Below, piece after piece: positions 1 to 64,000 of a stretch of 64,000 nt of DNA (within the stretch, counting starts at the first letter, position 1; each line of letters starts with the position of its first letter). This stretch comes from Thermoplasmata archaeon (GTDB lineage Archaea; Thermoplasmatota; Thermoplasmata; Halarchaeoplasmatales; Halarchaeoplasmataceae). The translations under genes were made by a program, and so were the position numbers. The notes below the pieces were generated by a model. The model had not been told where the DNA came from. It made no database searches and saw nothing but the letters and a program-made list of their open reading frames with translations. The DNA is taken from NCBI GenBank assembly GCA_003552585.1, contig PUNK01000013.1, forward strand, positions 1 through 64,000, given 5' to 3'.

Positions 1-1
1 A

Positions 2-1072
2 CAGGATATCAGTGATGAAATATTGGGTGAATACAAAGAATACTCTAAAAAGAGGGTGTTCTTCTTCTTGTTGTCATTTATTATACTTGTTTCCCTGGCT
101 CTATTTTCACTGACTCTAGGTCCAGCTGATGTTTCAATTCGTGAAGCTGTATCAACATTATTGGGTGCCAATACCAGCAGCCGGTTGAACACGATAATCT
201 GGAACATGCGTGTCCCAAGAGTCCTTGCTGCCATCGCTGCTGGGGCTGGATTGGCTGTCGTAGGTGCAGCCATGCAGAGTATATTGAGAAATCCGCTGGG
301 TTCTCCTTTCACATTGGGTATATCTCATGCTGCAGCCTTCGGAGCAGCATTTTCTATCATCGTTTTGGGAGCTGGTACAACTCATAGTCAGGCTGCCGAT
401 GCAGTCATACTTAACAACCCTTATTTGGTCACGATATCAGCATTTGCATGGTCACTCGTTGCTACATTCGTGATACTTCTTCTGTCAAGATATAAAAACG
501 CATCACCGGCAACTATGATACTCGCCGGTGTGGCACTTGGATCATTGTTCACAGCCGGTTACACCGCTTTACAGTACTTCGCAGATGATGTAGAACTCGC
601 CTCGATAGTCTTTTGGACTTTTGGAGACGTTGCTCGGGCGGGCTGGACAGATCTGGGTTTGATGATGATAGCAGTGGTTCCGGCAACGGCATATTTTCTT
701 TGGAAGAGTTGGGATTACGAAGTTTTAGATTCTGGTGATGAGTCGGCCAAAGCTTTGGGTATCGACGTGGAAAATCTGAGGCTTTACGGTATGCTGATTT
801 CTTGTTTCGTAACTGCACTTATAATCTCCTTTGTGGGGATAATCGGTTTCGTCGGATTGGTCGTTCCTCATATGGTAAGAAGGGTCATCGGCGGGAACGA
901 AAGATATCTGATACCGTTTTCTTGTGTAGTGGGTGCCGTATTGTTGTTGGCTTCTGATACTGTTGCAAGAACAATAATATCTCCCATAGTGTTACCTGTT
1001 GGTATATTGACTTCATTCTTGGGTGCACCTTTGTTTATATACTTGGTCATAAAAGGGAGGGAATACTGGTGA
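2..1072 (+). CDS. FecCD-family ABC transporter permease (iron-siderophore/cobalamin type), 5' end probably outside the window
   Basis: Membrane permease of a type II ABC importer that takes up an iron complex, heme or cobalamin; the substrate cannot be told from this subunit. The protein has about nine or ten hydrophobic segments. It carries FecCD hallmarks such as R-x-P-R-V-L-A (near residue 63 counting from a possible TTG at 23), G-A-x-M-Q-S-I-L-R-N-P-L and the G-F-V-G-L-V-V-P-H-M-V-R coupling loop. The frame stays open to base 2, and no good ribosome site precedes the TTG, so the true start probably lies a few codons upstream. Its stop overlaps the GTG of the ATPase gene by four bases, indicating one operon. 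A substrate-binding protein gene would be expected to the left of the window. Confidence 0.93.
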   Translation, partial: QDISDEILGEYKEYSKKRVFFFLLSFIILVSLALFSLTLGPADVSIREAVSTLLGANTSSRLNTIIWNMRVPRVLAAIAAGAGLAVVGAAMQSILRNPLGSPFTLGISHAAAFGAAFSIIVLGAGTTHSQAADAVILNNPYLVTISAFAWSLVATFVILLLSRYKNASPATMILAGVALGSLFTAGYTALQYFADDVELASIVFWTFGDVARAGWTDLGLMMIAVVPATAYFLWKSWDYEVLDSGDESAKALGIDVENLRLYGMLISCFVTALIISFVGIIGFVGLVVPHMVRRVIGGNERYLIPFSCVVGAVLLLASDTVARTIISPIVLPVGILTSFLGAPLFIYLVIKGREYW

Positions 1073-1833
1073 AGCTGAAAATAGCCGAACTTCAATTTTC
1101 CTACAACAGTCATCCGGTCTTAGAGGATGTTGATTTCAAGGTCGAAAAGGGTGAGATGCTTACTATCATCGGTCCTAACGCTTCTGGAAAAACTACCCTA
1201 CTAAAGTGTATAAATAATATATTGAGACCTCAAAAAGGGACTATATACATCGATGATAGGTCGTTAGACGACTTGAGTATGAGAGAGATAGCTAGAAAGA
1301 TAGGACATGTGCCTCAATCTGGAACAGAGAGTTTTCCAACGACGGTCTTCGATACTGTGCTGATGGGACGGAAACCCCATGGTGGTTGGAAACCGAGCGA
1401 TAAAGATCTTGAGATAGTATCGAAGACCATTGAGAAATTAAGACTGGAAAAGATAGCCATGCGGAACATAGGTGAGATAAGTGGTGGGCAGAAACAGAAG
1501 GCGCTGATAGCTAGAGCAGTAGCTCAGAATCCAGATATATTACTTTTAGACGAACCGACCAGCAGTCTTGATCTTAAACATCAGCTGGAAGTGTTAGATG
1601 TTATAAAGAAACAAACGGAAAACGGGATCTCAGTAGTCATGACCATGCATGACCTTAATCTAGCAGCAAGGTACAGCAGTAAGATATTGATGCTTAGTGA
1701 TGGTAAAATTTTTGCTGCTGGGGAAGTTGATGTATTAAATTCGAAAAATATAGAATCGGTCTTCGGTGTGAAAGTGGATATCACCGAAAGATCAGGCCGC
1801 CCTATAATAATCCCTGAGGAAGCTGTTATTTAA
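1069..1833 (+). CDS. ABC transporter ATP-binding protein (FecE/BtuD type)
   Basis: Cytoplasmic ATPase that powers the adjacent FecCD-type permease. Residues 1-254 form a single ABC domain. Walker A is G-P-N-A-S-G-K-T-T near residue 36, the Q-loop is H-V-P-Q-S-G, the signature is I-S-G-G-Q-K-Q-K, Walker B is I-L-L-L-D-E-P-T-S-S-L-D, and the switch His sits in M-T-M-H-D-L. Length is normal for the family. The GTG start overlaps the permease stop (GTGA), so translation is probably coupled. Like the permease, it does not reveal whether the cargo is ferric siderophore, heme or B12. Confidence 0.95.
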   Translation: MKLKIAELQFSYNSHPVLEDVDFKVEKGEMLTIIGPNASGKTTLLKCINNILRPQKGTIYIDDRSLDDLSMREIARKIGHVPQSGTESFPTTVFDTVLMGRKPHGGWKPSDKDLEIVSKTIEKLRLEKIAMRNIGEISGGQKQKALIARAVAQNPDILLLDEPTSSLDLKHQLEVLDVIKKQTENGISVVMTMHDLNLAARYSSKILMLSDGKIFAAGEVDVLNSKNIESVFGVKVDITERSGRPIIIPEEAVI

Positions 1834-1864
1834 AGTTAGGTAGAGGTGATACACTCCCCTTAGA

Positions 1865-2605
1865 TCAATGTAAAGCAGATCCGCCGTTAACTCCTAGTAT
1901 CTCTCCGTTAACATAGGAACCCATATCAGATGCTAGGAAGAGTGCTGCCTCAGCAATATCCTTAGGTAGTCCAATCCTTCCCACAGGTATGTTTGAAGCC
2001 CTAATTTCCTTCTTCTCTTCTGTATAATCACCGATGATATCCGTATCTATCGTTCCTGGAGCTATCGCATTTACCGTGATGCCCTTCGGCCCGAGTTCCA
2101 AAGCAAGGGCACGTGTCAATCCTATCAAGGCAGCCTTGCTCGTGACATATGCAGTTCCATGTGTTGATCCTTTGAAAGCGAGTTGGGAAGAGATATTTAT
2201 TATTCTTGCGCAGTCTGATCCTTTAAAATGTTTTAAAGCAAACTTACACAGCATGAATGGACCTTTTACATTCACACTCAATGTTCCATCATAATCCTCG
2301 ATGGTACTTTTTTCAAGATCTTTGCGGATATAGATTCCAGCATTATTAACTAAGATATCTAAACCTCCAAATTCCTCCACAAATTCACTCACGATCTTTC
2401 TAGTATCATCTTCCTTAACCAAATCTCCTTTCAACAGCATACCTTTGGAATGTTCATTAACTATATCAAGAACCTCTCTAGCTTTCTCGTCACTTTTTTT
2501 ATAGTTTATACCTACGATCGCACCTTCTTTAGCAAATTTAATGGCTATCCCTCGACCGATCCCTCTAGATGCGCCCGTTATTATAACCTTCCTTCCTTCT
2601 AGCAT
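1865..2605 (-). CDS. Short-chain dehydrogenase/reductase (FabG-like)
   Basis: Classical SDR, about 246 residues, NAD(P)-dependent. The coenzyme motif T-G-A-S-R-G-I-G is next to the N-terminus, N-N-A-G follows near residue 90, and the catalytic Ser/Tyr/Lys lie in I-N-I-S-S and Y-V-T-S-K. It resembles 3-oxoacyl-ACP reductase, but archaea use such enzymes on varied sugars, alcohols or acyl substrates, so the substrate is left open. In-frame ATGs also exist at 2614 and 2638. The ATG at 2605 was chosen because SDRs start only a few residues before the T-G-x-x-x-G-x-G strand. It is convergent with the ABC ATPase gene. Confidence 0.9.
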   Translation of the reverse strand: MLEGRKVIITGASRGIGRGIAIKFAKEGAIVGINYKKSDEKAREVLDIVNEHSKGMLLKGDLVKEDDTRKIVSEFVEEFGGLDILVNNAGIYIRKDLEKSTIEDYDGTLSVNVKGPFMLCKFALKHFKGSDCARIINISSQLAFKGSTHGTAYVTSKAALIGLTRALALELGPKGITVNAIAPGTIDTDIIGDYTEEKKEIRASNIPVGRIGLPKDIAEAALFLASDMGSYVNGEILGVNGGSALH

Positions 2606-2727
2606 GAGTGTCATGACAATAGTTAAGCAGTTTACCATTAAATCGTTTTTGGAAAAATATTGTTCTTAATTAGGGGTGTCTGGCCAAAAACTTAACTAGC
2701 TTTTCACTACCAGTTAAAACATATCAG

Positions 2728-2828
2728 CGGGCCTGGAGGGATTCGAACCCCCGGCCGATCGGTATCTCTCCTGTCCAAATAGAGCAAGGATAAGAGCCGA
2801 TCGCTCAACCTGGCTGAGCTACAGGCCC
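2728..2828 (-). tRNA. tRNA-Lys (anticodon CUU) with a 27-nt intron
   Basis: Cloverleaf read on the minus strand: acceptor G-G-G-C-C-T-G pairs with C-A-G-G-C-C-C, discriminator G, D-stem GCTC/GAGC, T-loop TTCGAAT with a five-pair stem, and anticodon stem ATCGG/CCGAT. The anticodon loop reads C-T-C-T-T-A, giving CUU, then a 27-base intron at position 37/38. Mature length is 74 nt without CCA, which is not encoded. Identity elements match archaeal tRNA-Lys. No second tRNA is adjacent. Confidence 0.95.
2764..2790 (-). other. tRNA-Lys intron with canonical bulge-helix-bulge splice sites
   Basis: The intron lies between tRNA positions 37 and 38. Exon bases CTCT pair with intron AGAG to give a four-pair central helix. 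This is flanked by three-base bulges TAT and ATA, with both cuts falling after the second bulge base, and the outer helix is the anticodon stem. This is the standard substrate of archaeal tRNA endonuclease (EndA). The rest of the intron forms a small CCT/AGG-closed loop. Confidence 0.9.
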
Positions 2829-2850
2829 TGACTGTCGGCAAGCGATAGAG

Positions 2851-2860
2851 GGATATAAAG
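2851..2860 (-). promoter_or_regulatory. TATA-like box of the tRNA-Lys gene
   Basis: Read on the minus strand the bases are CTTTATATCC, centred about 28 bases before the tRNA 5' end, which is the archaeal TATA-box distance. A second AT-rich box at about 2923-2937 faces the other way, toward the recombinase gene. Confidence 0.55.
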
Positions 2861-2970
2861 ATTTTCTCGATGGTTGATTTAATATTCATTAATAAAGGTC
2901 CGGAACTTTTTTATACTCATCTGGTGTTTAATATATCGTCATACGATACGTCAGACAGGATGGTGTATGG

Positions 2971-3522
2971 ATGGGAAAAAAACTACCTAAATACCTTCAA
3001 GCAGAGGAGGTAAGGAAGCTCTTAAATTCACCCGATAGACAGAAAACAAGGGATAGGCTTATTCTCCGAATATTATATAGGTGTGGTTTGAGGGTATCTG
3101 AACTCACGAATCTTAAGATCGAGGATATCAATTTTGATGAAGGAATTATCACGATCAGGAGCGGTAAGGGCGATAAAGATAGAATTGTTCCCATAGATGC
3201 AAATACTCTCGATTTAATTGATTTTTATAAAGCAGGTGCTGAAAAAGGATATCTGATACTCTCTGAAAGGGGGGGATCCCTATCCACACGACAAGTGGAA
3301 AGGATAGTTAAAAAATATGCAAAAAAAGCGGGCTTAAAAAAGAACGTATATCCTCATATGTTACGACACAGTTTTGCTGTCCATTGTTTAAAAGAGGGGA
3401 TGAATTTAAGGACCGTTCAAAAGATGTTAGGCCATTCATCTTTAACGACTACTCAGATATATCTCGATCTAACAGGGGAGGACATAAAGAAAGATTACGA
3501 AAACCATCCATTGCCTGCATGA
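2971..3522 (+). CDS. Tyrosine recombinase, catalytic domain only (XerA/integrase family)
   Basis: DNA strand-exchange enzyme. All active-site positions are visible: R41 (C-G-L-R-V-S-E-L), K66 or K69 in the G-K-G-D-K-D beta-hairpin, H129 and R132 (H-M-L-R-H-S-F-A), H155 (L-G-H-S-S) and nucleophile Y164. Archaeal XerA proteins are normally about 280 residues with an N-terminal SAM-like core-binding domain. This one is 183 residues and starts directly at the catalytic domain. It could be a chromosome-dimer resolvase of unusual form or a domesticated integrase. It sits 142 bases from tRNA-Lys, but on the side of the tRNA 5' end. No att repeat was seen. Confidence 0.9.
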   Translation: MGKKLPKYLQAEEVRKLLNSPDRQKTRDRLILRILYRCGLRVSELTNLKIEDINFDEGIITIRSGKGDKDRIVPIDANTLDLIDFYKAGAEKGYLILSERGGSLSTRQVERIVKKYAKKAGLKKNVYPHMLRHSFAVHCLKEGMNLRTVQKMLGHSSLTTTQIYLDLTGEDIKKDYENHPLPA

Positions 3523-3544
3523 TATATTCTAGGGGGAAATAAAC

Positions 3545-4762
3545 TTGTATAAAAAATTAGAAAATATTATAGAAGGATTAAAGCCAGACATGAAGCAACG
3601 TTTGATGGAAATGATAAAAATTAAGGCGATAGGGCCTGAAAATGGTGGAGACGGAGAAGTGAAGCGTGCTGCATTTCTAAAAAATATGGCTCAAGAGTTC
3701 AATTTCGATAATATAGAAATGTACCCTTCTCCTGATAATAGAGTACCTGGTGGAAAGAGACCTAATTTAGTAGCTACAAAGGAAGGAACTTCATCTCGAA
3801 ATCTCGTAATTATCGCTCATATGGACACAGTTCCGGAGGGGGATATTAGCAGCTGGAATACCCAACCATTCAATCCCATTTTTAAAGACGGAAAAATATA
3901 TGGCCGTGGGGCAGAAGATAATGGACAGGCTATTATTTCTTCCCTTTACGTGGGCAGAGCCTTTGATGAGGCAGATTTAGTTCCAAAGTATAACCTAAAG
4001 GTGATGCTGGTATCTGATGAAGAAACTGGGAGTGAATATGGGGTAAAACATCTTCTAAAGGAAGGGCTGATAAATGAAAAAGACCTGGTTATAGTACCAG
4101 ATTATAGTCCCAATAAAGGAAGAGGGATAGAAGTGGTTGAAAAATCTGTACTATGGGCTAAAATCGTTGTGAAGGGAGTTCAAAGTCATGCAGCTATCAA
4201 TGGACAAGACAAGAACGCGAACAGAGTGATGGCAAAATTCCAGACAAGGGCTGATAAAGAACTTCATAGGCGTTATATCGAAGAAAATGATCTTTTCTCA
4301 CCAGCCACTAGCACCTTCGAGCCAACACTTAGAAAAAAAAATGTTCAGAATGTTAATACAATTCCTGGTAAAGAAATTCAATATTTTGACTGCAGGATAC
4401 TCCCTTCTATAGACCTGAAAGATGTGAAGGATTTATTAACGCAGATGGCTGAAGATGCTTCAAGAAATATAAAATCAGAAATAAAGGTAGATTTTGTCAA
4501 GGGGAGTCAAGCACCCACCGGAACCTCAACAGAATCTGATATAGTTAAACTACTTAAAAGATCTATAAAGGAGGTAAGAGGGATACACCCTAAACCAGTA
4601 GGTATAGGAGGGGGGACAGTAGCTGCCGCTTTAAGGGATCGGGGTATACCTACAGTCGTATGGTGTACAAACGATAACGTTCCTCACCAGCCCAACGAAT
4701 ATGCTGTCCTTGATTACATAGTCAGCGATTGTAAAGTATTTACACATATGCTCTGCGGCTAA
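3545..4762 (+). CDS. M20-family metallopeptidase/deacylase (ArgE/DapE/carboxypeptidase-like)
   Basis: Di-zinc hydrolase of small peptides or N-acyl amino acids, 405 residues. The zinc ligands are in A-H-M-D-T-V-P (near residue 95) and G-A-E-D-N-G, the catalytic Glu pair is in S-D-E-E-T-G-S-E, and a later D-Y-S-P corresponds to the next ligand region. A dimerisation lid domain occupies about residues 205-320. It starts with TTG at 3545 preceded by a G-rich ribosome site (AGGGGGAAAT). Substrate among dipeptides, acetylornithine or succinyl-DAP cannot be decided. It overlaps the convergent MAT gene by four bases at the 3' end. Confidence 0.9.
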
Positions 4763-5955
4763 AATACCTCTATCTCGTCTTTAAGAATCTTTTTCGTTAA
4801 CTTTTCGATGTTATCCAATCGCTCTTCTGCTATCGCTTCGGCGGTCTCTAATTTTGATGAGTAATCATCATCTTCCATAACTACTAATTGAACACTTGCT
4901 GCCTGAGGTTCAGTTATCGGTTTCCCTATCTGAGAAACAAGTCTGACAAAAACATCATGGACGTTATCTTCGGTCTCTTCGTATACCTCTTCAGCGATTA
5001 ACTTTGCTAGAACGTTGTAAAGCTTTCCTACATGGGTAACCGGATTTTTACCGGCAGCTGCCTCCATGCTCATCGGTCTGAAAGGAGTGATTAGTCCATT
5101 CACCCTATTTCCTCTGCCGACAGATCCATCATCACCATTTTCCATAGAAAGGCCGGTCACTGTTATGTAGTATACACCTCTATCATAATCATCTGCTGTG
5201 TTGACCATAACCCTAACATCTCTTTCCGTAATACCATGAGCATGGTCATGAATGCGAGCTTTTAGTTCTTCTATAACACTTATGTAATGATCGGCATCAG
5301 GCACATAAGAATCTACCATCGCCGCTGCAACAGTCAAATCTATACGGTCACCTATTCGAGAAGCCATAACTTTTACGTCCTGACCAACTTCAGGAAGGTC
5401 ATCTTTTAAAGAATTGTTGATGAAACGTTCGGTTTCATATGTGACTTTTTCAGTCTCACTCAGTGGTGCGAAACCGACTCCAAAGGAGGTATCATTGGCC
5501 AGACCTCTACGAGTATCATAAACTTCTCGAAGATCCATAGATCCTTGACCTAATCTACAGTCAACAGTAACATCTTCATAAGTATCAAGGTGGGGACAGT
5601 TTTTTCTAAGATAATCATCCGCTGCTCTTAAGGCAACTGAACGATATGGTAGACGTTTGTCTCCAACATTTGTTACGGCCCTTCCCACTAACAGAATATA
5701 AACAGGTTCAAGTATAATACCCCCACCAAATTTGGGCTCTGCCTGTCCTCCAGCGATCTGAACTTCGTCAGAATTATGGTGAAGTATCCTATCAAATTCT
5801 TTGATATACATCCTCGAGAGCTCTCGACTTACATTTTCTGCTATCCCATCGGCTAAACTATCAGGATGGCCTACACCCTTTCGTTCAACTATCTCGATCC
5901 TTTGTTGTTCGATGGGGGTTTCCTTTATGGTTTCTGCGACTAAATTTTTTGACAT
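4759..5955 (-). CDS. Archaeal S-adenosylmethionine synthetase (MAT)
   Basis: Makes S-adenosylmethionine from methionine and ATP in the cytoplasm. The 398 residues match the archaeal MAT family (distinct from bacterial MetK), with [14 protein letters not shown] near residue 23, [11 protein letters not shown] and [12 protein letters not shown]. The start is well supported: TAAGGAGGA precedes the ATG by six bases. It is divergent from the HTH-CBS regulator across 122 bases. SAM made here would feed the radical SAM and methyltransferase proteins in this window. Confidence 0.97.
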
Positions 5956-6077
5956 TATAGTTCCTCCTTAAGTATGAAGTTGGGCTTTTAAGCCTCGCTC
6001 ATTGAAGTACAAAATTCCTGAAAAAGGAGGAGTTATTAATATCTTTCTATTCGAAGTATTCCGATAAGAATAAATAC

Positions 6078-6644
6078 TTGATCGATTATCTGGAGATAGT
6101 GTTAGAGAAAATCGACGATGTCCGAAGGATTAGAGAAATAGTTGGGCTCACTCAAATCGAGCTTGCTGAAAAGGCTGGCATAAGCCAGTCAACGATAGCA
6201 AAAATTGAAGCTGGAAGTTATATGCCTTCCTTTCACATAGGGAAAGAGATATTAAAAATTCTAGAGATCGAATTGACGAAAAAAACTCTTGATAAAACTG
6301 CAGGAAACATACACAATATTAGTCTGTTTTATTTGGAACCAGATGATACAGTGGAAGATGCGATCGATATGATGAAATCCGAAGCTGTTTCACAACTGCC
6401 GGTTATCAAGGACGACAAGGCTGTAGGCGCAGTAACTGAAAGAGGACTCCTAAACAAATACGATAATTTAGACAAAAAAAGAAAGATTGAATCGGTTATG
6501 GACCCACCATTTCCCATCGTAGATGAAAGTGTTCCCTCTGACATGCTGCACTGCATGCTTAAGTACAGTCCATGTGTACTAACCTCAAACAACGGTAAAA
6601 TAGTGGGTATAGTAACAAAGGCGGACATACTTGATTCAATTTAA
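6078..6644 (+). CDS. XRE-type HTH regulator with two CBS domains
   Basis: Probable ligand-sensing transcription regulator, 188 residues. Residues 12-70 form a Cro/CI helix-turn-helix (R-E-I-V-G-L-T-Q-I-E-L-A-E-K-A-G-I-S-Q). Two CBS motifs follow at about residues 80-130 and 138-188, ending G-I-V-T-K-A-D-I-L. CBS pairs usually bind adenosine nucleotides or SAM. Being divergent from the MAT gene, it may control SAM synthesis, but that is inference from position only. The TTG at 6078 is the first start in frame; a GTG at 6099 is an alternative and would still keep the HTH whole. Confidence 0.87.
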   Translation: MIDYLEIVLEKIDDVRRIREIVGLTQIELAEKAGISQSTIAKIEAGSYMPSFHIGKEILKILEIELTKKTLDKTAGNIHNISLFYLEPDDTVEDAIDMMKSEAVSQLPVIKDDKAVGAVTERGLLNKYDNLDKKRKIESVMDPPFPIVDESVPSDMLHCMLKYSPCVLTSNNGKIVGIVTKADILDSI

Positions 6645-6671
6645 ATGCAAATTATAATATTCAGAAGATCT

Positions 6672-8420
6672 TTACATCCCCCAAAATGGTGTTTTCTTTT
6701 GCTTTATTTCACGCACCTCTTCAAGGATCCTATTCTCGTCGTAGGTTAACTCGATATCCCTCAGCTTACGTGCATCGCCTTCCGGTATATCGATATACAG
6801 GTCCTCGTTAGGTCCGATCTGTCTGCCTACTGTTACGCCTGAGATAGCGATGGCAACTTCCTCTCCTTGTTTTGCACCATCGAGCGATCTTTCTCCACTG
6901 CGTATACTTTTGATAGTGCCCACCACCCGACCATCTCTACGGAGAAGATTATGTTCGGGCTCAATTCTTCCGGCAAGAACTCTAACCCCGACTATAGCAG
7001 GTTTGCTTATTCGAAATACCTTATCTTCAAGTATTCTTATCTTCCCAGGATGTACTACTTTATCCCTCAGTTCTTCCTGGAGTTCTCTTCGTTTTTTCTC
7101 CCTCCACTCCTTATATTCATCAACAAGTTGGTAAACCACGTTGTTTTTAAATATATTCACATCGTATTCCGTCAGTTCCTCTTTAGCTTCGGGGAGAACA
7201 TCTACGTTGAAAGCAAGTATGACCTTTTGAAGGGGATCTGAAAGGGTTGCCGCTTCTACGATATCTTTCTGAGAAACATCACCTATGTTGGCTTTGCTTA
7301 TTGGTATTTCTTCATCTTTGAGTTCAGCTGCTAATCCCTCTAGAGAACCTATCGCATCTGCTTGTATTATGAGGCCATCGTCATCCAATTCTATCGTTGA
7401 CTCGCTCTCTTTTTTCACTTTCTTAAGGACGTCGTCTATATCTTGATCTCCGACCACCCGTATGGGAGCACCAGCCATTACTCCTTCTACATCAGGTGTT
7501 ACGATCTTTATGCCTGCTGCTGCTGTCACCAACTCGACATCATCAAATCTTTCCTTAGGATCTCGGATTTCATCAAGTGGTTTAGGTTTTAGCAAGGATT
7601 TAACCCTTGTTTGAAGGGGTGCTTCTAGTGTTCCAATAACGAGCCTATCATCTCGTTTTATTATTCCCTTATGAATTATCGTATCGAAAGTTGTCCCAAG
7701 ACCGAGTACCTCTTTTACCTCCAAAATAGTCCCTTCTGCTGGACAATCCTGCACCTCCAGCTGACCTTTAAGAAATGTTTGAGCCAATCCAATAAGTGTC
7801 ATCAATATATCTTCTACACCTTCACCTGTCAAAGCACTCATAGGAACAATAGCTATGTTCTTAGAAAAATCTTGGATATTATCGTACCTATCACCTGAAA
7901 AACCATGATCATAGAGGGTACCTATCATTTCATACAGTTTTTCGGTTAACCTGTCTTGTGCACTTTTAGACTGCTCTTGGAAATTATTGATAAATGGCCG
8001 ATCGATCGAATTCCAACCGGGTATCCGGTCGATCTTGTTTGCACCAACTACAAATGGAGTTTGTTCTTTTTTCAATATCTCCAACGATTCCAGAGTCTGT
8101 GGTTTGAAACCTTCCCGTATATCTACGATCAGTACCGCTAGATCAGCAAGAGAGCCTCCACGAGACCGCAATGTGACAAATGAATGATGACCGGGTGTAT
8201 CTATGAATAAAAGGCCTGGAAGTGAGAACTTGACATCACAACCAAGTTCTACACAAGCATTTTTAAGCGCATCTACAGGAACCTCAGTGGCACCGATATG
8301 TTGGGTGATCTTCCCCGCCTCTCTATCTACAACTGTAGTACCCCTTACACGGTCCAAGAAGGTAGTCTTGCCATGGTCGACGTGACCCAGTACACTAACG
8401 ATAGGTTGTCTGAGATGCAT
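6672..8420 (-). CDS. infB: Translation initiation factor aIF5B
   Basis: Ribosome-dependent GTPase that promotes subunit joining and initiator tRNA placement. G motifs are G-H-V-D-H-G-K-T (residues 12-19), D-T-P-G-H-H-S-F, and N-K-I-D. Domains II-IV follow, with the C-terminal beta-barrel containing R-I-L-E-D-K-V-F-R. The length of 582 is normal for the archaeal protein, with no intein. A TATA-like AAATAAATA lies about 25-35 bases before the ATG, so the leader is short. The gene stands alone. Confidence 0.97.
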   Translation of the reverse strand: MHLRQPIVSVLGHVDHGKTTFLDRVRGTTVVDREAGKITQHIGATEVPVDALKNACVELGCDVKFSLPGLLFIDTPGHHSFVTLRSRGGSLADLAVLIVDIREGFKPQTLESLEILKKEQTPFVVGANKIDRIPGWNSIDRPFINNFQEQSKSAQDRLTEKLYEMIGTLYDHGFSGDRYDNIQDFSKNIAIVPMSALTGEGVEDILMTLIGLAQTFLKGQLEVQDCPAEGTILEVKEVLGLGTTFDTIIHKGIIKRDDRLVIGTLEAPLQTRVKSLLKPKPLDEIRDPKERFDDVELVTAAAGIKIVTPDVEGVMAGAPIRVVGDQDIDDVLKKVKKESESTIELDDDGLIIQADAIGSLEGLAAELKDEEIPISKANIGDVSQKDIVEAATLSDPLQKVILAFNVDVLPEAKEELTEYDVNIFKNNVVYQLVDEYKEWREKKRRELQEELRDKVVHPGKIRILEDKVFRISKPAIVGVRVLAGRIEPEHNLLRRDGRVVGTIKSIRSGERSLDGAKQGEEVAIAISGVTVGRQIGPNEDLYIDIPEGDARKLRDIELTYDENRILEEVREIKQKKTPFWGM

Positions 8421-8562
8421 CAGGAAAAGACTACATTACATAACTATTTATTTTTTTCCGAACGATCTACGAACTTAATCGATCTTCCCCTTGATTTAAC
8501 TCCGATATCAAAGTCTACAAAAAGCTATATTATTATGCAATAATATTTTAAAAATTTACCCC

Positions 8563-9291
8563 TCACTTCGATGCAGAAAACCAATGATTTTCTCCGATCT
8601 CTACAAATCCCAACGATTGAGATAATTTGAGAGAAGGATGATTGTCCTTAAAGACGTCGATCACTGGAATAAGACCTTTCTTTAAGACTTCTTTATGGAG
8701 GGCTTCCGTTATCGATTTTGCAAATCCTTTCCTTCTCCATCCTTCCTTCACATGTAAGAACCCAAAAGCTGCAGCTTTATCGGTTATGTAATGAGTTAAC
8801 GACCAAGCTACTAGTTCCCCGTTCCTACTTATGCCAAAAGCTGGTCCATCTCTGATCCGTGAGGCTATATAATCATAAGAATCCCTATCACCTAATCCCC
8901 AGTATTTATTTATGACTTCAGCATCATCTTCATTCAGGGGTTCGACCTCGGTCATCGGTTCCCCCAAGGCCTCAGGTGGACGCTTCAACATCCAAGTAGG
9001 CCTATCGTCGATATCGTAAAGGATCCTTTCTGCAGCCCTAAATGCCACAGGTTCTACGGCATGAAATCGGTATTCTCCCGGTTCAAGTTCTTCCAACAAC
9101 TCAACAACACTTGATTCTTTTCCCATCATCGTGATAGTTTCATCCCTCTTGATCAAAACCGCATTCGTTTCATCTTCGATATAAACTCTTACGTTGGAAT
9201 CTGGTGAATCAAGTCTGGCGATAAGATATGAATATCTTATAGGTGCTACTGACAACAATTCTAAGGCCTTTTCAGCATCGCTCATGTGCAT
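8563..9291 (-). CDS. GNAT-family N-acetyltransferase
   Basis: Acetyl-CoA-dependent transferase of unknown acceptor, about 242 residues. The C-terminal GNAT fold carries the acetyl-CoA loop R-R-K-G-F-A and the downstream motif S-L-K-L-S-Q-S-L-G-F-V-E-I. The N-terminal half (about 110 residues) is a separate, less conserved domain, an arrangement seen in two-domain GNAT proteins. The frame extends to 9366, but the ATG at 9291 (or 9285) is preferred because a longer start would run past the start of the divergent MgtC gene at 9358. Confidence 0.82.
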   Translation of the reverse strand: MHMSDAEKALELLSVAPIRYSYLIARLDSPDSNVRVYIEDETNAVLIKRDETITMMGKESSVVELLEELEPGEYRFHAVEPVAFRAAERILYDIDDRPTWMLKRPPEALGEPMTEVEPLNEDDAEVINKYWGLGDRDSYDYIASRIRDGPAFGISRNGELVAWSLTHYITDKAAAFGFLHVKEGWRRKGFAKSITEALHKEVLKKGLIPVIDVFKDNHPSLKLSQSLGFVEIGENHWFSASK

Positions 9292-9357
9292 AGGGATAAA
9301 AAAGTACAACTTTACTTTTTCGGAAGCCTTATATCGTTTCAACCGATAGTTATAAAC

Positions 9358-9789
9358 ATGTTTCAAACCGAGCTGATCGATATTTCATTCGTATTGAATT
9401 GCTTAATGGCTATCGGGATGGGGGGACTTATCGGCTTGGAGAGAGAACACAGACTTAAAGAGAAGGAAGTGATAGCTGGTGTTAGAACCTTCCCTCTGAC
9501 TGCCCTTTCCGGTGTAATCTTTTCATTCTTAGCAGCCAATGCTGGACTCGTCATACTTGAAGTAGGTTTAGCTATATTTGGCGGCTTTGCTCTGATATTA
9601 ACATTTCTAAAATTGGGAGTTCGAAGTATCGGGGTAACTACGCAGATCGCTTTTTACATGACGTTTCTGATAGGTGTAATGATAGAAAGAAATTATGCTT
9701 TAGAAGCCGTTTTCGTCACAGTACTTGTAACATCTCTATTATTAACAAAAAACAGATTGCACAAACTTGCAAAAGATATTGGGGAATGA
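9358..9789 (+). CDS. MgtC/SapB-family membrane protein
   Basis: Small integral membrane protein of 143 residues with four hydrophobic segments. The MgtC/SapB signature is present: G-G-L-I-G-L-E-R-E-H near residue 22 and A-G-V-R-T-F-P-L-T-A-L near residue 42. Family members relate to magnesium homeostasis or survival under low Mg2+, but the biochemical activity is unsettled. It corresponds to only the N-terminal half of the larger DUF4010 proteins. The ATG at 9358 is chosen over an upstream frame extension because the sequence before it is divergent promoter DNA. Confidence 0.8.
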   Translation: MFQTELIDISFVLNCLMAIGMGGLIGLEREHRLKEKEVIAGVRTFPLTALSGVIFSFLAANAGLVILEVGLAIFGGFALILTFLKLGVRSIGVTTQIAFYMTFLIGVMIERNYALEAVFVTVLVTSLLLTKNRLHKLAKDIGE

Positions 9790-9832
9790 ATATCCAATAT
9801 TTCTTTATACTCCCTATACATTAAAAACCGAG

Positions 9833-11065
9833 ATGGATTGCAAAGAGATGTTGAAAAAATCTAGATTACTCATAGAAAATGAACTATGTGATCATTGTTT
9901 GGGAAGAAACTTCGCTCAACTAGGACACGGTTTGAGCAACGATATACGGGGTAAATCTCTAAGGGTCGTCAGTGCTATGCAAGGTTCATCGAAAAATAGA
10001 AAAGATGTTACACCCGAGCCTGAAAATTGCTATGTATGTAGCAATCTTTTTCGGTGGTTAGAAGACTTTTCTAATCTTATAATAGAGGACCTACAGGGTC
10101 TTGAATTTGATTCATTTTTGGTGGGTACAAGGGTCGATCCAGAAATACAAGAGAGAGAGGAAGCTCTATGGGCTGAGATAGATATCAACACGGCCGAGCC
10201 GATAAAATCCGAACTCAACCGAGAGATTGGAAAAAGGATCGATAAAGAGATAGATGCCGAAGTAGACCTGGAAAGACCTGATGTCAAATGCATATTGGAC
10301 ACGAGATTTGATTTCGTAGAGCTTGAGATAGCACCACTTTTCATCTATGGAAGATACCGTAAACTCAGTAGAGGCATACCTCAAACTAGATGGGATTGCA
10401 GAGAATGTGGTGGCTCAGGGTGTGAACGATGTGAAGGTACTGGAAAGATGTACGATACCAGTGTTGAAGAGATAATCGGAGAACCTCTGATGGAAATGAC
10501 CGGTGGTTCTGACTATACATTTCACGGGATGGGGCGGGAAGACATAGACGCGTTGATGCTGGGTAATGGAAGGCCATTTGTTATGGAGATATCAGAACCT
10601 ATAAAAAGAACGATAGATCTTGATGAGTTGGTAAAAGAAGTTAAAATGAGTGGGTGTGTCGAAGTATTAAACTTATGTAAAAGTGAGAGAGAAAAAGTGG
10701 TAGAGATAAAGAATAAAAAGGTAGATAAAACATATAGGGTCAAGGTCACATTTGAGAAGGAAATAGAAAGGGCAAAACTTAAAAAGGTAATCGATTCTTT
10801 CAAGGATACTGAGATATCTCAAAAAACCCCTACCAGAGTGTTGCACCGACGTGCCAACAAGGTTAGGAAAAGGAAAATAATAGACATGATGCTGGAGGAA
10901 AACACTTCTCAGCATGCAGTCATATCCCTAACTTGCCAAGCGGGTACATATGTGAAAGAACTGGTGCATGGTGACCAAGGTAGAACTGAGCCAAGTATAA
11001 CAGGTCGTCTGGAAGTCGGAAGCGAGGTCCAAGAATTGGACGTGATTGAGATACACTATAGATAA
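9833..11065 (+). CDS. pus10: tRNA pseudouridine synthase Pus10
   Basis: Makes pseudouridine 54 and 55 in archaeal tRNAs, 410 residues. An N-terminal C4 zinc site is formed by C19/C22 and C66/C69. A THUMP-like region follows, then a glycine/cysteine-rich C-R-E-C-G-G-S-G-C-E-R-C-E-G-T-G insertion typical of Pus10. The catalytic Asp motif is G-R-E-D-I-D-A-L-M-L-G-N-G-R-P-F. The ATG at 9833 is chosen because a TATA-like TTCTTTATACTCC lies about 30 bases upstream and the MgtC gene ends at 9789. It heads a run Pus10-L21e-RpoF-DUF655. Confidence 0.95.
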   Translation: MDCKEMLKKSRLLIENELCDHCLGRNFAQLGHGLSNDIRGKSLRVVSAMQGSSKNRKDVTPEPENCYVCSNLFRWLEDFSNLIIEDLQGLEFDSFLVGTRVDPEIQEREEALWAEIDINTAEPIKSELNREIGKRIDKEIDAEVDLERPDVKCILDTRFDFVELEIAPLFIYGRYRKLSRGIPQTRWDCRECGGSGCERCEGTGKMYDTSVEEIIGEPLMEMTGGSDYTFHGMGREDIDALMLGNGRPFVMEISEPIKRTIDLDELVKEVKMSGCVEVLNLCKSEREKVVEIKNKKVDKTYRVKVTFEKEIERAKLKKVIDSFKDTEISQKTPTRVLHRRANKVRKRKIIDMMLEENTSQHAVISLTCQAGTYVKELVHGDQGRTEPSITGRLEVGSEVQELDVIEIHYR

Positions 11066-11081
11066 ACGAGATGTGGTATAT

Positions 11082-11372
11082 ATGAAGAAATCCAAAGGGA
11101 CCCGTCAAGGAACAAGGAAGATACTCCGTAAGAAACCCCGTGAGAAAGGTAGAATACCACTCACAAGGGCATTACAAGAGTTTGGAGAAGGTGAAAAGGC
11201 TCGTATCGTCATAGAGCCAAGCGTCCACAAGGGTCAACCCCACCGAAGGTTCCATGGAAAAACAGGAATAATTCAAGGAAAACAAGGAAAAGCTTTCGTG
11301 ATGAAAGTTAGAGATGGCAAAATGGAGAAACAGTTGATAGTTAGACCTGAACATCTCAGGACTGTAGGATAG
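11082..11372 (+). CDS. rpl21e: Ribosomal protein L21e
   Basis: Large-subunit protein found only in archaea and eukaryotes, 96 residues, basic. Recognised by S-K-G-T-R-Q-G-T-R at the N-terminus and H-R-R-F-H-G-K-T-G in the SH3-like domain. The ATG at 11082 follows the Pus10 stop by 16 bases. It belongs to the conserved archaeal cluster L21e-RpoF-DUF655. Confidence 0.97.
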   Translation: MKKSKGTRQGTRKILRKKPREKGRIPLTRALQEFGEGEKARIVIEPSVHKGQPHRRFHGKTGIIQGKQGKAFVMKVRDGKMEKQLIVRPEHLRTVG

Positions 11373-11383
11373 AGGTAATTCAA

Positions 11384-11713
11384 ATGGGAGAAAAAGGTTC
11401 TAGATATTTGACTCTAGCTGAAGTAAAAGAACTGCTTCAAGAAAAGGCAGAGGAAAGAGAGCTATCTTACGAACAGAGTCTTTCCCTTTCACATGCTGAA
11501 AAATTCGTCAAGTTACCCTCAGAAGAAACAAAAGAACTCGTTTCCGAGCTATTGGAAAAATTCGACTTCATGGGTGAACCTCTTGCCTATAAATTAGGGG
11601 ATATCTTACCTCTAGATGATGCGGGTATAAAAGCTGTCTTTTCAAAAGATAGGTATACCCCATCGAAAGAGGATTGCGATGAAATAATCAAAACGATAAA
11701 AAAATATCTTTGA
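11384..11713 (+). CDS. rpoF: DNA-directed RNA polymerase subunit F (Rpb4-like)
   Basis: Forms the stalk of archaeal RNA polymerase together with subunit E (Rpb7), 109 residues. The sequence is largely helical with the HRDC-like C-terminus (V-F-S-K-D-R-Y-T-P-S-K-E-D). Identification rests on this and on the position between L21e and DUF655, the standard archaeal order. AGAGGTAATTCAA precedes the ATG. Confidence 0.93.
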   Translation: MGEKGSRYLTLAEVKELLQEKAEERELSYEQSLSLSHAEKFVKLPSEETKELVSELLEKFDFMGEPLAYKLGDILPLDDAGIKAVFSKDRYTPSKEDCDEIIKTIKKYL

Positions 11714-11726
11714 GAGGGATGAAAAA

Positions 11727-12275
11727 ATGGAAGATTACGCGTATGTACTGGATTACTTACCTGACGGAAGACCCAGCGACAGAGGATATAAGCATGAACC
11801 TTTAGTATTGGCACTTGGAGAAGATGAGTTCAAACTATTTGAATTGATTCCTAAAAAGAATTCATCGATCATAGTTGGGGATAGGGTATATATTGGTAAA
11901 GATCTAGACAAACGTGAGAAGATAAGACATGTTAAAAGGAGGATAGGATGGGAGGAGCTAACCCATGCTGCACAAAGTGAGGTTCCTTATGTAATAGATA
12001 ACATCATAGATAACAAAGAAAAAAAGTTCATAGAATTCTTTAACATCGCAAGGCCGATCACGAAAAGATTACATATGCTTCAACTATTACCTGGTGTTGG
12101 AAAGAAAAAAATGGAAGCTACGATCTCCGAAAAAAGAAAAGAACCATTTAAAGATTTTGAAGATTTGAAAGAAAGAGTACCTGTACTTCATAAACCTAAA
12201 AAGCTCTTGAAGGAAAGGATATTGAATGAATTAAAGGACCCTGATATAAAATACAAGATCTGGGTCGCCGAATGA
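11727..12275 (+). CDS. DUF655 family protein (OB-like plus helix-hairpin-helix)
   Basis: Conserved archaeal protein of 182 residues, probably nucleic-acid binding. Residues 1-75 include Y-V-L-D-Y-L-P-D-G-R-P and an OB-like strand region. Residues 110-160 hold a helix-hairpin-helix (L-L-P-G-V-G-K-K-K-M). The exact role is unknown; constant linkage to RpoF and L21e points to ribosome assembly or RNA metabolism. GAGGGATGAAAAA supplies the ribosome site. Confidence 0.92.
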   Translation: MEDYAYVLDYLPDGRPSDRGYKHEPLVLALGEDEFKLFELIPKKNSSIIVGDRVYIGKDLDKREKIRHVKRRIGWEELTHAAQSEVPYVIDNIIDNKEKKFIEFFNIARPITKRLHMLQLLPGVGKKKMEATISEKRKEPFKDFEDLKERVPVLHKPKKLLKERILNELKDPDIKYKIWVAE

Positions 12276-12448
12276 AAAGGTGTATAGAAGTGATAGAAGG
12301 ATTAGATATAAAAGGTATAAGTCCCCCTCTTGAAGAAGATTACCTTAGGCTTTTCTTCCTCTTCGATTCTCTCGTTGAAGAGAATGGATTTGAAAGTAAT
12401 GCTGCGGTCGAATTATTTCAGAGGATACAAAAAGAAACTCTACAATAG
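12272..12448 (+). CDS. Small hypothetical protein (58 aa) coupled to DUF655
   Basis: The reading frame begins with an ATG overlapping the DUF655 stop (ATGA) and codes for 58 residues, acidic and helix-rich, with L-R-L-F-F-L-F-D-S-L in the middle and no cysteine motif. I do not recognise a family. In most archaea the next gene after DUF655 is the rRNA dimethyltransferase KsgA; this peptide shows no resemblance to it. The four-base overlap and correct strand make translation plausible. Confidence 0.5.
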   Translation: MKRCIEVIEGLDIKGISPPLEEDYLRLFFLFDSLVEENGFESNAAVELFQRIQKETLQ

Positions 12449-12453
12449 ATATC

Positions 12454-12472
12454 TTAATTTTTTATAACAAAA
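12454..12472 (+). promoter_or_regulatory. TATA-like element shared with the archaeosortase promoter
   Basis: The 19 bases TTAATTTTTTATAACAAAA occur here and again, identically, at 21332-21350. Here the HTH gene starts about 70 bases downstream, and there the archaeosortase gene about 55 bases downstream. Related TTTATAACA boxes stand at 18208 and 20295 before the two exported-protein genes. It may be a strong TATA/initiator or part of a T-rich terminator. Confidence 0.4.
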
Positions 12473-12535
12473 GCGGATAATTAGAAAATCATATATAGTA
12501 GTAGTTTAATATAACATATTACAATAGGTGATAAT

Positions 12536-12907
12536 ATGGTAAAGAATAGCTTATCAAAAGAGCAGAAAGAGTTAATCGATAGACTGATGGATGCAGGTAT
12601 CCAGAAGAATACAGCGAAGACTTTAGTTTTCGTGGCTGGTAGGGAGGAGACAAAAAGTAGAGAAATCGAAAATGTTACAGGATTAAGACAACCAGAAGTT
12701 TCGATAGCGATCCAGGAGTTAAGAGAAAGAGATTGGGTCACAAAAAGGGATATCAAAAAGGAAGGTAAGGGAAGACCAGTACATGGTTACCGATTGAACA
12801 AGGACATGAATGTTGTAATAAATGAGATAGAGGAAAAGGAAAGAGAAAGGATAAATGAGATAGAACAGAATTTAAAGCTAGTCAAAAAGCTTGCGAGCTC
12901 TATATAG
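12536..12907 (+). CDS. Winged-helix transcriptional regulator
   Basis: Predicted DNA-binding protein of 123 residues. The wHTH spans about residues 20-85 (T-K-S-R-E-I-E-N-V-T-G-L-R-Q-P-E-V-S-I-A-I), with a wing containing G-K-G-R-P-V-H-G-Y, and a C-terminal coiled coil (residues 88-118) is probably for dimerisation. It resembles archaeal ArsR/TrmB-like small regulators, with no effector domain. AGGTGATAAT precedes the ATG. Its target is unknown; the convergent neighbour is rpiA, overlapping by eight bases. Confidence 0.85.
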   Translation: MVKNSLSKEQKELIDRLMDAGIQKNTAKTLVFVAGREETKSREIENVTGLRQPEVSIAIQELRERDWVTKRDIKKEGKGRPVHGYRLNKDMNVVINEIEEKERERINEIEQNLKLVKKLASSI

Positions 12908-13592
12908 ACGAATTTATCTCCCTAACTCCGTCTTCCTCACCGATGATTACCTTGTCAGCCATGTCGATGAAAAGTCCGTTCTCGACAACCGTAGGTATAG
13001 CATTCAATTGGATTGATAGTTCTTTTGGATTATCTATACCATCGAACATGCAATCGGCGATATAATTACCATTATCAGTTTTGAAAATACCTGAATTATG
13101 CATCCTGAGATTTGCGCTGCATGATAAGCTTTCCACCATCCTGATGGTAGCCCCGTGCCAAAATGGTATTATTTCAACTGGAAGCTGAAAATGAACACCC
13201 AGCTTGTCTACCATCTTTGAAGGATCAACCACGATTATCATCTTTTTGCTATGCTTGGCAACAAATTTCTCCCTCAAAAGGGCCCCACCTCCACCTTTAA
13301 TTAGATTTAGTTCGGGATCAACTCTATCAGCGCCATCTATGGTGATCTCTATTTCCCCATATTCTTCAAGGGTACTCAAAGGGATCCCTAGATCGGATGC
13401 GGTCCTTTCAGTATCTTTAGAAGTGGGGATACCTATTACCTCGATGTTCTCGTTATTTATCCTGCTAGCTAGAGCCTCTATAGCATGTTTTGTAGTTGAA
13501 CCGGTCCCTAAACCTACAACCATACCATCTTCTATGTAAGATGCTGCTTTTATTCCCGCATTCCTCTTTTCTTTTAACATTGTAAATGGCAT
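12900..13592 (-). CDS. rpiA: Ribose-5-phosphate isomerase A
   Basis: Interconverts ribose 5-phosphate and ribulose 5-phosphate, 230 residues. Family motifs visible are G-L-G-T-G-S-T-T (substrate phosphate), D-G-A-D-R-V-D-P (catalytic Asp) and L-I-K-G-G-G-G-A-L-L-R-E-K. It links the ribulose 5-phosphate made by the HPS/PHI route encoded at 31-34 kb to nucleotide synthesis. It is divergent from L40e. Confidence 0.97.
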   Translation of the reverse strand: MPFTMLKEKRNAGIKAASYIEDGMVVGLGTGSTTKHAIEALASRINNENIEVIGIPTSKDTERTASDLGIPLSTLEEYGEIEITIDGADRVDPELNLIKGGGGALLREKFVAKHSKKMIIVVDPSKMVDKLGVHFQLPVEIIPFWHGATIRMVESLSCSANLRMHNSGIFKTDNGNYIADCMFDGIDNPKELSIQLNAIPTVVENGLFIDMADKVIIGEEDGVREINSSI

Positions 13593-13683
13593 AAGACCGC
13601 ATAATATTTAGAATATACGGATTACCAACCTAATGATTTAAATATCACTAGACGCTCATGCGCCCACAACACGGTGTATTAAG

Positions 13684-13833
13684 ATGGCAAGATTTCCTGA
13701 AGCCGAAAGACGTTTACTACAAAAAAAGATATGCATGAGCTGCTCCGCAAACAACCCAGTAAGAGCTAAACTGTGCAGGAAGTGTGGCGGAAAAAGACTC
13801 AGGATGAAGGCCAAAGAGAGTCGTAGACTTTAA
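13684..13833 (+). CDS. rpl40e: Ribosomal protein L40e
   Basis: Short basic zinc protein of the large subunit, 49 residues. The C4 zinc site is C-M-S-C and C-R-K-C-G-G, followed by the [10 protein letters not shown] tail. It starts with ATG at 13684. An AT-rich box ATTTAAATATC at about 13636-13646 is a plausible TATA element. In archaea and eukaryotes this protein is the one fused to ubiquitin in some eukaryotes; no fusion here. Confidence 0.95.
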
Positions 13834-13839
13834 AACTGT

Positions 13840-16101
13840 TCACTCTTCTTTTGAAGGGCAATCCATATTGGGACAGAGTTCCCAAGGCTTTTTTCCTTTG
13901 GAGATGACTTTGATAATAGGTGATGAACACTCTGAGCATTTATCGCCCTCATGGATTACTTTCCCCCATTGTGGCAAAGGGTAAGTTTTTTTGCAATCGG
14001 GATATTTAGAACATCCCAAGAATCGCTTTCCTCTATAGGAGCGCATCTCTACAATATCTCCTCCACACTCAGGGCATTCTCCTCGGTACCTCTTATCTCG
14101 TGAATATTTACAGTTGAGATCTACGCAAAGTTCCTCTGTATCACCTTTATGAAAAACTATAATTTTTGGTGCACCGCATTCGGGACACGATTTATTGGCA
14201 GGTTTAACATTGCCTGCCCGTGGGATCCGATAGGTGTTGGTACAATCAGGATAGTTAGTGCAGCCGACGAACCTTCCTTTCTTAGATTTTTTTACAACCA
14301 ATGTTCCACCACACTTGGAACATCTACCAACAGCGTTTTGAGATCTGAGAGATTTTTTCAAATCTCCTCTTATCTCCTCTTTTTCTTTCTTAAGGGTAGC
14401 CATGACCTCTTCGAGCATCTCTTTTGACTCATCGACAACTTCGCCCTGTTCTAGCACCCCCTCGGCTATCTTTTCCATATCCTTCTCCAAAGTACTGGTC
14501 ATTTCGGGTCTGGTGACCGTTTCAGCATGATCCTGCAAAGTCTTTATCACTGCTTTGCCTGAGTGGGTCGGACGAGGGACCTTCCCAGAGACAAAACCCC
14601 TGTCATATAACTTCTGTATTATCTGATGTCTAGTGCTCTTTGTGCCGAGTCCAAGTTTCTCCATTTCTCTTATTAATTTTCCTTGATTATATCTTCGAGG
14701 CGGTTTTGTTTCATCCTCACTGAGTTCGATTTCTTTTATTTCAACGGATTCTCCTACTTCCAAAGCAGGAATGTCGCTTTCCTTAGGTCTATAATAGGGA
14801 TAGTATTTTAACCAACCTTCTTTAACAACCTTGTACCCTGAACCTTCAAAGAGCTCCCCCTCTATATCGAATTCTGCTTTCCTGGTGATCGCTTTACCTG
14901 CAGGAGCTACTGTAACTAAAAATCGCCTGAGTATCATTTCGTATACTTTCCATCTCCTGCCTTTAAGATCACTTCGGGAGGCGGCTTTGATCGGGTAAAT
15001 AGGAGGATGGTCGGTCGTTTCTTTTTTACCTCTAGTTGCACGTATCTTTTTCTGTGACAGTATCTCATCTATTTCTTCAGTCAATTCAGATGAGCGTAAC
15101 TTTTCAAGATGCTTCCGAAGGTTTAAGGATCGTGGGTAGACCGTGTTTTCCGTACGAGGATAAGATATCCATCCTGCGGTGTAAAGATCCTCAGCAGTTT
15201 TCATAGCTTGGGCGGGGGATAGGTCTAATTTCGTCGCATCTGATAAGAACTGGGTGGTGTTAAAAGGGGGCCACGGCCATATCTTTTTTTCCTCTTCCAC
15301 AAAATCGGTTGTTTCAGCTAGTTCTGCTTCCTCAACCTTTTGATAGATCTTCTCAGCTCTCTCGGGATCCCATATTTTATCCTCTTCGTGGCGAGTTCTG
15401 AATTCGATCTCTTTTTCAAGCAAAGCTTCCAAATACCAGTAAGGTTCTGGTTCAAAATTCTCTATCTCTATTTCCCGATCGACTATTAATGCAAGTGCGG
15501 GACTCTGAACCCTACCTGCGGATATGAAATTTTTTCCATACTGTCCAGAGGTCTTCGAAAGAAAACGAGTCAAGACAGCACCCCAGGCCAGGTCAACGAC
15601 CTGCCGGGGTTCTGCAGATTTGGCCAGTTTGACATCGATATCCTGTAAGTTTGAAAATGCCTCTTCAATTTCATATTTAGATAGAGAGCTAAAACGGGCT
15701 CTTTTTATTTCTATCTCGGGTTTCTTCTGGCGTATGAGCTCTACAGCCTCCATCCCTATCAACTCGCCTTCTCTATCAAAATCGGTGGCAATTATAAGTT
15801 TCTCAACTTCATTTAACATATTTCCTATGAGATTAGCGATCCTTTTTGCAGTAACTTCCTTTTTAGGTTGAACCCGGATCAACTCTTCTTCATCTACACT
15901 GCTCCAATCGTTATATTCATCAGGATAATCGACCTCGACTATATGTCCTCTCAAACCTACAACAGTGAATTCTTCACCGTTCCTTTTGAACCGGTAATAG
16001 GGAACTCGGGAATAATAATGCTTCTTCTGACCACCATCAGACAAGAGATAAGCTATACGGGATGCAGCACTGTTCTTCTCGCAAATGACCAATACGCTCA
16101 T
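13840..16101 (-). CDS. topA: DNA topoisomerase I (type IA) with four zinc fingers
   Basis: Relaxes negative supercoils by breaking one strand, 753 residues. The Toprim domain has V-I-C-E-K-N and D-F-D-R-E-G-E (residues 107-113). The nucleophile is Y314 in W-I-S-Y-P-R-T-E-N-T. The C-terminus carries four C4 fingers (starting C-S-K-C-G-G, C-P-E-C-G-A, C-P-E-C-G-G and C-S-E-C-S-S). No helicase domain is attached, so this is not reverse gyrase. The gene follows the membrane propeller gene by 23 bases on the same strand. Confidence 0.97.
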   Translation of the reverse strand: MSVLVICEKNSAASRIAYLLSDGGQKKHYYSRVPYYRFKRNGEEFTVVGLRGHIVEVDYPDEYNDWSSVDEEELIRVQPKKEVTAKRIANLIGNMLNEVEKLIIATDFDREGELIGMEAVELIRQKKPEIEIKRARFSSLSKYEIEEAFSNLQDIDVKLAKSAEPRQVVDLAWGAVLTRFLSKTSGQYGKNFISAGRVQSPALALIVDREIEIENFEPEPYWYLEALLEKEIEFRTRHEEDKIWDPERAEKIYQKVEEAELAETTDFVEEEKKIWPWPPFNTTQFLSDATKLDLSPAQAMKTAEDLYTAGWISYPRTENTVYPRSLNLRKHLEKLRSSELTEEIDEILSQKKIRATRGKKETTDHPPIYPIKAASRSDLKGRRWKVYEMILRRFLVTVAPAGKAITRKAEFDIEGELFEGSGYKVVKEGWLKYYPYYRPKESDIPALEVGESVEIKEIELSEDETKPPRRYNQGKLIREMEKLGLGTKSTRHQIIQKLYDRGFVSGKVPRPTHSGKAVIKTLQDHAETVTRPEMTSTLEKDMEKIAEGVLEQGEVVDESKEMLEEVMATLKKEKEEIRGDLKKSLRSQNAVGRCSKCGGTLVVKKSKKGRFVGCTNYPDCTNTYRIPRAGNVKPANKSCPECGAPKIIVFHKGDTEELCVDLNCKYSRDKRYRGECPECGGDIVEMRSYRGKRFLGCSKYPDCKKTYPLPQWGKVIHEGDKCSECSSPIIKVISKGKKPWELCPNMDCPSKEE

Positions 16102-16124
16102 GAAAGCGTTTCACGAGGAACATC

Positions 16125-18125
16125 TTATTTAATATTTCCGTGCTCTTCGTTTTCTTCGGATCCGAAAAAAAATCCGAGGTGATAAATTAGGAGAATTATT
16201 GATATGAAAAACAAAGTTATCAATATCCCATATATAAGTAAATACAATGACCGATCTTCATCATCAGAAGATACATCATCAAATATATCGTCCTCCGGTG
16301 ACACCGCTCTTATGCTCACTTCATCACTAGAAGTTGTATGGCCATCCATGTCCTCTACTTCTGCATAGGCCGTTTTATTTCCCTCAGACATCTCTGGGGA
16401 GTAGGTAATTTCAAATACAAATTGATCGGGTTCTCGAAAGCCCATATAAAAGTAGTCATCCGACAGATTGAAATTTTCGATATATAATCGTACTCCGTTA
16501 GAGGGTATCCTTTCTGGAGCATCTACTTCCACCATAAAATAAAGGGTTTTATTTTCCTCAAGCAAGAAAGTGACGTTTGAATTTAAATCCTCGGGATCAG
16601 TTCCCACACCAAAGTAAGTTATTTCTACAGGCGGATGAGTAAGATATACAACGAGTTCTTCTCCTTCTCCCTTCCTTCCTCCCTCATCTTCTGCAACGAC
16701 TCGTAAGTTTATTCGATCTACTGTCAAATCGGGGTATATTGTTATATTTACATGGTGCCTATCACTTGGTGACGGTTCCATCAGAAAATCACCAAGAATA
16801 TCGGTCTCAAGTCTAACTTCTTTCAGGTCATCATCTGTGTCCAATATCTCTGCCTCAACCTCGATGTAAGCTCCCTCTTCTAAGGTCACATTGGCCGTAT
16901 TTCCTTCCTCTCCGGTATGACTTCTCAGAAAGGAGCTTAGAATCTCGGGTGTATGGGGCTCATCATAGGTATAATATATATCATATTGATAGTCCAAGTT
17001 GGGATGGTCAGAATGGTGTCGTTCTTCCCATACTATTCTATTCCTATATATGGCTGTATTCCGGGCATAGACCACACCAGGTGGATCATCTTCTTGTAAC
17101 TCAACAGAGGCAACTCGAGTTTTTGTTTCTTCGTGTATATTGTACATCCAAATCGAGTCACGTCTTTCCTCATTCCTATCTCTTTCCTGAAAGACCACTC
17201 TTCCAGCAAAAATCATCGGACTTTCTTCACTGGTCGATTCTGCAGATACAATCAATCTTTCCGAACCAATTCTCTTCATCATTATATTATTTGTATCATT
17301 AGAATATTCTGTCCAAACTACTACGTCATCGTAAATGCTCGGTGAGTGCTGATTTATAGGCTCATCCGCTACCGGGGATTCAGCTGGATCTTCGGGGCCC
17401 AGGTATCCCTTTTTGTAATATGGGGTACCATCTTCTGATTCCATGCTAAGATCATAGGTGTAAATGTCCCCTGTAAAACGTCCTTGTCGATAATCAGTCC
17501 AGACCACTCTGTCCCCGTATATATCTGGATTCCTTTGCATAACAGGGAGTTCGTTGTCCTTAAAAGCGGATATCTCGTAGATCTCATCTTCAGTCATATC
17601 ATACATGTATATATCGCCATAACTGTTGTCCCTGTAATCCTCCCAAACTATCCTCCCTCCGTGTATCCTTGGTCTTTTCTGTGGGTCATCGGTATCATCT
17701 ATCCGCTCTGGGATTGGTTGCTCTTCACTTATATCAATCATGTAAATTACCGGTTCACCGTGACGGTAGTCTTCCCAAACCACATGGTTTTCCCATATAT
17801 CAGGATTGGCCTGGCTCGATTCGTTATCTGTCAATGCAGCTCCCTCTCCTGTGGTCAGGTTGTACATATATATGTTGGAATTTCGGGTCCCTGGACTCGC
17901 CCCCGAGCCATAAGGGTCTTCGCGGTAATCCTCCCACACCACGATATCCCCCCAGATCGCTGGGTTGATCTGCCAGGTTCCGTTTTCTGACAAGTTCTCG
18001 TTATTTTGAGAGTATGTCTCAGGAATAGTAAAATTTTGACTCTGAACTGGTGTAAAAACTGTTAGACATGAAATTAATAACAAAAGGGTTAAAATCAATG
18101 ACACCTCTCTTGTTTTACAAGACAT
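16125..18125 (-). CDS. Exported beta-propeller (TolB/PD40-like) protein with C-terminal membrane anchor
   Basis: Surface protein of 666 residues. A signal peptide covers residues 1-29 (L-I-L-T-L-L-L-L-I-S-C). At least six propeller blades follow to about residue 370, each with the pattern N-P-x-I-x-G-x-x-V-V-W-x-D-Y-R followed by D-I-Y-x-Y-D-L. Ig-like domains fill about 385-610, then an acidic linker and one TM segment (about 630-655) with a short cytoplasmic tail. Propellers of this type bind other surface proteins or glycans; the ligand is unknown. It opens the surface-protein island that continues on the other strand. Confidence 0.88.
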   Translation of the reverse strand: MSCKTREVSLILTLLLLISCLTVFTPVQSQNFTIPETYSQNNENLSENGTWQINPAIWGDIVVWEDYREDPYGSGASPGTRNSNIYMYNLTTGEGAALTDNESSQANPDIWENHVVWEDYRHGEPVIYMIDISEEQPIPERIDDTDDPQKRPRIHGGRIVWEDYRDNSYGDIYMYDMTEDEIYEISAFKDNELPVMQRNPDIYGDRVVWTDYRQGRFTGDIYTYDLSMESEDGTPYYKKGYLGPEDPAESPVADEPINQHSPSIYDDVVVWTEYSNDTNNIMMKRIGSERLIVSAESTSEESPMIFAGRVVFQERDRNEERRDSIWMYNIHEETKTRVASVELQEDDPPGVVYARNTAIYRNRIVWEERHHSDHPNLDYQYDIYYTYDEPHTPEILSSFLRSHTGEEGNTANVTLEEGAYIEVEAEILDTDDDLKEVRLETDILGDFLMEPSPSDRHHVNITIYPDLTVDRINLRVVAEDEGGRKGEGEELVVYLTHPPVEITYFGVGTDPEDLNSNVTFLLEENKTLYFMVEVDAPERIPSNGVRLYIENFNLSDDYFYMGFREPDQFVFEITYSPEMSEGNKTAYAEVEDMDGHTTSSDEVSIRAVSPEDDIFDDVSSDDEDRSLYLLIYGILITLFFISIILLIYHLGFFFGSEENEEHGNIK

Positions 18126-18205
18126 CTTCCTTATACACGTTAAACTCTTGATAAGTATTTTTCCTATATTTCCTTATAAAGGTTTTCAAGGATTGTGTCA
18201 AAAAC

Positions 18206-18215
18206 TTTTTATAAC
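18206..18215 (+). promoter_or_regulatory. TATA-like box before the exported repeat protein
   Basis: TTTTTATAAC lies about 62-71 bases before the ATG at 18276, predicting a transcript start near 18237 and a leader of about 40 bases. The leader carries a strong ribosome site, GGAGGA at 18262-18267, eight bases before the ATG. Confidence 0.55.
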
Positions 18216-18275
18216 ATTCATATCTTTCTTCAAGTCAACATGCATTTTTAAGATAAAACATGGAGGAGAAAAATA

Positions 18276-20276
18276 ATGAAAAAACATACAGCATGGGGAA
18301 TAAGTCTTATGCTCGTAATAGGGCTGATATTGGCATCAGTTCCGGTTATGGGTATGATATTACCCCACGAAAGATACGGACAGGCGTACACCGATGGCAG
18401 TGCTGCGCCTGACGGTTATACTATAACATCGTGGATATACGGTGTTGAATATGAAGACGATGAAATTTTCTTTGGCGACGGGTCATTTACTATAGTTACA
18501 GATGGTGACGAGACCACTGACGATACACAGAAGCAAGGCGGTGTCGACGGAGACGAGATATTCTACAGGATAGAAGATGATGAAGGCAATGTATACATCG
18601 CTGATGAGATCTCTATTTTTGAATCCGGTGAGATTGAAGAAGGAGATCTTAACTTCCAAGAGGGAGCACAGCCGAGCACTGAGGTCAAGATCAACGAACT
18701 GGTTTCACAACCAGAAGATGAAGGGACACAGTATGTGTACATCTATGATCCAACAGGAGAAATAGATCTAACAAGATGGAGATTGGAAGACCACGATGGA
18801 TACTCGGAAACGCTAGATGAACTGGACACACAGTATCACCCAGATCATCCAGAACTACTCTACGTAGACCTAGAAGCAGCACCATTAGGAACAGATGCAG
18901 GTCACTTCATGCTCTCTTGGGACCCCGCTGGATCCGGTGTCGGTGATAACAACTGGGTAGTCATGGACAGAGTCGAGTATGGTGGAGAAGAGTTAGATAC
19001 ATCACCCGAGAATACGATCCACGAACAGCATCCCGATGCACCTGAACAAGGCGAATGTCTCATAAGAGACCCATGGGGACACGATACCGACAACAGTGCA
19101 GACGACTTCATAATCGCCGATGAGACCGGAAGACCAGTAAGTCTGATCATTGACTCCACCGAAGGTGGCTCAGTGACCACACCAGGCGAAGGAACATATG
19201 ATTACATAACAGGAGATGTCGTTGATTTAGAGGCTGAAGCAGACACGGATTACAGTTTTGTAGAGTGGACCGGAGATATAGACACGATAGCTGATCCAGA
19301 ATCTGCAACTACAACGATAACCATGGAAGACGACTACTCGATCACAGCTAACTTCGTAGAGGATATCGAACTCTTGCCTGTTACTGGCTTAGAGGTCACA
19401 AAAGACGAAGGCGCTGGAGATGTCATCCTCGACTGGGATGATGTAGGCGCTCCTGAATACAACGTGTACTACTCAGAGGATCAGCACGCAGACCTCGAGA
19501 CTTGGACTTTGCTCGACACCGTGACTGAAGAAGAGTACATTCACGGGGATGCAATCGGCGGAAGCAACTACTACTACGTAAGAGCGAGCGATGGAACCGA
19601 GGAAGGAGATAGATCAAGCATGGGATTCTGCGTCGAGAACGACTTCGTTTATGATGCTGATGCTAGACTGCATTACGTGTCTGTACCTGGCCGGTTCAAC
19701 AACTTGCAGGAGATAACAGCCAGCGATATAGTCGAGCACATCGAAGGTGACCTGGAATCTTCAGCGTACATCGACAGAGTGGTCAAGTGGAACTACGAAG
19801 AAAGATCTTACACCGAAGCTTTTAGTTATGACGCATGGGGCGAAGTATGGACCGGCGACGATTTCGTAGTCGAGCCAGAGGCCACCCTTGGTATAAGATT
19901 GATCGATGACTTAGATTGGCACGTGAACGGTGTGGACACCGACGAGACGATGGACTTTGTTTACGACGCAGATGCTAGACTGCATTACATATCGGTACCG
20001 TACACAATGGCAGATACGGACGGTGACGGACAGATAACCGCCAGTGATATAGTCACAGCGATAGAAGGTGACCTGGAAACTTCAGCGTACATCGACAGAG
20101 TGGTCAAGTGGAACTACGAAGAAAGATCTTACACCGAGGCTTTCAGCTATGACGCATGGGGCGAAGTATGGACCGGTGACGACTTCGTCGTCGAACCAGA
20201 GGCCGCTGTTGGCATAAGACTGATCGATGACCTCGAGTGGACGCCCGAACTGATAACCCCTCTACAGGAGAGCTAG
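18276..20276 (+). CDS. Secreted multi-domain surface protein (LTD, InlB-type, FN3, two tandem repeats)
   Basis: Very acidic exported protein, 666 residues. A signal peptide spans about 1-26. Next come a carboxypeptidase-regulatory-like domain (D-G-S-A-A-P-D-G-Y-T-I-T-S-W, to about 125), a lamin-tail-type domain (V-K-I-N-E-L-V-S-Q-P, about 128-255), a bacterial-repeat domain (G-G-S-V-T-T-P-G-E-G-T-Y and F-V-E-W-T-G-D), an FN3-like domain (about 365-455) and two repeats at 456-559 and 560-666. No TM anchor or sorting signal follows the second repeat, so it is probably released or held by other proteins. Its FN3-repeat-repeat block is shared with the protein encoded at 23811. Confidence 0.87.
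   Translation: MKKHTAWGISLMLVIGLILASVPVMGMILPHERYGQAYTDGSAAPDGYTITSWIYGVEYEDDEIFFGDGSFTIVTDGDETTDDTQKQGGVDGDEIFYRIEDDEGNVYIADEISIFESGEIEEGDLNFQEGAQPSTEVKINELVSQPEDEGTQYVYIYDPTGEIDLTRWRLEDHDGYSETLDELDTQYHPDHPELLYVDLEAAPLGTDAGHFMLSWDPAGSGVGDNNWVVMDRVEYGGEELDTSPENTIHEQHPDAPEQGECLIRDPWGHDTDNSADDFIIADETGRPVSLIIDSTEGGSVTTPGEGTYDYITGDVVDLEAEADTDYSFVEWTGDIDTIADPESATTTITMEDDYSITANFVEDIELLPVTGLEVTKDEGAGDVILDWDDVGAPEYNVYYSEDQHADLETWTLLDTVTEEEYIHGDAIGGSNYYYVRASDGTEEGDRSSMGFCVENDFVYDADARLHYVSVPGRFNNLQEITASDIVEHIEGDLESSAYIDRVVKWNYEERSYTEAFSYDAWGEVWTGDDFVVEPEATLGIRLIDDLDWHVNGVDTDETMDFVYDADARLHYISVPYTMADTDGDGQITASDIVTAIEGDLETSAYIDRVVKWNYEERSYTEAFSYDAWGEVWTGDDFVVEPEAAVGIRLIDDLEWTPELITPLQES
19641..19952 (+). 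repeat. Surface-protein repeat copy 1 (gene at 18276)
   Basis: Residues 456-559 of the protein, beginning D-F-V-Y-D-A-D-A-R-L-H-Y. Within it, about 120 bases (from about 19743) recur nearly unchanged 321 bases downstream. Core motifs are I-T-A-S-D-I-V, V-V-K-W-N-Y and G-D-D-F-V-V-E-P-E-A. Confidence 0.85.
19953..20276 (+). repeat. Surface-protein repeat copy 2 (gene at 18276)
   Basis: Residues 560-666, starting D-F-V-Y-D-A-D-A-R-L-H-Y. It is three codons longer than copy 1 because of a D-T-D-G-D-G-Q loop, which looks like a dockerin/EF-hand calcium loop. It runs to the end of the gene. Confidence 0.85.
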
Positions 20277-20326
20277 CAGATGAAAAGACATAAATTTATA
20301 ACAAAATGATAAAGGAGAAGATAAAC

Positions 20327-21283
20327 ATGAAAAAGATAATAATAATGGCGTTGGTTTTCTCGTTGGCCCTGGTTTCGCTATCGGGGGCGGCACAAGGAAC
20401 CGTGGACGACCTTGATGGATTTGCAGTGGACAGCTACGACGGAGAGGCGGAGTTCTATGATGGAGATACTTACTATGGGACCATAACAGCGGTTGACCTG
20501 CAGGGAGATAACATTGCCATCAATACGGGTGTCGGTGGTGGTGAAGCAGATGGTTACAGCCTATTTGGATGGGCTGGTGATAGTGAGACATATGGTTGGG
20601 ACCCTGACCCAGCATCTATCGGAAGCGACATATACTTCATAGGTGAGCACCCCGACGGTTACGTCTGGGCGACGTGGAGAGAATCAGAAACTGCTACTGT
20701 AGCTGATCCACAACATTCAATGATGGGTAGATATGAGCCCATACCTACACCTGAAGTAGATGCAGTCGGTCCTGATTACATAAGTATTAACATATCAAGC
20801 CCTACTTACACAGATTTCGATGGTACAACAGGAGAAACTACAGGTCAGGGAACGTTCGAACTGGTCGAAAGCTACGCTGTTTTCATACAGGGCGGAGAAT
20901 ATGAAGACTATACCTACATAGGCGATGCTGATGATTTCTTCGATGGAGACGCTCCGATACCCGCACATCCTGATGATGAAACAGATCCCACCACAGTTGA
21001 CACCGGACACTTCCACTTCAACACAACGGATGACGAAGACATAAATATCGAGCCCGAGACTGAGTACACCATCTACGTCCGCATGAACATCGGACCGGAA
21101 GGACTCGCAGGCGGATACGAAGATGTAGATGACCATTATACAACAACGATCGGCGGTGAATCCACTGACCCGATAGAGACACCGAGCGAATCAGAGTTCG
21201 GACCAGGTATTATCGTTCCAGTTATAGCGATAGTAGGGATGTTCGTGGCAATGACCATCTACAGACGGCGCAGGTACGACTGA
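20327..21283 (+). CDS. Exported protein with tripartite C-terminal sorting signal, probable archaeosortase substrate
   Basis: Surface protein of 318 residues. A signal peptide covers 1-22 (I-I-I-M-A-L-V-F-S-L-A-L-V). An FN3-like domain (about 140-280) starts P-T-P-E-V-D-A-V-G-P-D-Y-I. The C-terminus has an acidic Ser/Thr linker, a short motif E-F-G-P-G, a hydrophobic helix of about 21 residues and a terminal R-R-R-R-Y-D. That order (motif, TM, basic cluster) is the layout of PGF-CTERM and related archaeosortase substrates, although the motif differs. The archaeosortase gene follows 115 bases downstream. The ATG at 20327 is used: AAAGGAGAAG ends seven bases before it and the signal peptide starts there; a further ATG lies at 20306. 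Confidence 0.85.
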   Translation: MKKIIIMALVFSLALVSLSGAAQGTVDDLDGFAVDSYDGEAEFYDGDTYYGTITAVDLQGDNIAINTGVGGGEADGYSLFGWAGDSETYGWDPDPASIGSDIYFIGEHPDGYVWATWRESETATVADPQHSMMGRYEPIPTPEVDAVGPDYISINISSPTYTDFDGTTGETTGQGTFELVESYAVFIQGGEYEDYTYIGDADDFFDGDAPIPAHPDDETDPTTVDTGHFHFNTTDDEDINIEPETEYTIYVRMNIGPEGLAGGYEDVDDHYTTTIGGESTDPIETPSESEFGPGIIVPVIAIVGMFVAMTIYRRRRYD

Positions 21284-21311
21284 AACCGAAGCTAAACGAT
21301 CTACAAACCAA

Positions 21312-21341
21312 AACCCCTTTCCTTTTTTCTATTAATTTTTT
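21312..21341 (+). terminator. T-rich tract after the sorting-substrate gene
   Basis: Several runs of T (CCCCTTTCCTTTTTTC and ATTTTTT) begin about 30 bases after the stop at 21283. Archaeal RNA polymerase stops on such tracts. The right end merges with a TATA-like element for the next gene. Confidence 0.4.
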
Positions 21342-21350
21342 ATAACAAAA
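21332..21350 (+). promoter_or_regulatory. TATA-like element before the archaeosortase gene
   Basis: Identical over 19 bases to 12454-12472. With a transcript start about 25 bases on, the leader to the ATG at 21399 would be about 30 bases. No clear ribosome site is visible before that ATG. Confidence 0.4.
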
Positions 21351-21398
21351 TAGCTAGACGGCGCAAAGTATTTTAACTAACTATATCAATGTTAACAC

Positions 21399-22799
21399 AT
21401 GAGCGGGTTCAACCGCTGGAGGTTTTTCGCAGGGATAATAGTGTTCTTCGCAGGTCTCGACGTGACCTTATTACTCAGCCACATGTCACGCTTGATTGGA
21501 GTCGCTATGTTGTTCGTGGGGGGTTGCCTGATAGCGTCCTCCCACCCGCACTGGTCCAACAGGATGAAAAACAAGATCCCTGAATCTCTCAGGTCTCACT
21601 TCTCGCTCGATAATATGAAGATATATCAGCACCTATTATCGATCGTGCTGATCGCAGCAAGCTTTTACTTTTTTATTCCACAACCCCTCGTTCTACTTCT
21701 AGTGCTAGCCCTGATCATAGCAGTTTGGCTAGTCTTAAAATTTAGCTCATATGGAGACCAACTTCCCCTCATACTCGTTTCCATGGAATTCCAGTTATTC
21801 GTATTCCTCTCGACTTTGATATTCCTAAACTTTGGAACGATCTTTGGATACCGGGATCCACCTGAGATATTTCCAACGATCTTTCTTCTGTCAGCCTGGG
21901 CCATCGAGATGATATATTTACATGGAAGATTAACTAGCCATGTAAAAGAAACTCCAGAAATATCCCTTGAATCAGAAGAAGCCGAGAAAGAGGAAGGGGA
22001 AACCGTGTATCTTTCAGAAAGATTTTTGGATCTTTTTACCTTCCACGGCAGATTTAAAAAATATCTACCATTAGCCGGGATCGCTGTCTTTGTAGGTGTT
22101 TTCGCTTTCAATATCTATATCAGGGGCTATGAGTTGAGTTTTGGCTCACACGATGGTGTTACATTGCTACTCGGAGTCGTACTGATCGCATACAATTACA
22201 TCCCCAAAAAATACTCTTTAGAACGTGATTTTGCTTTGCTCTTCCTGGTATTCCTTTTCCTCATACTCATCCTCCCGATAACCATCATCCACTACTTCTA
22301 TGGAGGGATGACCGAGGCAACAAACTCTCCTGTAGTATACCACCTACTGGCACGTCCAACGGCAGCCTTTTTGAATATCCTAGGCATATCAGCAAACGCT
22401 GCCGTGCGAGGAGAATGGGTTGTCATACGGATGTTAGTGCCATCCGGGGGAACAGCCCAGAATCACATACGAGCTGAGGTGGGTATAGGACTGTCATGTA
22501 CAGGCCTTTATTCAGTGTCGATATTCATCTCTGCCTTCTTATCATTCATAATGACCCATTTCAAAAAATTAGATATGAAATTATTATCGTTCATGGGTCT
22601 CGGTATATTCGCCTCATGGATAGCCAATATACTTAGGATGACCATAATAATGGTGATGGGACACCTATACGGTCTTCAGGCCATGTCTTGGACACACAAC
22701 AATGCCGGCATATTCATCTTCATGGTATGGATAGCTTTATTTTGGGGGCTGATGTTCAAGTATTTCGACATACCACTGCGCACTTTCGGCGGAGAGTAG
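21399..22799 (+). CDS. Archaeosortase/exosortase-family membrane peptidase-transferase
   Basis: Polytopic membrane protein of 466 residues with about 12 hydrophobic segments. The C-terminal part has the exosortase/archaeosortase triad in order: C367 in G-I-G-L-S-C-T-G-L-Y-S, R413 in A-N-I-L-R-M-T-I, and H433 in W-T-H-N-N-A-G-I-F. Known members cut a C-terminal signal of surface proteins and transfer them to a lipid or other anchor. The usual enzyme is about 270-330 residues; here an extra N-terminal membrane region (about 1-220, with an acidic cytoplasmic loop at 184-205) is attached. The gene just upstream encodes a fitting substrate. Confidence 0.86.
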   Translation: MSGFNRWRFFAGIIVFFAGLDVTLLLSHMSRLIGVAMLFVGGCLIASSHPHWSNRMKNKIPESLRSHFSLDNMKIYQHLLSIVLIAASFYFFIPQPLVLLLVLALIIAVWLVLKFSSYGDQLPLILVSMEFQLFVFLSTLIFLNFGTIFGYRDPPEIFPTIFLLSAWAIEMIYLHGRLTSHVKETPEISLESEEAEKEEGETVYLSERFLDLFTFHGRFKKYLPLAGIAVFVGVFAFNIYIRGYELSFGSHDGVTLLLGVVLIAYNYIPKKYSLERDFALLFLVFLFLILILPITIIHYFYGGMTEATNSPVVYHLLARPTAAFLNILGISANAAVRGEWVVIRMLVPSGGTAQNHIRAEVGIGLSCTGLYSVSIFISAFLSFIMTHFKKLDMKLLSFMGLGIFASWIANILRMTIIMVMGHLYGLQAMSWTHNNAGIFIFMVWIALFWGLMFKYFDIPLRTFGGE

Positions 22800-22832
22800 G
22801 ATTTATAGACCTATAACTCCTATTTAGATAAG

Positions 22833-23783
22833 ATGATCAACAGATACCGAGCCATCCTTCGAGGAGAAAAAAATCCCTACTATCTAGAAGCTCTTGAAAA
22901 GGATGTGGGTGGACCTCTTTATGACAAAAGCTATCCTCAACTGTGGGAGCTCCACGATGATATCCTAAAAAAAGATGTACCGTCTATACAGTTAAAGTTG
23001 GAGATCGCAAACAGGATGATGGAACGGTGCACCATGTGTGAGTGGAGATGTGGGGTCGATCGCAAGAGGGGGGATATCGGTAGGTGTGGAGTATCCGATG
23101 AATCGAAGGTATCTTCGATGTTCTTACACCCCGGCGAAGAACGAGTGCTCGTGCCTTCTCACACGATCTTCTTCTCTAGATGTAACTTCTCCTGCGTCTT
23201 TTGCCAGAACTGGGACATAAGTCAAAGAGGTGGTGGCAGATACATACGTCCCTTATCGTTGGCCGGTAGACTGGACTGCGGAGGGGGTAAGAATGTCAAT
23301 TGGGTGGGTGGAGATCCCACTCCCAACCTGGCATACATAATAGAAGTTATAAGTCACATGACAGCACCTTTACCCCAGATATGGAACTCGAACATGTACC
23401 TCTCTAAAGAGGGTATGAAGCTTCTGGCGAAGCTGATGGATGTTTACCTGACCGATTTTAAGTACGGGAACGATGATTGTGCTGAAATGCTTTCCGGGGT
23501 GCAAAATTACACTGATATAGTAAAAAGAAATCATCTATTCGCTGAGAAAACAGGTGATCTGATCATCAGACACCTTGTGTTACCAGATCACTTGGAATGC
23601 TGTACGAAGCCACTATTAAGATGGATAGATGAAAACCTTAAGGATCCTGCGGTAAACGTGATGACCCAATACCGTCCTTCTTACCAAGCAGATCAACACC
23701 CAGACATAAACCGATATCTCTCTCGAGAAGAACTGCGGATGATAAGTAAGCTGAAGAACGATTACTCCCATCTGATACTGTAA
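22833..23783 (+). CDS. Radical SAM protein of the PflX/COG1313 type
   Basis: Fe-S enzyme of 316 residues, reaction unknown. The radical SAM motif is C117-x3-C121-x2-C124 (R-C-N-F-S-C-V-F-C-Q-N-W). An additional four-cysteine site lies N-terminally: C66, C69, C73, C85 (T-M-C-E-W-R-C-G-V-D-R). The signature G-G-K-N-V-N-W-V-G-G-D-P-T-P is typical of this family. Relatives resemble pyruvate formate-lyase activating enzyme, but no glycyl radical enzyme gene is present. It starts 33 bases after the archaeosortase stop and precedes the RING-tailed surface protein by 27 bases, so all three may be co-transcribed. Confidence 0.88.
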   Translation: MINRYRAILRGEKNPYYLEALEKDVGGPLYDKSYPQLWELHDDILKKDVPSIQLKLEIANRMMERCTMCEWRCGVDRKRGDIGRCGVSDESKVSSMFLHPGEERVLVPSHTIFFSRCNFSCVFCQNWDISQRGGGRYIRPLSLAGRLDCGGGKNVNWVGGDPTPNLAYIIEVISHMTAPLPQIWNSNMYLSKEGMKLLAKLMDVYLTDFKYGNDDCAEMLSGVQNYTDIVKRNHLFAEKTGDLIIRHLVLPDHLECCTKPLLRWIDENLKDPAVNVMTQYRPSYQADQHPDINRYLSREELRMISKLKNDYSHLIL

Positions 23784-23810
23784 ACTATAGAGTCGTAAAA
23801 TTCATATAAT

Positions 23811-26324
23811 ATGGTTCATACGCGGTCAGCCATGCGAGAGAAGATGGTTTCAATGCTTCTGCTCTGTTTAGTTATGCTCAGCATAGTGGCAGTGTCAGGA
23901 GGGAACGATATCGAGCTATGTGATACGGACGAAGATCATTCCTATATGGATATCCCTGCACCGGAAAATTTTGAGGTGAGGAAGGAAGGCGATGATGTTT
24001 TACTGGAATGGGATGCCATCGAGGATGTAAGTCATTATAAGGTGTACTACTCCACCGATCTATATTCCTCCTTCCCGGAGGATTGGGAAGAAGACCTGAC
24101 TTCGGACGAACGATGGACTCACGAAGACGCTCTTCTGAGTGGAGAAAACAACTACTATCTTGTTCGTGGGGTAGAGGATGAGATGGAAGGGAGGATCTCG
24201 AACACCGGGGCCTGTGTGAAGATGGACCTCACATATGACCATGATCAACGATTGCACTATGTATCCATCCCAAATGGATTTGATAACCGAGATAAGATCT
24301 CTGCCAGCGATATAGTCGAGCACATAGAAGGGGATCTGAAAACGTCTGAGTACATCGACAGTGTGGTCAAGTGGGATTACACACAAAGAGGTTACACCGA
24401 GGCTTTCAGTTACGATGCAATTGTACAGGAATGGTCAGGCGAAGACTTCGTAGTCGAACCCGAGGCGACCGTCGGACTAAAGCTCGTCGACAACCTGACA
24501 TGGTCCGTGAATGCAGTGGAATCTTATGAAAGGATGGAGTTCAAATATGAGTCAGATGCAAGACTTCATTATATCTCTGTTCCGTACACGATGCTCGATC
24601 GGGACGCTGGAGGTCATATAACGGCCAGTGATGTAGTGATGGATGTGGAAGGTGACCTGAAAACATCTGAGTACATCGACAGCGTGGTCAAGTGGGATTA
24701 CACCGAAAGAGGTTACACCGAGGTTTTCAGCTATGAGGCAATGAGCCAGACATGGGGTGGTGACGACTTCATCGTCGAGCCGGAGGCCGCTGTCGGTCTA
24801 AGACTGGTCGCTGACCTTGAATGGACTCCCACCCTTTCAAATTTTGAACCTCCCATCGTGTGCTCGGTGGAGATAGAGGAAGATATCATCGTGGAGTTCT
24901 CGAAAAGTATGAACAAGACTACTTTTGAAGATAGGGTGTTTTTAGACGATATTTCACAATATCCCGAATGGGAATCAGAGCAGGTCATGCGGATAGGATA
25001 CGATGACCAAGATCCTAGATGGCAGGTACTGACTATCGAGGCGTCGGTAACCGATATGTATGGAAACAACCTGGATGGGGATGGGGATGGCATATCATAT
25101 GGAGGCGAATCCGATGATTTCGTCTACAAGATCTTCACCGGAACTAGACCTGAAATAGTGGTCGAACAACCGCCCGAAGAACTACTTTTGGGAGAAGCCC
25201 CGATAATAACTGCAAACGTTACCGGTGCTGAACAAGTCTTTTTAAACTATACTATCAACGATGAAGTACACAACGTGAGCATGGAAAACAACAGCAGCTA
25301 TCATCATAGGATACCACCTGTATGGCATCCCGGGACTATCGAATATCATTTGACCGCTGTCGATCACGATGGTATTTGGAATAGTTCAGAACAACATACT
25401 ATTGAGGTCGAGGACCCAGGAACTTGGGGCTCTTCTTCGATAATTCATACATCTGAAACGAATAAAAGCTGTAAGACGGAAGACATAAGCATCAACGTTT
25501 CCACCACCTATCATGTTCAACCGGTTCAAGTGAACCTTTCCTTCATCGAGCCGTATGGTCACATGCACAACATATCTATGCAGAAGAACATAGATAACTG
25601 GACATGTGCTATACCGGCACAAAACAGAACTGGTATCCTTGAATACTGGTTCGAGATAAAATACGAGAACGGACCAACCGTCGGATCCAAAACCTATGAG
25701 ATCTCTCTGGAAAATCCTATCGAAGTCGATTTCCAAGATTTAAGGGGAAAAGCAGATGAGAACTTGGACTTCGAAGTGATACTTTCTTCACCACGAGGTG
25801 TTCAAGCAGCGACCTTGCATATGCAGGATGACGACCTGTCGATAAACGAGGATCTGACGCTCGTCGAAGGTGATCCTGGAAACGGCACGTGGGGTGCAAC
25901 GATAAAATTACCTGAAGGAGAGTTTGACTACAGTCTCAGCGTGGTTGATATGGATGGAGATGATGTCCTTTTCCGATCCAACACACCTCTAAGAGTAGAT
26001 GGATCTGAAGGCTCCTTTAACTTATTATGGTTGGTCATCCTAGCAGTGTCATCGGCCGCCATAGCCTTCGTAGTGATGTATAGATCCAGAGAGAAAGAAG
26101 TAGAAGAAGAAAAAGTTATCGCCACAGAATCCGAAAACTCCAAAACTGAAAACGAACAAGTTAATAAAGAACACTGTATTATCTGTTTTGGTCGGCTAAA
26201 AGATGGAGAGAACCACTATACCTGCGATGGTTGTGGCAGTCTGTTCCACCCGGCCTGTATACACGAAGTTGTCAAATGTCCTATGTGTACAAAAGAATAC
26301 GAAGGTGTTGAAGATGGTCGATAG
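23811..26324 (+). CDS. Surface protein with FN3, tandem repeats, Ig-like domains, one TM and a cytoplasmic RING/PHD-like zinc finger
   Basis: Receptor-like protein, 837 residues. A signal peptide covers about 1-30, an FN3-like domain about 45-135, repeats 139-242 and 243-340, then a Big-type domain (E-F-S-K-S-M-N-K-T-T) and Ig-like domains to about 730. One TM helix spans 738-758. The tail of about 79 residues is charged and ends with C789-x2-C792-x12-C805-x2-C808-x4-H813-x2-C816-x6-C823-x2-C826, a C4HC3 zinc pattern like PHD or RING-variant fingers. By topology the finger is inside the cell. Whether it binds protein partners or acts with a ubiquitin-like modifier is unknown. Its 3' end overlaps proS by 11 bases. 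Confidence 0.86.
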   Translation: MVHTRSAMREKMVSMLLLCLVMLSIVAVSGGNDIELCDTDEDHSYMDIPAPENFEVRKEGDDVLLEWDAIEDVSHYKVYYSTDLYSSFPEDWEEDLTSDERWTHEDALLSGENNYYLVRGVEDEMEGRISNTGACVKMDLTYDHDQRLHYVSIPNGFDNRDKISASDIVEHIEGDLKTSEYIDSVVKWDYTQRGYTEAFSYDAIVQEWSGEDFVVEPEATVGLKLVDNLTWSVNAVESYERMEFKYESDARLHYISVPYTMLDRDAGGHITASDVVMDVEGDLKTSEYIDSVVKWDYTERGYTEVFSYEAMSQTWGGDDFIVEPEAAVGLRLVADLEWTPTLSNFEPPIVCSVEIEEDIIVEFSKSMNKTTFEDRVFLDDISQYPEWESEQVMRIGYDDQDPRWQVLTIEASVTDMYGNNLDGDGDGISYGGESDDFVYKIFTGTRPEIVVEQPPEELLLGEAPIITANVTGAEQVFLNYTINDEVHNVSMENNSSYHHRIPPVWHPGTIEYHLTAVDHDGIWNSSEQHTIEVEDPGTWGSSSIIHTSETNKSCKTEDISINVSTTYHVQPVQVNLSFIEPYGHMHNISMQKNIDNWTCAIPAQNRTGILEYWFEIKYENGPTVGSKTYEISLENPIEVDFQDLRGKADENLDFEVILSSPRGVQAATLHMQDDDLSINEDLTLVEGDPGNGTWGATIKLPEGEFDYSLSVVDMDGDDVLFRSNTPLRVDGSEGSFNLLWLVILAVSSAAIAFVVMYRSREKEVEEEKVIATESENSKTENEQVNKEHCIICFGRLKDGENHYTCDGCGSLFHPACIHEVVKCPMCTKEYEGVEDGR
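24225..24536 (+). repeat. Surface-protein repeat copy 1 (gene at 23811)
   Basis: Residues 139-242, beginning D-L-T-Y-D-H-D-Q-R-L-H-Y. It has the same I-S-A-S-D-I-V, V-V-K-W-D-Y and G-E-D-F-V-V-E-P-E-A core as the repeats at 19641 and 19953. Confidence 0.85.
24537..24836 (+). repeat. Surface-protein repeat copy 2 (gene at 23811)
   Basis: Residues 243-342, beginning E-F-K-Y-E-S-D-A-R-L-H-Y. The core segment recurs 321 bases after the same segment of copy 1, the same spacing as in the gene at 18276. The calcium-type loop is degenerate (D-R-D-A-G-G-H). Confidence 0.82.
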
Positions 26325-27738
26325 TAAAATCGAAGCGGAAAAAAAGTTCGAAGACTTCAGTGAATGGTACAACGACATATTGGAGCGGGCAGACCTCATC
26401 GACAAAAGATACCCTGTAAAAGGTATGAATATATGGAAACCTTACGGTTGGAAGCTTATGAGCTTGATAGATAAGGAAACGAGAAGGCTCATGAATGATA
26501 CCGATCATCAAGAAGTTAAGTTTCCCTTGTTGATCCCTGAGGAAGAGTTTCAGAAAGAGGCTGATCATATCAAAGGTTTTGGAGAAGAGGTATATTGGGT
26601 AACACATGCAGGGAAAAGGAGATTAGATATCCCTCTGCTCTTGAGACCGACCAGTGAAACGGCGATGTACCCTGTATTCGACTTATGGATAAGATCTCAT
26701 GCGGATCTACCTTTAAAGATCTTTCAGATGGTAAATGTGTTCAGATATGAAACAAAGCAGACGAGGGCATTCATGCGTATGAGAGAGATCCATTTCTTCG
26801 AGGCGCACACCTGTCATGCAACAGAGGGTGAGGCTGAAAGACAGATATATCAAGATCTTGAGATAATGGACGAGATCGCCAGAATGTTGTGTATACCATA
26901 TCTAAAGCTAAAGAGAACAGACTGGGACAAGTTCCCAGGAGCAGATTATACTGTGGGTGGTGATGCTCTCCTACCGACGGGTCGTTTACTACAGATAGCC
27001 GGTATCCATCAGTATCTTACGAACTTTTCTGAAGCCTACGATATCACCTACGAAGACCTCGATGGTGAACATAAAAATGTTCATCAAACAACCTATGGCA
27101 TGTCCGAGCGCCTGATCGGTGCTCTCATCGCTATCCATGGTGATGATGTTGGACCTGTTATTCCCCCATATATCGCACCTATACAGGTCAGAATAATACC
27201 CATACAGTATGGGGAGGACAGAAAAATTGTAGATCACTGCAAAACCCTTTTAGACAAATTGATAAAAGCGGATATCCGAGCAGATATTGATGACAGAGAA
27301 GATGTACGTCCAGGGAGTAAGTTCTACGAGTCCGAAGAAAAAGGGATCCCTGTTCGTTTAGATATCGGTTCCAACGAGTTAGAAGATGACATTATAACCA
27401 TAGTGCGAAGAGATACTGGTGAGAAAAAAACCGTCTCCACAAAAGATGCTATAAAAGAATTAAAATTGATCTTCGAAACGATGCAATCAGAGATGTACGA
27501 ACGTGCTGAAGAGTTTCTGAAAAATAATATAGTAGATGCATCAGACATCTCAGAGATATCTGAAGAAAAGGTATATCGGATCGGATGGTGTGGAACATTC
27601 GAATGTGGAGAGGGTATAGAAGAGAGCACAGATAGGAGCATATTGGGGACACTTTATGATGGTGAAGAGTACTCTAGTAAATGTCTTTGGTGTGAAGAAG
27701 AAACAGATACCGTAGCATACCTATGTAAAACTCACTGA
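26314..27738 (+). CDS. proS: Prolyl-tRNA synthetase, archaeal/eukaryotic type
   Basis: Charges tRNA-Pro, 474 residues. Class II motifs are visible: R-P-T-S-E-T-A-M-Y (motif 2 region), F-R-Y-E-T-K and G-A-D-Y-T-V-G-G-D-A. The anticodon-binding domain holds V-R-I-I-P-I, and the C-terminal zinc domain holds C-G-T-F-E-C-G and C-L-W-C. The ATG at 26314 is chosen because the protein homologous to known ProRS begins there; the frame is open further upstream inside the previous gene. It overlaps the previous gene by 11 bases. Confidence 0.96.
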   Translation: MVDSKIEAEKKFEDFSEWYNDILERADLIDKRYPVKGMNIWKPYGWKLMSLIDKETRRLMNDTDHQEVKFPLLIPEEEFQKEADHIKGFGEEVYWVTHAGKRRLDIPLLLRPTSETAMYPVFDLWIRSHADLPLKIFQMVNVFRYETKQTRAFMRMREIHFFEAHTCHATEGEAERQIYQDLEIMDEIARMLCIPYLKLKRTDWDKFPGADYTVGGDALLPTGRLLQIAGIHQYLTNFSEAYDITYEDLDGEHKNVHQTTYGMSERLIGALIAIHGDDVGPVIPPYIAPIQVRIIPIQYGEDRKIVDHCKTLLDKLIKADIRADIDDREDVRPGSKFYESEEKGIPVRLDIGSNELEDDIITIVRRDTGEKKTVSTKDAIKELKLIFETMQSEMYERAEEFLKNNIVDASDISEISEEKVYRIGWCGTFECGEGIEESTDRSILGTLYDGEEYSSKCLWCEEETDTVAYLCKTH

Positions 27739-27929
27739 TCTTCTTCTAAAGAATAGAGGAAATAACCGATGAGACCAAAACCTACCATAACTGCTGTTAT
27801 AGTGTAAACACCGACATCAAACCATGTACCATAGATTACGGACCATGAGATGTAGAAAGTGATGCCTAGTGCGGCAAGAAGTCCGTACAACATACTGAGA
27901 CGCTCTCTACTAATAAGTTCTTCAGACAT
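27732..27929 (-). CDS. Small two-helix membrane protein, unknown function
   Basis: Codes for 65 residues from the ATG at 27929 (81 from an upstream start at 27977). Two hydrophobic helices are separated by W-F-D-V-G-V-Y, with acidic tails at both ends. No family is recognised. It follows EF-2 on the same strand and overlaps the proS 3' end by seven bases. Confidence 0.6.
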   Translation of the reverse strand: MSEELISRERLSMLYGLLAALGITFYISWSVIYGTWFDVGVYTITAVMVGFGLIGYFLYSLEEDQ

Positions 27930-27973
27930 ATCAGAAAAAAGAAAGAAGGGGGTTATTAAAAGGTTTTGCCAGC

Positions 27974-30172
27974 TCAAGATGAGTAATGAGACTCATTAAA
28001 GGGTTCTGGATTGAGTCCTTTTCTCTGTCTTATCTGGCCTACTATCTCGCCCTGTAAATTCGTGGGCACTCTTTCGAAACCGGCATGTTCTGTGGACCAA
28101 AGTGCTTTACCACCAGTAGCACTCCGTATGTCACCCGAAAATCCGAACATCTCGGATACAGGGGCCTTCGCTTCAAGCTTCGTATTGCCACCATCTTGAT
28201 TCATGTCCAAGATCTCCCCACGTCTTTGCTGGATCTCTACGGAAACATTGCCCATCTGCTCTGCAGGCACATCGATGAAGACTTTTTGTTTTGGCTCCAA
28301 TAATACCCTACCTGCCTGACACATCGCTCCATAGATGGCATTTTTAACTGCAGGTATAACTTGTGCTGGTCCACGATGAATAGCATCCTCGTGTAACTTT
28401 GCATTGACCAAGCGAACCTTCACACCTTTACATGTTTCTCTAGCGAGAGGGCCTTCATCGATAGCTTCTTCAAATCCATCGACGATGAGTTCCATAGTTT
28501 CGTGCAAATACTGGATACCTTTTGTGGCATCGATCAGAACATTGTCCTCTTCAAATGTTACGATGTTCTTAGATTCATCTTTATCCATCCCCAACTCCTG
28601 AAGTTCCTTCGCAAGTTCGTTCTTGTTTTCGATCTTACCGTGAACACTTATATCGCCCTGCTCGATAGCATTCAGTATGTCTTTTTCTAAAGGTTCTACT
28701 TCGAAATAGAATCTATTATGTCTATTTGGTGACACTCCTTCAAAGGGACCGGCTCTGCTGTTCACACTTTCTCTGTACACGACAATCGGTTTTGAGGAGA
28801 TTATTGGTACCCCTTGTTCTTCTTGAATCCTGTGCTCGGTGACCTCCAAATGAAGTTCTCCCATACCCGATATGAGATGCTCTCCTGTCTCAGCATCTAT
28901 ATGCACATTTATGCTTGGATCGGACTTGGCCAAAGACCTGAGAACCTCTATAAGTTTTGGAAGGTCTGCCGTATTCTTTGCTTCCACGGCTTTGGTGACC
29001 ACTGGCTCTGAGTAATGCTTCATCTCTTCGAAAGGTACCATATTCTCAAGTGAACTGACCGTGGAACCCGCTATTGCGTCCCTTAAACCACCGATGGCAA
29101 CTATGTTTCCAGCCTTGATCTCATCTACAGGTATCCTGTCTGCACCCACACTCAATGACACTTGTTGAACTCTATTCGGTTTTGGCTGCCTGTCTATGTA
29201 GAGCATCATCCCATTATTCACTTTGCCACTGAAAAGCCTGGCAACCGATATCTCTCCAGCATGGGGATCCATTATGATCTTTGTCACCATCATACCAGTA
29301 GGTCCTTTTTCATCACATTCTATCATTGACTTACCTACATCGGATCCTTCATCACCCCTCCATATATGAGGGATCCTGTATTTTTGAGCGGTGATTGGGT
29401 CAGGCATATGCCTTATGACCTGATTTAGCACGACCTCATGAAGAGGTGCTGCCTTTATGAGGTCACGTATATTGTCTTCATTGATATAATCGTATATATC
29501 TTTGAATGTGATACCTTTCTTCTGCATATATGGTACAGATATAGCCCAATTATAAAGGGCTGAACCAAACGCGACCGTGCCCTTTTCCACACTTAATTTC
29601 CAATCGTCTTTGAACTCCTTGGGCGCCATACTGTCGATGAGGTCACTAACGTTCTGGATTATCTTGTAGAGATGCTGTTGCATCTCTTCTGCAGTATATT
29701 TCAACTCGTTGATCAGCCTATCTACCTTGTTGATAAATAGTACTGGTTTGACCTTTTCTTTTAAAGCCTGTCTGATGACTGTTTCAGTTTGAGGCATCAC
29801 TCCTTCGACACCACACACGACGATTATTACACCATCTACTGCTCTCATAGCCCGGGTAACGTCGCCACCAAAATCAACGTGACCAGGGGTATCAACCAAG
29901 TTGATCAAGTACTCGTCACCTTCAAAACCGTGCACCATCGACACGTTAGCTGCGTTGATGGTTATTCCTCTATCCTGTTCCTGTTCATCGAAATCCAGCA
30001 TCAATTGTTTACCAGCTAGCTCTTCAGACATCATTCCTGCCCCAGCGATCAGGTTATCACTAAGGGTAGTTTTACCATGGTCAATGTGAGCCGCAGTACC
30101 TATGTTCCTAATGAAATTAGGTTTGTCCATCAATTTCTGAGCTTTCTTGATATTTTTTTCTTTTCTTCCCAT
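27974..30172 (-). CDS. fusA: Elongation factor 2 (aEF-2)
   Basis: Translocation GTPase, 732 residues. G motifs are A-H-I-D-H-G-K-T-T, D-T-P-G-H-V-D-F and N-K-V-D-R. The diphthamide loop near the C-terminus is H-E-D-A-I-H-R-G-P-A-Q-V, with the modifiable His before R-G. It ends the S12-S7-EF-2 run; in many archaea EF-1 alpha and S10 follow, but here a small membrane gene and convergent proS do. AAGGTGATTT precedes the ATG. Confidence 0.98.
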   Translation of the reverse strand: MGRKEKNIKKAQKLMDKPNFIRNIGTAAHIDHGKTTLSDNLIAGAGMMSEELAGKQLMLDFDEQEQDRGITINAANVSMVHGFEGDEYLINLVDTPGHVDFGGDVTRAMRAVDGVIIVVCGVEGVMPQTETVIRQALKEKVKPVLFINKVDRLINELKYTAEEMQQHLYKIIQNVSDLIDSMAPKEFKDDWKLSVEKGTVAFGSALYNWAISVPYMQKKGITFKDIYDYINEDNIRDLIKAAPLHEVVLNQVIRHMPDPITAQKYRIPHIWRGDEGSDVGKSMIECDEKGPTGMMVTKIIMDPHAGEISVARLFSGKVNNGMMLYIDRQPKPNRVQQVSLSVGADRIPVDEIKAGNIVAIGGLRDAIAGSTVSSLENMVPFEEMKHYSEPVVTKAVEAKNTADLPKLIEVLRSLAKSDPSINVHIDAETGEHLISGMGELHLEVTEHRIQEEQGVPIISSKPIVVYRESVNSRAGPFEGVSPNRHNRFYFEVEPLEKDILNAIEQGDISVHGKIENKNELAKELQELGMDKDESKNIVTFEEDNVLIDATKGIQYLHETMELIVDGFEEAIDEGPLARETCKGVKVRLVNAKLHEDAIHRGPAQVIPAVKNAIYGAMCQAGRVLLEPKQKVFIDVPAEQMGNVSVEIQQRRGEILDMNQDGGNTKLEAKAPVSEMFGFSGDIRSATGGKALWSTEHAGFERVPTNLQGEIVGQIRQRKGLNPEPFNESHYSS

Positions 30173-30192
30173 GAATAAATCACCTTAGATCG

Positions 30193-30813
30193 TCATCTTG
30201 CGGATTGTGCCATCCGCTCCATTTCGTCCTTTCGGGCCACTGCGAAAGAATTTCTATCGCCTTTAGAGGCTTTTATCAGTTCTTCAGCTAAACATGCAGC
30301 TATTCCCTTGTTGCTTTTATAAGTGGCCTTTACTGCTGCTTTCGCGTTATTGCCCAGTGCAAGAGAAAGTCTCCTATAAGGAGATACATCAACCGACTTG
30401 GGGACAGATATACCTCCATATGTTATCTGGGTGGTTTCCTCTCTCGGCGCAGAGTTCTCTATAGCTTGAACGAGTATCTGAACCGGATTTTTTCCCGTCC
30501 GTTTATGTATATCATCGAAGGCGTCCTTCAAAACGTTGTAAGCCTTTGTCTTTTTTCCAGTATATTTCCTAGTTCTCATCAAAGAATTGATAAGTCGCTC
30601 GATCAGACTAACTTCCTCTTTACAAAAACGCTTGTTAGATTGAGAACCGCTGCTGTGAGGGACCAATTCTGGTTTTAAATTGATGTATCTTTTAAGACCT
30701 GGATCCCTTATCTCAACTTCGCTCATATCATATTTATCAAATAGAAGAGGCATCTCTAATACATCGAAAACTTCCTCTTCTTTATGACTATTATCTTCAA
30801 CTTCTTCTGCCAT
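30193..30813 (-). CDS. rpsG: Ribosomal protein S7
   Basis: Small-subunit head protein that organises the 3' domain of 16S rRNA, 206 residues. Recognised by R-K-Y-T-G-K-K-T-K-A-Y, P-V-Q-I-L-V-Q-A-I-E-N-S-A-P-R-E-E and the C-terminal A-R-K-D-E-M-E-R-M-A-Q-S-A-R. The ATG at 30813 is preferred over a GTG at 30822 because AAAGGTG is then six bases upstream. The acidic N-terminal extension is archaeal. Confidence 0.97.
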   Translation of the reverse strand: MAEEVEDNSHKEEEVFDVLEMPLLFDKYDMSEVEIRDPGLKRYINLKPELVPHSSGSQSNKRFCKEEVSLIERLINSLMRTRKYTGKKTKAYNVLKDAFDDIHKRTGKNPVQILVQAIENSAPREETTQITYGGISVPKSVDVSPYRRLSLALGNNAKAAVKATYKSNKGIAACLAEELIKASKGDRNSFAVARKDEMERMAQSAR

Positions 30814-30824
30814 GTGAAACACCT

Positions 30825-31253
30825 TTACCTAAGAGGCTTCTCTCTTCTACCTGCCACTAGTTCTTGAAGAGCAACCCTATTCACCTTAACAACTTTGAAG
30901 CGTACTCCAGGTATATCTCCATAAGCTCCGCCCTTCATACCTCCTATACCTTCTATCAAAACTTCGTCGTGCTCATCGATATAGTTTATTGCACCTTCAC
31001 CAGGTGCAAAGGCAGTGACCTGCCTACCATTTTTTATGAGCTGGACTTTTACACACTTTCTTATGGCTGAGTTAGGCTGTTTTGCCTCTATACCGACCTT
31101 TTCGAGGACGATCCCTCTTCCCTGGGGTGCGCCCTCCAGGGGATCGGTTTTTTTCTTTAGACCCAGCTTTCTCTTTTTATAATTAAGGTCGCTCCATCTG
31201 AACTTCTGGCGATTTTTTCTGAGTTTCCTGGCACAATTAAGACCTTTGGCCAC
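30825..31253 (-). CDS. rpsL: Ribosomal protein S12
   Basis: Decoding-centre protein, 142 residues. The [15 protein letters not shown] core and [13 protein letters not shown] are conserved, and the N-terminus K-G-L-N-C-A-R-K-L is archaeal. It heads the S12-S7-EF-2 operon, with 66 bases separating it from the next gene downstream of its promoter (hxlB end). No nusA-like or L30e gene precedes it. Confidence 0.97.
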
Positions 31254-31319
31254 TGTTTCAACTCCATTAAACTTTAATCGCTATTGAAGAGAGGTCGACT
31301 ATAAAGCTTTTGGTGTTGT

Positions 31320-31874
31320 TCACACCATTATCGGGTGTCGATCCTTCATTTCGTCCTCACTCTCGCCTAACTCTTCTAAAAGAACTGCAACGAGTCCATC
31401 CAAAAATATCATCGCCGCATCCTCGAAAATAGTCCCTAATGGAGCGAGGGTTGAATCTTTTTCACTGCGGGGAATCTTAAGATGCATCAATATATCGGCA
31501 TAACCTGCTAGTGTAGATTCTGGTGAGCCCGTTAACACGATTATATCTGCTTCAGTACGTTCATAAACCACTTTAGCTGCTTGTATGGCCGTCTGGGTTT
31601 CTCCAGTTTTGGAAACAAACACCACGCAGTCGTTGTCCCTCACGGCGGGTGTTATAGTTTCACCAATAAAAAAAGAGCGCAGACCTAATTGCATCATCCT
31701 CATCGCAAACGTCCTTCCTACAAGACCTGAGCGACCGGCCCCATAAACAAAGACCTGGTCAGATTTTACAATTTTTTTAACTGTTTTTGCCATATCTTTA
31801 CCGTTCGTTTCGGGCAACGAATTTTGGATAGACTTACAGATATGATCTACTGCCTCTCGAAACGTAGGGTTCAT
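31320..31874 (-). CDS. hxlB: 6-phospho-3-hexuloisomerase (SIS domain)
   Basis: Interconverts arabino-3-hexulose 6-phosphate and fructose 6-phosphate, 184 residues. Typical SIS motifs are Y-G-A-G-R-S-G-L-V-G and S-K-T-G-E-T. Together with the HPS domain encoded at 33055 it forms the ribulose-monophosphate route, which archaea usually run backwards to make ribulose 5-phosphate. The ATG overlaps the stop of the upstream TIM-barrel gene by four bases. Confidence 0.94.
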   Translation of the reverse strand: MNPTFREAVDHICKSIQNSLPETNGKDMAKTVKKIVKSDQVFVYGAGRSGLVGRTFAMRMMQLGLRSFFIGETITPAVRDNDCVVFVSKTGETQTAIQAAKVVYERTEADIIVLTGSPESTLAGYADILMHLKIPRSEKDSTLAPLGTIFEDAAMIFLDGLVAVLLEELGESEDEMKDRHPIMV

Positions 31875-32902
31875 GTCTTTTTCTTCCTCCTAAGTTCTTT
31901 TGCCACTTCACGTGTATATATTCTTTCGAATATCACCTTCATATACATGGCATCGTGCTCTTTCAAGGGTGAAGTCGATATGATAATAACGTCTTCATCG
32001 ATATTGATGAGGTTATCGACCAGTGGCTCAAAATGTAGGTCACCTCTTTTTATAGGTGTCATCCTGTAATTATCACGATACATCTCGACTCCGGAAAAAT
32101 TGACATAATGATATCCAGGAACGAATCTTTTACATTCCTCGAACACCTCGGCGAATTCCTCAGGCTCTTCTAAGTCATATTCACCTCTCGCCAACATATG
32201 TGCGAAGTTTATCACTGGAACGGTTCCGGTCACCTTCTTACACACTTCCACGATGTCATCGAAACTTCCAAACACGTCGTTTCCCGCTTGAACCTCGATT
32301 CCGATCAATGGGGGTTCATCAAAAGTTTTGCTTTTCCAATCTCTGATCTCCCTAATATTCTCGATAACGTCGTCTATAGCATCTTCAGGTTTCTGGCCTT
32401 CTTCGAGTAGTCCCAAGTGAGTTAAAACGATCTCAGCGTTCATCTCATCGGCCATAACAGTACTGTATTTGTAAGCCAATTTCGATCTTTCTACGAGTTC
32501 ACTTTCATTGTCAGTAAATTTCATGTAGTAAGGGGTGTGAAAAGATAAAAATACGTCAAGTTCATTTCCAACGACACCGAGCTTTTGCATCCTGTAGAAT
32601 TCTCCAGCCACTCCACTGGTCAAGTAATTGATCATATCTCCAGCTCTCAACGTCTTGTCCATGTCTTCTATGTATATATCCTTATCATCCGGTGACCTGT
32701 TTACACCCACGATGAACTTATCTTCGACTTCTCTGGCCAATAGGTCTATCTCTTCTTCGTTAACCGGCTTACTCCTCAGATTGGTTCTAAGAAATTGGAC
32801 TTCTAAGGCGGTTAAACCCAATTTATGAACATCCATTATTCCATCATAGAGAGTACGACCCTTACAGGACAGAGGAATACCGCTGGGCCCGAATCGGATC
32901 AT
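31871..32902 (-). CDS. TIM-barrel protein related to endonuclease IV
   Basis: Cytoplasmic xylose-isomerase-like TIM barrel, 343 residues. It begins R-F-G-P-S-G-I-P and has G-L-T-A-L-E-V-Q-F, S-F-H-T-P-Y-Y, L-T-H-L-G and G-I-E-V-Q. These metal-site segments resemble apurinic/apyrimidinic endonuclease IV, and the length is slightly above the family. A DNA repair role is the usual annotation, but coupling to hxlB leaves a sugar-phosphate role possible. Confidence 0.78.
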   Translation of the reverse strand: MIRFGPSGIPLSCKGRTLYDGIMDVHKLGLTALEVQFLRTNLRSKPVNEEEIDLLAREVEDKFIVGVNRSPDDKDIYIEDMDKTLRAGDMINYLTSGVAGEFYRMQKLGVVGNELDVFLSFHTPYYMKFTDNESELVERSKLAYKYSTVMADEMNAEIVLTHLGLLEEGQKPEDAIDDVIENIREIRDWKSKTFDEPPLIGIEVQAGNDVFGSFDDIVEVCKKVTGTVPVINFAHMLARGEYDLEEPEEFAEVFEECKRFVPGYHYVNFSGVEMYRDNYRMTPIKRGDLHFEPLVDNLINIDEDVIIISTSPLKEHDAMYMKVIFERIYTREVAKELRRKKKT

Positions 32903-33026
32903 ATAATCCCTCCAGGAGAATGCAGCATCATTTTTGGCATCATAACTTAGGCCGCTATTTAAATTTAACCCTGATGCAATTTTATTCTTTTGTGATGTGT
33001 AAAACTATCTTGCGAGAACAACAGTT

Positions 33027-33036
33027 TTTTTATATC
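33027..33036 (+). promoter_or_regulatory. TATA-like box of the HPS-RraA gene
   Basis: TTTTTATATC stands about 20-28 bases before the ATG at 33055, so the transcript probably has almost no leader. The opposite strand carries the start of the TIM-barrel gene 152 bases away, making this a divergent promoter region. Confidence 0.5.
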
Positions 33037-33054
33037 GCTGTGTGATGAACATCT

Positions 33055-34347
33055 ATGACAGTAAAACTCCAAGTAGCATTGGATTTGATGAATCTTGAAA
33101 GGGCTATTCGGATAGCTAGGGAGGCTGTGAAGGGGGGAGCGGACTGGCTTGAGGCTGGCACTCCTCTTATCAAAGCCGAGGGGATGGAAGCCGTCAGACG
33201 ATTGAAAAAAGAATTTCCAGATAAAATAATAGTTGCAGATATGAAGACCATGGATGTGGGAGGAGTAGAAGTAGAGATGGCTGCGAAGGCTGGAGCTGAC
33301 ATAATAGGAGTGCTAGGTGCGGCCGATGATGAGACTATAAAGGAGGGAGTCAAAGCGGCCCATAACTACGATGCCGAAGTGATCACGGACATGTTGAGGG
33401 TGGAAGAGCCTGCTAAACGCACTAGAGAGGTGTGTAAACTTGGTGCCAAATACGTCGGTGTGCATGTAGGCGTGGATTCACAGATGAGAGGGGAAGATCC
33501 GCTTAACATGCTCGAGAATGTGGTGAAAGCTAGTACCGTACCAGTTTCAGTTGCAGGAGGGATCACTTCGAACACTGTCTCTCAGCTCGTCGAAAAGGGT
33601 GCGGAGATAATCGTAGTCGGTGGAGCTATTATCAAGGCAAAAGATGTTACCAAAGCGACTGCGGATCTGAAAAAGGCAATAGAAGAGGGAGTTAATATCG
33701 AATCGGAGGTATCTAGGAAATACACCACCGATGAAATTAAAGATGCTTTTGAAAAAGTATCTACTGCAAACATATCAGATGCCATGCATAGAGCACCGTG
33801 CATGCAGGGGATAAAGCAGCTAACAGCTAAAGGGATGAAGGTAGTGGGACCTGCCTTTACGGTTCGCACAGTGGATGGAGATTGGGCTAAACCAGTGGAA
33901 GCTATCGAAAAGGCTTCAGAAGAGGAGGTCATAGTCGTAGATGCAGGAGGAGGTACAACAGCAGTTTGGGGTGAACTCGCTTCGCACTCGTGTAAGATGA
34001 AAGGTGTCCTTGGTATCGTGATAGACGGGGCGGTTCGGGACGTGGATGGGATCGATGAAATAGGTTTTCCCGTATTTGCAAGGCATAAAGCATCCAACGC
34101 CGGTGACCCAAAAGGGTACGGAGGTTTAGGATCAAAAATTAAATGTGGTAACGTTGAAGTCAGCCCTGGAGATTGGATAATCGGAGATACGAACGGTGTG
34201 ATGGTTGTTCCTAAAGAAGAGGCCCTTATGATAGCAAATCGTTCGATGGATGTGATGGAGAAAGAGAACAGGATAAGAGAGGAGATCAAAGAAGGGCGGA
34301 CCCTTTCAGTAGTTATGGAACTGGAAAAATGGGAAAAGGTCGAATGA
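33055..34347 (+). CDS. Fusion of 3-hexulose-6-phosphate synthase (HPS) and RraA-like domain
   Basis: Bifunctional protein, 430 residues. Residues 1-215 are an OMP-decarboxylase-like barrel with A-L-D-L, A-D-M-K-T-M-D and S-V-A-G-G-I, which carries out the aldol reaction of formaldehyde with ribulose 5-phosphate and its reverse. Residues 225-430 are an RraA/aldolase-like domain with V-W-G-E and V-I-D-G-A-V-R-D. The fusion is known in archaea; the RraA-like half has uncertain function, with aldolase or decarboxylase activity in relatives. The partner isomerase hxlB is divergent, 1.2 kb away. Confidence 0.93.
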   Translation: MTVKLQVALDLMNLERAIRIAREAVKGGADWLEAGTPLIKAEGMEAVRRLKKEFPDKIIVADMKTMDVGGVEVEMAAKAGADIIGVLGAADDETIKEGVKAAHNYDAEVITDMLRVEEPAKRTREVCKLGAKYVGVHVGVDSQMRGEDPLNMLENVVKASTVPVSVAGGITSNTVSQLVEKGAEIIVVGGAIIKAKDVTKATADLKKAIEEGVNIESEVSRKYTTDEIKDAFEKVSTANISDAMHRAPCMQGIKQLTAKGMKVVGPAFTVRTVDGDWAKPVEAIEKASEEEVIVVDAGGGTTAVWGELASHSCKMKGVLGIVIDGAVRDVDGIDEIGFPVFARHKASNAGDPKGYGGLGSKIKCGNVEVSPGDWIIGDTNGVMVVPKEEALMIANRSMDVMEKENRIREEIKEGRTLSVVMELEKWEKVE

Positions 34348-34353
34348 GATTTT

Positions 34354-35184
34354 TCAGAATTTTTCTAAATTTAACCTTTTTAGGTCCATGAAATTCGCCC
34401 ATCTAAAAACGTTCCTGGCTTGTTCAGGCGAGAGAGATGAGCTATCGGTATACACATATTCTGCGTTCGATTGTTCAGCTGCCTTCATAAAATTGTCTTC
34501 GTCAAGTTGATCAACTGCCCATCCTGGTACTATGTGTCCCACAGATAAAGGGTGATACCTCACAAGATCGGTGAATTTAGGAGCATAGTGGCCTCCACCA
34601 ACACAAAAAACTACTGGTTCTTCATAATTTACCCGGGATCGGACCTCCATCACAGTGCGGGCTATAGCTTCACCTGCAATGGGGTCATTCCAGCACCTTT
34701 CTTCACTACCTATTTCGATGTAGTAAGTAGGGCTCTTTAGATGAGGACCGTGATGAGTGGCTTCAAAGGATACTTCGTATTCATCGGTCAGCTCGTGTCT
34801 TTGGGCCATCTCTCTCAACAAACGAAGAGCCGCTGTCATTTCGTGTGGGATGGGTAAAACCAATCTATTATCTAACCCACCAAACTTTGCTTTTCCAAAA
34901 TTCCCTACTGGATGTACAGTCAATGAATGAACTCCTGCTTCGGAGGCATGTTTTGATATGTAAACTACATGGTCTATTTCTACATCGAACGAATTCTCGA
35001 TCTCAATGTCTACGTCATCCACGTAGATGTGATGACGATTGACCGAAGCGATAATATCCTCATTCCGGCGGTAAACTGGGTTACCTTTCCACTCAGATAT
35101 CTTGTCCCAATCCCAAAGTTCGAGTAGATTTTTTAATATGTTACAACTTGCTGGATCAGTGGTAGAAGATACTATAAGTCTCAT
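34354..35184 (-). CDS. dtdA: D-aminoacyl-tRNA deacylase, archaeal type
   Basis: Removes D-amino acids mischarged on tRNA, about 276 residues. The archaeal/plant DTD2 family is recognised by S-K-H-A-S-E-A-G-V-H-S-L-T-V-H-P, F-E-A-T-H-H-G-P-H and G-G-G-H-Y-A-P-K. The ATG at 35184 is preferred to 35196 because the beta strand R-L-I-V-S-S-T follows directly. It is convergent with the HPS gene, six bases apart. Confidence 0.94.
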   Translation of the reverse strand: MRLIVSSTTDPASCNILKNLLELWDWDKISEWKGNPVYRRNEDIIASVNRHHIYVDDVDIEIENSFDVEIDHVVYISKHASEAGVHSLTVHPVGNFGKAKFGGLDNRLVLPIPHEMTAALRLLREMAQRHELTDEYEVSFEATHHGPHLKSPTYYIEIGSEERCWNDPIAGEAIARTVMEVRSRVNYEEPVVFCVGGGHYAPKFTDLVRYHPLSVGHIVPGWAVDQLDEDNFMKAAEQSNAEYVYTDSSSLSPEQARNVFRWANFMDLKRLNLEKF

Positions 35185-35299
35185 GGGTTCTTCCAATCTA
35201 ACAGGATCCTAATAATATTTGGCAATCTACCGAGCTTTTTTGATGATCTAGCCTTCCTTACACAATAATTTAATAAATGCTAAGGGGATTCACTATTCG

Positions 35300-35674
35300 A
35301 TGAACAGAGATATCATCGACGAAGTATATCGATCTTCACCCAGAACTATGAAAGAGCTCGAGGGGATTCCTGTGTACAGTATGCTGATAGTCATCGGGGG
35401 ATATCTTGCTATAGGACTGGGATTTTTTCACTTTTTGGTTTCATTACTCTCATTAGACAGTCTGATGATTTTTTTTCATTTGATGGTCAACCTGACTATG
35501 GGATTTGGTCTTTTAGTGGCCAACCTTAGAATTTCAACAGATACAACAAGGTGGTCCATATTGGCGGTGGTTTTGTCACTGGTCCTCATCGCATTGGGAG
35601 GTATAGTCGGTGCCATCGCAGGCCTTGTGAGCCTTTCTGGAGCAGTGATGGGCTTTTTTGGTATAGATATCTGA
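35300..35674 (+). CDS. Small integral membrane protein, unknown function
   Basis: Codes for 124 residues with a charged N-terminus (1-25) and three or four hydrophobic helices. G-G-Y-L-A-I-G-L-G-F-F and G-G-I-V-G-A-I-A-G-L-V are glycine-rich, suggesting tight packing. No family is recognised. A TATA-like TAATTTAATAAATG precedes it by about 25-35 bases. It is probably a separate transcript from the DUF2148 gene. Confidence 0.68.
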   Translation: MNRDIIDEVYRSSPRTMKELEGIPVYSMLIVIGGYLAIGLGFFHFLVSLLSLDSLMIFFHLMVNLTMGFGLLVANLRISTDTTRWSILAVVLSLVLIALGGIVGAIAGLVSLSGAVMGFFGIDI

Positions 35675-35724
35675 AAAAGCGATAATATAATAATGTACTA
35701 GCTCTATCTTATGTTGGTGAAAGC

Positions 35725-36237
35725 TTGAAAGAAGCGATGGATAATATAACAGACCTCATGGCCATTTCAGCAAAATCAGCTCCTAAAGTAGAAGGTATAT
35801 CCAATCTTGAAATCGCTATATTAGATGATGCTGAAAAGGAGATATTGGCAGAAGAGATGTTCCAGCTAGCTGATGAGTTCAATGATGAGTCATATTCATC
35901 CCTGGGTATAAATATAGAAAGTGCTGAGCGCATAATGTTGATCGGTTTAGAAGACCCTAGTTCCATCGGCCTTGACTGTAAGGCATGTGGTTTCAAAGAT
36001 TGTGCCGAATTTGATGAAAAATCTCAAAAAGGCATTTTTGAAGGGCCAAATTGTATATTCAAAGTACTTGATCTAGGTATAGCATTAGGCAGTGCATTAA
36101 AGACTGCCATGATGCACAATGTAAGGGCTGACGTTATTATAAAAGGAGGATTGGCTGCAAAGGACATAGGTCTTTCTTCATCTACAGTGTGCCTAGCTAT
36201 ACCGGTAACTCTCGATGAAACTAAGGGATATCACTGA
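35725..36237 (+). CDS. DUF2148 cysteine-motif protein
   Basis: Conserved prokaryotic protein of 170 residues, often annotated as ferredoxin-domain protein. A cysteine group C85-x2-C88-x4-C93 plus C110 (L-D-C-K-A-C-G-F-K-D-C) could bind an Fe-S cluster, and the C-terminus has L-S-S-S-T-V-C-L-A-I-P. Found in anaerobes; the function is unknown. TTG start at 35725 after GGTGA. It overlaps the convergent phosphoesterase gene by 17 bases. Confidence 0.87.
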   Translation: MKEAMDNITDLMAISAKSAPKVEGISNLEIAILDDAEKEILAEEMFQLADEFNDESYSSLGINIESAERIMLIGLEDPSSIGLDCKACGFKDCAEFDEKSQKGIFEGPNCIFKVLDLGIALGSALKTAMMHNVRADVIIKGGLAAKDIGLSSSTVCLAIPVTLDETKGYH

Positions 36238-36931
36238 TGTTGCCAAGGAAGGTCCCATCCAGTAGGTAGATCTTCTCTTTTTTAACAAAAACATGTCTAA
36301 AAAAGGGGCTGAGATGCCCGTCAGTATTGATACTTGTCCCACCCAAAAGGGTATTGAAATTAGGCACGATTACTGCTTCCCCTGTCCCCATTTCACTCTC
36401 AAACTTCACCCTCACCCAGCAATGTTCTTTACGAGTGGTTCCGAGGGAATCCGTAAGCGTAATAGCTGGATGATCATGCCCCATCACTATCATATCACTT
36501 TGGAGTACTTCATCTGAGGGAAGTGCGTGGCCGTGGATGTATCCTACACCGCCTATGACAGTTCCTTTGGAGGGGTGTATTATAACATCCGATGGAAGAT
36601 ATTTTTCTATGCCTCCATCATGATTTCCGGGCACCAGATGAATTTCGTCAACGAGCTTCAACCACTTTTCTATCGCTTTAGGTATCTCTTCATATTCCTG
36701 CCAGCTGCTTTGAGGAATGTTGTGTTTTAAATCTCCGATTATCATCAAAATTTCTACTTCTTGCAGTTCTAAGATCTTTGAAACTCTCTTTACCATATCG
36801 GGAGTATTAGATGGGATCCGAACCCCTTTTTTATACAGATCTCTCTCATAACCTATGTGGAGGTCTGCTAAGGCTAAAGTATTTCCAGCCTTCAAAGCTC
36901 TGCGATTCCACAGGGGTTGAGGTAGAGTCAT
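36221..36931 (-). CDS. Metallophosphoesterase (calcineurin-like, COG1407 type)
   Basis: Di-metal phosphoesterase of about 236 residues. Motifs are L-A-D-L-H-I-G, I-G-D-L-K-H, V-P-G-N-H-D and G-H-D-H-P. Members are often near DNA-repair genes and are called SbcD-like, but they lack the nuclease capping domain and the substrate is unknown. The ATG at 36931 is chosen since it lies just after the glnA stop (36940); a frame extension to 36973 would overlap glnA. Confidence 0.86.
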   Translation of the reverse strand: MTLPQPLWNRRALKAGNTLALADLHIGYERDLYKKGVRIPSNTPDMVKRVSKILELQEVEILMIIGDLKHNIPQSSWQEYEEIPKAIEKWLKLVDEIHLVPGNHDGGIEKYLPSDVIIHPSKGTVIGGVGYIHGHALPSDEVLQSDMIVMGHDHPAITLTDSLGTTRKEHCWVRVKFESEMGTGEAVIVPNFNTLLGGTSINTDGHLSPFFRHVFVKKEKIYLLDGTFLGNISDIP

Positions 36932-36939
36932 GTTATGAT

Positions 36940-38265
36940 TTAAAGATGTGATAAGTATTTCTTTATTTCCCAATTACTTACTTGTTGTCTGTATTCTTCC
37001 CACTCCTTCCTTTTTACGTGCAAGAAATGGTGATGTGTATGTTCACCTAATACATCCTTCAGGAAGTGACTATTTTCAAATTCAGATAAAGCGTTGCCAA
37101 GATTGGAAGGCAAAGATTTTATATTTTTTGATCGTCGTTCTTCTGGTGTCATGGAGAAAAGGTCGTCGTTGACAGGCGAGGGGGGTGAAAGGCTTTTTTC
37201 TATACCATCGAGACCGGAGGCTAAAAGAGCTGAAAACTGAAGGTAGGGATTGCCTGCAGGATCTGGATTCCTGACTTCCACCCTGGTACTTTTTCCTCTT
37301 CCATCAGGTATACGCGCTAGAGCACTGCGATTAAGATGAGACCAAGAGATATAAACCGGAGCTTCATATCCTGGAACCAGTCTTTTGTAAGAATTCACCC
37401 ACGAAGCTAGTATGGAACTGGTTTCCCGGGCGTGATCCAATATCCCTGCTACAAAACTACGGGCGAGATCACTGAGTCCTTCCGGATCACTTGGATCATA
37501 AAAGACATTTCTACCATCCTCATCGAAGAGACTCTGGTGTATATGCATTCCAGTTCCATTGACTCCTGAGATGGGTTTAGGCATAAAGGTCGCATGCAGC
37601 CCGTTCAGCTTTGCTATGGTTTTTATCCCATATTTCAAAGTGAGTATCTGGTCAGCTATATCCATCGCATCTCCATATCTCAGGTCTATTTCGTGTTGAC
37701 CAGAGGCGACTTCATGATGCGAAGCCTCCACTGAAAAACCCATCTTTTCGAAATAGAGTGTGCATTCTTTCCTGACCCTTTCCGCAACATCCAAGGGCAT
37801 CAGATCAAAATAGCCTCCACTATCCGGAGGAGATGTAGTAGGATGTCCTTCATCATCTAAATTAAATAAAAAAAACTCGAATTCAGGTCCCGTTTTAAAA
37901 TGATAACCCATCTCTCTTGCCTTTTGCATAGTTTTATTCAAAATATAGCGAGGATCACCTTTGAAGCGGTTGCCACCGCTATCATAGATGTCACATATCA
38001 TCCTTCCAGTCTTTATCTCGTCGTCTGTCCAAGGCATGATAAGAAAGGTGTTTAAGTCGGGATGTGCTCGTAGGTCCGACTCGTCTATGGTCGCGTAACC
38101 AAGGATAGAGGAGCCGTCAAAAACTATACCCTCTTCTATGGCCCTAGATAGATTACCAGCAGATATGGAAACCGTTTTGACCATACCTTCTATGTCCATA
38201 AATTGCAGCTCAACGAACTTAACGTTTTCCTTTTGAACTTTCTCGATTATCTCTTCTTTATTCAT
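36940..38265 (-). CDS. glnA: Glutamine synthetase, type I
   Basis: ATP-dependent synthesis of glutamine from glutamate and ammonia, 441 residues, dodecamer in relatives. The substrate Glu motif is F-D-G-S-S, ATP/metal segments are G-P-E-F-E-F-F and N-G-L-H-A-T-F-M-P-K-P, and N-R-S-A-L-A-R-I-P closes the active site. The length fits the short alpha class. It forms a two-gene run with the phosphoesterase. No GlnK/PII gene is in the window. Confidence 0.97.
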   Translation of the reverse strand: MNKEEIIEKVQKENVKFVELQFMDIEGMVKTVSISAGNLSRAIEEGIVFDGSSILGYATIDESDLRAHPDLNTFLIMPWTDDEIKTGRMICDIYDSGGNRFKGDPRYILNKTMQKAREMGYHFKTGPEFEFFLFNLDDEGHPTTSPPDSGGYFDLMPLDVAERVRKECTLYFEKMGFSVEASHHEVASGQHEIDLRYGDAMDIADQILTLKYGIKTIAKLNGLHATFMPKPISGVNGTGMHIHQSLFDEDGRNVFYDPSDPEGLSDLARSFVAGILDHARETSSILASWVNSYKRLVPGYEAPVYISWSHLNRSALARIPDGRGKSTRVEVRNPDPAGNPYLQFSALLASGLDGIEKSLSPPSPVNDDLFSMTPEERRSKNIKSLPSNLGNALSEFENSHFLKDVLGEHTHHHFLHVKRKEWEEYRQQVSNWEIKKYLSHL

Positions 38266-38369
38266 TTGCTTTTCTCCAAAATAGTAAGTTGGTTAATCCT
38301 ATTTAACCGTAGTTATTACGACGAAAGACATAATACGGTCTTTAACATATGACAAAAAGAGGCATTAGT

Positions 38370-38531
38370 ATGGAAAAATATCGATGTGATGTGTGTTCTT
38401 ACCTTTACGATCCAGGAAGAGGGGATATCGTTGGAGGTATCAGCAAAGGAGTTTCTTTCGATGATCTGCCTGAAAAATGGAGATGTCCAGTCTGTGGAGT
38501 TGGAAAGGATGAATTTGCGATGGAGGTATGA
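38370..38531 (+). CDS. Rubredoxin
   Basis: One-iron electron carrier of 53 residues. Iron ligands are C6-x2-C9 and C39-x2-C42 (Y-R-C-D-V-C and W-R-C-P-V-C-G). The ATG at 38370 has AGAGG seven bases upstream and gives the standard length; an earlier ATG at 38349 would add seven residues. It overlaps the flavodiiron gene start by four bases, and rubredoxin is the usual electron donor of that enzyme. Confidence 0.97.
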   Translation: MEKYRCDVCSYLYDPGRGDIVGGISKGVSFDDLPEKWRCPVCGVGKDEFAMEV

Positions 38532-39724
38532 CTAGTATGGCTGTTAGAAAACTAACCGAGGAGATATATGAAGTAGGGGCTATAGATTGGGACCGGGAAC
38601 TCTTCGACGAGCTTATCCCTCTGCCCGACGGAACGAGTTATAACGCTTACATAGTAAAAGGAAGCGAGAAAACGGTCCTCTTAGATACCGTTGATCCGAC
38701 TAAAAAAGATGTGCTTTTTGATAATCTGGACTATCTAGGTATAGAAAAAATAGATTATCTTGTATCTCACCATGCGGAGCAGGATCACTCAGGAACGATA
38801 CCAGAGGTCCTTGCACAGTTTCCAGAAACAAAGGTTATCACCAATCCCAAATGCAAAGGGATGCTACAAGACCATCTACACGTATCTGAAGAAAAATTCA
38901 TTGAAGTAGAAGATGGTGAGCAGGTGTCACTAGGTAATAAAACTATGAAGTTCATATATACTCCATGGGTCCACTGGCCTGAAACCATGATAACTTTACT
39001 GGAAGAAGACCGTGTTTTATTCACATGCGACCTTTTTGGCTCGCACATGGCGGCAAGTAATCTGTTCGTTGAAGATAAGGGTAGGGATTATCTTTCCGCT
39101 AAGCGCTACTATGCTGAGATAATGATGCCTTTCCGCAACCTGATAAAGGGACACTTAAAAAAGATAGAAGAATACGATTTCGATATAATTGCAACTAGCC
39201 ACGGGCCTATTTATGATGAGCCCGATTTCATAATTGATGCCTACAAAGGATGGGTATCAGATGAGGTGAAAGACGAAGTGATAATCCCATGGGTATCCAT
39301 GCACGGAAGCACTGAACACATGGTAGACCATCTTGTCGATACTTTGATCGAAAAAGGGGTCAAAGTCACACCATTCAATCTTACAACGACCGATATCGGT
39401 GAACTTGCCATGGCTTTGGTGGATGCCGCTACCGTTGTGCTGGCAACTCCAACCGTGCTGACGGGACCGCATCCTAAGGCAGTTTACGGAGCTTATCTTA
39501 TGAACGCACTAAGGCCGAAGACCAAGTTCGTATCCTTGATAGGTTCTTACGGATGGGGAGGTAGGATGCCTCAGATGATCCAGGATACTATAAAGAACGT
39601 GAATGCAGAATTCATCGAACCGGTGATAGTCAAGGGGCACCCATCGGAAGAAGACTTCAAGGCTATAGAAGAATTGGCTTATTCGATAGTGGAAAAACAT
39701 GAGGGATCTAAAGAAATAATCTAA
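38528..39724 (+). CDS. Flavodiiron protein (O2/NO reductase)
   Basis: Cytoplasmic enzyme that reduces O2 to water or NO to N2O, 398 residues. The N-terminal metallo-beta-lactamase fold carries the diiron ligands H82-x-E84-x-D86-H87 (H-H-A-E-Q-D-H), D in C-D-L-F-G, and H in T-S-H-G-P. The C-terminal flavodoxin domain (about 253-395) binds FMN through V-S-M-H-G-S-T-E-H. Start at 38528 or the ATG at 38537. Coupling to rubredoxin shows an oxygen-detoxification unit in an anaerobe. Confidence 0.96.
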   Translation: MTSMAVRKLTEEIYEVGAIDWDRELFDELIPLPDGTSYNAYIVKGSEKTVLLDTVDPTKKDVLFDNLDYLGIEKIDYLVSHHAEQDHSGTIPEVLAQFPETKVITNPKCKGMLQDHLHVSEEKFIEVEDGEQVSLGNKTMKFIYTPWVHWPETMITLLEEDRVLFTCDLFGSHMAASNLFVEDKGRDYLSAKRYYAEIMMPFRNLIKGHLKKIEEYDFDIIATSHGPIYDEPDFIIDAYKGWVSDEVKDEVIIPWVSMHGSTEHMVDHLVDTLIEKGVKVTPFNLTTTDIGELAMALVDAATVVLATPTVLTGPHPKAVYGAYLMNALRPKTKFVSLIGSYGWGGRMPQMIQDTIKNVNAEFIEPVIVKGHPSEEDFKAIEELAYSIVEKHEGSKEII

Positions 39725-39802
39725 GTGATCCGATAAGTCACTATCCGACGGACTGCGAAATATTTAACAGGAAGATATTTCATACGACTCAAGGTGAAAA
39801 AA

Positions 39803-40087
39803 ATGTTCGCAAAAGAGCCTATAGATTTAAAGAAGATCAGCAAAGAAAATTCGGACAAGGAGATACTGAGACTTGCGTTGTGTGCTGAATTGGATGCCAT
39901 TAATTTCTATGAACAGATGGCCGAATATACAGATGACGAGCACATCAAAATGATACTTCTCGACGTTGCTAAAGAGGAGAAAGAACATGTGGGGGAGTTC
40001 CAGGAACTTCTATTGAGAAGAGATAAAGAGCAGGTCGAAGAGATGGAAGAGGGGAAAGAAGAGGTAAGAGAATTAGTTGGAGAATGA
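39803..40087 (+). CDS. Encapsulated-ferritin-like (demi-ferritin) protein
   Basis: Small two-helix ferritin relative of 94 residues. Iron-site residues E29, E59 and H62 (A-E-L-D-A-I-N-F-Y and E-E-K-E-H) keep exactly the spacing of E32/E62/H65 described for the Rhodospirillum encapsulated ferritin. Half a ferritin bundle is present, so an active site would form between two subunits. The C-terminal 25 residues are acidic, with no clear encapsulin-targeting peptide, and no encapsulin gene is near. AGGTGA lies five bases before the ATG at 39803. It follows the rubredoxin/flavodiiron pair and may store or oxidise iron. Confidence 0.87.
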   Translation: MFAKEPIDLKKISKENSDKEILRLALCAELDAINFYEQMAEYTDDEHIKMILLDVAKEEKEHVGEFQELLLRRDKEQVEEMEEGKEEVRELVGE

Positions 40088-40177
40088 AACCAGCGTGCAA
40101 GTACCATCAAACCCTTTAACTCCTTTCTATTTTTTAAGAGGTGAAAGTATAAATCCTTCTGTCGATATGGATTTGTT

Positions 40178-41320
40178 ATGAGTGATAAAGGCTCCGCAGC
40201 AGGAAGAGTCGCACTCGCGAACATAATATTGAATCTAAGTATTTCGGGAGTAAAATTAACGCTGGCCTTATTAATAGGAAGTCTAGCCCTACTTTCCGAT
40301 TCGATACACACATTAACGGACGCGGTCAGTTCTGTGGCGGTATTCATGGGTCTGAAGGTATCGGCGAAGCCTCCAGATAGCCAACATCCATACGGACACG
40401 GGAAGGCTGAACAAGTCGCAGTTTTAGTGGTGGGAGTGATCTTGATTATGACTGCATTAACATTTATCTCCGAGGGGATCATGAGGATCGTTGACTCTCC
40501 TGCACCGTTAGACGTGGGTATGAGCATAATTGCTATTGTTTTGTTCACAGCTGGTGTCAAAGGGATCATGGGGGCATTGAGCGATAGGGTGGGAAAAAGC
40601 ACAGGTTCAGATTCACTGCGTGTGGATGCCTGGCATCATTTTTCCGATTCTATAACGACTGTTGTGGTAGTCCTGGCTTTGTTCGGAAGTGGAAAGGGAT
40701 TTGCTATCCTAGATCCCCTAGTAGCTCTTATTATAGCCGGACTGTTATTATACTTGGGATTGAAATATATAAAGAAGGCTGCGGACAACCTAATGGGAAT
40801 GGCGCCTGATGATGAGCTGATCGAAGCCATCGAGTTGAAGGCTAAGCAATTCGAGGATATAGAAGAGGTCCACGGAATAAAAGTGCATGATTACGGTGAA
40901 AGAAAGGCTATTTCCCTCCATATGAAACCGAAAAAGGTTCCGGGTATCAAAGCTCATAAGATCGCTCATCAACTCAAGGATCTTCTCGAGAGAGAGTTTT
41001 CTTCAACCGTAGAAGTCCATACAGACCCTTGGACGCCATCAGAAAAACAGATAGAAAATATAGTCAAGAGTTTCATGAGTACGGATAAAAGAGTCAAAGA
41101 TATACATCATATCAAAATAGCCGAGGGTGAAGAATCTTTTCGTTTATCCTTCCATCTAGTACTTCCAAAGCACGAGAGCGTGGAGCATGCTCATGAGCAA
41201 GCTACAAATTTAGAAAAAGACTTAAAAAAAGAGATCGAAGAAAAAATGGGTCTTGATATAGAAGTAATGGTTCACATGGAACCTTGTGAAGGTGACTGTG
41301 CACACTGTAGTCTTAATTAG
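40178..41320 (+). CDS. Cation diffusion facilitator (Zn/Fe/Mn exporter)
   Basis: Metal/proton antiporter, 380 residues. Six TM helices in residues 1-210 carry the metal sites S-D-S-I-H-T-L-T-D and D-A-W-H-H-F-S-D. The C-terminal cytoplasmic region is long, with two ferredoxin-like folds (about 212-290 and 295-365), and ends in C-E-G-D-C-A-H-C, a possible extra metal-binding tail. A GTATAAAT box at 40147 lies about 27 bases before the ATG, implying a leaderless transcript. Nearby iron-related genes suggest an iron or manganese cargo, but this is not proved. Confidence 0.93.
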   Translation: MSDKGSAAGRVALANIILNLSISGVKLTLALLIGSLALLSDSIHTLTDAVSSVAVFMGLKVSAKPPDSQHPYGHGKAEQVAVLVVGVILIMTALTFISEGIMRIVDSPAPLDVGMSIIAIVLFTAGVKGIMGALSDRVGKSTGSDSLRVDAWHHFSDSITTVVVVLALFGSGKGFAILDPLVALIIAGLLLYLGLKYIKKAADNLMGMAPDDELIEAIELKAKQFEDIEEVHGIKVHDYGERKAISLHMKPKKVPGIKAHKIAHQLKDLLEREFSSTVEVHTDPWTPSEKQIENIVKSFMSTDKRVKDIHHIKIAEGEESFRLSFHLVLPKHESVEHAHEQATNLEKDLKKEIEEKMGLDIEVMVHMEPCEGDCAHCSLN

Positions 41321-41922
41321 GATGTTTTTGCAGAAGCGTAGGTCACAGGAAGGCCCCACAACATATCATCCCTGCTATTAAGAGTTTCAAATCCTCCATC
41401 GCGAAGGACTTCTATAAGATCGATAGGACGACAGTTAAGGACGTCTGGGAAAATCATCCTCAACATCTCGTAGATTCGTTTCGGCAAAGAAGGGGGTAGA
41501 GAATTTAAAGAGACCACAGCTAATTTTCCATCCTCTTTCAATACCCTAGCTACCTCTTCAAGAAGCATGCTTTGTTCCTTTTTTTCAAACAATTCTAGAG
41601 TAAATGAAAGAAAAACAGAATCGAATGAATCAGAAGCCAATGGTAATTTGAGGGCATCCCCTTGTATTAGATGTATCTTAAAAGAATGATGTTTTTCTCT
41701 ACTTATATCGATCATCTGGCGAGACCGATCCAAGCCGATGATAAAAGATGGTCCTTTGATCCTATGCCCAGCTAATCGAAGAGCCAATCCAGGACCACAG
41801 CCTATATCTAAAAAGGTTTTAGAATCTCCGAGATCGAGAAATGACAGTGCGCCTTCGATCGCACCAGCCTCGATCTTACTAAAAAGTCTGTAGGCGTAGG
41901 CGAACTTATCATACATATCCGT
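41317..41922 (-). CDS. Class I SAM-dependent methyltransferase
   Basis: Methyltransferase of about 201 residues. Motif I is L-D-I-G-C-G-P-G-L-A-L, followed by G-L-D-R-S and D-A-L-K-L-P-L-A (motif II). The acceptor substrate is unknown. The ATG at 41922 (M-T-D-M-Y-D-K-F) is a likely start; the frame opens at 41934. Overlaps the convergent CDF gene by four bases. Confidence 0.85.
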   Translation of the reverse strand, partial: TDMYDKFAYAYRLFSKIEAGAIEGALSFLDLGDSKTFLDIGCGPGLALRLAGHRIKGPSFIIGLDRSRQMIDISREKHHSFKIHLIQGDALKLPLASDSFDSVFLSFTLELFEKKEQSMLLEEVARVLKEDGKLAVVSLNSLPPSLPKRIYEMLRMIFPDVLNCRPIDLIEVLRDGGFETLNSRDDMLWGLPVTYASAKTS

Positions 41923-42063
41923 CATTTCTACCATACTATATTCATCAAAGTAAAATAAGATAAATTTTGCCCGTAATAAACACTTTCAATGCAAAACTTA
42001 TAATACCTGCTACTTTTTCGAAGATTCTGCCCCTTGATGGGATTTATATGATATGGTGGTAAC

Positions 42064-43335
42064 ATGGCGAAGACAAAATTATCGGATGATAGAGACCTGA
42101 CGGAAGAACAACGCCTTTTCAGAGAGAGTATACTAGATTGGGCTGAAAGAAACATGCCCCTTGATAGGGTGATAAAGATGAACCGAGAAGGACACCCTTA
42201 TCCTAAAGATTTGATCAAAGGATTGGCGGACCTCGGTGTGATCATGGGTACCGTACCCGAAGAAAGAGGTGGTATGGGCTTAACCTGGAAAGACCAAGCG
42301 GTTATAGCAGACGTAATAGGGTACATCGATCCGAGTATAGCTACCGCGGCTGGTTTCATGGCTGTCGAAACTGGGTGGGGTTTCACCATCGACAGATACG
42401 CTAATGAAGAGATCAGAGAAAAGTACGTAAAACCTGCTATCAGAGGCGATAAATTTATCGGCATAGCTACAACGGAACCTGGTGGAGGATCAGATGTGTC
42501 CAATTTTAAGTGCACTGCTGAAAAGGATGGGGATGAATGGATATTGAACGGTGAAAAAACATTCATAAGTGGAGTAGAAGAAGCTAAAGAGATAGGAGGG
42601 GGTTACTGGGTCAACGTGAGAACCGGTCCAAAATTACCTGAAGCACCCCATAAAAACATGACCGCATTTTTCGTACCGATAGATTCAGAGGGACTGACCC
42701 CTACGGAGCCATACGACGATGCAGGTAGGAATGCTATATCCACAGGTGGCTTTATCATGGAAGATGTGAGGGTCCCTGATGACTACATGCTGGGTGAGAA
42801 AGGAAAAGGTTTTTACCATACTATGGAAGGCTTCGATAATGCACGTATTCTGATCGGTGCTAGTTCGGTAGGTGTTACCCGTAGATTGCTCGAGGAAGCT
42901 GCTGATTATATTAAAGAAAGAGAGGTTTTTGGTAATCCACTGGCAAAATACGAGGCGATACAATTTGAATTCGTGGAAAGATACACGGAGATGGAGGCAA
43001 GCAGGCTTCTAGTAGAGAAAACAGCGGAGATGCAGGATGTTAGGTACGATGAAGAAGGTTGGCTAGAAAGGAGTGGTAAAGCACAAACTTACAAGCCCAC
43101 CGAGATTGCAAAATGGATATCAATGATCAAATGTAAGGTACCTCATCTTGCCAAAGATACTGCTGATGATGCGATGCATTGGCTTGGTGCTGCTGGGTAC
43201 AGTTCTGAATATATATTCGAAACTGCTTGGAAAGGAGTCATGTCTTACTGTGTTGGTGCCGAAGGTGGTGCCAATATTCAAAAGATCGTGATAGGTAGAG
43301 AAACTCTAGGACGAGACTACGTACCATACAAGTAA
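42064..43335 (+). CDS. Acyl-CoA dehydrogenase
   Basis: FAD enzyme that forms the 2,3-double bond of acyl-CoA, 423 residues. The FAD/substrate loops are I-A-T-T-E-P-G-G-G-S-D and the C-terminal half has the usual four-helix bundle. The catalytic Glu region is near E-T-A-W-K-G. It is followed after 11 bases by EtfB, its electron acceptor, making a three-gene operon with EtfA. The chain length or branched acyl-CoA substrate cannot be told. Confidence 0.93.
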   Translation: MAKTKLSDDRDLTEEQRLFRESILDWAERNMPLDRVIKMNREGHPYPKDLIKGLADLGVIMGTVPEERGGMGLTWKDQAVIADVIGYIDPSIATAAGFMAVETGWGFTIDRYANEEIREKYVKPAIRGDKFIGIATTEPGGGSDVSNFKCTAEKDGDEWILNGEKTFISGVEEAKEIGGGYWVNVRTGPKLPEAPHKNMTAFFVPIDSEGLTPTEPYDDAGRNAISTGGFIMEDVRVPDDYMLGEKGKGFYHTMEGFDNARILIGASSVGVTRRLLEEAADYIKEREVFGNPLAKYEAIQFEFVERYTEMEASRLLVEKTAEMQDVRYDEEGWLERSGKAQTYKPTEIAKWISMIKCKVPHLAKDTADDAMHWLGAAGYSSEYIFETAWKGVMSYCVGAEGGANIQKIVIGRETLGRDYVPYK

Positions 43336-43346
43336 AAGGTGATCCT

Positions 43347-44141
43347 TTGCGTTTCGTCGTCTGTGTAAAACAGGTGCCTGATACAACGGAAGTAGAAGTT
43401 GATCCAGAGACAGGAACTATAATTAGAGAAGGGGTTCCTTCTGTGCTAAATGCTTTTGACGAGTTCGCTTTGAACCAGGCAGTTGACATCAAAGAGAAAA
43501 TGGAAGAGAACATCGAAATAATCGCGATCAGCATGGGACCTCCTCAGGCAAAAGAAGCACTAAATAAATGCTTGGCAATAGGAGCCGATAAAGCTGTGCT
43601 CCTCACGGATAAAGTGTTCGCGGGTGCCGATACCTGGGCAACATCTCTTACCCTTGCAAGGGCCATCAAAAAACTCGGTAAAATTGACTTAGTTTTCGTT
43701 GGTCAAGAAGCTTCTGATGGTAACACAGCACAGGTAGGTCCCGAAGTAGCGGCCCATCTCGGTATTCCTCAACTAACTTTTGTGACCTCTATAGAGTCCA
43801 TAGAAGATCAAAATATCATTTGCAAGAAAGAAACTGATGAGGGGTTCATAAAGATTGAATCACCACTTCCGTCATTGATCGCTTGTATGCCTACTCCAGG
43901 GTTCGTTCCTAAGATACCGAACATCAGAGAGATAATGAAGGCTAAACGGAAGCCTTACGAGGAATGGGACCACAAAAAACTTGGCGGGGACAGTTCTGAA
44001 TATGGCCTTGAAGGGTCTGAAAGTGTTGTCATAAAAACATACTCACCTCCTCCCAAGGGTAAAGGTATAAAAGTAGAAGATCCCCCCGAAAAGGCAGTGA
44101 ATAAATTGATGGAATATTTCGAAAAGGAAGGGATACTTTGA
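43347..44141 (+). CDS. etfB: Electron transfer flavoprotein beta subunit
   Basis: Accepts electrons from the dehydrogenase, 264 residues. The nucleotide-binding segments V-C-V-K-Q-V-P-D-T, D-E-F-A-L-N-Q-A and V-G-Q-E-A-S-D-G match EtfB. TTG start after AGGTGATCC. The end overlaps EtfA (TTGA) by four bases. Confidence 0.95.
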   Translation: MRFVVCVKQVPDTTEVEVDPETGTIIREGVPSVLNAFDEFALNQAVDIKEKMEENIEIIAISMGPPQAKEALNKCLAIGADKAVLLTDKVFAGADTWATSLTLARAIKKLGKIDLVFVGQEASDGNTAQVGPEVAAHLGIPQLTFVTSIESIEDQNIICKKETDEGFIKIESPLPSLIACMPTPGFVPKIPNIREIMKAKRKPYEEWDHKKLGGDSSEYGLEGSESVVIKTYSPPPKGKGIKVEDPPEKAVNKLMEYFEKEGIL

Positions 44142-45337
44142 TCATCATCGATGAAGAGAAGTGTATAGGCTGTGAAAAATGCGTCAAGGTGTGTCCAGTG
44201 GATGCGCTCTGGATGGAAGAAGGTATAGCCGAGCTGGACGAGGAAGTTTGTATCTCATGCAGTGCTTGTGTTACGGCTTGTCCTGTTGACGCGATCGATC
44301 CTCTCTTGATAGCAAAAAAAGCAGATTTTTCAGAGTACAGTGATGTGTGGGTATTTGCTGAACAACACAACGGAGAACTAAGGCCCTGCGGTATAGAATT
44401 ACTCGGCAAGGGACGTGAAATTGCAGACCAGCTAGGTGAGGAACTCTGTGCTGTTCTTTTGGGGAAAGATGTTAGTGATCTTGCTGGCCAGTTGGGTGCC
44501 TACGGTGCAGATAAGGTGTACGTGATAGAAAACGATCTGTTGGATGAATACTCGACTGAAGGATATACCACCGCCCTTGTTACATCACTGTCAAAACACA
44601 AACCAAGTATATTCTTACTGGGAGCTACCCATCTGGGAAGGGACCTTGGTCCTTCAGTTGCAGGCAGATTGGGTCTTGGTCTGACCGCTGACTGTACTGG
44701 ATTATCTATAACAGAAGTCGAAGGGGAAAAGGTTTTATTGCAAACTAGGCCGGCCTTCGGAGGAAATGTGATGGCTGATATAGTGTGCTTGAATACCCGT
44801 CCCCAGATGGCTACCGTAAGACCGCACGTTATGCAGCCGTTGAAACCTGATCACGAAAGAGAATATGAGGTGATCGAAGAGGGAGTCAAACTTGAGCACG
44901 ACTCGATATCCACCCGGGTTATAGAGAAGATGGAACCCGAAGAATCTGGTGAGATACCTGTTGAAGAGGCTGATGTTATCGTCTGTGGAGGGCGTGGAGT
45001 AGGCGATGAAGAAGGTTTCAAGATGCTATCTGATCTAGCAGGGATATTGGGTGGAACTGTTGGATGCAGCAGACCGATCGTTGAGGACGATATAATGCCC
45101 AAGTCAAAACAGGTAGGACAAAGTGGAAAAACAGTATCCCCCAAATTGTACATCGTTTGCGGTGTCTCAGGAGCTATCCAGCATTTGGTAGGAATACGTG
45201 GATCCGATTACATAATCGCTATCAATAAAGATCCGGATGCACCGATCTTCGAAATGGCTGACTTTGGTATAGTCGGAGACCTGAATAAAATTTTGCCTTT
45301 CCTCACAGAACGGTTGAAAAAGAAAATGGACAATTAA
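44138..45337 (+). CDS. etfA: Electron transfer flavoprotein alpha subunit with N-terminal 2[4Fe-4S] ferredoxin domain
   Basis: FAD-binding ETF subunit, 399 residues, fused to a ferredoxin. Cluster ligands are C9/C12/C15/C19 and C38/C41/C44/C48 (C-I-G-C-E-K-C-V-K-V-C-P and C-I-S-C-S-A-C). The ETF alpha fold follows from about 65, with the FAD site G-A-T-H-L-G-R-D, V-G-Q-S-G-K-T-V-S and the final I-N-K-D-P-D-A-P-I. This fusion occurs in the bifurcating EtfAB of acetogens (caffeyl-CoA reductase), so bifurcation or direct ferredoxin coupling is possible. TTG start. Confidence 0.95.
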   Translation: MIIIDEEKCIGCEKCVKVCPVDALWMEEGIAELDEEVCISCSACVTACPVDAIDPLLIAKKADFSEYSDVWVFAEQHNGELRPCGIELLGKGREIADQLGEELCAVLLGKDVSDLAGQLGAYGADKVYVIENDLLDEYSTEGYTTALVTSLSKHKPSIFLLGATHLGRDLGPSVAGRLGLGLTADCTGLSITEVEGEKVLLQTRPAFGGNVMADIVCLNTRPQMATVRPHVMQPLKPDHEREYEVIEEGVKLEHDSISTRVIEKMEPEESGEIPVEEADVIVCGGRGVGDEEGFKMLSDLAGILGGTVGCSRPIVEDDIMPKSKQVGQSGKTVSPKLYIVCGVSGAIQHLVGIRGSDYIIAINKDPDAPIFEMADFGIVGDLNKILPFLTERLKKKMDN

Positions 45338-46587
45338 AACAGTGTAAAAGCGCCAGTTACCGTTAACCATATTATTATACCCGCCGCCAAAGTGAGGATC
45401 GCTGGGATACCTCTCTTATAGAAATCTCTTATGTCTGCCTTATAATATTCCAATGTTAATACTATACAGAGGTGTATTGGAGAAACCAGGTATCCAAAGA
45501 AAACAAAAAGGAAAAGTGTAGCCACCGTTAGCGTATTAACAACCGGTAATAAAGGAAAAAGGACCGAAAAGGTCAAACCCACTCCGGCTGGAAGATGTCC
45601 TATAAAGAATCCTATCATAAAAGCACCTATAACCGCCACTAAAAAAAGAGGTATATGAGCTTGCAATATGTTGATCAGAGGTAATAATGCCTCTGAGCGT
45701 TCTATTATTCCCTGAAACAACACGATTCCAAGACCCGCCAAAAACAGCTTGAGAGAGAGTCCTTTCTTAAGAAGAGTGGGAGTTTCTGCCAAGTTATACT
45801 TATCTTTGTTCTGAATAAGCAGTAAAATTACCCCTGCTACCAGAGCAAGAAAAAGGGGTATGTTCAATATTATGTTCAACCCTAATGCAAGTATTATAGG
45901 GGAAAAGTCATAAAGAAGGTTTAAAGGACTGACAGCGGCGTCCTCTCTTTCCTTAAACTTCTCTATCCTTCCAAGTCCGAATATAAACCCTGCAGCTAGA
46001 TGGGTGAGAAATATGGGTATATTGAACAGGACTATGTAATACAGGTTTACACCCGATATTAGAGCAGCTATTATCAGACCTAATCCCAGGGGATAAATGG
46101 AAAACCATATGTGCCTGAACCACCAGTTGATAAAGGTTTTGTCTGCCGGATTTAACCCTAGTTCATCACCCTCTTCGTCTATCATGGGTGCAGATACCAG
46201 TGCACCCCCAGGCATTGGCATAAGACCAAAAATCGCGGGTATAGAAGCTATGACCAATCTTCTGTCGGGAACCAGATTTCGAAGTTCTTCTATTACCCTC
46301 TCAACTTGACCGGAATCACGATAGATATATCCCAAAAATCCGATCAACATTATGACCGTCACGAGGTTGATCGTATTATATTCGATAACTATCTCCCCTA
46401 TCCATACAAAGGCTGAAAAAGAAGGGTTCGCTATGAAAAGTAATACCAATGCAGCCGTGATTAGTGCAGCCCCGAAATCAAATTTGCGAGAGATTAAAAT
46501 ACCCAAAACTAAGAAAGCCGCTCCGATCCCAATCAATTCGTACATCGCAATGTATGTCAAGAGAGTTTGCATAAAATAATTTTCCAA
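45334..46587 (-). CDS. DUF401-family integral membrane transporter
   Basis: Polytopic protein of 417 residues with about ten hydrophobic segments. Conserved features of DUF401 seen here are F-G-L-M-P-M-P-G-G-A-L-V-S-A-P and L-V-S-P-I-H-L-C-I-V-L-T. The substrate is unknown; relatives look like ion or carboxylate transporters. An ATG at 46572 is an alternative start. Convergent with etfA, overlapping by four bases. Confidence 0.84.
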   Translation of the reverse strand: MENYFMQTLLTYIAMYELIGIGAAFLVLGILISRKFDFGAALITAALVLLFIANPSFSAFVWIGEIVIEYNTINLVTVIMLIGFLGYIYRDSGQVERVIEELRNLVPDRRLVIASIPAIFGLMPMPGGALVSAPMIDEEGDELGLNPADKTFINWWFRHIWFSIYPLGLGLIIAALISGVNLYYIVLFNIPIFLTHLAAGFIFGLGRIEKFKEREDAAVSPLNLLYDFSPIILALGLNIILNIPLFLALVAGVILLLIQNKDKYNLAETPTLLKKGLSLKLFLAGLGIVLFQGIIERSEALLPLINILQAHIPLFLVAVIGAFMIGFFIGHLPAGVGLTFSVLFPLLPVVNTLTVATLFLFVFFGYLVSPIHLCIVLTLEYYKADIRDFYKRGIPAILTLAAGIIIWLTVTGAFTLF

Positions 46588-46610
46588 ACGATCCCAATTT
46601 CAATAGTAAA

Positions 46611-47876
46611 TTATTCCAGTTGATCCTTTACAACTTTGAAGGCACATACATCACCGCACATCGAGCATGCCTCTTCTTCGTCGGGATTCTTTTCTTTTCT
46701 CATCTTCCTGGCTTTATCCGGGTCAACCACATATTTAAACATTCGATCCCAATCCAGATGTTTTCGACCAAGGGATACCTCCCTATCGACATCGGTGTCG
46801 ATGCCCCGGGCGATATCAGCAGCATGTGCTGCTATTTTCGAAGCGATCGTGCCCTCTCTCACATCGTCTATATCCGGTAGACCTATGTGCTCTGCGGGGG
46901 TCACATAACATAGGAAATCCGCACCATAGTAAGCGGCCAACGCACCTCCGATGGCACCAACAAGATGATCATATCCTGGAGCAATATCTGTAACCAGAGG
47001 ACCTAACACATAAAAGGGAGCACCATCACAAAGCTTCTTTTGTATCTTAACGTTTGCATGTATCTGGTCTAAAGGAACATGGCCAGGACCTTCGACCATG
47101 GCTTGGACACCTTCGTTCCTTGCTCTTTTCACCAGTTCACCAAGTGTTATGAGCTCCTGTATCTGAGGACGGTCAGTAGCATCAGCTATAGATCCTGGTC
47201 TAAATCCATCACCCAGACTAAGGACTATCTCGTATTCTCTTGCCACTTCGAGTAAATAATCGAACTCATCGTAAAGTGGATTCTCTCTTTCATGATTCAG
47301 GATCCAGGCTGTGAGAAAAGAGCCTCCTCTGCTGACCACCTGAGTCAATCTACCACTTTCCTTCAAACGCTCGACGGCCTGACGAGTGATGCCACAGTGT
47401 ACGGTAACGAAATCAACTCCATCCTTTGCGTGTTTTTCTATGGATTCAAACATCTCATCCGATGTCATGTCCACGACTGCACTCTCCCTAGCCCTTTTCA
47501 AACCACATTGATAAATGGGGACTGTTCCTACAGGAAGACTAGTGTGCTTCAGTATTTCTTTTCTTATTAGATCTATGTCTCCCCCTGTACTCAAATCCAT
47601 CACAGTATCAGCCCCGTACTTTTCAGCCACTTTGAGTTTATCCAACTCTTCCTCTAGGTTATGACGGTCCTTTGAAGTGCCAATATTTACATTTATTTTA
47701 ACTTTCAATCCTTCTCCTATGGCTATGGAAGAGGGGTTATGTACGGGATTTGAAGGGATCACAGCACGACCGTTTGCTACGAGTTTAGCCAGTTCTTTAG
47801 GGGAGACTGGTTCATTTTTTGCGCTTTTTACAACAGGATTTGGTATACCCTTCAGGCAATCTTCCATCAACGTCAT
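46611..47876 (-). CDS. thiC: Phosphomethylpyrimidine synthase ThiC
   Basis: Radical SAM enzyme that makes the pyrimidine of thiamine from aminoimidazole ribotide, 421 residues. Typical segments are N-V-N-I-G-T-S, D-L-S-T-G-G-D, V-E-G-P-G-H-V-P and the C-terminal cluster site C-S-M-C-G-D-V-C-A-F-K. The cysteine spacing at the cluster is x2 then x3, as in short archaeal-type enzymes. The length fits the short form without the long N-terminal domain. No thiamine riboswitch is visible upstream. Confidence 0.95.
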   Translation of the reverse strand: MTLMEDCLKGIPNPVVKSAKNEPVSPKELAKLVANGRAVIPSNPVHNPSSIAIGEGLKVKINVNIGTSKDRHNLEEELDKLKVAEKYGADTVMDLSTGGDIDLIRKEILKHTSLPVGTVPIYQCGLKRARESAVVDMTSDEMFESIEKHAKDGVDFVTVHCGITRQAVERLKESGRLTQVVSRGGSFLTAWILNHERENPLYDEFDYLLEVAREYEIVLSLGDGFRPGSIADATDRPQIQELITLGELVKRARNEGVQAMVEGPGHVPLDQIHANVKIQKKLCDGAPFYVLGPLVTDIAPGYDHLVGAIGGALAAYYGADFLCYVTPAEHIGLPDIDDVREGTIASKIAAHAADIARGIDTDVDREVSLGRKHLDWDRMFKYVVDPDKARKMRKEKNPDEEEACSMCGDVCAFKVVKDQLE

Positions 47877-47996
47877 CGAAGTATCAATGATATGAGGTTG
47901 GATAAAACTCTTTGCACCACCTTGATGTTCAACGTAAAAGACTAAATATGCTTCCCTTATATGTTTTTATCATATCAGAGAATTAGAGGTGCTCCA

Positions 47997-50462
47997 TTGA
48001 GTGAAGAAAATACTATACTTTGTCCGGTATGCGATGCAGAGATACCTGATGACTCAGGTAAATGCCCTGTTTGTGGAGTTGATTTATCCCTGTTCGATCT
48101 GGAAAAAGATATAGATGGTGTTGAAGCAGAAGAATCATTGGACAATATGTTGAACCTCCTTAAAGATGACCTCGAGGAAGAGGATCTGATAGAAAAAATC
48201 AAAATGATCGGAAACGGAAACAATTTTGTCGGGGCAGAATCTGAAAAGGAAGTATCTATTGATGAAAAAGAAGTGGAGGAAGTACTGGTCTTCGAATGTC
48301 CGATATGCGGGGCGGATGTGGCCGAGGATGCTACAATATGTCCTGGGTGTGGAGCTGAGTTCGAAGAGGAAGAAATCGACGATGAAGAAGAGATGGAAAA
48401 TGCTGTTAAAAGAGCCAAAGAGATACTAACAGAGGTTAGACAGGTCAAACTCGGTATAAAACCGATGAAAGATAATCTAAGAAAGGTGGTAAAGGCAAAA
48501 AACGATGGTAGATATAAAGAATGTATGGGATCCTTAGAGGTGATGGAGGATCAGTTTGAAAGGATAATCGACCTTTCAGATATGATCGACGTTGGTAAAG
48601 AGAAGGTCAAAGAACTAAAAGAAAGAGGTCACGAATTTAAACCCTACATCACAGAATTAAGGAAAGCAAAAAATCTCGTTGATAAAGGTCAATATGAAAA
48701 AGCTGCAACAAAGCTGGATGAAACCGTTGATGACATCATTGAATACCTAGAAAAGGACGTTGAAGAAGAGGAGAAAAAAAAAGGATTAAAAAATGAACTT
48801 GATGAAGGTTTAAAAAAGCTTAAGGAAGAGATGACAAAGGCCAAAAAGACTAGTATCAAAATTGAGCCTTTGAAAAGAAAGGCCAAAAAGGCTATCCAGG
48901 CTAGAAAAGAAAGTGATTATGAAAAAGGTATGAAAGGGTTAGAGGAGGCGATGGAAGCAACCAGATCACTCATGGAAACGAATGAAAATTTGGAAAAAGT
49001 GAAGAGTAAGATAAAAGAGATGAGAAAAAAGGGTATTGAGTACAAACCTTTTATGAAACAACTAAAAGAAGGTAAGAACAGAGCTGATGAGGGAGAATAC
49101 AACAAAGCTGGAAAGACTTTCGAAAGATTGATTCAGGAAATAAATAGCGAAATTGAAAGATTTGAATCTGAAATCTCGGAATTAGAAAAGAAGGCTGAGA
49201 AAAAGGTAAAGGAATTAGAACAGTCAGTAAACCAGTTAGAAGAAGGATATATCGCCTACTCTCACATCCTAGGGTTGTTTGATGATTGTAAAAAGCTATA
49301 TGAGGAAAACAAATTCCAAGATAGTATAGATACTTCAAATGAAGCACAGGATAAAATCAAAAAAGTGATACGTGTGAGTATATTGAGTGAAGAAAGTGCT
49401 TCAAGGATAGATGAACTTTCAAAAGGTGGAGAAGATATCAATCGATATGAAAGTGTTTTGGAGGAGGCTAAAAAAGAGGCTGAACAAGGAAAAATTGATT
49501 CGGCCATAGATAAATTAGAACAGAATATCGAAGACCTCGAAACGGAACTTGAAGAACTTGAAAGAAAGGTCACTGTAGAGGATATCGAAAGAACTGTGAA
49601 AGAGCTTAGAAATCTGCTTATAACTGCTAGAAAGAATGGTGTCAAAGTAAAAGGTGGCAAAAGGATTATCGAAGAGGCTGTCAAATCTACAGCCAAAAAG
49701 GATCTAGAACATACGATGGAACTTTTGTTAGAGGGAAAAGATACCATAATCGACACTATAACTTATGAGATCGATGAAAGAGTTATGAATGCAGAGCTCG
49801 CACTTGAAGAAGAGACTACAACTAGTGAGGATAAAATCGAATCTTTAATGGAGAAAATTAAAGAGACCTTGGAAAATGGTGAGTATATAGAGGGATTAAA
49901 AATTTCTTCCGAATTGAATGATCTGCTAAAAGAGAAAAAGGAAGAAGATACGAGAGATAAAATGGTCAAGTCCGAAGAGGTACCAGAAGAAGAGTTATTG
50001 GAGATCCCTGAGGAGGATTTCGCTGAAAAAGATAAAGATATTGAAACAATTGAAGAGGTACCAGAAGAAGAGTTATTGGAGATCCCTGAGGAGGAAGAAG
50101 AGATAGATTTGAGCAAGTGGAAAATGATGGTAGAAACCGGCGAGAAAATTGGATTCGAAACTTCAACCGCAAAAGAACTCATCTCTAAAGCTGAAAAGTC
50201 GGTAGATATGGGGGAATTTGAAAAAGCATTAAAAGATGCTGAAGACGCAAAGACAAAGCTCATCGAGCAAGTCCCGGAGCGTTTGAAACCTTTCCTAAAA
50301 GATGCACAGGCTGAACTCAGAAAAGCGAAGATATCTGGCGAAGATATCTCAGATGCTATTAATTTACTCAAAGAAGCGAGTTATGCTAGAGAAGACGGAG
50401 AGCTTGAAGAATGTTTCAACCACATGATAGAATACAGGAAAATGATGAATGATATCGATTAA
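47997..50462 (+). CDS. Zinc-ribbon protein with long tandem coiled-coil repeats
   Basis: Cytoplasmic scaffold-like protein, 821 residues. Two zinc ribbons are at the N-terminus (C-P-V-C-D with C-P-V-C-G, and C-P-I-C-G with C-P-G-C-G near residue 110). Residues about 130-650 are Lys/Glu-rich helices arranged in repeats with the pattern K-P-F-M or K-P-Y-I, then Y-x-K-A-x-x-x-L-E/D. An acidic stretch with a duplicated V-P-E-E-E-L-L-E-I-P-E-E module follows, then more helices. TTG at 47997 after GAGGTG. No enzymatic domain is seen. Function unknown; it could be structural or a hub. Confidence 0.82.
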   Translation: MSEENTILCPVCDAEIPDDSGKCPVCGVDLSLFDLEKDIDGVEAEESLDNMLNLLKDDLEEEDLIEKIKMIGNGNNFVGAESEKEVSIDEKEVEEVLVFECPICGADVAEDATICPGCGAEFEEEEIDDEEEMENAVKRAKEILTEVRQVKLGIKPMKDNLRKVVKAKNDGRYKECMGSLEVMEDQFERIIDLSDMIDVGKEKVKELKERGHEFKPYITELRKAKNLVDKGQYEKAATKLDETVDDIIEYLEKDVEEEEKKKGLKNELDEGLKKLKEEMTKAKKTSIKIEPLKRKAKKAIQARKESDYEKGMKGLEEAMEATRSLMETNENLEKVKSKIKEMRKKGIEYKPFMKQLKEGKNRADEGEYNKAGKTFERLIQEINSEIERFESEISELEKKAEKKVKELEQSVNQLEEGYIAYSHILGLFDDCKKLYEENKFQDSIDTSNEAQDKIKKVIRVSILSEESASRIDELSKGGEDINRYESVLEEAKKEAEQGKIDSAIDKLEQNIEDLETELEELERKVTVEDIERTVKELRNLLITARKNGVKVKGGKRIIEEAVKSTAKKDLEHTMELLLEGKDTIIDTITYEIDERVMNAELALEEETTTSEDKIESLMEKIKETLENGEYIEGLKISSELNDLLKEKKEEDTRDKMVKSEEVPEEELLEIPEEDFAEKDKDIETIEEVPEEELLEIPEEEEEIDLSKWKMMVETGEKIGFETSTAKELISKAEKSVDMGEFEKALKDAEDAKTKLIEQVPERLKPFLKDAQAELRKAKISGEDISDAINLLKEASYAREDGELEECFNHMIEYRKMMNDID
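49974..50017 (+). repeat. 44-base exact direct repeat, copy 1
   Basis: Encodes E-E-V-P-E-E-E-L-L-E-I-P-E-E inside the zinc-ribbon coiled-coil gene. The same 44 bases recur 78 bases (26 codons) downstream. Confidence 0.9.
50052..50095 (+). repeat. 44-base exact direct repeat, copy 2
   Basis: Identical to 49974-50017 and in the same frame. Identity at the DNA level points to a recent duplication rather than convergent protein composition. Confidence 0.9.
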
Positions 50463-51102
50463 AAAAGATAAAGGATATGAACTCATAGTTTTCGATATGG
50501 ATGGTGTTCTTGTAGATGTGAATAGTTCGTGGGAATGGGTACATGATCATTTTGGAGTCAATAATAAAAAATCTTTGAAAGAATATCTAGAAGGAAATAT
50601 AGATGATCTAGAATTCATAAGAAGAGATGTAGCTCTTTGGAAAGGGATCAATCCTGATTTAACGAAAGAAGATATAATTGAGGTTGTCACAAAGGCCCCT
50701 CTTATGGACGGCTATAAGCAATGCATGATTGAGTTAGAGAAAAGAGGATTCAAGAAGGCTATAATTAGTGGCGGTTTAAAGCCATTGGCACTCGATATAG
50801 CTAAAAATCATTTCGACTGGATATACGCTAATGATGTTGAACAAAAAGATAATAGATTGACTGGAGAAGGCATTTTGGATGTTCCTTTGAATGATAAAGG
50901 ATCGATAATGGACGAATTGATCAAACAATCACAAATTGATCCCAACAAGACTGTTTCAGTCGGGAACGGATTCATCGATATACCAATGTTTGAAAAGTCT
51001 GGCCTTAGTATAGCCTTTAACCCGGAAGACGATCGAGTAAAGGATGCTGCAGATATAGTAATAGATGAGTCAGATTTGACGCTGCTGTTAGATCACATCT
51101 AG
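50449..51102 (+). CDS. HAD-family phosphatase (phosphoserine phosphatase-like)
   Basis: Mg2+-dependent phosphohydrolase of 217 residues. The nucleophile Asp is in V-F-D-M-D-G-V-L-V-D, motif II is I-I-S-G-G, and motif III/IV is V-G-N-G-F-I-D-I-P-M-F. It overlaps the zinc-ribbon gene by 14 bases and precedes the AMP-pathway operon by 44 bases. It may act on a phosphosugar or on phosphoserine; not decided. Confidence 0.88.
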   Translation: MISIKKDKGYELIVFDMDGVLVDVNSSWEWVHDHFGVNNKKSLKEYLEGNIDDLEFIRRDVALWKGINPDLTKEDIIEVVTKAPLMDGYKQCMIELEKRGFKKAIISGGLKPLALDIAKNHFDWIYANDVEQKDNRLTGEGILDVPLNDKGSIMDELIKQSQIDPNKTVSVGNGFIDIPMFEKSGLSIAFNPEDDRVKDAADIVIDESDLTLLLDHI

Positions 51103-51146
51103 TTTTTTTCGAAGGTTTTATCCACCTGTACAGCGATATAGTTTAC

Positions 51147-52070
51147 ATGAAGGTGAAGCAAGAGGATTTAGATGATCTCGGACTTGAAGAGATAGCACGG
51201 GGCATAGAAAACATGGAGATTAGAGGTGCAGCACTAATAGCCAGAGCGGCCTCCATAGCTATGGAAAAGTGGGTTAATGAATACCAGGGTGATGATATCG
51301 ATGATTTTAAAGAGTGGATGGAAGAAGGTAAAAAAAGACTTATAAATACAAGACCGACCGCTGTTTCTTTAAGTAATGCGATCAGGTATGTATTGAACGT
51401 AGAATATGATGACCTGGAAAATACTAAAGAAACCATAAGAAGTCGCTGCATAATTTTCAATGAAAAATCCAAAACCGCTGCAAAAAAAATTGCAGAATAT
51501 GGGGCAAATCGAATAGGTGAAGGAGAAACTATATTAACTCACTGCAACAGCACTTTAGCACTTGGAGCTATAAAATATGCATGGGACATTGGGAAAGATG
51601 TGAGTGTGATAGCTACAGAATCTAGACCAAAAAAACAGGGATACATAACTGCCAGACAACTTTTAGAATGGGAAATCCCTGTGACACTGATCGTGGATTC
51701 CGCCGTAAGACACACGATGAAAGAAGTAGACCAGGTTTTCGTTGGAGCCGATACCATCGCATCCAACGGGGCTTTGATCAATAAAATAGGGACATCTCAA
51801 GTAGCTCTGTGTGCTGATGAAGCAAGGGTACCGTTGATCGTTTGTGCAGAGAGCTATAAATTTTCCTCTGAAACCATCTTTGGTAAACTCGTAGAGCTTG
51901 AAGAAAGGGACAAGTCGGAAATAGTTGATCCTAAGGAATTCCCAGGATTAGTGATCCGTAATCCTGTTTTTGATGCCACGCCACCCGAGTACATCGATGT
52001 TATAGTAACTGAAGAGGGGATCATATCACCTTACGTAGCATATAAGATAATCAAGGAGATGATAAAATGA
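51147..52070 (+). CDS. Ribose-1,5-bisphosphate isomerase
   Basis: Converts ribose 1,5-bisphosphate to ribulose 1,5-bisphosphate, the RuBisCO substrate, 307 residues. It belongs to the eIF2B-alpha-like family. Catalytic C133 (T-H-C-N-S-T-L) and D202 (V-G-A-D-T-I) stand at the very positions reported for the Thermococcus kodakarensis enzyme. It overlaps the RuBisCO start by four bases. With AMP phosphorylase downstream the AMP pathway is complete in one operon. Confidence 0.95.
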   Translation: MKVKQEDLDDLGLEEIARGIENMEIRGAALIARAASIAMEKWVNEYQGDDIDDFKEWMEEGKKRLINTRPTAVSLSNAIRYVLNVEYDDLENTKETIRSRCIIFNEKSKTAAKKIAEYGANRIGEGETILTHCNSTLALGAIKYAWDIGKDVSVIATESRPKKQGYITARQLLEWEIPVTLIVDSAVRHTMKEVDQVFVGADTIASNGALINKIGTSQVALCADEARVPLIVCAESYKFSSETIFGKLVELEERDKSEIVDPKEFPGLVIRNPVFDATPPEYIDVIVTEEGIISPYVAYKIIKEMIK

Positions 52071-53296
52071 AATTGGACTACCTTTCACTGGGAGAAAAAT
52101 TGGACACTGACGAATATGTAATATGCCGTTATAAAGTTGACAGTGATCTGCCTATAAAAACTGCTGGTTCGAGGATTGCTGAGGAAGAGTCAACGGGAAC
52201 TTGGACTCATCCAACTACCCTTTCAGAAGAGATCTTCCGTTCATATGGGGCCAAAGTGGTTAAGGCCGAGGACAATATAGTGGATATCGGGTACCCTATC
52301 ATCGATTTTTCAGGTGATATCGGGGGAATCCCTCAGATCCTCTCGATTGTCGCAGGAAATCTCTTCGGTCTTGACTCTCTAAAAGGCGTAAGACTTGAAT
52401 CACTCCACCTCCCAAATGAAATAGTCAAAAGATACCCTGGACCCCAATTTGGTATAGACGGATTGAGAAATATATTAGATAGACCTAAAAAGCCCTTAGT
52501 GGGCACCATCGTGAAACCGAAAATAGGTCTTCCCCCTAAAGAATTCGCTGATTACGTTTACCAAGCTGGGAGCGGTGGATTAACCAATTCAAAGGATGAC
52601 GAAACATTGGTGGATCAAGATTTTTGTCCTCTCGCTGATAGAGTCAACGCAGTAAGTGAAAAACTGGACTTGCTTGAAGAGGAGGGACACAAGATGATAC
52701 ATGCACACAATATCAGCACTTCCACTCATAGGATACTAGAAGCGGCTGATCTAGCTTTAGAAAATGGGGCTAGACAACTGATGGTCGATGTTATAACTGT
52801 TGGTTTCTCAGGTCTTCAGGCCCTGGCAGAAGATCCATCAATAAATGTACCCATACACGTGCACAGGACCATGCATGCAGCTTTCACCAGAGATCCAAAT
52901 CATGGTATCGCCATGTCAGTTATAGCAGGGTTGTGCAGGATTGCAGGGGGAGATGCCCTGCACGTCGGCTCTTATGGGGCTGGAAAAATGAATGCAGACA
53001 TATCGCAAGAATTGAGTTCTAAAAAAGTATTGGTCAATGAAATGTATGTTTTGAAAAAAGTCATGCCAGTTTCAAGTGGAGGTTTGCATCCTGGCGTTAT
53101 AGGGTCTTTGATGGAAAAAAGTGGTGATGATGTTCAGATCCAAGCTGGTGGTGGGGTATCGGGACATCCAGACGGTATAAAATCTGGAGCAATGGCGCTC
53201 AGCCAAGCGGTGGAGGCGGCCTTTAAAGGGATACCTGTAGAGAAATATGCTGAGCAGCATGAAGAACTTCAAAAAGCACTTGATAAGTGGTTGTGA
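52067..53296 (+). CDS. rbcL: RuBisCO large subunit, form III type
   Basis: Carboxylates ribulose 1,5-bisphosphate to two 3-phosphoglycerates, 409 residues. Catalytic positions are kept: E41, N98, K150 (V-K-P-K-I-G), the carbamylated K176 with D178 and E179 (S-K-D-D-E), H266 (H-V-H-R), loop-6 K308 (G-A-G-K-M) and S337-G338-G339. These argue against a RuBisCO-like form IV protein. Loop 6 (H-V-G-S-Y-G-A-G-K-M) is atypical. Role: nucleotide ribose salvage rather than a Calvin cycle, since no phosphoribulokinase gene is here. Confidence 0.95.
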   Translation: MKLDYLSLGEKLDTDEYVICRYKVDSDLPIKTAGSRIAEEESTGTWTHPTTLSEEIFRSYGAKVVKAEDNIVDIGYPIIDFSGDIGGIPQILSIVAGNLFGLDSLKGVRLESLHLPNEIVKRYPGPQFGIDGLRNILDRPKKPLVGTIVKPKIGLPPKEFADYVYQAGSGGLTNSKDDETLVDQDFCPLADRVNAVSEKLDLLEEEGHKMIHAHNISTSTHRILEAADLALENGARQLMVDVITVGFSGLQALAEDPSINVPIHVHRTMHAAFTRDPNHGIAMSVIAGLCRIAGGDALHVGSYGAGKMNADISQELSSKKVLVNEMYVLKKVMPVSSGGLHPGVIGSLMEKSGDDVQIQAGGGVSGHPDGIKSGAMALSQAVEAAFKGIPVEKYAEQHEELQKALDKWL

Positions 53297-53300
53297 TATC

Positions 53301-54824
53301 ATGGTGGAACTAATAGCAAAGAAGATAGACCTAGAAGCCGGAGAAAATACCGTCATTTTGAACAAAAGAGAAGCTGAAAGTTTGGGTCTTAGGAGTCAAA
53401 GCAGAGTTAAAGTCATAAAAGATAACGAATCAGCCGTTGCCATAGTAGAAACATCTCTCACTCTTGTAGAAGAAGATGAGATTGGAGTGCTTCATAGGGT
53501 CTCTGGAAGAATTAATGCAAATACTGGGGACGTTTTGAAAGTGGTTCCTACTAAAAGACCGGAATCGATCGACCATATCCGAGAAAAATTGGAGGGGAAG
53601 GAGCTTAGTGAACATGCGATAAAGGAGATAATCAGTGATATAACCGAGAGACGTCTTTCAGATATCGAGCTCTCCGCTTACGTATCCGGAGTATATGCCA
53701 ACGGAATGAATCTAAGAGAGACGAAAGATCTCACTCTGGCCATGATAGAAACCGGTGAAACTATAGAATTCGATAAACATCCGATTTTTGATCATCACAG
53801 CATCGGAGGCGTACCTGGAAACAAGATCACCTTGCTGATAGTACCTATAGTTGCAGCGGCTGGTTTGATGATCCCGAAAACGAGTTCTCGAGCGATATCG
53901 AGTGCCGGAGGAACAGCAGATATTTTTGAGGTTTTGGCTGACGTTACCCTCTCTCTCAACGAAATAAAGAAAATAACCGAAGAGATAGGTGGCACCATCG
54001 CGTGGGGAGGAGGAGTTAATTTGGCACCGAGTGATGATCTGATCATCCGTGCAGAATATCCACTTAGGATCGATCCATATTCACAGGTTTTGGCCTCTGT
54101 ACTCTCAAAGAAAAAGGCCACAGGAGCGGAATACCTTGTTATGGACATTCCTGTTGGACCAGATACAAAGGTTAAAGATCTAGATAAAGGTAGAAGATAT
54201 GCCCGGGATTTCGTAACTCTTGGTGAAGAAATAGGCATAAATGTGAGATGTGCATTGAGTTACGGCGGACAGCCGATAGGTAGAACGGTGGGGCCGGCTA
54301 TTGAGGCGAAGGAAGCACTTCAGGCTTTGGAAGGAAAAGAGGTTCCTACTAGTTTGATTGAGAAATCCCTTGAGATTGCCGGGATGATACTTGAATTCGG
54401 GGGTATAGGAGAAAAGAATGGAAAAGATAAAGCCAGATCGATACTAGAATCAGGAAAGGCCCTTGATAAGATGAAGGAGATCATAGAAAATCAGCGTGGA
54501 GATCCGGACATCACATCGGATACAGTACCCGTAGGCGGACACACTGCCCATATTTATGCTAAAGAAGAAGGTTACGTGGGTACGGTAAATAATCATACCA
54601 TAATAGAAATAGTTAGGTGTGCAGGTGGACCATATCATAAAGGTGCAGGTATATATCTTAAGAAGAAAAGGGGAGACAAGGTAGAAAAGGGTGAGATACT
54701 GATGACGATATATTCTGAAAATACCGGTAAGTTAGAAGAAGCAGTAAAACTAGCAAAACATTCAGCACCGATGTCTATAGAAGGGATGATATTGGAAAAG
54801 CATCCTAACTATAAAATTGTTTAA
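53301..54824 (+). CDS. AMP phosphorylase
   Basis: Phosphorolyses AMP (also CMP/UMP) to ribose 1,5-bisphosphate and base, 507 residues. The N-terminal extension (1-85) absent from thymidine phosphorylase is present. The catalytic core has H-H-S-I-G-G-V-P-G-N-K and T-S-S-R-A-I-S-S-A-G-G-T-A-D. The ATG at 53301 lies four bases after the rbcL stop, the third gene of the operon. Confidence 0.95.
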   Translation: MVELIAKKIDLEAGENTVILNKREAESLGLRSQSRVKVIKDNESAVAIVETSLTLVEEDEIGVLHRVSGRINANTGDVLKVVPTKRPESIDHIREKLEGKELSEHAIKEIISDITERRLSDIELSAYVSGVYANGMNLRETKDLTLAMIETGETIEFDKHPIFDHHSIGGVPGNKITLLIVPIVAAAGLMIPKTSSRAISSAGGTADIFEVLADVTLSLNEIKKITEEIGGTIAWGGGVNLAPSDDLIIRAEYPLRIDPYSQVLASVLSKKKATGAEYLVMDIPVGPDTKVKDLDKGRRYARDFVTLGEEIGINVRCALSYGGQPIGRTVGPAIEAKEALQALEGKEVPTSLIEKSLEIAGMILEFGGIGEKNGKDKARSILESGKALDKMKEIIENQRGDPDITSDTVPVGGHTAHIYAKEEGYVGTVNNHTIIEIVRCAGGPYHKGAGIYLKKKRGDKVEKGEILMTIYSENTGKLEEAVKLAKHSAPMSIEGMILEKHPNYKIV

Positions 54825-54826
54825 AT

Positions 54827-56500
54827 TCAAATATAGTGCCGTATCTCAACAGCTGCTCCTTTATCAGCAAATTCCATCTCGATACCAGGCATCACAGCCT
54901 TTCCTACACCTCTCAATTCATCTCCATGAATTATAATACATTCATCCTCTGGACTGATACCATTATCAGCCTTACGAACACCTGCTGCAAAAACAGTTCC
55001 TTTAGGTCTAAAATCGTCTATTTCCACAATATTCACACCATCCTCAAACAGGATAGAAGCTCCGTCTAAGGTAAGTGAGATGAGGCCTCTCTCTGGAACA
55101 AGCATTCCTCTCTGGGTTTTTCCGTCCAATATCTTATATCTAGGATATCTTCCCTTGATAGTCGATCCTTCAACTAGTTTTTTCCCTTTAGGTCCGAATT
55201 GGAACTCACAGAAACAGGAGAGGTTCTCTTTCAAAAACTTCTGTACATCTCCTCTAGAGCTCTGTGCATTTTCTTTAAGGGCTTGGGAAAGATTATCCAA
55301 AGCCTCTTTTGAAGTTGGATGGTTTCCCTCTGTAGTGTCAAGGAATTCAAATTGTTTTCGAATGAAGTCCATATCTGAAGGAAGGTGAGAGATGATAACA
55401 GAATAATTTCCTTTCTCCAATATACTCTGAAGTTGTTTTAAGATCATCCTCTCCTCCTCATAGTACCAACTATAGCTGACAGGTATATCATATTGCTTCG
55501 CAGGATAGAACAGTTCTAGTTCTCTTGGAACAGCACCTAATGGAGAAGTCAATATAACTTCGTGAATATCGGTCCAGTCACAGCATTTCATAGCTTTCCT
55601 AAACTGGCGATGGGATTTGGAATAAAAGTAAGGTTTAGATGCGGAACAAGGCAGCAATAAAAGTATCGACCTGTCAGGTGGTGAATATCTATCTCTGATC
55701 CTTTTACGGTATCTTGATATGTCGGGTCTGTTCAATGACTCCCTAGTACAAGTATAAAATTCACCTCCAGTCACGGGGATATAAGGATAAAACAGATCAT
55801 TATTTTTGTCCGTTTTTCTTAATACCTCAACAAGCCATGGTTCAGTCTGTGCCCTTGTCTCAACTAGCTCACGGATTCGTCCTTTTTTTATACCAATTCT
55901 TAAAAGCTTTAATTCTTCGAACATCTTTTTACGATTTTCAGACGTATCTCCTGGAAATCCCCTCCAGTCTGAGATTTCAACACCTCTTGAAGAAAGAAAA
56001 TCACAGTAAGACGAATCAAATAGATCTACTCCGAGATATGACAGTATAGACATGTTGTTTGGTAATGCAATACCAGGTGTGTATACTAATTTATCTGGAG
56101 ATATTTTTTTCCGCAAATCAAGTATACGTCTGACAAGATCATCACTCCTACGAAGTAATGAAGGGGCATTTCCAACGATGTATAACTCGGCTTCGGGATC
56201 TGGATCCTGACCATATAACACTTGTATGGGAGAACCACCATCTTTTTGAAAAAGAACCTCATTTAATTCCTCAAGAGGATAAGAAAATGTAGGGGTGATA
56301 TCTGAAGTATTTTTGTCGTTATCAAAAAAAGTGGTACTCATATCAATCGTCCCCCATCCATCATATGATAAAGTTGCTTCTCCTGGTGTTTCATAGTCAG
56401 GATGTTCGAGAAATAGTATGTTAGGGGTCTCTATGATCTGATCTTTAAAGGTCCAGATACTAGATTTTGCCATACCCCATCTACTGATAGTTTCTAACAT
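54827..56500 (-). CDS. arcS: Archaeosine synthase ArcS
   Basis: Adds lysine to preQ0 at position 15 of archaeal tRNA as a step to archaeosine, 557 residues. The family signature L-P-C-S-A-S-K-P-Y-F-Y-S-K-S-H is at about residues 283-297. A TGT-like domain precedes it, and a C-terminal PUA domain contains G-R-Y-P-R-Y-K-I-L-D-G and V-R-K-A-D-N-G-I-S. The ATG at 56500 matches the M-L-E-x-I-x-R-x-G-x-A start of relatives. It is convergent with the AMP phosphorylase gene. Confidence 0.93.
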   Translation of the reverse strand: MLETISRWGMAKSSIWTFKDQIIETPNILFLEHPDYETPGEATLSYDGWGTIDMSTTFFDNDKNTSDITPTFSYPLEELNEVLFQKDGGSPIQVLYGQDPDPEAELYIVGNAPSLLRRSDDLVRRILDLRKKISPDKLVYTPGIALPNNMSILSYLGVDLFDSSYCDFLSSRGVEISDWRGFPGDTSENRKKMFEELKLLRIGIKKGRIRELVETRAQTEPWLVEVLRKTDKNNDLFYPYIPVTGGEFYTCTRESLNRPDISRYRKRIRDRYSPPDRSILLLLPCSASKPYFYSKSHRQFRKAMKCCDWTDIHEVILTSPLGAVPRELELFYPAKQYDIPVSYSWYYEEERMILKQLQSILEKGNYSVIISHLPSDMDFIRKQFEFLDTTEGNHPTSKEALDNLSQALKENAQSSRGDVQKFLKENLSCFCEFQFGPKGKKLVEGSTIKGRYPRYKILDGKTQRGMLVPERGLISLTLDGASILFEDGVNIVEIDDFRPKGTVFAAGVRKADNGISPEDECIIIHGDELRGVGKAVMPGIEMEFADKGAAVEIRHYI

Positions 56501-56600
56501 CAACAACCCTATAATTACAAGGAATAAAAAGATGTCCTTCGTCAGCCGTAGAAAAATAAAAGGAAAAGGGGTTCTGGACTGGTGAGATTTTTTGTCTGAC

Positions 56601-56819
56601 TTATTTCTTCATTATCTTCATCCAGCCACCGGATTCGTATATGGCCAGATCTCGCTCTTTGAGCTTATCTTTGAATTCATCCCAATCTATAGTTTCTAAC
56701 CGAGGGTTGTTCCCCTTGGTAAATTGGATGCCGTCAGTGCCCTTTACCAATCCCGGTTTTAGTCCTTTTTCATCAGCGATCTTTTTTGCTTCCGATACGC
56801 TGATTTTTTCCATGCTCAT
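56601..56819 (-). CDS. Small conserved-looking protein (72 aa), unknown function
   Basis: Acidic/basic protein of 72 residues, predicted alpha+beta. It begins K-I-S-V-S-E-A-K-K-I-A-D-E-K-G and ends E-S-G-G-W-M-K-I-M-K-K. No family is recognised. The start is strongly supported: TAAAGGAGG at 56828-56836 is eight bases before the ATG. A promoter box and a leader hairpin lie upstream (see the entries at 56851 and 56891). Confidence 0.72.
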   Translation of the reverse strand: MSMEKISVSEAKKIADEKGLKPGLVKGTDGIQFTKGNNPRLETIDWDEFKDKLKERDLAIYESGGWMKIMKK

Positions 56820-56850
56820 ACTCTTATCCTCCTTTAGGTGATTTTTATGA

Positions 56851-56867
56851 GGTCGGTTTCCCCGACC
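56851..56867 (-). promoter_or_regulatory. Leader hairpin upstream of the 72-aa gene
   Basis: GGTCGG pairs with CCGACC around a five-base GGAAA loop (minus strand). With a transcript start near 56870, this hairpin would sit at the very 5' end of the mRNA. Confidence 0.45.
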
Positions 56868-56890
56868 CCAGGACCATTAATAGCTTATTA

Positions 56891-56900
56891 ATATAAATAC
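56891..56900 (-). promoter_or_regulatory. TATA-like box of the 72-aa gene
   Basis: GTATTTATAT on the minus strand. The predicted start site about 26 bases downstream leaves a leader of about 50 bases holding the hairpin and the ribosome site. Confidence 0.5.
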
Positions 56901-56973
56901 CTTTCGCTAAATCCCAGATATTTACATGCATTTTGAGTGAAAAATAGGAAAATCGGGGGTCTCTTGTCAGACG

Positions 56974-57002
56974 ATTTTTGAGCCTATTATGGGCTCAAAA
57001 AT
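56974..57002. repeat. Perfect 11-bp inverted repeat with 7-base loop
   Basis: ATTTTTGAGCC (56974-56984) is the exact reverse complement of GGCTCAAAAAT (56992-57002). On either strand it can fold into a stem ending in a U-rich flank. It may be a bidirectional terminator or an insertion remnant. Confidence 0.6.
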
Positions 57003-57179
57003 TTCTACAAAAGTGGAGGCATTAGCAGTTTAAACATATTCATCTGTTTTTTGCATTTTGCAGATACCATACATGACAAATCTGTTAATGTATTGAAACT
57101 ACACCATGATTACTCGAATGGCTCTTCTTTTATGATCTGTTCTCACTATGACCCCCGAAAAGTCATCCTAAAACATCTA

Positions 57180-57602
57180 TTATTCGTGTCTTTCAGCACT
57201 ATTTTCGTCCTCAGAAACAGTAGTCCTCTTATTCCATAAAGGAACGATCTCTTTCATCCTATCTATACAATATCTGCATGCATCGAAAGCCTCTTTTCTT
57301 TTATTCGCACTCACTACGATACCCACTAGATTCTCCCCGACTTGAAATTCACCATATCGATGATGGATGATTATATCATTGACCTCAAAATTGTTGATCG
57401 CTTCATCCCTGACCCTTTCTAACTCCTGCAAAGTAATTCCTTCATACCTCTGTAATTCTATATTTTTTATACGTTCACCTTTATAATGTTCTCGCACTAC
57501 TTCGTTGAATACAACCACAGCCCTATCAGAAGGAGTAATAATTTTCTGCTTTAGCTCTTCTAATTGAAATTCGTCTTCGCTCACGATTACTCTTCCATTC
57601 AT
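57180..57602 (-). CDS. moaE: Molybdopterin synthase catalytic subunit MoaE
   Basis: Inserts sulfur into the cyclic pyranopterin precursor of molybdopterin, 140 residues. Motifs are A-V-V-V-F-N-E-V-V-R-E-H, I-I-H-H-R-Y-G-E-F-Q-V-G-E, and V-V-S-A-N-K-R-K-E-A-F-D-A-C-R. The ATG at 57602 has GGAGA seven bases before it; a longer frame reaches 57677. The small subunit MoaD and the rest of the pathway are not in the window. Confidence 0.93.
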   Translation of the reverse strand: MNGRVIVSEDEFQLEELKQKIITPSDRAVVVFNEVVREHYKGERIKNIELQRYEGITLQELERVRDEAINNFEVNDIIIHHRYGEFQVGENLVGIVVSANKRKEAFDACRYCIDRMKEIVPLWNKRTTVSEDENSAERHE

Positions 57603-57741
57603 CTCGATATCTCCAATAAGCTCCCTAAATTTTACCAACTCAATAAACTTATCTGTTATATGTTTACATTTATTCAATTTTCATATAGAAACTTTTTTAT
57701 CACTGATTCGTCCAATCACGAGAAATGTCTTCCAGCTTCTT

Positions 57742-58557
57742 TCACATCAATTGGTCCATACTCCCACTCCTCAGCCCCTCCATATCCAGAGTTACATAGG
57801 TAAATCCAAGTGATTTGAGATTTTGCACAACTTTGGACGAATAACAAATAAGTCTTTCCAGGTCAGACTTCGGAACTTCTATACGGGCTATGGAGCCATG
57901 TATGCGCAGCCTGCATTCTTGGAATCCCATCTTCTTGAGGTATGTTTCGCCCTTCTCCACTTTCCTCAGATCTTCCTCCGTCAACTCTCCCCCATACGGA
58001 AATCTAGTGGCCAAGCAGGATTGCGAGGGATGATCCCAGGTAGGTAGACCGAGGTCTCTAGATAGCGAACGTACCATCTCTTTGCTCATCCTGCATTCCA
58101 TCAGAGGTGAACGAATCCCTAGTTCTTCGATAGCTTTTTTTCCTGGTCTGTACGAGCCCATGTCGTCTAGATTAGTACCTTCGATCAAAATAGGTTTTCC
58201 GTCAAATTCACTTTCCAACAGCTTTAAAAAGGAAGTGAATATCTTTTTCTTACAGTGATAGCAGCGATCTTTTGGATTATCTCGGATCTTCTCGTTGATC
58301 ACGTCTGGCATATCCAAGATCATATGTTCAACTCCTATGTCTTTAGCTATCTCTTTCGCCCGTTGTATTTCTTCCTCGAATGTAAGTTGTGAACGTGCCG
58401 TCAGTGCTATCACATTATTTACCCCGAGTACCTCTACGCTTACCTTAAGTAAAAATGAACTGTCGACACCTCCCGAGAAAGCCACGGCCACTTGTGATAG
58501 CTCTTTCAAATAGTTTCTTAACTTGCTGTACTCTTCTTCCATGTGCTTACACTCCAT
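57742..58557 (-). CDS. larE: Nickel-pincer cofactor sulfur transferase LarE
   Basis: PP-loop ATPase that adds sulfur to the LarB product during nickel-pincer cofactor synthesis, 271 residues. The PP-loop is A-F-S-G-G-V-D-S-S. Cysteines in R-C-Y-H-C-K and P-S-Q-S-C-L-A-T-R could hold an Fe-S cluster or supply sulfur; which mode applies is not clear from sequence. The first ATG (58557) overlaps larC by 11 bases; 58542 is an alternative. Confidence 0.93.
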   Translation of the reverse strand: MECKHMEEEYSKLRNYLKELSQVAVAFSGGVDSSFLLKVSVEVLGVNNVIALTARSQLTFEEEIQRAKEIAKDIGVEHMILDMPDVINEKIRDNPKDRCYHCKKKIFTSFLKLLESEFDGKPILIEGTNLDDMGSYRPGKKAIEELGIRSPLMECRMSKEMVRSLSRDLGLPTWDHPSQSCLATRFPYGGELTEEDLRKVEKGETYLKKMGFQECRLRIHGSIARIEVPKSDLERLICYSSKVVQNLKSLGFTYVTLDMEGLRSGSMDQLM

Positions 58558-59734
58558 ACCTCTCTTCAGCAGAGCGAATGGCTTCTCTGTAGACCTCTCT
58601 TAGTGCAACTCCCTTTCTTCTAGCGAGCTCTGCACAGTCGTCGTATTCGGGAGAAATAGTTATCGGTTCTCCGTTTTTCAAGCCAATCTTTACATCGACA
58701 TCACCGTATTCTGTTTCCACCTTCACGATCTCTCGACCAAGACAAACTCTGCTTCCATCTAAAATACGAACTCCAAAGGTCGAAGTCTCCTTAAATATTA
58801 AATCTAGTAACGGTTCTGTGAGCTCCGGCCTACACAGAACTGTCAACTTCGTTGCCGGACGATTCTTTTTCATGTAAATAGGTGTTAGAGTAACATCAAG
58901 GGCGCCTGTTTGGAACAGTCTTTCTAATAAATATGAATAAACCTCCGGGTTCATATCATCGATGTTCGTTTCCAATATCGTAATTTCATGACTTTTTCCG
59001 TTTTTTATCTCTTTAAACAATACCACTCGAAGAAGATTCGGATGTTCTAATTCCTTATACCCTGCCCCGTAACCTACTGAAACAACATCCCCGTTTGGCA
59101 TGCTACCGAAAGAGGAAGAAAGAGTCTTTACGAAGGCTGCACCGGTAGGAGTAACCAGTTCATTTTCCACGCCCATAGAGTAAACGGGGACATCTTTAAG
59201 GAGTTCCATGGTCGCCGGCGCAGGGACAGGTAAAGTTCCATGGTCGCACTCGACGAACCCAGTCCCGGTGTGTATCTTTGATGATAAAATCCTTTCGATC
59301 CCCATCCTTTCTATCAGTATTAAAGATCCTATCACATCTACAATCGTGTCCACCGCCCCTACCTCGTGAAAGTGCACTTGATCAATGGGGATATCGTGTA
59401 CCTTTGCTTCCGCTTCAGCGAGGTTCGTAAATATCTCGGACGCTCTTTCTTTGGTCCACTGAGATAGATCACTTTCATCGACTAACTTAAGCAGATCTGG
59501 AAGAGTTCTCATCGGTTGATTTACTCCTTCATCCACTACGGTAAATTTGGTACCTGATATTCCGCCTCGTGTTACCTTCTTAACATCTATCGAGTAACCT
59601 TTTATCTTGATCTTGTTTAACTCCTCTTCCAGATATGATATATCTACTATGCCAGAATCCAGCAGTGCCCCGATTATCATATCTCCGCTTACGCCGGAGA
59701 AGCAGTGTAGGTAAAGTGTGCAATCACGACTCAC
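58547..59734 (-). CDS. larC: Nickel insertion protein LarC (DUF111)
   Basis: CTP-dependent nickel insertase of the pincer cofactor, 395 residues. It starts L-Y-L-H-C-F-S-G-V-S-G-D-M, and has the H-F-H-E-V-G-A-V-D-T-I-V-D motif, T-P-T-G-A-A and the C-terminal M-K-K-N-R-P-A-T-K-L-T-V. Single uninterrupted frame, no programmed frameshift as in some bacteria. It overlaps larB by 11 bases and larE by 11 bases. Confidence 0.95.
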   Translation of the reverse strand: MSRDCTLYLHCFSGVSGDMIIGALLDSGIVDISYLEEELNKIKIKGYSIDVKKVTRGGISGTKFTVVDEGVNQPMRTLPDLLKLVDESDLSQWTKERASEIFTNLAEAEAKVHDIPIDQVHFHEVGAVDTIVDVIGSLILIERMGIERILSSKIHTGTGFVECDHGTLPVPAPATMELLKDVPVYSMGVENELVTPTGAAFVKTLSSSFGSMPNGDVVSVGYGAGYKELEHPNLLRVVLFKEIKNGKSHEITILETNIDDMNPEVYSYLLERLFQTGALDVTLTPIYMKKNRPATKLTVLCRPELTEPLLDLIFKETSTFGVRILDGSRVCLGREIVKVETEYGDVDVKIGLKNGEPITISPEYDDCAELARRKGVALREVYREAIRSAEERYGV

Positions 59735-60548
59735 TAGAGCATCCCTCCTTCTCTCCGCAGCTGCACCCCGTCTCTTCGATACCCCTTTCAGCTAGATATA
59801 AGATCTGAGCGGCCGCATATCCTGCACCGAACCCATTGTCTATGTTCACTACAGTTACCCCTGAAGCACAGCTGTTAAGCATTGTCAGCAGTGCTGATAG
59901 GCCCTGAAAACTGGCCCCATAGCCTACACTGGTGGGCACAGCGATCACCGGTGCACCTACAAGACCTCCGACAACACTGGCAAGGGCCCCTTCCATACCG
60001 GCGACCACCACTATCACTGTTGCACTGTCCATTTTATCTTTATTATCCAGCAACCTATGTACACCAGCCACACCTACGTCGTAAAGCCTCTCGACCCTGC
60101 AGCCCATCACCTGTGCGGTAACTGTTGCCTCCTCTGCTACAGGTATATCCGAGGTACCAGCGGTGATCACAAGTATTCTCCCTTGAGAACGAATATTTTG
60201 TTCTTCCATGGTATATACTACCCTAGCCTCCTTGTTGTACTTAACCTCGGGGAACCTCTCTTTCAGTGCGGTGTAAATATCTTCATCGGCTCTGGTAGCC
60301 AGCAATGTACTTTGTTTACCGAGTATGCTCTCAGCGATCTTTACTATCTGGTTCACTGTTTTCCCGGGACAGTATATCACCTCCGGAAAACCCTTTCGTT
60401 CACTTCGCTGATGATCTATGCGAGCGAATTCAAGATCTTCATATCCTGTGCTTGACAAAATATTTTGCTTAGCTTCCTGAATACTGATTTCGCCACTTTG
60501 AACTTGTTTTAGTATCTTTTCTATATGATCTTTTGTCATTTCTTTCAC
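59724..60548 (-). CDS. larB: Nickel-pincer cofactor carboxylase LarB
   Basis: Carboxylates and hydrolyses nicotinic acid adenine dinucleotide in the first step of pincer cofactor synthesis, 274 residues. The PurE-like domain has I-T-A-G-T-S-D-I-P-V-A-E-E and V-V-A-G-M-E-G-A-L. The C-terminus ends in a cysteine-rich C-S-C-G-E-K-E-G-C that I do not expect in the usual family and may be a metal or redox tail. It heads the operon larB-larC-larE. Confidence 0.95.
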   Translation of the reverse strand: MKEMTKDHIEKILKQVQSGEISIQEAKQNILSSTGYEDLEFARIDHQRSERKGFPEVIYCPGKTVNQIVKIAESILGKQSTLLATRADEDIYTALKERFPEVKYNKEARVVYTMEEQNIRSQGRILVITAGTSDIPVAEEATVTAQVMGCRVERLYDVGVAGVHRLLDNKDKMDSATVIVVVAGMEGALASVVGGLVGAPVIAVPTSVGYGASFQGLSALLTMLNSCASGVTVVNIDNGFGAGYAAAQILYLAERGIEETGCSCGEKEGCSSES

Positions 60549-60609
60549 ATCCCCAAATCACAAATAGATAGATAAGACTTTTTACCGATAATCGAATTCA
60601 GTCTTAGTT

Positions 60610-62802
60610 CTACTTTATCTCACTACCCTTCGATATCTCTCTATGAAGTGTGAGTGGATGCCCAGCGGACCGTAAAACCTTAGCTTTACCGCCTTCTACG
60701 AGGGCTACAGTCTTCCTGTCTGGAAGCGGTTCATCCACGGCATCGAAGGTATCCTTACCTACAAGTTTATCTTCTTCATTCATTACTACTTGTAGATCGT
60801 ATTCCTGGAATTCCTTAAAGGATATCTGGGAGCGACCCTTGCTTGTCCCTTCTACCTGTTCTCCCGGCTCTGCTTCAGCTATTACAAGTGAGATCTTATC
60901 ATCATCTTCTGCTGCAAGCACCATCGCCTCAGAGGTTATACCTCTTAACTTTGCAGGCTCTAGATTGGCCACGACTACAACATTTTTACCTTTTAACTCC
61001 TCTTTTGAGTAATCAGTCTTTAATCCTGCAACAAGGGTGCGTTCTTCTTCGCCCAGATCAACTCTCATGACATATAACCTATCAGCGTTAGGGTGTTCTT
61101 CGACTTCCTGTATTCTACCCGACCTAAGGTCTAATCTTTTTAACTTCTCCATAACTTGTTCCTCCTTGAACATCTCTTCTATATCTATATTTTTATAGAG
61201 TGGCTTGGGTTCTTTTAATTTCTGGCCTTCTGGTGGTGGCACCAGAGCTTCTTCCCAACTAACATCGTGAACACTCCCTTCCATACCGAGATAATCCCAA
61301 AGGGTATCCATAGAGAAAGGAAGATACGGAGAGCCAATGACAGAAATCGCTTTCAACATATGTAGAGCAACGTTTAGTGTGGTCTCACATCTTTCATTAT
61401 CCTCTTTGTATTCACTCCAAGGCGCTCGTTCGTTGAAATACCTATTTCCCTCTCGAGATAGTTCTAAAAGTGCTCTCATTCCATCCTTAAAACGACATTT
61501 TTCGATAGAATCCCCTACCTTATTCACCCTGTCCTCCATTATCTCTTTTGCCTGTGTGTCCCTTTGGTCATATTCTCCTTTATACGTTACTTTTCCATAA
61601 CGAGAATAGGTAAAGGAAAGCACCCTGTGGATAAAATTCCCCAGATTACCAACAAGTTCCGTGTTATTTTTTTCCTCAAAATCAGCCCAAGAAAAATTGG
61701 AGTCCCTTAATTCGGGCATTATGGAGGTGATGTAATATCTTATGGCATCGGTATCGAATTTTTCAAGTATATCTGGCAGTGATACAATCAAGCCACGACT
61801 CGTCGAGAATTGTCTTCCCTCGAAACGCATGTACTGATTTCCAGGGACATCATACGGTATGTTCAACTCCTCATCGTATCCCATCAACATGGCTGGCCAG
61901 ATAATAGTGTGAAAGGGTATGTTGTCCTTTGCAAGAAAATAATAATGACGTGCCTCTGGATCCTTCCAAAACTCCTCCCAATCCCCTCCTGTTTCTTCGG
62001 CCCATTTGACTGAGGTAGAAAGATATCCGATAACTGCTTCAAACCAAACATAGATCCTCTTATCCTCATAACCTTCTACAGGTACAGGTATACCCCATTC
62101 CATATCACGTGATATCGGTCGATCCCGGAGTCCTTCTTGAAGCCAGGAACGGGTGAAATTCAAGACATGACTTTTCCAGTGATCCTTATCTTTTATGTAG
62201 CCCTCTAATTTTTCCTGGAATGCAGAGAGTTTTAGAAAGAAATGTTCACTTTCTTTCAAAGAAGGTTTGCCTCCGCAGAACATACATCTGGGCTGGATCA
62301 GATCATCTGGGTCAAGAAGTAATCCACACTCGTCACACTGGTCTCCTTTTATCTCTGAAGCATCACAACGGGGGCAATCTCCCGTCACGTATCTATCGGG
62401 AAGGTATCTGTCGCAACTTGGACAAAAAAAGGTTTCCATGGTATCTAGATACACGAAATCCTTTTGATAGAGGGTGCTGAAGATATTTTGAGAGACCTTT
62501 TTATGAGTTTCATTCATGGTGTAGGTAAATAATGTAAAATCTACTCCTAAATCCTCCAACGCTTTTGAATTTATCTTATGGTACTTCTCCGCTACTTCCC
62601 TTGGACTTACGCCTTCTTTTTCAGCCTGAACAGTGATAGGTGTACCATGCTGATCTGAACCCGAGACCATCAGTACCTCTCTACCCTTCATCAAGTTATA
62701 TCTCCGAAAGATGTCGGGAGGAAGATAACATCCACCTACCTGTCCGATATGGATAGGACCATTGGCATAAGGCCAGGCTACACCGATCAGTACACGCTTC
62801 AT
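60610..62802 (-). CDS. metG: Methionyl-tRNA synthetase
   Basis: Class I synthetase, about 730 residues. The HIGH motif is P-Y-A-N-G-P-I-H-I-G. Zinc knuckles follow (C-P-S-C-D, C-P-R-C, C-D-E-C-G, C-M-F-C-G). The KMSKS position reads Q-F-S-T-S. The C-terminal tRNA-binding (EMAP-like) domain is at about residues 615-730. The ATG at 62802 gives the standard M-K-R-V-L-I-G-V-A start; 62814 is in frame. tRNA-Gly lies 90 bases upstream on the same strand. Confidence 0.97.
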   Translation of the reverse strand: MKRVLIGVAWPYANGPIHIGQVGGCYLPPDIFRRYNLMKGREVLMVSGSDQHGTPITVQAEKEGVSPREVAEKYHKINSKALEDLGVDFTLFTYTMNETHKKVSQNIFSTLYQKDFVYLDTMETFFCPSCDRYLPDRYVTGDCPRCDASEIKGDQCDECGLLLDPDDLIQPRCMFCGGKPSLKESEHFFLKLSAFQEKLEGYIKDKDHWKSHVLNFTRSWLQEGLRDRPISRDMEWGIPVPVEGYEDKRIYVWFEAVIGYLSTSVKWAEETGGDWEEFWKDPEARHYYFLAKDNIPFHTIIWPAMLMGYDEELNIPYDVPGNQYMRFEGRQFSTSRGLIVSLPDILEKFDTDAIRYYITSIMPELRDSNFSWADFEEKNNTELVGNLGNFIHRVLSFTYSRYGKVTYKGEYDQRDTQAKEIMEDRVNKVGDSIEKCRFKDGMRALLELSREGNRYFNERAPWSEYKEDNERCETTLNVALHMLKAISVIGSPYLPFSMDTLWDYLGMEGSVHDVSWEEALVPPPEGQKLKEPKPLYKNIDIEEMFKEEQVMEKLKRLDLRSGRIQEVEEHPNADRLYVMRVDLGEEERTLVAGLKTDYSKEELKGKNVVVVANLEPAKLRGITSEAMVLAAEDDDKISLVIAEAEPGEQVEGTSKGRSQISFKEFQEYDLQVVMNEEDKLVGKDTFDAVDEPLPDRKTVALVEGGKAKVLRSAGHPLTLHREISKGSEIK

Positions 62803-62891
62803 GAGATACCACAAATATTTCTTCCAATATAAATGCAGTGATTGATTTTAGTTGGTCAGACAATATCCCTGACCACTGAAAAAAACAGAAA

Positions 62892-62965
62892 TGCAGGCGA
62901 CGGGATTCGAACCCGTGCAATGAGCTTGGAAGGCTCAGATCCTAACCAGACTAGATCACGCCTGC
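62892..62965 (-). tRNA. tRNA-Gly (anticodon UCC)
   Basis: Read on the minus strand: acceptor GCAGGCG pairs with CGCCTGC, discriminator A, anticodon stem TGAGC/GCTCA with loop C-T-T-C-C-A-A (anticodon UCC), T-arm with TTCGAAT. 74 nt, no intron, CCA not encoded. Confidence 0.95.
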
Positions 62966-63086
62966 TTTGTGAACGATGATTTAGAGATAGATAGTTGTAT
63001 TTTAGGTTTTTTGGTACCAATTTAGGCCTAGGCTTCCGATAGTTTTTTATGTGGAAGCGGTAATCAGGTCACAGGATGTGAAGTTA

Positions 63087-63467
63087 ATGATCGGAGACTT
63101 CTTCAAAAAGAAAACCTCCAAAAGGAGTATAAAAGGAGATCGCTTCGGCTCTGAAGAGTATATAGACCTTGGGGAATTAATAGACGAGGTAGATATCAGG
63201 GAGGAAGCAGAAACACTCATCAAAGTAGCTGAGGTCCATAGATACGAGGATGTGCGTAATGTTACTGAAGAAGTCTATGAGGGGAACATACTCCTTGTGG
63301 ACACAGAAAGCATTGCAGGTAACAAAGACGTTATGCGCAGGGTACACAGTGAACTGAAAGCAGTAGCTAACGATGTCAATGGAGATATTGCAGGAGTGAG
63401 CAATAATTTTATTGCGATAACACCCGCCGGTATAGGCATATCGAGAAGTAAGATCAAGCCTTACTGA
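63087..63467 (+). CDS. sepF: Cell-division protein SepF (archaeal)
   Basis: Membrane anchor of FtsZ in many archaea, 126 residues. An N-terminal amphipathic segment (M-I-G-D-F-F-K-K-K) suits membrane binding. The SepF core has D-V-R-N-V-T-E-E-V-Y-E-G-N-I-L-L-V-D-T and A-I-T-P-A-G-I-G. The ATG at 63087 is chosen for that reason; a GTG at 63051 would add 12 residues without an obvious role. FtsZ is not in the window. Confidence 0.9.
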   Translation: MIGDFFKKKTSKRSIKGDRFGSEEYIDLGELIDEVDIREEAETLIKVAEVHRYEDVRNVTEEVYEGNILLVDTESIAGNKDVMRRVHSELKAVANDVNGDIAGVSNNFIAITPAGIGISRSKIKPY

Positions 63468-63477
63468 GGTCTACAGC

Positions 63478-64000
63478 TCATCTTTCAGATATCACCCTAG
63501 CTATTTGGAATCTACCGTCCTCATGCATTAGAGCATAGAAATTTTTTGCATGATCAACTTGCCTCATTTTAACACATCGTATCCACAGCTGTATCTCAGT
63601 CTCGCTTACATTATGATACTTTAAGTATATTATTCCGTCTGACAAGAAATCTTCACCCATCATACCGTATTTACTATCACTTTCTATAGACTCTGTTATT
63701 AGAAAGGCCGTAACTCCCAATCTTTTAAGAAAGCCAAAGAACTGAAAAAGCTCTTTCCTGGGATTGTCAAATTCCATCAGAGAGTAAAGGGCCGACATAG
63801 AGTCTAACGCAACCATATCAAATCCTTCTTCAGCTCTTCTTTTGATGTATTTTTGTACTATTTTCATCCAATTTTTAGCTCTTCCTGCATCACTCTGTTC
63901 AAGACGAATTTTTGAAACATCTGCGATAAGGAATTTGTCTTCATCCCATTTTTCAATACCCAATCCATCTGCTGTATTCTCTAGACTCTCCTTTGATTCC
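63478..64000 (-). CDS. KaiC/RecA-superfamily ATPase, N-terminus cut by the window edge
   Basis: C-terminal half (about 174 residues) of a RecA-fold protein. The frame is open to the right edge. Visible segments are D-M-V-A-L-D-S-M-S-A-L-Y (Walker B region), F-L-I-T-E-S-I-E-S and D-G-I-I-Y-L-K, with K-M-R-Q-V-D-H. This resembles archaeal KaiC-like ATPases; the Walker A part would lie beyond 64000. Which process it serves is unknown. It is convergent with sepF, ten bases apart. Confidence 0.85.
   Translation of the reverse strand, partial: ESKESLENTADGLGIEKWDEDKFLIADVSKIRLEQSDAGRAKNWMKIVQKYIKRRAEEGFDMVALDSMSALYSLMEFDNPRKELFQFFGFLKRLGVTAFLITESIESDSKYGMMGEDFLSDGIIYLKYHNVSETEIQLWIRCVKMRQVDHAKNFYALMHEDGRFQIARVISER

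Follow-up and report, generated by a model that had tools for sequence, protein, structure and literature searches.

Gene organisation of the locus

The window analysed here, the first 64,000 nucleotides of contig PUNK01000013.1 from a Thermoplasmata archaeon (assembly GCA_003552585.1), carries a gene for an exported protein directly upstream of a membrane protein gene (Table 1). The original prediction regarded these two as a self-contained archaeosortase system, in which an enzyme and a dedicated substrate form one pair. The reading frame of the candidate substrate is open from 20306, but the start at 20327 is favoured by a GGAG immediately in front and by the resulting N-terminus, MKKIIIMALVFSLALVSLSGAA, which resembles a signal peptide. 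Between the two genes, positions 21316–21345 (about 30 bases) are T-rich, so that the genes may have separate transcripts.

Table 1. Features of the archaeosortase locus, in window coordinates.
Feature	Position	Strand	Evidence or note
Secreted protein without C-terminal anchor; possible partner	18276..20276	+	In G001 and G018, a homologue precedes the substrate gene
Candidate companion substrate, an exported protein that has a signal peptide and a PEF-CTERM-type tail (SEFGPG-TM-RRRR)	20327..21283	+	Reading frame, neighbours in relatives, leave-one-out profiles
Predicted tripartite sorting signal in the substrate tail, with EF motif, TM helix and Arg cluster	21188..21280	+	Profile E 4.0e-21 (own seed included); leave-one-out E 4.5e-18
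ArtC-like archaeosortase, 466 aa	21399..22799	+	TIGR04178, PF09721 and TIGR03762 scores; AF2 model pLDDT 80.7
N-terminal TM hairpin (residues 1–51), common to class relatives	21399..21551	+	Searches, alignment, AF2 model
Order-specific membrane insertion (residues about 54–195)	21558..21983	+	Searches and alignments
Catalytic core with C367, R413 and H433 (residues about 205–455)	22011..22763	+	Profile matches, alignment of homologues
Syntenic radical SAM gene, for which membership of the system is not claimed	22833..23783	+	Marker for judging presence or absence of the locus

The enzyme is a divergent member of the archaeosortases

The protein encoded at 21399–22799 exceeded both curated superfamily cut-offs, with TIGR04178 at 46.3 bits (cut-off 23, E 3.9e-12) and PF09721 at 39.1 bits (cut-off 25.7), and on these profile scores it is a member of the exosortase/archaeosortase superfamily, as had been predicted. 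The ordered triad that was first noticed in the protein, C367 (GLSCTGLYS), R413 (ANILRMT) and H433 (WTHNNAG), is invariant in all 30 homologous catalytic domains aligned, and so are G369 and G437. According to the alignment and the helical AF2 model, these Cys, Arg and His residues lie within or beside TM helices, the arrangement by which the superfamily is recognised. The assignment to a subfamily is looser: the archaeosortase C profile TIGR03762 gave 41.3 bits, short of its 100-bit cut-off, with relatives scoring 42–84 bits, and the archaeosortase A profile TIGR04125 (cut-off 75 bits) did not list the window enzyme at E values up to 1. A sequence search of the PDB returned no relative, and Foldseek with the AF2 model found nothing in the PDB at E ≤ 0.001. 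The description that fits best is a divergent archaeosortase-C-like protein for which one linked and several unlinked substrates are predicted; by analogy with Haloferax ArtA, it probably cuts and re-anchors cell-surface proteins.

Ahead of the catalytic core, the original prediction had seen an N-terminal membrane extension of about 220 residues that might mark a distinct subfamily. The extension does mark a clade, as the enzymes of the order form a single one (support 100/99); it is not, however, some 220 foreign residues, since it is made up of a hairpin of about 50 residues, matched in class relatives at E values of about 1e-8 to 1e-10, and an insertion of about 140 residues (residues ~54–195) which is missing from every aligned enzyme of the class outside the order. 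The AF2 model is helical in the extension, with confidence below the overall pLDDT over residues 141–200, and neither the PDB sequence search nor Foldseek revealed a solved structure resembling it.

The candidate substrate ends in a PEF-CTERM-type signal

The C-terminus of the candidate substrate, SEFGPGIIVPVIAIVGMFVAMTIYRRRRYD, has the form SEFGPG-helix-RRRRYD, in line with the motif, TM helix and four arginines noted originally. The curated PEF-CTERM profile TIGR03024 gave 17 bits, under its cut-off of 23, and is uninformative by itself at lax E values, where it also matched in 11 of 14 control genomes. Custom profiles were more telling: those built only from the neighbours in three relatives, from two neighbours of another family, or from unrelated proteins with PEF tails in other genomes found the window tail at E values of 4.5e-18, 6.9e-6 and 5.8e-10, respectively. 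Among 297 ORFs, the profiles built without the window sequence brought no non-candidate ORF below 0.1, and with the unrelated-PEF profile none outside the candidate targets fell below E 0.4. As the leave-out profiles recognise the tail without competing ORFs, its likeness to the signal is not due to chance, and by sequence the tail belongs among the sorting signals of PEF-CTERM type. Conservation is concentrated there, with 52–97% identity between the tails of homologous substrates vs 33–47% between their bodies, and the EF..PV motif is invariant among otherwise unrelated proteins. The adjacent signal of the order is further distinguished by GPG and by one residue more between EF and PV. An AF2 model of the substrate had a pLDDT of 38, too low for a fold search.

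Enzyme and PEF neighbour are paired in two families

A full-type enzyme occurs in 5 of the 16 genomes of the order, the window's own included. Wherever the flank was assembled in the other genomes (G001, G003 and G015), the gene directly upstream of the enzyme ends in PEFGPG-TM-basic (3/3); in the fourth relative, G006, the contig ends inside the enzyme. A homologous PEF protein also adjoins the enzyme, in a different orientation, in two genomes of family f4 (G018 and G041), whose enzymes do not have the order-specific insertion. The adjacency of enzyme and candidate substrate is thus conserved across two families. The protein at 18276–20276 has homologues in G001 (54% over 288 aa) and G018 (E 8e-59).

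Several other features of the neighbourhood were observed. The exported protein encoded downstream, at 23811–26324, has a TM helix and a RING-like tail at its C-terminus, and the same ending was found at L017:7498–9990 and L020:3777–6644, three genera in all. A related repeated domain is present in this protein and in that at 18276–20276, the latter with an EF-hand-like loop, DTDGDGQITASDIV, below the Pfam cut-off; homologues of these proteins lie near the enzyme in G001, G018 and G036. Many class relatives of the enzyme end in a tail rich in Cys and His, similar in weak, sub-cut-off matches to RING or C1 zinc fingers (L125, L127, L129, L130, L131, L132, L133, L134, L135, L136, L139 and L140), and few PEF tails were seen in genomes with such an enzyme. 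The order's own enzymes have no RING-like tail, unlike the exported protein at 23811–26324.

Further PEF tails and a second archaeosortase in the same genome

The system is not self-contained, as the window's genome encodes at least three further PEF-type tails and a separate archaeosortase of ArtA type. The tails lie on contigs C16 (VPEFGNLILPV), C75 (ISEFSTVVIPV) and C60 (ISEFEDTILPV..YRRKKE, then a further tail), were matched by other-genome profiles at E values of 6.6e-9 to 9.3e-14, and belong to two beta-propeller-like proteins and one of 1642 aa. Together with the neighbour they make four PEF-type tails by custom profile, none of which reached the curated TIGR03024 cut-off. The form of the C60 tail is not disqualifying, since Haloferax ArtA reportedly acts on a tripartite signal away from the very C-terminus (work cited in PMC7157517). 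Large proteins with this arrangement (L026, L033, L034, L035 and L037) have a PEF signal followed by a tail of ~30–50 residues, as if the signal were internal.

No second ArtC-type enzyme was found in the genome. The ArtA-type gene lies at C75:31697–32524, and its homologues pass the TIGR04125 cut-off; on the same contig (L121:5683–9285) the ArtA-like gene is tandemly duplicated with a 155-aa and a transporter-like gene, the second ArtA copy being a 98-aa remnant. A native-looking PGF-like tail is present on C9 (23.5 bits, just under its cut-off). A strong PGF-CTERM protein at 46.6 bits (L114, C12:2745–2828) was set aside as native evidence, because its stretch has 57.5% G+C vs 42% for the window, which suggests a haloarchaeal contaminant in the assembly or a recent transfer.

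Co-occurrence and apparent loss of enzyme and signal

Across 30 genomes of the class, PEF matches at E ≤ 1e-5 were found in 9 of the 11 whose enzyme is untailed vs 1 of the 19 others (Fisher p 3.5e-5, which overstates the strength of the association because the genomes are related, their counts phylogenetically non-independent, and two seeds were included). Four genomes (G002, G005, G007 and G014) have PEF tails and no detected enzyme. The ArtC-like enzyme was not detected in these or in G004, all being PEF-positive or incomplete, and this absence is uninformative because the flanking radical SAM gene is also missing from the assemblies. G008 is an exception, with the radical SAM locus and PEF-like tails present and the enzyme undetected in a genome that is 61% complete.

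An apparent natural co-loss was observed in genus g5 (five species, 83–94% complete), where the N-terminal domain of the enzyme was found alone (E 4e-9 to 7.5e-16). The hairpin and insertion end there in a stop codon as a stand-alone protein, with the same radical SAM gene about 45–70 bases on in four of the five. The 35-row alignment places these domains poorly, hence a separate alignment and search matches were used for them. G012 still has the beta-propeller gene and the homologue of 18276 in place, with the substrate gene missing. None of the five g5 genomes gave a full-length PEF match (best partial match 0.027), while PEF tails were found in 10 of the 11 other genomes of the order at E ≤ 3e-5 by a census profile that includes sequences from several of these 11, a narrower profile agreeing for most. 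As g5 groups in a single-gene tree with g4 and with g6, which has the full pair, loss is favoured over an ancestral split. This joint disappearance of the catalytic domain and the PEF tails supports a link between enzyme and signal. With odds a little short of even, the N-terminal membrane domain (~180 residues) may be a functional module in its own right, binding for instance lipid, the translocon or a partner protein, which works with the archaeosortase when fused and kept a separate role in g5 after the catalytic domain and PEF substrates were lost.

Proposed mechanism and alternative explanations

We consider it highly probable that the enzyme works as a membrane cysteine transpeptidase of archaeosortase-C-like type and that it serves both the neighbour, its most constantly linked substrate, and the other PEF-tailed proteins of the genome. 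In this scheme, the signal peptide would direct export of the substrate, which would stay in the membrane by its C-terminal helix, the basic residues remaining inside. Cleavage by the enzyme would follow on the outer face, at the EF motif or close to it, and proceed via an acyl intermediate linked to Cys, with Arg and His assisting; the tail peptide would be released and the new C-terminus passed to a membrane-lipid amine, giving a lipid-anchored surface protein. The two beta-propeller-like proteins and the 1642-aa protein would be processed in the same way. Cleavage site, acyl intermediate and lipid transfer are modelled on Haloferax ArtA, in which Cys-173 is an active-site residue and a lipid amine is proposed to resolve a thioester intermediate (PMC7157517). 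Speaking against this reading, enzyme and tail both score below their own curated ArtC and PEF-CTERM cut-offs.

The same data bear on three other explanations. A strictly dedicated pair of one enzyme and one substrate, as originally predicted, would fit the adjacency kept across two families and the GPG and extra residue of the order's adjacent signal, but the tails on C16, C75 and C60 give the genome more than a single target and no other ArtC-type enzyme was found for them, making exclusive pairing improbable. We regard it as still less probable that the ArtA-type enzyme processes the unlinked or all PEF proteins, leaving a different role for the window enzyme. An ArtA-like gene is indeed present in the same genome, and G002, G007 and G014 combine PEF tails and ArtA with an undetected ArtC-like enzyme; these enzyme-less assemblies, however, also lack the enzyme's neighbour gene. 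Moreover, ArtA is kept in three g5 genomes that have no PEF tails, hence the presence of PEF tails tracks the ArtC-like enzyme and not ArtA, whose partner in the literature is PGF-CTERM (PMC5244752), and the genome does hold a PGF-like tail.

The C-terminal helix could also be a plain membrane anchor unrelated to the neighbouring enzyme, as a helix with flanking basic residues fits ordinary tail anchors too. This is very hard to reconcile with an EF..PV motif invariant in otherwise unrelated proteins, with conservation concentrated in the tail and with an adjacency conserved in both families, and we give it scarcely any credence.

Comparison with known sorting systems

Our results extend ArtC-like archaeosortases and the PEF-type signal to an archaeal lineage in which none of the curated subfamilies fits, a relative of Methanomassiliicoccales by class-level matches. 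The g5 genomes, a natural experiment in which the N-terminal domain was kept and the catalytic domain and PEF tails were lost, raise the question of which part of an archaeosortase recognises the substrate or lipid, and reconstitution could draw on the locus for an enzyme and its linked substrate.

The closest known system is archaeosortase C with PEF-CTERM (TIGR03762/TIGR03024), a pairing reported previously (PMC5244752). It offers the best subfamily profile for the window enzyme and has the same type of signal (EF motif, TM, basic cluster) and several targets per enzyme. The window system differs in its scores (41 vs a cut-off of 100 bits for the enzyme, 17 vs 23 for the tail), its ~140-residue membrane insertion and its linked target, which is kept in two families. 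Archaeosortase A with PGF-CTERM (TIGR04125/TIGR04126) of Haloferax volcanii, an archaeosortase with a worked mechanism (PMC7157517), shares the superfamily, catalytic Cys and tripartite signal; however, the window enzyme has no TIGR04125 match and the ArtA-type gene is separate in the genome. As in the dedicated enzyme–target pairs of sortases, exosortases and rhombosortases, the enzyme gene adjoins a target gene, but with several predicted targets it is not dedicated by the published definition (PMC3237569). The kind of system is already known; what distinguishes it here is the extra membrane segment, kept by some relatives after losing the catalytic part and the substrates.

Follow-up and report, generated by a model that had tools for sequence, protein, structure and literature searches.

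Here, we describe a single ORF (23811..26324, +; 837 aa) in the window, by which we mean the whole 64,000-nucleotide stretch of DNA analysed, encoding what reads as a type I surface protein with a cytoplasmic RING-type finger. The protein begins with a predicted signal peptide, whose hydrophobic core spans residues ~12-30 (MVSMLLLCLVMLSIVAVSG; 23844..23900, +), and continues with an ectodomain (23970..26000, +), a transmembrane (TM) helix placed by hydropathy at residues ~736-757 (FNLLWLVILAVSSAAIAFVVMY; 26016..26081, +), an acidic and probably flexible linker (residues 758-788; 26082..26174, +; model pLDDT ~55) and a C4HC3 RING-type zinc finger (residues 789-826; 26175..26288, +). Because the TM helix is followed directly by the basic residues RSREK, the tail is predicted to be cytoplasmic. 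Orthologues and other members of the finger family likewise have a TM helix at the equivalent place ahead of the finger. The original prediction had this order right (ectodomain, single TM helix, given as residues 738-758, then finger), as it did the eight ligands, their spacing and their residue numbers; its base coordinates for the motif (26172-26286) were off by 2-3.

The ectodomain has an Fn3-like start, two copies of a ~100-aa domain with the pattern LHY[VI]SVP...YIDSVVKWDY, and then Ig/CBM-like sandwiches, scoring 26.7 bits against Pfam CBM_56 (cut-off 27). The module formed by residues 54-342 is found again, at 60% identity, in the window ORF 18276-20276 and also in many proteins of the organism's own family. 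The ORF at 18276-20276 (+) encodes a surface-type protein with an InlB-type repeat and a weak LTD match, and has neither TM helix nor finger. The neighbours of the finger ORF that were examined are an exosortase gene, a radical SAM gene and a prolyl-tRNA synthetase (ProRS) gene (26314..27738, +; Pfam tRNA-synt_2b, HGTP_anticodon and ProRS-C_1). The ProRS ATG at 26314 gives an 11-nt overlap with the finger ORF; this gene is genomic context and lies outside the mechanism. At 20306-22799 (+), the archaeosortase/exosortase-family gene scores 46.3 bits against a cut-off of 23, and the gene directly before it codes for a small secreted protein whose end is weakly PEF-CTERM-like (17.0, cut-off 23). 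The finger protein itself can be ruled out as an archaeosortase substrate, as its C-terminus carries no sorting signal and 80 aa follow the TM helix and basic residues. Within the window we recognised no gene for a Ubl, an E2 or a JAMM protease.

The finger motif, CIICFGRLKDGENHYTCDGCGSLFHPACIHEVVKCPMC, has the arrangement C-x2-C-x12-C-x2-C-x4-H-x2-C-x6-C-x2-C and is the only match to a broad C4HC3 pattern among the 110 six-frame window ORFs of at least 100 aa. Neither 1000 rounds of residue shuffling within the ORFs nor 200,000 shuffles of the tail alone produced a C4HC3 match. Whole-protein BLAST among 61 relatives found orthologues in the same family at 28-48% identity, and all eight ligands are kept in those of G001, G013, G005, G011 (twice) and G006, and in that of G010 as far as the contig edge. 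This test, in which orthologues are found through the ectodomain, is not circular and is less biased than a count of profile members. Gene neighbours also recur as in the window, with ProRS beside the orthologue at L011 and the radical SAM gene at L013. The eight ligands are invariant in 54 aligned finger members, an invariance that, like the genome counts given below, is partly circular because the profile was built from ligand-bearing sequences. The same alignment has 4 residues between C4 and H and 6 between C6 and C7 in 54/54 members, with C4 almost always followed by Gly and C7 by Pro in 49/54; two further profile matches (L083, L091) have lost ligands. Ligand conservation and shuffling together rule out pure chance or a zinc ribbon for the window motif. 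A second match in the window's genome (C26:46554; 1.2e-5) is zinc ribbon-like and was dropped. We conclude that the window motif is a genuine RING-type finger, one that, judged from its ligands, would bind two zinc ions.

Structure prediction, proposed earlier as a check, places RING E3 domains as the best fold matches. The AlphaFold model (mean pLDDT 75.6, pTM 0.54) reaches pLDDT 85-90 over the finger core and predicts a cross-brace RING fold. Its top Foldseek matches are the RING-H2 E3 domains of Arkadia, RNF165/Ark2C, RNF126, RNF13 and RMR1 (probability 0.97-1.00; TMq ~0.5; best E 2.9e-3, which is modest), and the best crystal matches have an rmsd of 1.7-2.8; several PHD structures rank lower. 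A search of PDB sequences with the finger profile likewise found RING-H2 E3s best (Arkadia, 7.8e-9). The family departs from canonical RING spacing, which is C3HC4 or C3H2C3 with x1-3 and x2-3 on either side of the fourth ligand: its order is C4HC3, with x4 between C4 and H in 54/54 members, and C4HC3 is the prokaryotic RING configuration according to a review (PMC11354881). The window finger lies under every Pfam cut-off, including that of Prok-RING_1 (PF14446; 18.7-21.6 bits, cut-off 29.1). Prok-RING_1 nevertheless matches 41/54 finger members at E <=0.01, and an Aciduliprofundum-like relative (G027) reaches 60.8 bits. As the window finger scores at best 21.6 against 29.1 and G027 lies far above the cut-off, we call the former RING-type and Prok-RING_1-related, and not a certified member.

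The original prediction held such fingers to be uncommon in archaea, which the sampled Thermoplasmatota contradict: the finger is present in 117/293 genomes with a 13-member profile at E 1e-3, and in 68 at E 1e-6, and several per genome are common. It also ends proteins unrelated to the window protein. We distinguish three types of carrier, namely surface proteins of 800 to ~2000 aa with a signal peptide, a TM helix and a finger on the inner side; in family f6 (including G042), small proteins made up of a TM helix and a finger; and TM-less, coiled-coil-rich proteins of ~1450-1650 aa (some genomes have longer ones) in which a beta domain directly precedes the finger. The beta domains of G017, G001, G064, G075 and G091 are related (22-49 bits, with E-values from a small database), which makes the coiled-coil carriers look like one core protein. 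One protein tail in G097 bears three tandem fingers (L095:7805-13765, -).

Ubiquitin-type genes are also found in the phylum. The Pfam E2 domain (UQ_con) passes its cut-off in 62/293 Thermoplasmatota genomes, and around the E2 gene lies a conserved operon that encodes a Ubl of ~80 aa ending PDPEGG, an E2 containing both HPN and the catalytic Cys, and a JAMM protease that passes the JAB cut-off. The Ubl profile matches ubiquitin in the PDB over its full length up to GG, and the AlphaFold model of the canonical E2 matches eukaryotic E2s. In a scan of named genomes (titled Methanomassiliicoccales, Thermoplasmata, Euryarchaeota etc.), the catalytic Cys was found in 80/80 kept E2 loci, a Ubl adjoins E2 in 77 of the 80 (76/77 with GG near the end) and JAMM is present at 76. 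The Ubl(GG)-E2(Cys)-JAMM operon (L126, L127, L128, L176-L255) is widespread in Methanomassiliicoccales and other Thermoplasmatota; no E1 gene was recognised in the operons examined. A different E2 type occurs in G061 (L134:7172-7855, +), where an N-terminal Ubl with GG (RDPKGGLNG...) and an E2 share one ORF, followed by JAMM; it looks like a Ubl precursor fusion.

The finger and these genes tend to go together. A strong finger is present in 50/62 E2-positive genomes and in 18/231 others (Fisher 1e-29, with shared ancestry ignored), and among the 61 relatives 30/30 E2-positive genomes have the finger and 0/10 fingerless genomes have an E2. In four family-level lineages, finger and E2 genes are neighbours; in G091 and G096 the finger gene lies beside E2-JAMM, and in G080 it is close to E2. 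The Caldiarchaeum-type arrangement, in which a RING gene shares an operon with Ub, E1 and E2, is absent from the window and for Ubl-E2-JAMM occurs only in G064 and G075, where the finger gene is directly beside these genes and no E1 was recognised in the operon. For the finger family, a tie to ubiquitin-type genes is supported. Adjacency is ruled out as a general rule, with a finger gene in the flanks of 1/80 named E2 loci, and we recognised none of the Ubl, E2 and JAMM genes beside any TM-type finger protein. Fingers are also present in families f13, f22 and f33, in which E2 was undetected, and the finger would therefore have E2-independent functions as well.

What partner does the window organism's own family offer? 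With a Thermoplasmatota E2 profile, 8/15 of its genomes have one E2-like gene each, and the product is a single protein of 220-254 aa in which a Ubl domain without a diglycine is fused to an E2 domain. The catalytic column of the seven aligned fusions reads H, S, R, K, R, S, R, with Cys in 0/7; in four g2 genomes a Cys lies one residue after it, a non-canonical place. Six own-family genomes encode the fusion divergently from the ~1450-aa coiled-coil finger protein, and this gene pair sits between Trk potassium-uptake genes and queH, eIF2alpha and L44e. Ubl-E2 fusion loci are L152:7411-8094 (-), L154, L155, L156, L157, L158 and L159. From its sequence, the fusion appears to be an archaeal UEV-like protein whose active site has apparently been lost. 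We had considered the PF00179 matches as a plain case for an active E3, and dropped this as the own-family E2 has no catalytic Cys.

A genome search for ubiquitin-type genes was also among the original proposals and, productive as it is across the phylum, it found no E2 or Ubl in the window's genome (G000), whose assembly is missing the syntenic block. The Ubl-E2 fusion, its 1454-aa coiled-coil finger partner and eIF2alpha were all not found there, and instead of a full-length TrkA there is, at the edge of a contig, a TrkA-like fragment of 61 aa. The assembly is rated 91% complete, yet eIF2alpha is not found. As eIF2alpha is expected in every archaeon, the likeliest explanation is that the assembly lacks the block, and the missing E2 is probably an assembly gap. 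Hence the absence of E2 from G000 says nothing, and we dropped the argument that the finger is not E3-related for want of an E2 in G000, where eIF2alpha, TrkA and the 1454-aa partner are missing too. We infer that the window organism has the fusion.

The finger also differs from tested E3s in residues of known importance. In the Caldiarchaeum RING protein, I30, W58 and R69 matter for ubiquitylation, and the mutations W58A and R69A impair the E3 (PMC5654768). In our family the hydrophobic E2-contact position C1+2 is Ile in the window and I/V/L in 46/54 members, the loop-2 Trp is present in 0/54, and the linchpin Arg/Lys at C8+1 in 2/54 (Thr in the window). With no loop-2 Trp, no linchpin and a dead E2 in the family, canonical E3 activity of the window finger is unlikely, and the E3-like activity suggested for it in the original prediction is not supported for this copy.

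In light of these features, what might the finger do at the inner face of the membrane? The best explanation and best single mechanism, which we advance tentatively as having somewhat less than an even chance of being right, is that it is a RING-type docking module recruiting an E2-fold partner or a related Ubl component. Our best reading is that the window finger descended from Ubl-linked RINGs and belongs to a Thermoplasmatota-wide family that includes the Pfam Prok-RING_1 proteins. The ancestral context would have been a ubiquitin-like system in which a coiled-coil core protein with a C-terminal finger stood alongside a Ubl ending in diglycine, an E2 and a JAMM protease, and copies of the finger would also have been placed behind the TM helix of surface proteins. 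There, the finger may recruit the dead, UEV-like Ubl-E2 fusion of the own family, or a related Ubl component, and this recruitment would tie the surface protein to a cytoplasmic Ubl-E2 module. Besides the ligand conservation, the RING-H2 matches and the association with E2 genes, the residues at C1+2 and after C7 favour docking; weighing against it are the families with fingers but no detected E2, the 1/80 E2 loci with a flanking finger gene, the lack of recognised Ubl, E2 and JAMM genes in the window and beside TM-type fingers, and the sub-threshold Pfam scores of the window finger. The main rival, a Ubl-independent adaptor, is a less probable but serious contender: the finger would cap surface-protein tails as a general, zinc-stabilised module for protein interaction and might, for example, anchor the surface layer to a coiled-coil partner in the cytoplasm or to one in the membrane, and its present function would be unrelated to Ubl proteins. 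Such a cap is consistent with the persistence of fingers in the three families without a detected E2, with the TM-less finger protein of 1599 aa kept by the Aciduliprofundum-like genome, with the very different ectodomains on which TM-linked fingers occur, and with the many copies in some genomes (15 finger matches in G097). It sits poorly with the strong phylum-wide co-occurrence with E2, the adjacency in four lineages and the finger's preferential similarity to E3 RINGs, all of which the docking module would accommodate.

By analogy with the eukaryotic PA-TM-RING proteins RNF13 and RMR, the protein could instead be an active transmembrane E3, the ectodomain sensing a ligand and the finger stimulating Ubl transfer from a charged E2 to a membrane-proximal substrate. 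The RING-H2-like predicted fold, the ectodomain-TM-finger order and the occurrence in other parts of the phylum of complete Ubl(GG)-E2(Cys)-JAMM operons speak for this, but we consider it unlikely given that the only E2 found in the organism's own family has no catalytic Cys and is fused to a Ubl without diglycine, that the Trp and linchpin positions are as described above, and that no E2 was found in G000, though the block is missing from that assembly. Far less probable again is a PHD- or C1-type finger that would read a peptide tail or lipid at the inner membrane face. The C4HC3 order and the PHD-like x4 between C4 and H would fit, as would weak PHD (PF00628; 20.9 bits for the window tail, cut-off 24) and C1 scores and the PHD structures among the weaker fold matches. 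The PHD family is, however, defined by a C6-C7 loop of at least 12 residues; that loop is 6 in every member, there is no aromatic residue two before C7 (Val in the window), and Foldseek ranks RING first. Of the RING/PHD-like label originally given to the finger, the RING half is supported over the PHD half.

Returning to the docking module, a broader reading would be that Thermoplasmatota have receptor-like TM proteins whose cytoplasmic RING brings Ubl conjugation or a UEV-like module to the membrane, the E2 of one or more families now being a dead adaptor. We regard this as doubtful; if true, archaea would have an equivalent of transmembrane RING signalling. Other prokaryotes carry Ub, E1 and E2 together in operons, and archaeal RING-containing ubiquitin operons are known from Aigarchaeota and Asgard archaea (PMC5654768, PMC6043591), with E3-like RING proteins in such systems named only for C. 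subterraneum and Asgard archaea (PMC6043591); a survey records RING-type E3s in just one marine group II genome (PMC4327156). The openly available main texts yielded no description of TM-linked RING fingers or of a Thermoplasmatota Ubl-E2-JAMM operon; we claim no priority, and Thermoplasmatota operons may already be in the supplementary figures of PMC5654768 or the map of PMC6043591. Archaeal RINGs tied to Ubl proteins have thus far come mainly from Aigarchaeota and Asgard archaea (PMC5654768, PMC6043591), and the window finger leads to a phylum-wide Thermoplasmatota family, Methanomassiliicoccales methanogens included, with a conserved Ubl-E2-JAMM operon and RINGs on membrane proteins. If the finger does bind the E2-like protein, it would become testable outside the Asgard line how membrane-bound RING signalling arose and how an E2 was converted to an adaptor.

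The four closest known systems invite comparison. The finger resembles Prok-RING_1 (PF14446) as a C4HC3 RING-like prokaryotic finger, and its family includes the strong G027 match, but it lies behind a TM helix on a surface protein, whereas that strong example is TM-less and ~1600 aa long. In the Ub/E1/E2/Rpn11 operon of Caldiarchaeum subterraneum, the archaeal RING gene srfp is likewise gene-linked to Ubl, E2 and JAMM (PMC5654768, PMC6043591), and the hydrophobic E2-contact residue after C1 is shared with our family. Srfp, however, is small, is modelled as RING-H2 and needs its Trp and Arg linchpin for full activity (PMC5654768), whereas the window family is C4HC3 and without Trp and linchpin, and most of its genes lie apart from the E2 operon. 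The resemblance to eukaryotic transmembrane E3s seen in the original prediction is real in layout, since PA-TM-RING/RMR proteins (RNF13, RMR1) share the signal peptide, ectodomain, single TM helix and cytosolic RING, and the RING domains of these two are among the Foldseek matches of the window finger; unlike them, the window protein has no Pfam match to a PA domain, is C4HC3 and not C3H2C3, and comes from a family with no known active E2. Lastly, the own-family E2-fold partner without an active-site Cys recalls UEV proteins, the catalytically dead E2 variants such as Mms2, from which it differs in having an N-terminal Ubl without diglycine and in being found with a coiled-coil RING protein and not with an active E2.
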